Shown one piece after another: positions 1 to 15,119 of a stretch of 15,119 nucleotides of DNA. The stretch lies in the NCBI GenBank assembly GCA_002418885.1, contig DIEZ01000077.1, positions 1-15,119 on the forward strand, given 5' to 3'. How positions within the stretch are numbered: the first letter of the stretch is position 1; every line of letters starts with the position of its first letter. A program made the position numbers and the translations under genes. Source of the DNA: Syntrophaceae bacterium UBA5761. Lineage in GTDB: Bacteria; Desulfobacterota; Syntrophia; Syntrophales; UBA4778. The notes under the pieces are model-generated. The model had not been told where the DNA came from. It did not search any database and saw only the letters and a list, made by a program, of their open reading frames with translations.

Positions 1-43
1 CCACCACCACTTTGACGAGTCCCTGCGCCTCCCCCGTATTCCC

Positions 44-71
44 TTGACATCTTCATACCCTGTGCTACTCT
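44..71 (+). promoter_or_regulatory. Candidate sigma70-type promoter of the amidase gene
   Basis: A perfect -35 hexamer TTGACA (44-49) is followed after 16 bases by TACTCT (66-71), which keeps the T-A....T positions of the -10 box and is preceded by an extended TG motif (63-64). Transcription would start near 78 and leave a leader of about 87 bases before the amidase start codon. A 6-bp hairpin (99-104 with 110-115) lies in that leader. Assigned by motif only. Confidence 0.5.
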
Positions 72-164
72 CCTCCGTCTCAAGGGTGTCTGAGGCGTAA
101 AGGAATTCATCCTTTCGGTCCGGGTGTTTTTCTCAAAGAAATTCTTGAAGGAGCGGACTCTTCG

Positions 165-1232
165 ATGAAAAGAATGCTTCGCAGTATTTTTGGCGCGGTC
201 ATCGCCGCAACTCTCGCAATCTTTCTGCTCTGTGACTTGGCTTCTGCCTGTTCCCGCGTTCTCTGGTCAGATAGCGGGAAGGCCGTAGTTGTCGGGCGCA
301 CCATGGACTGGTCCGAGGACATCAAGACCAACATCTGGCTCCTTCCCCGCGGAATCGCGAGGGAGGGCGCCCCGGGCAAGAACATACTCAGGTGGTCTGC
401 AAAGTACGGCAGCGTGATCGCAACCGCCTACGACATGGGCACGGCCGACGGGATTAACGAGAAGGGTCTTACGGCAAACGTCCTCTGGCTGGACGAAGCC
501 GACTATGGAAAACGGGATGAATCAGTCCCCGGCCTCCCACTCAGCCTCTGGGCGCAGTACATGCTGGATAACTTCGCCACCGTCGCCGAGGCCGTCGAAT
601 TCACAATGTCCGAGTCCTTCCAGCTCATAGAAGCCTCATTTCCCGAAACGAACTTGAAAGTAACCGTTCACCTCTCCCTGGCCGATGCCTCTGGCGATTC
701 GGCTATCATTGAATGCCTCGGCGGTAAACCGATAATCTACCATGACCGAAAGTACACCGTCCTGACAAACTCTCCGACTTTCGACAAACAACTCGCCAAC
801 CTGGGCCGGTACAAAGGCTTCGGAGGCGACAGGGACCTGCCGGGGTCGGGCGAGCCGGCCGATCGTTTTGTCCGTGCGGCGTATTACCTCTCAAACCTTC
901 CCAAACCGGCGGACTGCCGTGAAAACGTGGCATTCATCGTAAGCGTAATAAGAAACGTTTCGGCCCCTTTTATCGTAAAGCAGGATGCCGAAGGACGGCC
1001 GAACATCTCTCCGACGAGGTGGCGGACGGTGGCGGACCTGACGAACCGGGTTTATTACTTCGAATCCACGACAGGCCCGAACATCTTCCAGGTACGTCTC
1101 GATCGCCTTAATTTCAAACCCGGCGCGCCTGTCCGAAAGCTGAACCTCCTCCGCGAACGTAATCTCGTCGGCGAAGTTTCCGGCAAATTCAAGAGATCAA
1201 AGCCCTTCGTCTTTGTGGGGGCCGGTTCTTAA
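165..1232 (+). CDS. Exported linear amide C-N hydrolase (choloylglycine hydrolase / penicillin V acylase family)
   Basis: The protein (355 aa) belongs by motif to the Ntn-hydrolase family that cleaves linear amide bonds, such as bile-salt conjugates, penicillin V or N-acyl-homoserine lactones; the substrate cannot be told from sequence. Residues 1-28 form a signal peptide (basic start, hydrophobic core, ASA before the cut), so export to the periplasm is expected. Cleavage before Cys29 would expose the N-terminal nucleophile directly. The family pattern C-x(15)-R-x2-D is present (Cys29, Arg45, Asp48 in GRTMDW), followed by DGINEKGL (95-102), the TNSP segment with Asn202 and the conserved Arg near 234. 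Length fits Gram-negative exported homologues. An AAGGAG ribosome site (148-153) supports the ATG at 165. The gene looks monocistronic; the next gene lies behind a riboswitch. Lipidation of Cys29 is conceivable (LASAC) but would block catalysis. Confidence 0.85.
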   Translation: MKRMLRSIFGAVIAATLAIFLLCDLASACSRVLWSDSGKAVVVGRTMDWSEDIKTNIWLLPRGIAREGAPGKNILRWSAKYGSVIATAYDMGTADGINEKGLTANVLWLDEADYGKRDESVPGLPLSLWAQYMLDNFATVAEAVEFTMSESFQLIEASFPETNLKVTVHLSLADASGDSAIIECLGGKPIIYHDRKYTVLTNSPTFDKQLANLGRYKGFGGDRDLPGSGEPADRFVRAAYYLSNLPKPADCRENVAFIVSVIRNVSAPFIVKQDAEGRPNISPTRWRTVADLTNRVYYFESTTGPNIFQVRLDRLNFKPGAPVRKLNLLRERNLVGEVSGKFKRSKPFVFVGAGS

Positions 1233-1287
1233 TAGCTTCTTATTTCGTCTTGCTTTTGCGAATAGAAGGGTGTAGACAAAAGACAAA

Positions 1288-1356
1288 AGCAGGGGTGCCG
1301 AAAGGCTGAGAGAATACCCTTTGAACCTGACCTGGATAATGCCAGCGTAGGAAGCA
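1288..1356 (+). promoter_or_regulatory. TPP riboswitch aptamer (THI element)
   Basis: The conserved thiamine-pyrophosphate aptamer is recognisable directly: GGGGTG (1292-1297), CTGAGA (1305-1310), the ACCC that closes P2 (1316-1319), then CCTGACCTGGATAATGCC and CGTAGGAA (1326-1353). P3 is minimal, GCC-GAAA-GGC at 1297-1306. The P1 closing helix is weak, so the exact ends are uncertain. Binding TPP should lower expression of the thiamine genes that follow. A weak promoter-like pair (TTGCTT 1250-1255, TAGACA 1273-1278) would start transcription almost at the aptamer, but this is only a guess. Confidence 0.95.
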
Positions 1357-1377
1357 GAAATTGAGCTGAATCTATAG

Positions 1378-1408
1378 GGCATATTCCATCGAGGGTGTGC
1401 CTTTTTTT
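1378..1408 (+). terminator. Intrinsic terminator forming the riboswitch expression platform
   Basis: Bases 1378-1386 pair with 1393-1401 in a 9-bp stem with a 6-base loop (G-U pairs at 1382-1397, 1384-1395 and 1385-1394), directly followed by seven T (1402-1408). The 5' arm can instead pair with the aptamer core: 1333-1336 with 1385-1388 and 1339-1343 with 1378-1382 around a 2x2 internal loop, nine pairs in all. That alternative destroys the TPP-binding fold. The layout predicts premature termination when TPP is bound and read-through when it is scarce. Confidence 0.85.
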
Positions 1409-1424
1409 GTTGAAGGTGGTGACC

Positions 1425-2774
1425 ATGGAATTGAAGAGGGTCTTGACCGTGGCCGGCTCCGATTCGAGCGGCGGCGCGGGGATTCAGACGGATTTAAAGA
1501 CGATCAGCGCCCTCGGGGCGTACGGTATGAGCGTCATCACGGCGCTCACGGCCCAGAACACGCTGGGCGTCCAGGGTATCCACGAAATCCCGGCGGATTT
1601 CGTCGCGGCACAGTTCGACTCCGTAGTCGACGACATCGGCGTCGATGCCGTCAAGACCGGGATGCTGGCAAATTCGGAGATCATCAAGACGGTCGCCGAC
1701 AAGCTCAAGGAATACGGCATAGTTAAAGTGGTAGTCGACCCGGTCATGGTCGCCAAGAGCGGGGCTCCCCTCCTTGCACCGGAGGCCTGGGAGACCCTCA
1801 TCCGCGAGCTCCTGCCCCTTGCCCTCGTTCTGACCCCCAACATCCCGGAAGCCGAAGAGCTATCCGGCATTGCCGTCTCTTCGGAAGCGCAGATGAAGGA
1901 AGCGGCGCGGAAGATAAACGCCCTCGGTGTCCGGCATGTCCTTGTCAAAGGCGGCCATCTCATGGGACAGGCGACGGACGTCCTCTTCGACGGTCGCGAT
2001 TTTCATGTCTTTTCTTCCGAGCGGGTCAAGACCAGTGACACCCACGGCACGGGCTGTACCTATGCCTCGGCGATCGCTACCGGCCTGGCACAGGGCCTTT
2101 CCGTCTACGATGCCGTCCATAACGCGAAGAAATTCCTGACGCTCGCCGTCCGACACTCGCTCCGCCTCGGTGGAGGCCAAGGACCCACGAACCCCATGGC
2201 CCATTTGCTCAGGGAGAGCGATCGCTGGCGCTGCTTCACGGCCCTCCGTGATGCCGTCGCTCGCCTGGAGGAGGAAGGATGCGGGAATATCATCCCTGAG
2301 GTCCAGTCCAATCTCGGCTATGCCCTGCCCCGGTCTTTCGGAAAAGAGGATGTGGCGGCGTTCCCGGGAAGGATCATAAGGGTCGGCACCGGTGTGCGGC
2401 CGGTGGAGGCCCCGGCCTTCGGTGCCTCGAGCCATATCGCAAAGATAATCCTGACGGCCATGAAGTATGACGGGACGTACCGCTCAGCCATGAACATCCG
2501 TTATTCCGCAGAGGCCATTGACGCCTGCATGGAGCTCGGTTTCCATGTAGAAAGTTTCGACCGGTCCTGTGAACCACCGGAAGTCAAGCTCCGGGAAGGT
2601 TCGTCTCTCGAATGGGGAACAGACACTGTTCTTGCGAGGGGCGCCGGGATGCCCGACATCATCTTCGACCGGGGAGACGTAGGAAAGGAGCCGATGATCC
2701 GGGTCATTGGGAGGTCACCGGACGACGTAGCGGAAAAAGTAATCCGTATATCAAGAAAATTGAAGGAGCGCTGA
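1425..2774 (+). CDS. thiDN: Bifunctional HMP(-P) kinase / ThiN-type thiamine-phosphate synthase
   Basis: This 449-residue fusion phosphorylates hydroxymethylpyrimidine and its monophosphate (ThiD, about 1-262), then couples the pyrimidine pyrophosphate to the thiazole phosphate (ThiN, about 263-449). ThiN replaces the usual ThiE, which is absent here. The ThiD part shows the ribokinase-fold entry GSDSSGGAG (11-19), VDPVMVAKSG (104-113) and the anion-hole segment DTHGTGC (205-211). The ThiN part shows IPEVQSNLGYALP (290-302), a family signature. The start at 1425 is chosen because it has an AAGG-type ribosome site (1413-1419) and the protein then begins with the usual MELKRVLTVAGSD. An in-frame GTG at 1395 lies inside the terminator hairpin and is not a credible start. 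It is the first gene of a long operon under the TPP riboswitch; thi4 follows after 19 bases. Confidence 0.93.
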   Translation: MELKRVLTVAGSDSSGGAGIQTDLKTISALGAYGMSVITALTAQNTLGVQGIHEIPADFVAAQFDSVVDDIGVDAVKTGMLANSEIIKTVADKLKEYGIVKVVVDPVMVAKSGAPLLAPEAWETLIRELLPLALVLTPNIPEAEELSGIAVSSEAQMKEAARKINALGVRHVLVKGGHLMGQATDVLFDGRDFHVFSSERVKTSDTHGTGCTYASAIATGLAQGLSVYDAVHNAKKFLTLAVRHSLRLGGGQGPTNPMAHLLRESDRWRCFTALRDAVARLEEEGCGNIIPEVQSNLGYALPRSFGKEDVAAFPGRIIRVGTGVRPVEAPAFGASSHIAKIILTAMKYDGTYRSAMNIRYSAEAIDACMELGFHVESFDRSCEPPEVKLREGSSLEWGTDTVLARGAGMPDIIFDRGDVGKEPMIRVIGRSPDDVAEKVIRISRKLKER

Positions 2775-2793
2775 ATAAAGGAGGAGGACGCTC

Positions 2794-3576
2794 ATGGAGT
2801 TGAATGAAGTCACTATCACGAAGGCCATCATCGAACGCTTTTCGCAGAAACTCCTGGAATACACGGAAGTCGATGTGGCCGTCGTCGGCGGCGGCCCAGC
2901 CGGACTCGTCGCTTCCTACTTCCTTGCCGTTGCGGGAAAGAAGGTCGCGATCTTCGAGCGGAAGCTTTCCATCGGCGGGGGTATGTGGGGCGGGGGGATG
3001 ATGTTCAACGAGATCGTAGTACAGGAGGAAGGGAAGAAGGTCCTGGACATCTTCGACGTACGGACCCGTGAGTACGCACCGGGCTACTACACGGCAGACG
3101 CGATCGAAGCTGTCACCACCATCTGTTCGAAGGCCGTCAAGGCTGGCGCGCGCATCTTCAACTGCATAACCGTCGAGGACGTTGTGATTCGCGACGGACG
3201 CATCACCGGCCTCGTCATCACCTGGTCACCCGTCGAGATGACGGGACTGCACGTAGACCCCCTCGCCATCTCCACCCGGTGCGTCGTCGACTCCACCGGC
3301 CACGACACGGAAGTCTTGGAGGTAATCGAGCGAAAGGCCGACGTGAGACTCAACACTGAAACGGGGAAGCGGCTGGGAGAGCGCTCCCTTTGGGCCGATA
3401 AGGCCGAGCGGTTGACGATCGAAAACACGCGAGAGATATGCCCTGGAGTATACGTGGCTGGCATGGCGGCAAACTCCGCCTTCGGCGGCCCAAGGATGGG
3501 GCCCATCTTCGGCGGTATGCTGCTATCCGGCAAAAAGGTCGCCGAGCTTATCCTCAAGACGGAAAGCTTTGCGTAG
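2794..3576 (+). CDS. thi4: Thi4-type thiamine thiazole synthase, archaeal sulfide-dependent type
   Basis: The 260-residue protein makes the thiazole phosphate half of thiamine from NAD, glycine and a sulfur donor. It has an N-terminal FAD/NAD-binding motif VGGGPAGL (31-38), the [10 protein letters not shown] segment (61-70), STGHD (167-171) and the C-terminal glycine-rich [21 protein letters not shown] (222-241). In yeast and plant Thi4 a cysteine just before MDP gives its own sulfur in a single-turnover reaction. Here the matching segment is GLHVDPL (151-157), so His153 replaces the cysteine, as in methanogen enzymes that use free sulfide catalytically. That alignment is from memory. A strong AAGGAGGAG ribosome site sits 7 bases before the ATG. 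No thiG, thiS or thiH is seen, which agrees with Thi4 being the thiazole source. Confidence 0.92.
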
Positions 3577-3616
3577 TTTACTAAATGTATCATCGCCAAA
3601 AACCGGTTGCCATAAG

Positions 3617-4906
3617 ATGACACAGCTTGAATTTGTACGAAAAGGAATCGTCACCGAGGAGATTAGGGCCTGCGCCGATAAGGAAGGGGTGAGTCCCGAG
3701 TCCATCCGCGACGGCGTCGAAGACGGCAGTATCGTCGTCGTCCGCAACACTGTCCGTAAGACCATCTCCCCTCTCGCCATCGGCAAGGGACTCCGAACAA
3801 AGGTGAACGCCAACATCGGCACATCGAGGGACCATGCCGACCTGGCGCAGGAGCTTGAAAAAGTTCGCATCTCCGTTTCCGCCGGGGCCGACACTATCAT
3901 GGACCTCTCGACGGGAGGCGACATCCGCGCTATCCGCAGGGCGATCATCGAAGCCTCGCCCCTCGCCGTCGGGACGGTTCCCATTTACCAGGCGGCGGCA
4001 AAAATGCTGAACGAAGGAAGGGCTATCTCCGAGATGACAGCTGATGACCTCTTCCAGTCCATCGAAGAAAACGGCGAGGATGGTGTCGATTTCATCACCG
4101 TCCACTGCGGCGTCACGAGGAAGAGCGTCGCCGCGATTGAGGAACAGGGCCGCCTCCTAGGCATAGTGAGCCGCGGCGGTTCCATCACAGCTAACTGGAT
4201 GGCCTGTAACGACAAGGAGAACCCCCTTTACGAACACTTCGACAGGCTGCTTGAAATCGCAGGCAGATATGATATGGTCTTGAGCTTGGGAGATGGACTC
4301 CGACCGGGCTGCCTGGCAGATGCAACGGACAGGGGGCAGGTACAGGAACTGATTCTCCTGGGCGAGTTGGCCCGGAGGGCAAGAGAGAAAGGCATCCAGG
4401 TCATGATCGAGGGTCCCGGTCACGTCCCCTTCGGAGACATCGAGGCCAACATCCGACTCCAGAAATCGCTGTGCGAAGGTGCACCCTTTTACGTTCTCGG
4501 ACCTCTGCCGACGGACATCGCCCCGGGGTACGACCACATCACCTCCGCCATCGGCGGTGCGCTTGCCGGAGCGGCGGGGGCGGATTTTCTTTGCTATGTG
4601 ACACCCTCGGAGCACCTCCGGCTGCCGACGCTCGACGACGTACGGGAAGGCATCATCGCCACAAGGCTCGCCGCCCACATCGCCGACATCGCCAAGGGGT
4701 TGCCGGGAGCGGCGGAAAAGGACCGGCAGATGGCGAAATACAGAAAGGAATTCAATTGGCAGGGTCAGGTCGACGTCTCTCTCGACCCGGAAAAGACCCG
4801 GGCATACCTCGAGACCAGCAAGAGCGCCGATGAAGAAGGCTGCACGATGTGCGGTGAATTCTGCGCCATAAAACTGGGGAAGAGAAAGGCGGGGATGCAG
4901 TCATGA
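3617..4906 (+). CDS. thiC: Phosphomethylpyrimidine synthase ThiC
   Basis: ThiC is a radical-SAM enzyme that rearranges aminoimidazole ribotide into hydroxymethylpyrimidine phosphate, the substrate of ThiDN. The protein (429 aa) is the short form without the long N-terminal extension. It begins MTQLEFVRKGI, contains NANIGTS (65-71), DLSTGGD (96-102), EGPGHVP and GPLPTDIAPGYDHI, and ends with a cluster-binding motif CTMCGEFC (Cys409, 412, 416). The last spacing is three residues; the motif as usually written is CX2CX4C, so the cluster loop is one residue shorter here. The ATG at 3617 matches the family start; an upstream in-frame TTG at 3569 overlaps thi4 and adds unrelated residues. No clear ribosome site is seen, so translation may depend on coupling to thi4 (40-base gap). 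Its stop overlaps the next start as ATGA. Confidence 0.95.
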   Translation: MTQLEFVRKGIVTEEIRACADKEGVSPESIRDGVEDGSIVVVRNTVRKTISPLAIGKGLRTKVNANIGTSRDHADLAQELEKVRISVSAGADTIMDLSTGGDIRAIRRAIIEASPLAVGTVPIYQAAAKMLNEGRAISEMTADDLFQSIEENGEDGVDFITVHCGVTRKSVAAIEEQGRLLGIVSRGGSITANWMACNDKENPLYEHFDRLLEIAGRYDMVLSLGDGLRPGCLADATDRGQVQELILLGELARRAREKGIQVMIEGPGHVPFGDIEANIRLQKSLCEGAPFYVLGPLPTDIAPGYDHITSAIGGALAGAAGADFLCYVTPSEHLRLPTLDDVREGIIATRLAAHIADIAKGLPGAAEKDRQMAKYRKEFNWQGQVDVSLDPEKTRAYLETSKSADEEGCTMCGEFCAIKLGKRKAGMQS

Positions 4907-5112
4907 GCGCTCCTTCGAATAAATTTGCGCTTTATTTTGTTATTTTCGGATTATTGCTTGTCTCCCTCTTTTTCCTCACCTCTAAGCCTTTCGGCATAAC
5001 GAACGTCGTCTTCGGCGTTTGTCCTATCTTCTTGCTCGTTGTCTTTGCCGTCACAATCTGGCGCGCAGAAAGGAAACAGAAGAAATCAGTCCGTGAAGAG
5101 GCCGACCGATGA
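4903..5112 (+). CDS. Small two-helix membrane protein of unknown function
   Basis: I do not recognise this 69-residue protein. It has two hydrophobic stretches, about 8-27 and 33-53, joined by a short loop (TSKPFGITN) and followed by a strongly basic tail (RAERKQKK). The positive-inside rule predicts that both ends face the cytoplasm. One cysteine (Cys40) lies in the second helix. The start overlaps the thiC stop (ATGA) and the stop overlaps the start of the next gene (ATGA), so it is translationally coupled on both sides and bridges the thiamine and Hdr gene groups. A role as a membrane anchor or docking partner for the Hdr-like complex is possible but only inferred from position. The exact double overlap argues that it is a real gene. 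Confidence 0.75.
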   Translation: MSAPSNKFALYFVIFGLLLVSLFFLTSKPFGITNVVFGVCPIFLLVVFAVTIWRAERKQKKSVREEADR

Positions 5113-5717
5113 GGGAACGCGACGCCGACCGTGTCGATAACCTTGACAGGCTGGTGGACCGCTACCACCTTGTCGAAAACCTCGAAAGCTGCCTCCAATG
5201 CGGCAGATGTACAGGGGTATGTCCGGTAGCAAACCTTTCACCATCATACAACCCCCGACAGATAATCCGAGACATCCTGGCAGGGAATAAAGACCGGTGG
5301 CTGAGGAGCGAGGAAATCTGGCGCTGTTTCTGGTGTGCCAACTGCTATACCCTCTGTCCGATGGACATCCCCTTCCCTCTCCTCATGATGCAGCTCAGGT
5401 ACGAGGCGCTGGAAAACCGGTACGGTGAGAAGTACTTCCTGCCCTTCCGGCGTTTCGCCATGAGGGCCCTCGAGGACGGTCTGACCTTCACCCCCGGAGG
5501 CGCCAGGGGCCGTGAACGAATCATGAAACTGAGAGGTCGCATCGGTCTCAAGCCGTGGCCCGACATCTCGGAAAAGGCAAAGCAGGAATACCGCGAACTC
5601 TTCGAGGCGACGGGAGCTGCGGCGTGGATGGAAGCCATAAAGGAGGAAGAAGAGAGACCGGTTGCCCTAACCTACCTACAAGGCCGAATCACGGATGCAA
5701 AGAAAAAGGGTGGTTGA
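5109..5717 (+). CDS. hdrC1: Heterodisulfide reductase subunit C-like iron-sulfur protein (copy 1)
   Basis: The protein (202 aa) carries two classical [4Fe-4S] motifs: Cys28-x2-Cys31-x2-Cys34-x3-Cys38-Pro and Cys73-x2-Cys76-x2-Cys79-x3-Cys83-Pro. Their spacing and the flanks (ESCLQCGRCTGVCPVA, WRCFWCANC) match HdrC, the soluble electron-transfer subunit that passes electrons between HdrA and HdrB. The roughly 115-residue tail after the second cluster is basic and shows no further domain. The gene starts within the stop of the small membrane protein and overlaps hdrB1 by 23 bases, so C1 and B1 are probably made in fixed proportion. No membrane segment is visible, unlike HdrE or DsrM. The number 1 denotes position in this cluster only. 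Confidence 0.85.
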   Translation: MRERDADRVDNLDRLVDRYHLVENLESCLQCGRCTGVCPVANLSPSYNPRQIIRDILAGNKDRWLRSEEIWRCFWCANCYTLCPMDIPFPLLMMQLRYEALENRYGEKYFLPFRRFAMRALEDGLTFTPGGARGRERIMKLRGRIGLKPWPDISEKAKQEYRELFEATGAAAWMEAIKEEEERPVALTYLQGRITDAKKKGG

Positions 5718-6633
5718 ACCCGAAGATAAAATACGGGAAATCCCCGCTGTGGTTTTTCTGTTCCGGAGCTGTACGGGTAGCCTCGAATACCCGGGGACGG
5801 AAAGCGCCGTCACGGAAACACTGAGATGCCTGGAGGTCGAGCCGGTCACGGACCCGGACCAGACATGCTGCTCCGGGTACCTGCTCACCTGCTCCGCCCA
5901 CACGCCTGAAGTTTCCCTGGCAGTCACGGCCCGGAACCTCGCCCTCGTCGAGAGAAAAGGCCTAGACACCTATGTATTTTGCAACGGCTGTTACGGTTAT
6001 CTGAAAGAGCTCTCCCACATCCTGCTTCATAACCAAGAGTACCTTGAAGGGGCGAACGAATTGATCGCCCGGTGGGGATACCATTACGCCGGAAAGACAC
6101 GTATTTTTCACGTCCAGGAAATGTGGTACCGCTTGAGGGAGAGGATAGCCGCAAAAGTGGTTCGTCCCCTGAACGGTCTTCGGGTAGGAGTCCATTACGG
6201 ATGCCATTATCTGGCGCGAAAATACGACATCCTGGACGACGGTGGATACCCCACTTTCCACGAGGAAATCGTCGAAGCACTCGGCGGAACCCCCGTATTC
6301 TATAAAGAAAGGCAGCTATGCTGCGGATACGCAGTGGGCAGGGGCTTCACGCACCGAGAGGAGATCGTCCAACCCCATCTATTCAAAAAACTCAAGAACG
6401 CACGTGACTCCGGGGTGGAATTGATCACGACCGTCTGCCCGGGCTGTAACGTGGCCCTCGACAGGGAGCAGCCGAACCTGCGTGAGCGTTACGGAGAAGA
6501 CTTCCGGATTCCGGTAATCGACCTCGCCCAGCTCATCGCCCTGGCGCTAGGCGTCCCGACGGCAAAGCTCGGGTTCGAGGCAAACACGGTCCCTCTCGAT
6601 GACGTCCTGGCGAAAGTCGGTGTCTCCGAATGA
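5695..6633 (+). CDS. hdrB1: Heterodisulfide reductase subunit B-like protein with two CCG domains (copy 1)
   Basis: HdrB proteins hold non-cubane iron-sulfur clusters in cysteine-rich CCG domains and carry out disulfide chemistry. This 312-residue protein has two complete CCG motifs. The first is Cys26-x31-Cys58-Cys59-x36-Cys96-x2-Cys99; the second is Cys170-x38-Cys209-Cys210-x37-Cys248-x2-Cys251. Both sets of five cysteines are intact. The region between (about 105-160) is longer than in HdrB2. The substrate is unknown: in methanogens it is CoM-S-S-CoB, while bacterial relatives act on other thiols or on sulfur carried on a lipoate protein. The gene lies inside the end of hdrC1, and hdrA follows after 13 bases. 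Confidence 0.85.
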   Translation: MQRKRVVEPEDKIREIPAVVFLFRSCTGSLEYPGTESAVTETLRCLEVEPVTDPDQTCCSGYLLTCSAHTPEVSLAVTARNLALVERKGLDTYVFCNGCYGYLKELSHILLHNQEYLEGANELIARWGYHYAGKTRIFHVQEMWYRLRERIAAKVVRPLNGLRVGVHYGCHYLARKYDILDDGGYPTFHEEIVEALGGTPVFYKERQLCCGYAVGRGFTHREEIVQPHLFKKLKNARDSGVELITTVCPGCNVALDREQPNLRERYGEDFRIPVIDLAQLIALALGVPTAKLGFEANTVPLDDVLAKVGVSE

Positions 6634-6646
6634 AGGCGATGGAAAA

Positions 6647-7693
6647 ATGAACGAATCTATGATGGGAAAAGAGCTTACGGCGCTGGTAATCGGCGGGGGG
6701 CCTGCCGGCATCGAGGCGGCTTTGAAAATCGCCTGCGGCGGCTACCGCGTCGTCCTTGTCGAGAAAGAAAGCGAACCGGGCGGGCTGCTGCGAAAGCTCT
6801 ACAGCAGCTTCCCTCGCTGGGAAAACCCCTCCGACAGGATCGGCTGGATGGTAGATGATCTCAAAAGAAACAAGCAGATAGAGATTTCCCTGGAATCAAC
6901 CGTCGAGTCTGTCGCGCGCACTGACAATGGATTCAACGTAACCCTGAAGAACACTGCGACCGGTGGCGCCCGGACAATCGACGTCCAGGCCGTCGTCCTG
7001 GCGACGGGGTTCGGACTGATGGACCTCTCGGCCTACGGAGAATACGGCCACGGGATATACCCGGGTGTCTTGAACTCGCTGGAGTTCGAAGAAAGACTCC
7101 GTGAATGGAGCCGCGGCCTGGGAAAGGCCCCGAAGGCCGTTGCCCTCATTCAGTGCGTCGGGTCCCGCGACCGGTCCAAGGGTTATCCTTACTGCTCCAA
7201 GGTCTGCTGCATGTACTCGGCCAAGCAGGCAGGTGTCGTAAAAGACCTCTTCCCCGAGGCGAAGGTCTATGTCTTTTACATAGACTGCCGCGCCGCCGGG
7301 AAGGGGTACGAAGAATTCCTCCGTGAGGTCATCGAGAAAAAACACGTCCGTTACGTCCGGGGACGTCCGGCCAAGGTTCTGCCCGACGGCGGCAGACTCC
7401 TCGTCAGGGCCGAGGATACACTGATAGGCATCCCCGTTGAGTTCACCGCCGATGTCGTCGTCCTTGCCGCTGCGGTCGTGCCCCACCCGGAGACGGCGGC
7501 CCTTGCAAAGATGTTCGGCGCCCCTGTCGACGAATACGGTTTCATCGACCACGACCTGCGTTCTCATGCAAAATGCGCGGACCGGGTCTTCTTCGCCGGC
7601 GGCTGTGGGTTTGCCGTGGACACCGAAAGCGCCCTTAGCCAAGGCGCCGCGGCCGCCGCCGAGGTGATCGCCCTTTTCAATGGTAACGGATAG
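6647..7693 (+). CDS. hdrA: Short HdrA-like FAD and iron-sulfur protein
   Basis: HdrA is the flavin subunit of heterodisulfide-reductase-type complexes. The protein (348 aa) begins with a dinucleotide-binding motif VIGGGPAGIEAA (14-25), has an ATG motif near 119-121, and carries the HdrA signature around Cys170 (CVGSRDRSKGYPYC) and VCCMYSAKQAG (187-196), followed by a C-terminal FAD-closing segment FFAGGCG. It lacks the extra ferredoxin domains of methanogen HdrA and has no attached MvhD or GltD-like module. Its size resembles HdrA of sHdr systems as I remember them. No bifurcation partner (MvhD, FloxABCD, FrhB) is encoded in the window. The start at 6647 is preferred: an in-frame upstream codon at 6599 would run into hdrB1, while GAAGG lies about 10 bases upstream of the ATG. 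A further ATG at 6659 is possible. Confidence 0.85.
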   Translation: MNESMMGKELTALVIGGGPAGIEAALKIACGGYRVVLVEKESEPGGLLRKLYSSFPRWENPSDRIGWMVDDLKRNKQIEISLESTVESVARTDNGFNVTLKNTATGGARTIDVQAVVLATGFGLMDLSAYGEYGHGIYPGVLNSLEFEERLREWSRGLGKAPKAVALIQCVGSRDRSKGYPYCSKVCCMYSAKQAGVVKDLFPEAKVYVFYIDCRAAGKGYEEFLREVIEKKHVRYVRGRPAKVLPDGGRLLVRAEDTLIGIPVEFTADVVVLAAAVVPHPETAALAKMFGAPVDEYGFIDHDLRSHAKCADRVFFAGGCGFAVDTESALSQGAAAAAEVIALFNGNG

Positions 7694-7731
7694 TCAAACC
7701 TTTGGACGTCGATGATTTAGGAAAGCAAGGT

Positions 7732-8313
7732 ATGGACACCGATTTTTACACCCCCATGCGGCTCGACGAGGTAGAAAGCCCGCTCCAGGACGAGGTCGAG
7801 AAGGCGCTCGGCATCGATATCGAGACCTGCATGGAGTGCGGCAAATGCTCGGGCGGCTGTTCCAACGCCCACATCTTCGATTTCACGCCGCGCAAGGTCG
7901 TCCAACTCATCCGGCTCGGCGCGGAAGAAACCCTTCTTACCATGGATGCACTCTGGGTCTGTCTGTCCTGTCAGCTCTGCGTCGACCGCTGCCCCTCCGG
8001 CATCGACATCCCGCGGATCATGGATTACCTGCGGGAGAAGGCGCTCCGGGAAGGTTACCGGCCTTCCCGTCCCGCGGTGGTGCTTTTCTACGAGCTGATG
8101 TGCTCTTGTGTCGAAAGGAGGGGCCGCGTTTCGGAGGCACCTCTGATGCTCAGGTTCAACGTCCTGACCGGACAGTACCTGAAGGACCTGACGCTGGGTA
8201 TACGGATGTTCCTCAAGGGCAAGCTACCCCTCACGGCGGGGAAGGTGAAGAAGATGGATGAAGTAAGAACGCTTTTTGTTTCGTGGCATAGAAGGAGCGT
8301 AAAACGGGGATGA
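7732..8313 (+). CDS. hdrC2: Heterodisulfide reductase subunit C-like iron-sulfur protein (copy 2)
   Basis: The 193-residue protein has two [4Fe-4S] motifs, Cys33-x2-Cys36-x2-Cys39-x3-Cys43 and Cys77-x2-Cys80-x2-Cys83-x3-Cys87-Pro. In the first, the proline normally after the fourth cysteine is replaced by Ser (SGGCSNA); this is common in HdrC. The tail (about 110-193) is richer in hydrophobic residues than that of HdrC1 and holds two extra cysteines (Cys124, Cys126). The ATG at 7732 with AGGA at 7719-7722 is preferred to an in-frame TTG at 7702 that lacks a ribosome site. The gene is 38 bases behind hdrA with no terminator visible between, and its stop overlaps the hdrB2 start as ATGA. The two C/B pairs differ clearly in sequence, so they are not a recent tandem duplication. 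Confidence 0.85.
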   Translation: MDTDFYTPMRLDEVESPLQDEVEKALGIDIETCMECGKCSGGCSNAHIFDFTPRKVVQLIRLGAEETLLTMDALWVCLSCQLCVDRCPSGIDIPRIMDYLREKALREGYRPSRPAVVLFYELMCSCVERRGRVSEAPLMLRFNVLTGQYLKDLTLGIRMFLKGKLPLTAGKVKKMDEVRTLFVSWHRRSVKRG

Positions 8314-9137
8314 TTGTCGCGTACTACCCGGGATGTTCCCTCGAAGGCGTGGCCCGCGAATACGACCGCTCGGCCCGCCTCGTCTGCGAACGCCTCGGCT
8401 TCGGTCTCCAGGAGGTCCCGGACTGGAACTGCTGCGGCGCCACGGCCGCCCACAGCCTCGACCACGAACTGACGCGGGGTTTGAGTGCCAGGAATCTCGC
8501 CACCGTCGGCAGGATGAACCTCGCCACGGTGACCACGCCCTGCCCCGGCTGTTCCATCCGGTTGAAAGGTGCGGCCATGGAAGCGAAAAAAGAAGGCGGC
8601 GCGCCGGAAGTGATGCACCTTCTTCAACTTTTGACCGAAGCCGCCGGCACGGAGAAAATCGCTTCGTCCGTTATTAAGCCGCTCGGAGGCCTCCGCCTTG
8701 CGGCCTATTACGGGTGCCTCGTCACGCGCCCCAGGGCGGTGGCACGGTTCGACGACCCAGAACAACCCCGCTCCATGGACCGTCTCCTTCAGGCCCTTGG
8801 CGCCGAAACGGTTGATTGGTCACACAAGGCCGAATGCTGCGGCGGAGCCTTTGCCGCCTCAGAAACGAGTATCGTCGTCGACCTCGGAGGCCAGGTCCTC
8901 GAAGCGGCACACCAGGCCGGTGCCGAGGCCCTGGCCGTTGCCTGTCCCATGTGTCAGGTCAACATAGACACCCGGCAACGGGAGGTCGAATCAACCCGTG
9001 GCGTAAGGTATGATTTGCCCGTCTTCTATTTCACCCAATTGATGGGCCTTGCCTACGGGTTCACCCATAGAGCCATGGGCCTAAAGCGCCTGCTCGTCAA
9101 TCCCTTACCTCTCCTGAAGAGGAAAGGGATTCTCTGA
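8310..9137 (+). CDS. hdrB2: Heterodisulfide reductase subunit B-like protein with two CCG domains (copy 2)
   Basis: The 275-residue protein starts with the classic HdrB opening MIVAYYPGCSL. It has two complete CCG motifs: Cys9-x31-Cys41-Cys42-x35-Cys78-x2-Cys81 and Cys136-x39-Cys176-Cys177-x34-Cys212-x2-Cys215. It is closer to standard HdrB than HdrB1 is, with DWNCCGATAAH and AECCGGAF in the expected places. It overlaps the end of hdrC2 by four bases (ATGA), with GAAGGAGC (8291-8298) as its ribosome site. It closes the Hdr cluster; its last codons contain a long stem-loop and its stop lies 5 bases from the stop of the opposing gene. Substrate and electron partners are not shown by the sequence. 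Confidence 0.88.
   Translation: MIVAYYPGCSLEGVAREYDRSARLVCERLGFGLQEVPDWNCCGATAAHSLDHELTRGLSARNLATVGRMNLATVTTPCPGCSIRLKGAAMEAKKEGGAPEVMHLLQLLTEAAGTEKIASSVIKPLGGLRLAAYYGCLVTRPRAVARFDDPEQPRSMDRLLQALGAETVDWSHKAECCGGAFAASETSIVVDLGGQVLEAAHQAGAEALAVACPMCQVNIDTRQREVESTRGVRYDLPVFYFTQLMGLAYGFTHRAMGLKRLLVNPLPLLKRKGIL
9099..9131. terminator. Candidate two-way stem-loop at the convergent gene junction
   Basis: Bases 9099-9112 pair with 9118-9131 with one A-A mismatch (9107/9123) around a 5-base loop, giving 13 pairs. The stem lies inside the last codons of hdrB2 and just beyond the stop of the minus-strand UPF0182 gene. No T-run follows on either strand, so it is not a canonical intrinsic terminator. It could slow polymerase or protect both 3' ends. 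With no intergenic room, it is the only visible candidate to end either transcript. Confidence 0.35.
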
Positions 9138-9142
9138 ACGTT

Positions 9143-11872
9143 CTACCTCTTACTCTCGATCGACTTGAGGATATCGTCCATCCGGCGCAGCTCTTCGCCG
9201 TAAGCGCCCCAGTTGCCCTGCCTCAGGTATTCCTGTGCCTTGCGGTAATGAGAAAGGGCTTCGAGGGCGAGTTGCCTGTCCGTCTTATCCCGCTCCGCCG
9301 GTCCTGAAGCAACCCGCTCGAGACCCTTCTCGCGCTGGATTTCGCCGCCGAATATTCGCTGGAGCGACAATTCCAGGTTTTCTTCCATGGCGATAGCGTT
9401 GCCGAAGGCGACGATGACGCGCTTGAGTTCCGGGAGTTGCCCTTTCTCCGCCGCAAGGTAAAGGGGTTCAACATAGAGGATGGACTTCTCGATCGGTATT
9501 GCCAGGAGGCTCCCGCGGATGACCTGCGAGCCCCTCTGGCTCCAGAGCGAAAGTTGCTTGGATATTTCCGTGTCCTGGTCGATGCGGGCCTCTATCTGTC
9601 TCGGCCCGTAGACGAGCTTCTGTTTTGGAAAGACATAGACGATTACCTTTCCATAATTCGGCATATCGCAGCGGGCCGCCATCCAGGCGGACATATTGTC
9701 TTTCCTGCTCGGCGTGAAGGGCAGAAGCAGGATGAACTCTTCTTTCTTTTCTCCCGGAAGTTTCATGATCGTGTAATAAGGTTCCATTTCCTGGTCGCTC
9801 CCGTGCTTCAGGGGAACCGCCCAGAGGTCTTCCTTGTTGTAGAACACCTGTGGGTCTTGCATGTGATAAGCCCTGTACATACGCGCCTGGACGGCTAACA
9901 TGCCGGGGGGATACCGGACGTGGGCGCGCAATTCGGGAGGCATCTCTTCCAGTTTTTTGAACACGCCCGGGAAGATATTTCTGTACGTCCGGATGATGGG
10001 GTCCGTCTCGTCGCTCACATAAAGCTGCACCGTCCCGTCGTAAGCGTCGACGACGGCCTTGAGGGAGTTACGGATGTAATTGCCGAGCCCCGGTGTAGAC
10101 TCCGAATAGGGAAAGCGGCCGGTCGTCGTGTAGCCGTCGAGGAACCACAGGAGGCGCCCCTCCGGCGAGATGACCAGGTATGGGTCACCGTCGAGTCGCA
10201 CGAAGGGGGCGATCTTTGACACCCTATCCTTCACCCTGCGGTAGTAAATCACCCGACTCTCACCGGTGACGTCGTCGGAAAGCAGGATCGTGAGAGACCC
10301 TAAGCGCACAGCGAAGATCAGTTTCTTCAAGAAGGAGAGCGGGACCCCTCCCCTGCCTTCATACCGGGAATAGACATTCTTTTCCCCGACAGGGTAATCG
10401 AATTCCGGCCGTTTGGTCTTGACGAACACGTATTCGTTCGCTGTCTCGCCGTAGTAGATTTCCGGGCGGGTCACCTTGATATCCGTTATCGTGGACACCG
10501 GTGGGATGTCTTTGATGAAAAATTCCGGCAAGCCCTCCCTGGTAATCCGGTTTACCGGCCCCATGACAGCTCCGTATCCGTGGGTGTAAATTATGCGCTC
10601 GTTGATCCACGACCTGGACGGCAGCGCCTGATACGAAAGCTCCCGGGGCGATAGCATGACCTGGCGGTGCTCGCCGTCTATCCGGTAGCGGTCGTTGTCC
10701 ACGTCCACGAACTTGTAGTAAGTCCGGATCTCCTGAAGCTGGCTGTATGTCTGGAGCAGGGGTGCATGGTCCCAAAGCCGGATATTCTTGATCGTGAGGT
10801 CGTTGCGCCTCAAGTCCTCCCTATTCAGGTTCTCCTGCGCGGGGAATTCCTGATCCTCTATGTCGTCCAGCCGGTAGGCCAGGCGCGTAAACTGGATATT
10901 CCGTTCCAGATACGGCCTCTCAAGGACGATTTCATTCGGAACCACCTTAAATTTCTGTACGAGCGCGGGATAGACACCCCGCCCGACGATGACGAGGGCG
11001 ACCAGGAGCAGAACCGCCGCGGCCGGTAATCTCCAGCTCAGACGAAAGGCGAACCCCAGAAAGGCTGCGCCGCACAAAAAGGAGAGCGCCATTACACCCT
11101 TGATGACCCAGAGCTGCGTCGTCACGTCAGTGTATCCCGGACCGAAAACCACGCCCCTCTTGACGAAGAGGAGTTCGTTCAGCGAAAGCCAGCTCCCGAA
11201 TACACCGGTGAAGAAAAGAAGCGCCGCAAGCACGGCGAGATGAGCCCTAGCTTGGGGTGCCACCTGCCAAGTCCGGGGAGGCATGAAGAGAAAGGCCCTC
11301 CGGACGAAGTATATGAGCCCGGCGGCGACCGACGTCACGATCAGGGCCATCATCACCCAGCCATAGAGATGATTCAAAAAGGGCAGTTTAAAGACATAGA
11401 AGCCGATGTCCTTCTGAAAAATGGGGTCCCGGACCCCGAACGGCGATCCGTTCAAAAACCTGAGGATATTTTCCCATTGATCCGTGCCGCTGAGGGCGGC
11501 CAAGGCGCTGAAAAACAGGGAGGCGGTAAGAATCAGTATGTTGAGCGGCCGGTTGGCGATCTGGACCGGCGGGATATGGATGACATCTTCACGGACCAGA
11601 TGTATCCTCGAGGACAGGCGCAGGGCGATATACAGGTTGGCATAGAAAATGACGAAGAAAGCGACTCCGAAAAGGAGTGCCGCCGCCGTCTGCGCCCAGA
11701 GGGTGATCATGAAGACGTTTTCATAACCGACCTCCTGAAACCAGAACCAATCGGCGATTACCCCTGAAATCCGCCAGAAAAAGATGACGAGTCCGAGAAG
11801 AACGACAAAAGCGACCATTCCCTTTCCTCTCGGTACTCTCGGCATCCGAGGCGCCCTTACAGCAAATCTCAT
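9143..11872 (-). CDS. UPF0182 family (COG1615) integral membrane protein
   Basis: The 909-residue protein matches the uncharacterised UPF0182 family in size and layout. Seven hydrophobic segments lie in the N-terminal third (about 18-38, 55-82, 109-128, 168-190, 210-230, 255-278 and 283-300). A soluble part of over 550 residues follows, probably outside the cytoplasmic membrane. Recognisable family features are ADWFWFQEVGY (40-50) after the first helix, ERPYLERNIQFTR near 318-330, and the IYTHGYGAVMGPVNR segment. The last 45 residues form a charged, probably helical tail. No function is established for the family and none is proposed here. The ATG is preceded by GGGAGGGA, a good ribosome site. 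The gene stands alone on the minus strand, convergent with hdrB2 and divergent from the NlpC/P60 gene. Confidence 0.9.
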   Translation of the reverse strand: MRFAVRAPRMPRVPRGKGMVAFVVLLGLVIFFWRISGVIADWFWFQEVGYENVFMITLWAQTAAALLFGVAFFVIFYANLYIALRLSSRIHLVREDVIHIPPVQIANRPLNILILTASLFFSALAALSGTDQWENILRFLNGSPFGVRDPIFQKDIGFYVFKLPFLNHLYGWVMMALIVTSVAAGLIYFVRRAFLFMPPRTWQVAPQARAHLAVLAALLFFTGVFGSWLSLNELLFVKRGVVFGPGYTDVTTQLWVIKGVMALSFLCGAAFLGFAFRLSWRLPAAAVLLLVALVIVGRGVYPALVQKFKVVPNEIVLERPYLERNIQFTRLAYRLDDIEDQEFPAQENLNREDLRRNDLTIKNIRLWDHAPLLQTYSQLQEIRTYYKFVDVDNDRYRIDGEHRQVMLSPRELSYQALPSRSWINERIIYTHGYGAVMGPVNRITREGLPEFFIKDIPPVSTITDIKVTRPEIYYGETANEYVFVKTKRPEFDYPVGEKNVYSRYEGRGGVPLSFLKKLIFAVRLGSLTILLSDDVTGESRVIYYRRVKDRVSKIAPFVRLDGDPYLVISPEGRLLWFLDGYTTTGRFPYSESTPGLGNYIRNSLKAVVDAYDGTVQLYVSDETDPIIRTYRNIFPGVFKKLEEMPPELRAHVRYPPGMLAVQARMYRAYHMQDPQVFYNKEDLWAVPLKHGSDQEMEPYYTIMKLPGEKKEEFILLLPFTPSRKDNMSAWMAARCDMPNYGKVIVYVFPKQKLVYGPRQIEARIDQDTEISKQLSLWSQRGSQVIRGSLLAIPIEKSILYVEPLYLAAEKGQLPELKRVIVAFGNAIAMEENLELSLQRIFGGEIQREKGLERVASGPAERDKTDRQLALEALSHYRKAQEYLRQGNWGAYGEELRRMDDILKSIESKR

Positions 11873-12014
11873 CGATCCCTCCCGAACTTCAGGACACAGC
11901 GCGCATCCTCTCTCCGCTTAGCGTACAGACACGGCTGTCTTTTCCTGCTCTGACGCCCGGCACTGGAACTTATACTACCAGCGACGTTCCGCTTCGTTTT
12001 CTCCATCAGCGCTC

Positions 12015-12044
12015 AACCTACCGGACAAACAACGATCCTGTCAA
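12015..12044 (-). promoter_or_regulatory. Candidate promoter of the UPF0182 gene
   Basis: On the minus strand a perfect TTGACA (12044-12039) is followed after 18 bases by TAGGTT (12020-12015), which keeps T-A....T of the -10 box. Transcription would begin near 12008, about 135 bases before the UPF0182 start codon. Motif evidence only. Confidence 0.4.
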
Positions 12045-12069
12045 GGAAAAGGAAGGACGGATTTTCTTC

Positions 12070-12097
12070 TTGATTTATCCTTTCGTGAAACGATAAG
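12070..12097 (+). promoter_or_regulatory. Candidate promoter of the NlpC/P60 gene, overlapped by an operator-like dyad
   Basis: TTGATT (12070-12075) and GATAAG (12092-12097) with a 16-base spacer each match four of six consensus positions. The spacer and most of the -10 box are covered by a 22-base dyad, 12075-12096: TTATCCTTTC, GT, GAAACGATAA. Nine of ten positions pair; the only mismatch is the symmetric C/C. A two-base centre makes a DNA-binding site likelier than an RNA hairpin. A bound protein would block the promoter. The regulator is unknown. Confidence 0.4.
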
Positions 12098-12134
12098 TGT
12101 TATTCCTTATCCGTATGGACGAAGCTTCGCCGAC

Positions 12135-12920
12135 ATGAACAGGAACTTCATATTGAAAGGGTTTGCCTCGCCGGCGCTCATCTTTCTGCTGATCCTTGCA
12201 CTGATCGCAGACTGTGCGCCGCGAGCTCGCATTCCCCCGAAACCGTACAAACCAGTGAAGGCGAAACCCCTCCCGAGGATGGGTTACACCATCCAGGCCG
12301 GCGCCTTCTCTTCGGAGGCGAATGCAGCTAAATTCGTCCGCTCCCTGAAGCAGGACGGCGTCGACGCCTACTTCTTTGTCCACCGGTCCGGGCTCTACAA
12401 GGTGCGTTTCGGTAATTTCCCGACGGAAAAACAAGCCCACGTGCGGGCGTTATCCCTCCGGCAGTCGGGAGTCATCGACGAGTTCTTCATCGTCAAACCG
12501 GGAGACTACGCTACTGCAAAAGCAGTTGAACGCGGGAGTTCCTATCTCCGGGAGGAGATCGTCAGGACGGCGGAAAGCTTCGTCGGCGTCTCGTACCTCT
12601 GGGGCGGTTCCTCCGCAGAAGAAGGATTCGATTGCAGTGGCCTGACTATGGCGGTTTACCGTTACAACGGGCTCGACCTGCCCCGGTCGTCCCGAGAGCA
12701 GTTTGAATCAGGCACACCAGTCGACAAAGACAACTTGCGCCAAGGTGACCTTGTTTTCTTCGCAACCTCGGGCGTCAAGAAGGTCTCCCACGTCGGAGTT
12801 TACGTGGGAGACGGAAAGTTCATCCACGCCCCCGCACGGGGAAAAAAGATATGCCTGGCCTCCCTATCGCAGCGTTATTTTGCCGATAGGTTTATCGGAG
12901 GCCGATCATACATTCAGTAG
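12135..12920 (+). CDS. SPOR-domain NlpC/P60 peptidoglycan endopeptidase
   Basis: The 261-residue envelope protein has an N-terminal hydrophobic export signal (about 8-26), a proline-rich linker (30-48), a SPOR domain (about 50-122, starting YTIQAGAFSS) that should bind glycan strands stripped of peptides, and a C-terminal NlpC/P60 domain (about 138-261). The catalytic residues are visible: Cys167 in FDCSGL, His219 in SHVGVYVG, and His231 in FIHAP as the likely third polar residue. Such enzymes cut stem-peptide bonds in peptidoglycan during growth or division. Cys27 follows IAD; Asp just before the cysteine is unusual for a lipobox, so lipoprotein status is open. No strong ribosome site precedes the ATG. 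An 87-codon gene follows after nine bases and is probably cotranscribed. Confidence 0.9.
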   Translation: MNRNFILKGFASPALIFLLILALIADCAPRARIPPKPYKPVKAKPLPRMGYTIQAGAFSSEANAAKFVRSLKQDGVDAYFFVHRSGLYKVRFGNFPTEKQAHVRALSLRQSGVIDEFFIVKPGDYATAKAVERGSSYLREEIVRTAESFVGVSYLWGGSSAEEGFDCSGLTMAVYRYNGLDLPRSSREQFESGTPVDKDNLRQGDLVFFATSGVKKVSHVGVYVGDGKFIHAPARGKKICLASLSQRYFADRFIGGRSYIQ

Positions 12921-12929
12921 GAGCCGACC

Positions 12930-13193
12930 ATGAAAGCCTTCAGAATGAACAAGTACATTGTTTGCGCCGAATTCCTGGAAGAGGCGCAGGAATTCTTTGT
13001 CCACGAGATAGGAGAGACTCTTCCCTCGAACATCGAGGAGCTGTCGTGGGATTGCGATATCTGCAGTGTAAGCGGAGAGACCAGCACCTTACGGGACATC
13101 ATAAATGAGGTGATGGACGAGCGCAGTGCCTGGCTGCGCATGGGCATCCCCTGCGACCTCCTTTGGCCTTTCATCGCTGCAAAGACCGAATGA
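12930..13193 (+). CDS. Conserved-looking small acidic protein of unknown function
   Basis: I do not recognise this 87-residue protein. It has no signal peptide or membrane segment, so it is probably cytoplasmic. It is acidic in its first two thirds (many Glu and Asp) and contains a CDIC pair (Cys42, Cys45) plus Cys12 and Cys75; four cysteines in so small a protein could bind a metal, but no known pattern is complete. A hydrophobic segment near the end (IPCDLLWPFIAA) is too short to span a membrane. The ribosome site AGGAG (12919-12923) overlaps the NlpC/P60 stop codon and lies six bases before the ATG, which supports a real, cotranscribed gene. A T7 run follows the stop without a convincing stem. 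Confidence 0.65.
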   Translation: MKAFRMNKYIVCAEFLEEAQEFFVHEIGETLPSNIEELSWDCDICSVSGETSTLRDIINEVMDERSAWLRMGIPCDLLWPFIAAKTE

Positions 13194-13203
13194 TGTTTTT
13201 TTA

Positions 13204-13232
13204 TTGACAAAAGAAATTACAGGTTTTATAGT
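13204..13232 (+). promoter_or_regulatory. Strong sigma70-type promoter of the cimA leader
   Basis: TTGACA (13204-13209, perfect) and TATAGT (13227-13232, five of six) are separated by the ideal 17 bases. This is the best promoter match in the window. Transcription should start near 13239, about 27 bases before the leader-peptide start and about 125 bases before the attenuator terminator. It shows that the leader and cimA are transcribed independently of the upstream genes. Confidence 0.8.
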
Positions 13233-13265
13233 GCGTTCCACTTTAGAAATTGAGGCGCGTGAGCT

Positions 13266-13340
13266 GTGTTGAGAGACATCGCCATCATCATTATCGGCAT
13301 CATAATTCAGGGTGCCCATCTAGACCTGATGATGGACTGA
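13266..13340 (+). CDS. Isoleucine-rich attenuation leader peptide of cimA
   Basis: A 24-codon reading frame starts at GTG 13266 (or TTG 13269) and reads MLRD, then IAIIIIGIII, then QGAHLDLMMD, ending at TGA 13338-13340. Eight of the ten codons from 13278 to 13307 are isoleucine: five ATC, two ATT and the often rare ATA. The frame is closed upstream by a stop at 13260-13262. A weak GAGG (13252-13255) lies ten bases before the GTG. The position, just after a strong promoter and before a strong terminator upstream of an isoleucine-pathway gene, fits a leader whose translation senses charged tRNA-Ile. The peptide itself probably has no function. Which start codon is used cannot be decided from sequence. 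Confidence 0.8.
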   Translation: MLRDIAIIIIGIIIQGAHLDLMMD

Positions 13341-13377
13341 TGTGATCACAAGAGAGACTTCAAAATCCGTTATCAGG
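13282..13377 (+). promoter_or_regulatory. Alternative pairings of the Ile attenuator (protector 1:2 and antiterminator 2:3)
   Basis: Segment 1 (13282-13290), inside the isoleucine codons, pairs perfectly over nine bases with 13327-13335. The same segment 2 (13325-13336) can instead pair over twelve bases, including two G-U pairs, with segment 3 (13366-13377), which is most of the terminator's 5' arm. A ribosome stalled on isoleucine codons would mask segment 1 and free segment 2, so that 2:3 forms and polymerase reads through. A ribosome reaching the stop at 13338 would cover segment 2 and allow termination. Without translation, 1:2 forms and termination follows. The pairings are seen in the sequence; the mechanism is inferred from the classical his/ilv/trp model. 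Confidence 0.75.
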
Positions 13378-13399
13378 GCGACTGATAACGGATTTTTTT
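13362..13399 (+). terminator. Attenuator terminator upstream of cimA
   Basis: A perfect 15-bp stem (13362-13376 with 13382-13396) has a five-base loop (GGCGA), and its distal end runs into a seven-T tract (13393-13399). It is the strongest intrinsic terminator in the window. It stands between a strong promoter and cimA, not behind the upstream gene alone, so it must act as a conditional stop for cimA. Confidence 0.93.
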
Positions 13400-13491
13400 A
13401 TTGCGGCAGATTGATTAAGGCGTGTCTGGACAGGATACCTCAGCCTCCGGGGACGCCCGATCGTCCAGAACTCAAAGCTAAGAGGTCCATC

Positions 13492-15111
13492 ATGAGAAAA
13501 AAGTACGATGTCTTGGTTTATGACACCACATTGAGGGACGGGGCACAGGGAGAGCAGATCAGCTTCTCCGCAGAAGAAAAGATTCGTATCGCGAGGCGGT
13601 TGGATGAATTCGGCATCCATTATATCGAAGGAGGCTGGCCCGGTTCCAACCCCAAGGATGTACGGTTCTTCGAGATGGCTCGGCAGGTCGAATTCAAGAA
13701 CGCCCGTCTGGCGGCCTTCGGAAGCACAAGACGGGCGCATACGGCAGCCGGTGAGTGCCCTAATGTCCAGGGCCTGATCGAAGCCGAAACGCCCACCGTT
13801 ACCATCTTCGGCAAGAGCTGGGACCTTCACGTAAAGGAAGTACTGAGAGTCTCGCTCAAAGAGAACCTTGCAATGATCCGCGAGACCGTCGAATTCCTAA
13901 AATCCAGGGGTAAAGAAGTCATATACGACGCCGAGCACTTTTTCGACGGTTACAGGCACAACAGAAAATACGCCCTTCAGACGCTCCAGGCCGCGCTCGA
14001 CGGGGGCGCAGATGCGATCGTACTTTGCGATACCAATGGCGGGACACTGCCGTCCGACGTTTCCACGGCAGTCAGCGACGTCGCTCGGGTCGTCTCACCT
14101 GACCGTTTGGGAATCCATGCCCATAATGACGGCGGACTCGCCGTGGCCAACTCGATCGCCGCCGTCGAAGAGGGCGTTAAGATGGTCCAGGGGACCATCA
14201 ACGGATACGGCGAGCGTTGCGGTAACGCCGACCTCATCCCGATCATCGCCAACCTCCAGCTCAAGATGAACAGGCGGTGCATCCCGGAAGAATCCATGAA
14301 ACAACTGACGCATCTCTCTCTGTATGTGAGCGAGATCGCCAACATCCCACCGCTCAATTCCAGGCCCTTCGTCGGAAGAAGCGCCTTCGCCCACAAAGGG
14401 GGTATCCATGTCCACGCGGTACTGAAAAATCCGCTTGCCTACGAGCATATCGAGCCCGAACGGGTCGGAAACCAACGGCGCGTCTTGGTCTCCGATTATT
14501 CGGGGAAGAGCAGCATCGAATACAAGGCTAAGGAGCTCGGGCTTTCTCTTGATGAGAGCGACGCAAAAAGCAGGAAGGTCGTAGAAAAACTCAAGGCCCT
14601 CGAACACGAAGGCTATACCTTCGAGGCCGCCGACGGGTCTCTTTCACTTCTGATCAAGAAGACGACCGGTGAATTCGAGGCGCCCTTCGCCCTGGAGTGC
14701 TATCGCGCCACCGACGAGAAGACGGAAGATGCGCCGTCAGTCTCCCGGGCGTTGATCAAGATATCGGTAGGGAATGAAGAGGAGATCACGGCCGCCGAGG
14801 GTAACGGCCCCATAAATGCCTTGGACAATGCCCTGCGTAAGGCCTTGACGAAGTTCTACCCTCATTTGAGTGAAATGCACCTGACGGACTTCAAGGTCAA
14901 TATCATTGAAGGGAGCGAGGGTACGGCCTCCAAGGTGCGGGTTTTCATCGAGTCCAGAGACGAGGAAGATGTCTGGAGCACGATCGGCGTTTCCGAAAGC
15001 GTCATCGAGGCGAGCTGGCTTGCCCTCGTCGACAGTATCGAGTACAAACTGAGCAAAAAAACGGTTCCCAATCTTAAGTTCAAAGTTGAAAAAGTGGTGA
15101 AAAGAAATTAA
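13492..15111 (+). CDS. cimA: (R)-citramalate synthase
   Basis: The enzyme condenses pyruvate with acetyl-CoA to citramalate, which leads to 2-oxobutyrate and isoleucine without threonine. The 539-residue protein fits the LeuA-related TIGR00977 group. The N-terminal TIM barrel shows DTTLRDG (11-17), EGGWPGSNPKD (46-56), metal ligands in HAHND (209-213), NGYGERCGNAD (237-247) and HKGGIHVHAV (301-310). The C-terminal part (about 410-539) resembles the LeuA regulatory domain and probably binds isoleucine for feedback. Homologues in this group have sometimes been annotated as 2-isopropylmalate synthase. The ATG at 13492 has AGAGG (13481-13485) and gives the usual MxKKYDVxVYDTTLRDG start; an in-frame GTG at 13342 would add 50 residues translated from the attenuator terminator and is wrong. 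AAGAGGA right after the stop may be the ribosome site of another gene beyond the window. Confidence 0.92.
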   Translation: MRKKYDVLVYDTTLRDGAQGEQISFSAEEKIRIARRLDEFGIHYIEGGWPGSNPKDVRFFEMARQVEFKNARLAAFGSTRRAHTAAGECPNVQGLIEAETPTVTIFGKSWDLHVKEVLRVSLKENLAMIRETVEFLKSRGKEVIYDAEHFFDGYRHNRKYALQTLQAALDGGADAIVLCDTNGGTLPSDVSTAVSDVARVVSPDRLGIHAHNDGGLAVANSIAAVEEGVKMVQGTINGYGERCGNADLIPIIANLQLKMNRRCIPEESMKQLTHLSLYVSEIANIPPLNSRPFVGRSAFAHKGGIHVHAVLKNPLAYEHIEPERVGNQRRVLVSDYSGKSSIEYKAKELGLSLDESDAKSRKVVEKLKALEHEGYTFEAADGSLSLLIKKTTGEFEAPFALECYRATDEKTEDAPSVSRALIKISVGNEEEITAAEGNGPINALDNALRKALTKFYPHLSEMHLTDFKVNIIEGSEGTASKVRVFIESRDEEDVWSTIGVSESVIEASWLALVDSIEYKLSKKTVPNLKFKVEKVVKRN

Positions 15112-15119
15112 AAGAGGAT

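Follow-up and report, generated by a model that had tools for sequence, protein, structure and literature searches.

The region upstream of cimA in the window, that is, in the whole 15,119-nucleotide stretch of DNA that was analysed, is with high probability a ribosome-mediated transcription attenuator of the operon cimA-leuC-leuD-leuB. Its parts, their conservation among relatives and the covariation of two mutually exclusive helices are observed directly, and the leader and the stop signal behind it very probably let these bacteria turn on the isoleucine route only when isoleucine is short. CimA catalyses the first step of the citramalate route, in which the products of leuCDB carry out the steps from citramalate to 2-oxobutanoate, the precursor of isoleucine. 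In the window cimA is followed by leuC, leuD and leuB, of which leuD was assigned by reading and leuC is interrupted by masked bases. No ilvA over the cut-off was found in the 89%-complete genome of the window (TIGR01127 stays below it, and TIGR02079 has no match), so that this organism probably enters the isoleucine route mainly through cimA.

The cimA leader in the window and in its order

The features of the locus are collected in Table 1. A near-perfect promoter, a 24-codon frame rich in isoleucine, a perfect terminator stem with its run of U and a citramalate synthase gene downstream had all been claimed in a preliminary description of this DNA, and each of them was confirmed. The leader peptide reads VLRDIAIIIIGIIIQGAHLDLMMD; by eye, its GTG start lines up with the ATG that opens the leader of a relative, G034 (MKRDTATIII...), and no obvious strong Shine-Dalgarno sequence is seen by eye before it. 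The distance to cimA is 151 nt from the leader stop codon and 92 nt from the terminator.

Table 1. Features of the cimA leader region, in window coordinates.
Feature	Position	Strand	Basis
Sigma-70-type promoter, TTGACA-17-TATAGT	13204..13232	+	Agrees with the consensus at 11 of 12 positions
Leader peptide ORF, 24 codons, GTG start at 13266, TGA stop	13266..13340	+	Predicted; Ile-rich frame kept in relatives
Regulatory Ile codons, 8 of 10	13278..13307	+	Codon count
Region 1 (Ile codons able to pair with region 2)	13281..13291	+	-14.1 kcal/mol
Region 2 (final leader codons; 5' half of the antiterminator)	13325..13337	+	Covaries with region 3
Region 3 (within the 5' arm of the terminator; 3' half of the antiterminator)	13366..13377	+	Covariation, folding
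Intrinsic terminator, perfect 15-bp stem 13362-13396, T7 13393-13399	13362..13399	+	Scan, covariation
cimA, citramalate synthase, ATG at 13492	13492..15111	+	TIGR00977, 755 bits (cut-off 450)

Across the six frames of the window, the leader contains the single stretch of ten codons with eight for isoleucine, and the best count per ten codons in 40 dinucleotide shuffles of the window was three to five. The fold of positions 13239-13402, terminator included, has a z-score of -3.8 and is better than those of all 200 shuffles. A single-site scan found one terminator where 0.7 were expected, so that such a structure is not rare, and the weight of the terminator comes from its strength and conservation. 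Elsewhere in the window, a small ORF of 87 amino acids (12930-13193) without NCBIfam match lies ahead of the promoter, a TPP riboswitch (1281-1370; RF00059, 64.9 bits), the sole Rfam match in the window, precedes a hydroxymethylpyrimidine kinase gene (about 1428-2774), and a run of genes at 5109-9137 resembles, by eye, heterodisulfide-reductase-type subunits and a flavoprotein.

Citramalate synthase genes were searched for at E up to 1e-80 in 149 genomes, comprising that of the window and its relatives, and were found in 128; the cimA genomes listed belong to the order of the window and fall into at least 21 families. The upstream regions number 125, the window included, and derive from 123 genomes plus second copies in two of them (G082b and G058b), with only 1 nt available for G032; matches lacking the N-terminus (G065, G131, G109, G070 and G146), second halves in G063 and G096 and an inverted duplicate (G082:C269) were left out. 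A terminator is located upstream of cimA in 119 of the 125 regions, and in 104 of these 119 it is preceded by a frame with at least five isoleucine codons in ten whose stop codon lies 10-65 nt before it, which bears out the proposal that orthologues would share an Ile-rich frame; with a threshold of four in ten the number rises to 112. The same enrichment (at least five in ten) is reached for glycine in 5 of the 119 regions, for arginine in two and for alanine, histidine and threonine in one each, a comparison that slightly favours isoleucine because the terminator was picked by the best Ile leader. At a control place 250 nt upstream, none of 114 regions has an Ile-rich frame. Furthermore, TTGAC is found 40-230 nt before the leader stop codon in 109 of 112 leaders, compared with 8 of 106 control stretches. 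Promoter and short leader ORF, the latter predicted to be translated, are thus both present in the window and kept in its relatives.

The exceptions are of several kinds. No terminator was called in G021, where an Ile leader is present and the stem is imperfect, in G028, where the leader is deleted and an imperfect stem remains, in G032, with its single upstream nucleotide, in G097, in G145, where a terminator-like remnant lies about 290 nt upstream, beyond the distance limit used, and at G058b, a second cimA copy situated directly behind a leuB-like gene (by reading). Fewer than four isoleucine codons in ten are seen in 7 of the 119 regions: three of these (G039, G115 and G141) have less than 200 nt of upstream sequence, G103 has a terminator without leader, G014 and G100 have two isoleucine codons in ten, and G051 has three. 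The arrangement that the preliminary description had named as speaking against its reading, orthologues with a terminator and no isoleucine codons, is rare: it is seen where the leader is lost (G028 and G103) or retains two isoleucine codons in ten (G014 and G100). In G028 (L176) and G103 (L136) the leader is gone and a promoter-like sequence and the terminator remain close together; these might be natural deletions, possibly keeping cimA largely off, or assembly faults. The second cimA copy in G058 (L201, G058:C101) is more distant, with 57% identity, and stands behind the leuB-like gene without a leader. As for codon usage, 268 of the 917 isoleucine codons counted over the final 30 codons of the 112 leaders are AUA, compared with 30 of 223 over the initial 27 codons of the cimA matches, and the leaders may sample both tRNA-Ile isoacceptors.

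Exclusive helices and the predicted switch

Covariation was assessed on an alignment (A1) of 48 of 50 non-redundant leaders, G023 and G092 having been dropped by judgement because their terminator or leader looked divergent, which slightly favours the covariation counts. For the terminator helix, 92.1% of the cells are paired and 55 are double-changed (shuffles: 86.1% and 13.3); for the antiterminator helix, formed by the last codons of the leader and the 5' arm of the terminator, the figures are 90.5% and 38 (shuffles: 86.9% and 11.0). In neither case did any of 500 shuffles, uncorrected for relatedness, come up to the observed pairing, number of double-changed cells or covariation score, as would be expected of the covarying stems for which the preliminary description had proposed to look, and pairing falls to 27-51% when the partner is slid along. 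Other measures discriminate less: the observed number of further pair types was attained by 145 of 500 shuffles for the terminator and 131 of 500 for the antiterminator, and that of antiterminator pairs changed on both sides by 33 of 500 and also by a slide of +3 (6 versus 5). Pairing of a leader with its own region 3 is on average stronger than with the region 3 of other leaders (-13.1 versus -11.1 kcal/mol; 0 of 5000 permutations, uncorrected for relatedness), and for a single leader an average of 41% of the region 3 sequences of others pair equally well or better. The energy of the antiterminator lies below z = -2 in 63 of 112 leaders. In the window, this helix pairs 13325-13336 with 13366-13377, positions that covary in relatives, in many of which region 2 is placed at about -14 to 0 from the stop codon. 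RNAalifold predicts the terminator helix alone on the alignment. Since region 3 is common to both, terminator and antiterminator exclude each other.

The locus thereby shows the arrangement of an attenuator: an intrinsic terminator lies between leader ORF and cimA, an antiterminator excludes it, as indicated by the common arm, the covariation and the pairing with own versus foreign partners, and tandem codons specify the amino acid that the operon produces. Translation of the leader, stalling of the ribosome, termination and the response to isoleucine are predicted from this arrangement. When charged tRNA-Ile is ample, the ribosome would reach the leader stop codon and cover region 2, so that region 3 would pair with region 4 and RNA polymerase would stop near 13399. 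Under a shortage of charged tRNA-Ile, the ribosome would stall on the isoleucine codons and leave region 2 free to pair with region 3, the terminator would not form in time, and cimA would be transcribed.

A ribosome has a footprint of about 15 nt downstream, and coverage of about this length was assumed for folding. If the ribosome is placed on the last isoleucine codon and the polymerase has just cleared region 3, the antiterminator is the fold obtained for the window (-20.6 kcal/mol); if the ribosome stands at the stop codon and covers region 2, the terminator is obtained (-20.9 kcal/mol). Once region 4 is present, a stalled ribosome no longer keeps the terminator from being the favoured fold, so that the switch would need kinetic, co-transcriptional folding. 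In a simple geometry applied to all 112 leaders, the terminator forms in every one when the ribosome stands at the stop codon; when it stands on the last isoleucine codon, region 3 has at least seven upstream pairs in only 65.

The preliminary description had also proposed two competing pairings, of which the antiterminator stands, with its covariation, and the pairing of the isoleucine codons with region 2 is possible by energy and lacks covariation. In the window this second helix would join 13281-13291 with 13325-13335; when no ribosome is present, folding through region 3 gives the antiterminator and not this helix. A fixed-column helix between the second cluster of isoleucine codons and region 2 found no support, since it is paired in 58.7% of cells versus 59.7% in shuffles and shows no covariation. 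When 50 leaders were folded separately, at least 4 nt of region 2 were paired in 46 (mean z of -1.0), which weakly backs pairing of region 2 with upstream sequence.

Related leaders upstream of other branched-chain genes

The genome of the window contains a second copy of the element (G000:C61:5965-6086) before ilvB-ilvN-ilvC-ilvD, in which ilvN was assigned by reading. The frame of this leader, MRKIITLTIVVVAVVVDPR, holds six valine, three isoleucine and one leucine codons, so that an Ile-rich leader on cimA-leuCDB and a Val-rich leader on ilvBNCD coexist in one genome and provide a clean test pair for codon specificity.

A covariance model built from the leaders (R1), run with filters that lose weak matches, found matches in 53 of the 60 relatives searched (E up to 0.01) and in 48 of 395 genomes of the phylum (E up to 0.001), 16 of the 48 belonging to the order of the window and 347 genomes having none. 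At E below 1e-6, it marks the cimA upstream region at 12 of 80 cimA loci, which are labelled Deltaproteobacteria, Desulfobacterales, Desulfobacteria or Syntrophaceae; a match is absent at other cimA loci with such labels, for example L012, L014, L015 and L020, where cimA follows an ilvC-like gene (by reading). A search of plasmids with the leader DNA gave no match.

Seventy loci were classified, namely 30 further sense matches from the 60 relatives and 40 from outside the order among the 395 genomes, with the cimA leaders of the order, short matches and antisense matches set aside. Branched-chain genes follow at 66 of the 70, comprising 31 ilvB, 15 ilvD, 15 cimA, three leuA, one ilvA and one ilvN, the last at a locus (L248, G016) with ilvN 2.1 kb downstream and no ilvB match. 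At the other four no such gene follows, and three of these have weak E-values (7.9e-5 to 9.1e-4). The suggestion that attenuator logic had come to act at cimA is supported, except that it is not peculiar to this gene, which is one of a branched-chain set. In the last 30 residues, the ilvB leaders contain on average 6.7 Ile, 2.7 Val and 1.5 Leu, the ilvD leaders 6.7, 3.5 and 4.7, the cimA leaders outside the order 5.1, 2.5 and 7.7, and the three leuA leaders 3.3, 5.7 and 6.7; choosing the frames by their content of Ile, Leu and Val inflates the totals and affects the proportions less, and the frames chosen for L252 and the four loci without known gene are doubtful. The codon mix therefore differs with the downstream gene, and the mainly-Ile cimA leader belongs to the order of the window, with mixed cimA leaders elsewhere. 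That isoleucine is common in all leaders may be due in part to region 3, which must resemble isoleucine codons if it is to compete for region 2. One locus, L232 (G450:C70, about 1350-1640), has a frame with ten Ile and four Leu in its last 30 codons and the same kind of terminator, and the gene behind it is acyl-CoA dehydrogenase-like (best NCBIfam match acryloyl-CoA reductase, 461 bits, below the cut-off of 640).

A TIGR02079-type IlvA scores above the cut-off in one of 148 genomes, G022, in which cimA was not found by the search at E up to 1e-80 (the genome is 89% complete). Its ilvA gene is preceded by an R1 match of 68.8 bits, with a leader frame, MSNHKFHNIMVNGIIISGASPGRHPIVD, that was read by eye and has four isoleucine codons in ten, and with a terminator of the same form whose base pairs are changed. 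Five other genomes have weaker TIGR02079 matches, and no such leader was seen by eye in the stretches inspected there, of which that of L269-L271 may not be a gene start. The single case of G022 fits a switch that is tied to the isoleucine entry step and not to the enzyme. A tentative extension, which we consider less probable than not, is that one ancestral cassette was copied before cimA, ilvB, ilvD, leuA and ilvA in the Desulfobacterota, that the core of its terminator stayed recognisable as its codons were adapted to each enzyme, and that it remained with the isoleucine entry step, in place or by moving along with it, when CimA gave way to IlvA.

Alternative explanations and known systems

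An ordinary terminator, with the isoleucine frame as a by-product of constraints on RNA pairing and no translation-dependent switch, would accommodate the leaders that retain the terminator with few isoleucine codons, as well as the ability of these codons in the window to act as pairing strand for region 2. It would leave unexplained that a promoter sits between the upstream gene and the frame and is so widely kept, that isoleucine is the sole strongly enriched residue across different terminator sequences, and that the ilvB leader of the same genome has Val-rich codons with a similar terminator, all of which makes this explanation very improbable. Still less credence is given to a ligand- or tRNA-binding RNA, a riboswitch or T-box, that governs the terminator directly and without translation. 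T-boxes are described on leuA in Geobacter and Pelobacter, which are likewise deltaproteobacteria, in the available text of two reports (PMC2494555, PMC2700814), and are comparable in that a branched-chain gene of related bacteria is under RNA control; they sense tRNA charging directly, however, and the window has no T-box match. Indeed, the leader matches no Rfam family at the gathering score, amino-acid leader and T-box families included, which answers the comparison with known leader families suggested at the outset; two matches at E up to 1 are chance-like, the leader is mostly coding, and the consensus fold consists of the terminator helix alone. A leader that works mainly at another level, by ribosome reinitiation or Rho-dependent polarity, with the terminator in a minor role, is equally hard to credit: such reinitiation has been put forward for bacterial leader genes (PMC4833913, available text), but the leader stop codon lies 151 nt before cimA here, and the 15-bp stem with its T7 is strong and conserved.

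The preferred reading, classical ribosome-mediated attenuation, would thus apply to a new target gene in a new lineage, with a sequence family absent from Rfam 15. The ilv operons of enterobacteria are controlled by Ile-Val-Leu leader attenuators, with which the cimA leader has in common a short predicted peptide rich in the product, the exclusive terminator and antiterminator and the amino acid operon downstream; it differs in its target, cimA-leuCDB, in codons that within the order are mainly for isoleucine, and in its lineage, the Desulfobacterota. The amino-acid leaders for His (RF00514), Trp (RF00513), Thr (RF00506) and Leu (RF00512) in Rfam would belong to the same class of mechanism and differ in amino acid and sequence, and isoleucine/valine attenuators were absent from Rfam at the date of PMC3766115, according to its available text. 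In Actinobacteria, ilvB leader peptides are encoded by ORFs with Ile, Val and Leu codons that overlap terminators, and codon replacement in that of S. coelicolor was without effect (PMC1262725, available text); these are alike in having branched-chain codons at a terminator, but the codons are mixed and the phylum is another. The open literature searched, mostly by title and the start of the abstract, yielded no cimA leader; an earlier prediction would most likely stand in Vitreschak 2004 or Lopatovskaya 2010, which fall outside its scope. The main text of PMC2965389 contains no cimA, citramalate, Desulfo-, Syntroph- or Geobacter, and in the available text of PMC13158618, PMC12452182, PMC10411014 and PMC6561320 terms for citramalate and for attenuation or attenuator are both present and unrelated.

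It has been suggested that amino acid attenuator motifs may be of gammaproteobacterial origin, with very few transfers (PMC3766115, available text). The leaders described here suggest instead that parts of the Desulfobacterota commonly use amino acid attenuators, and they add leader peptides, an RNA family and a predicted set of regulated genes, none of which was found in the Rfam models. In many anaerobes the citramalate route replaces threonine deaminase, and with the cimA leader this route would gain a predicted transcriptional switch.
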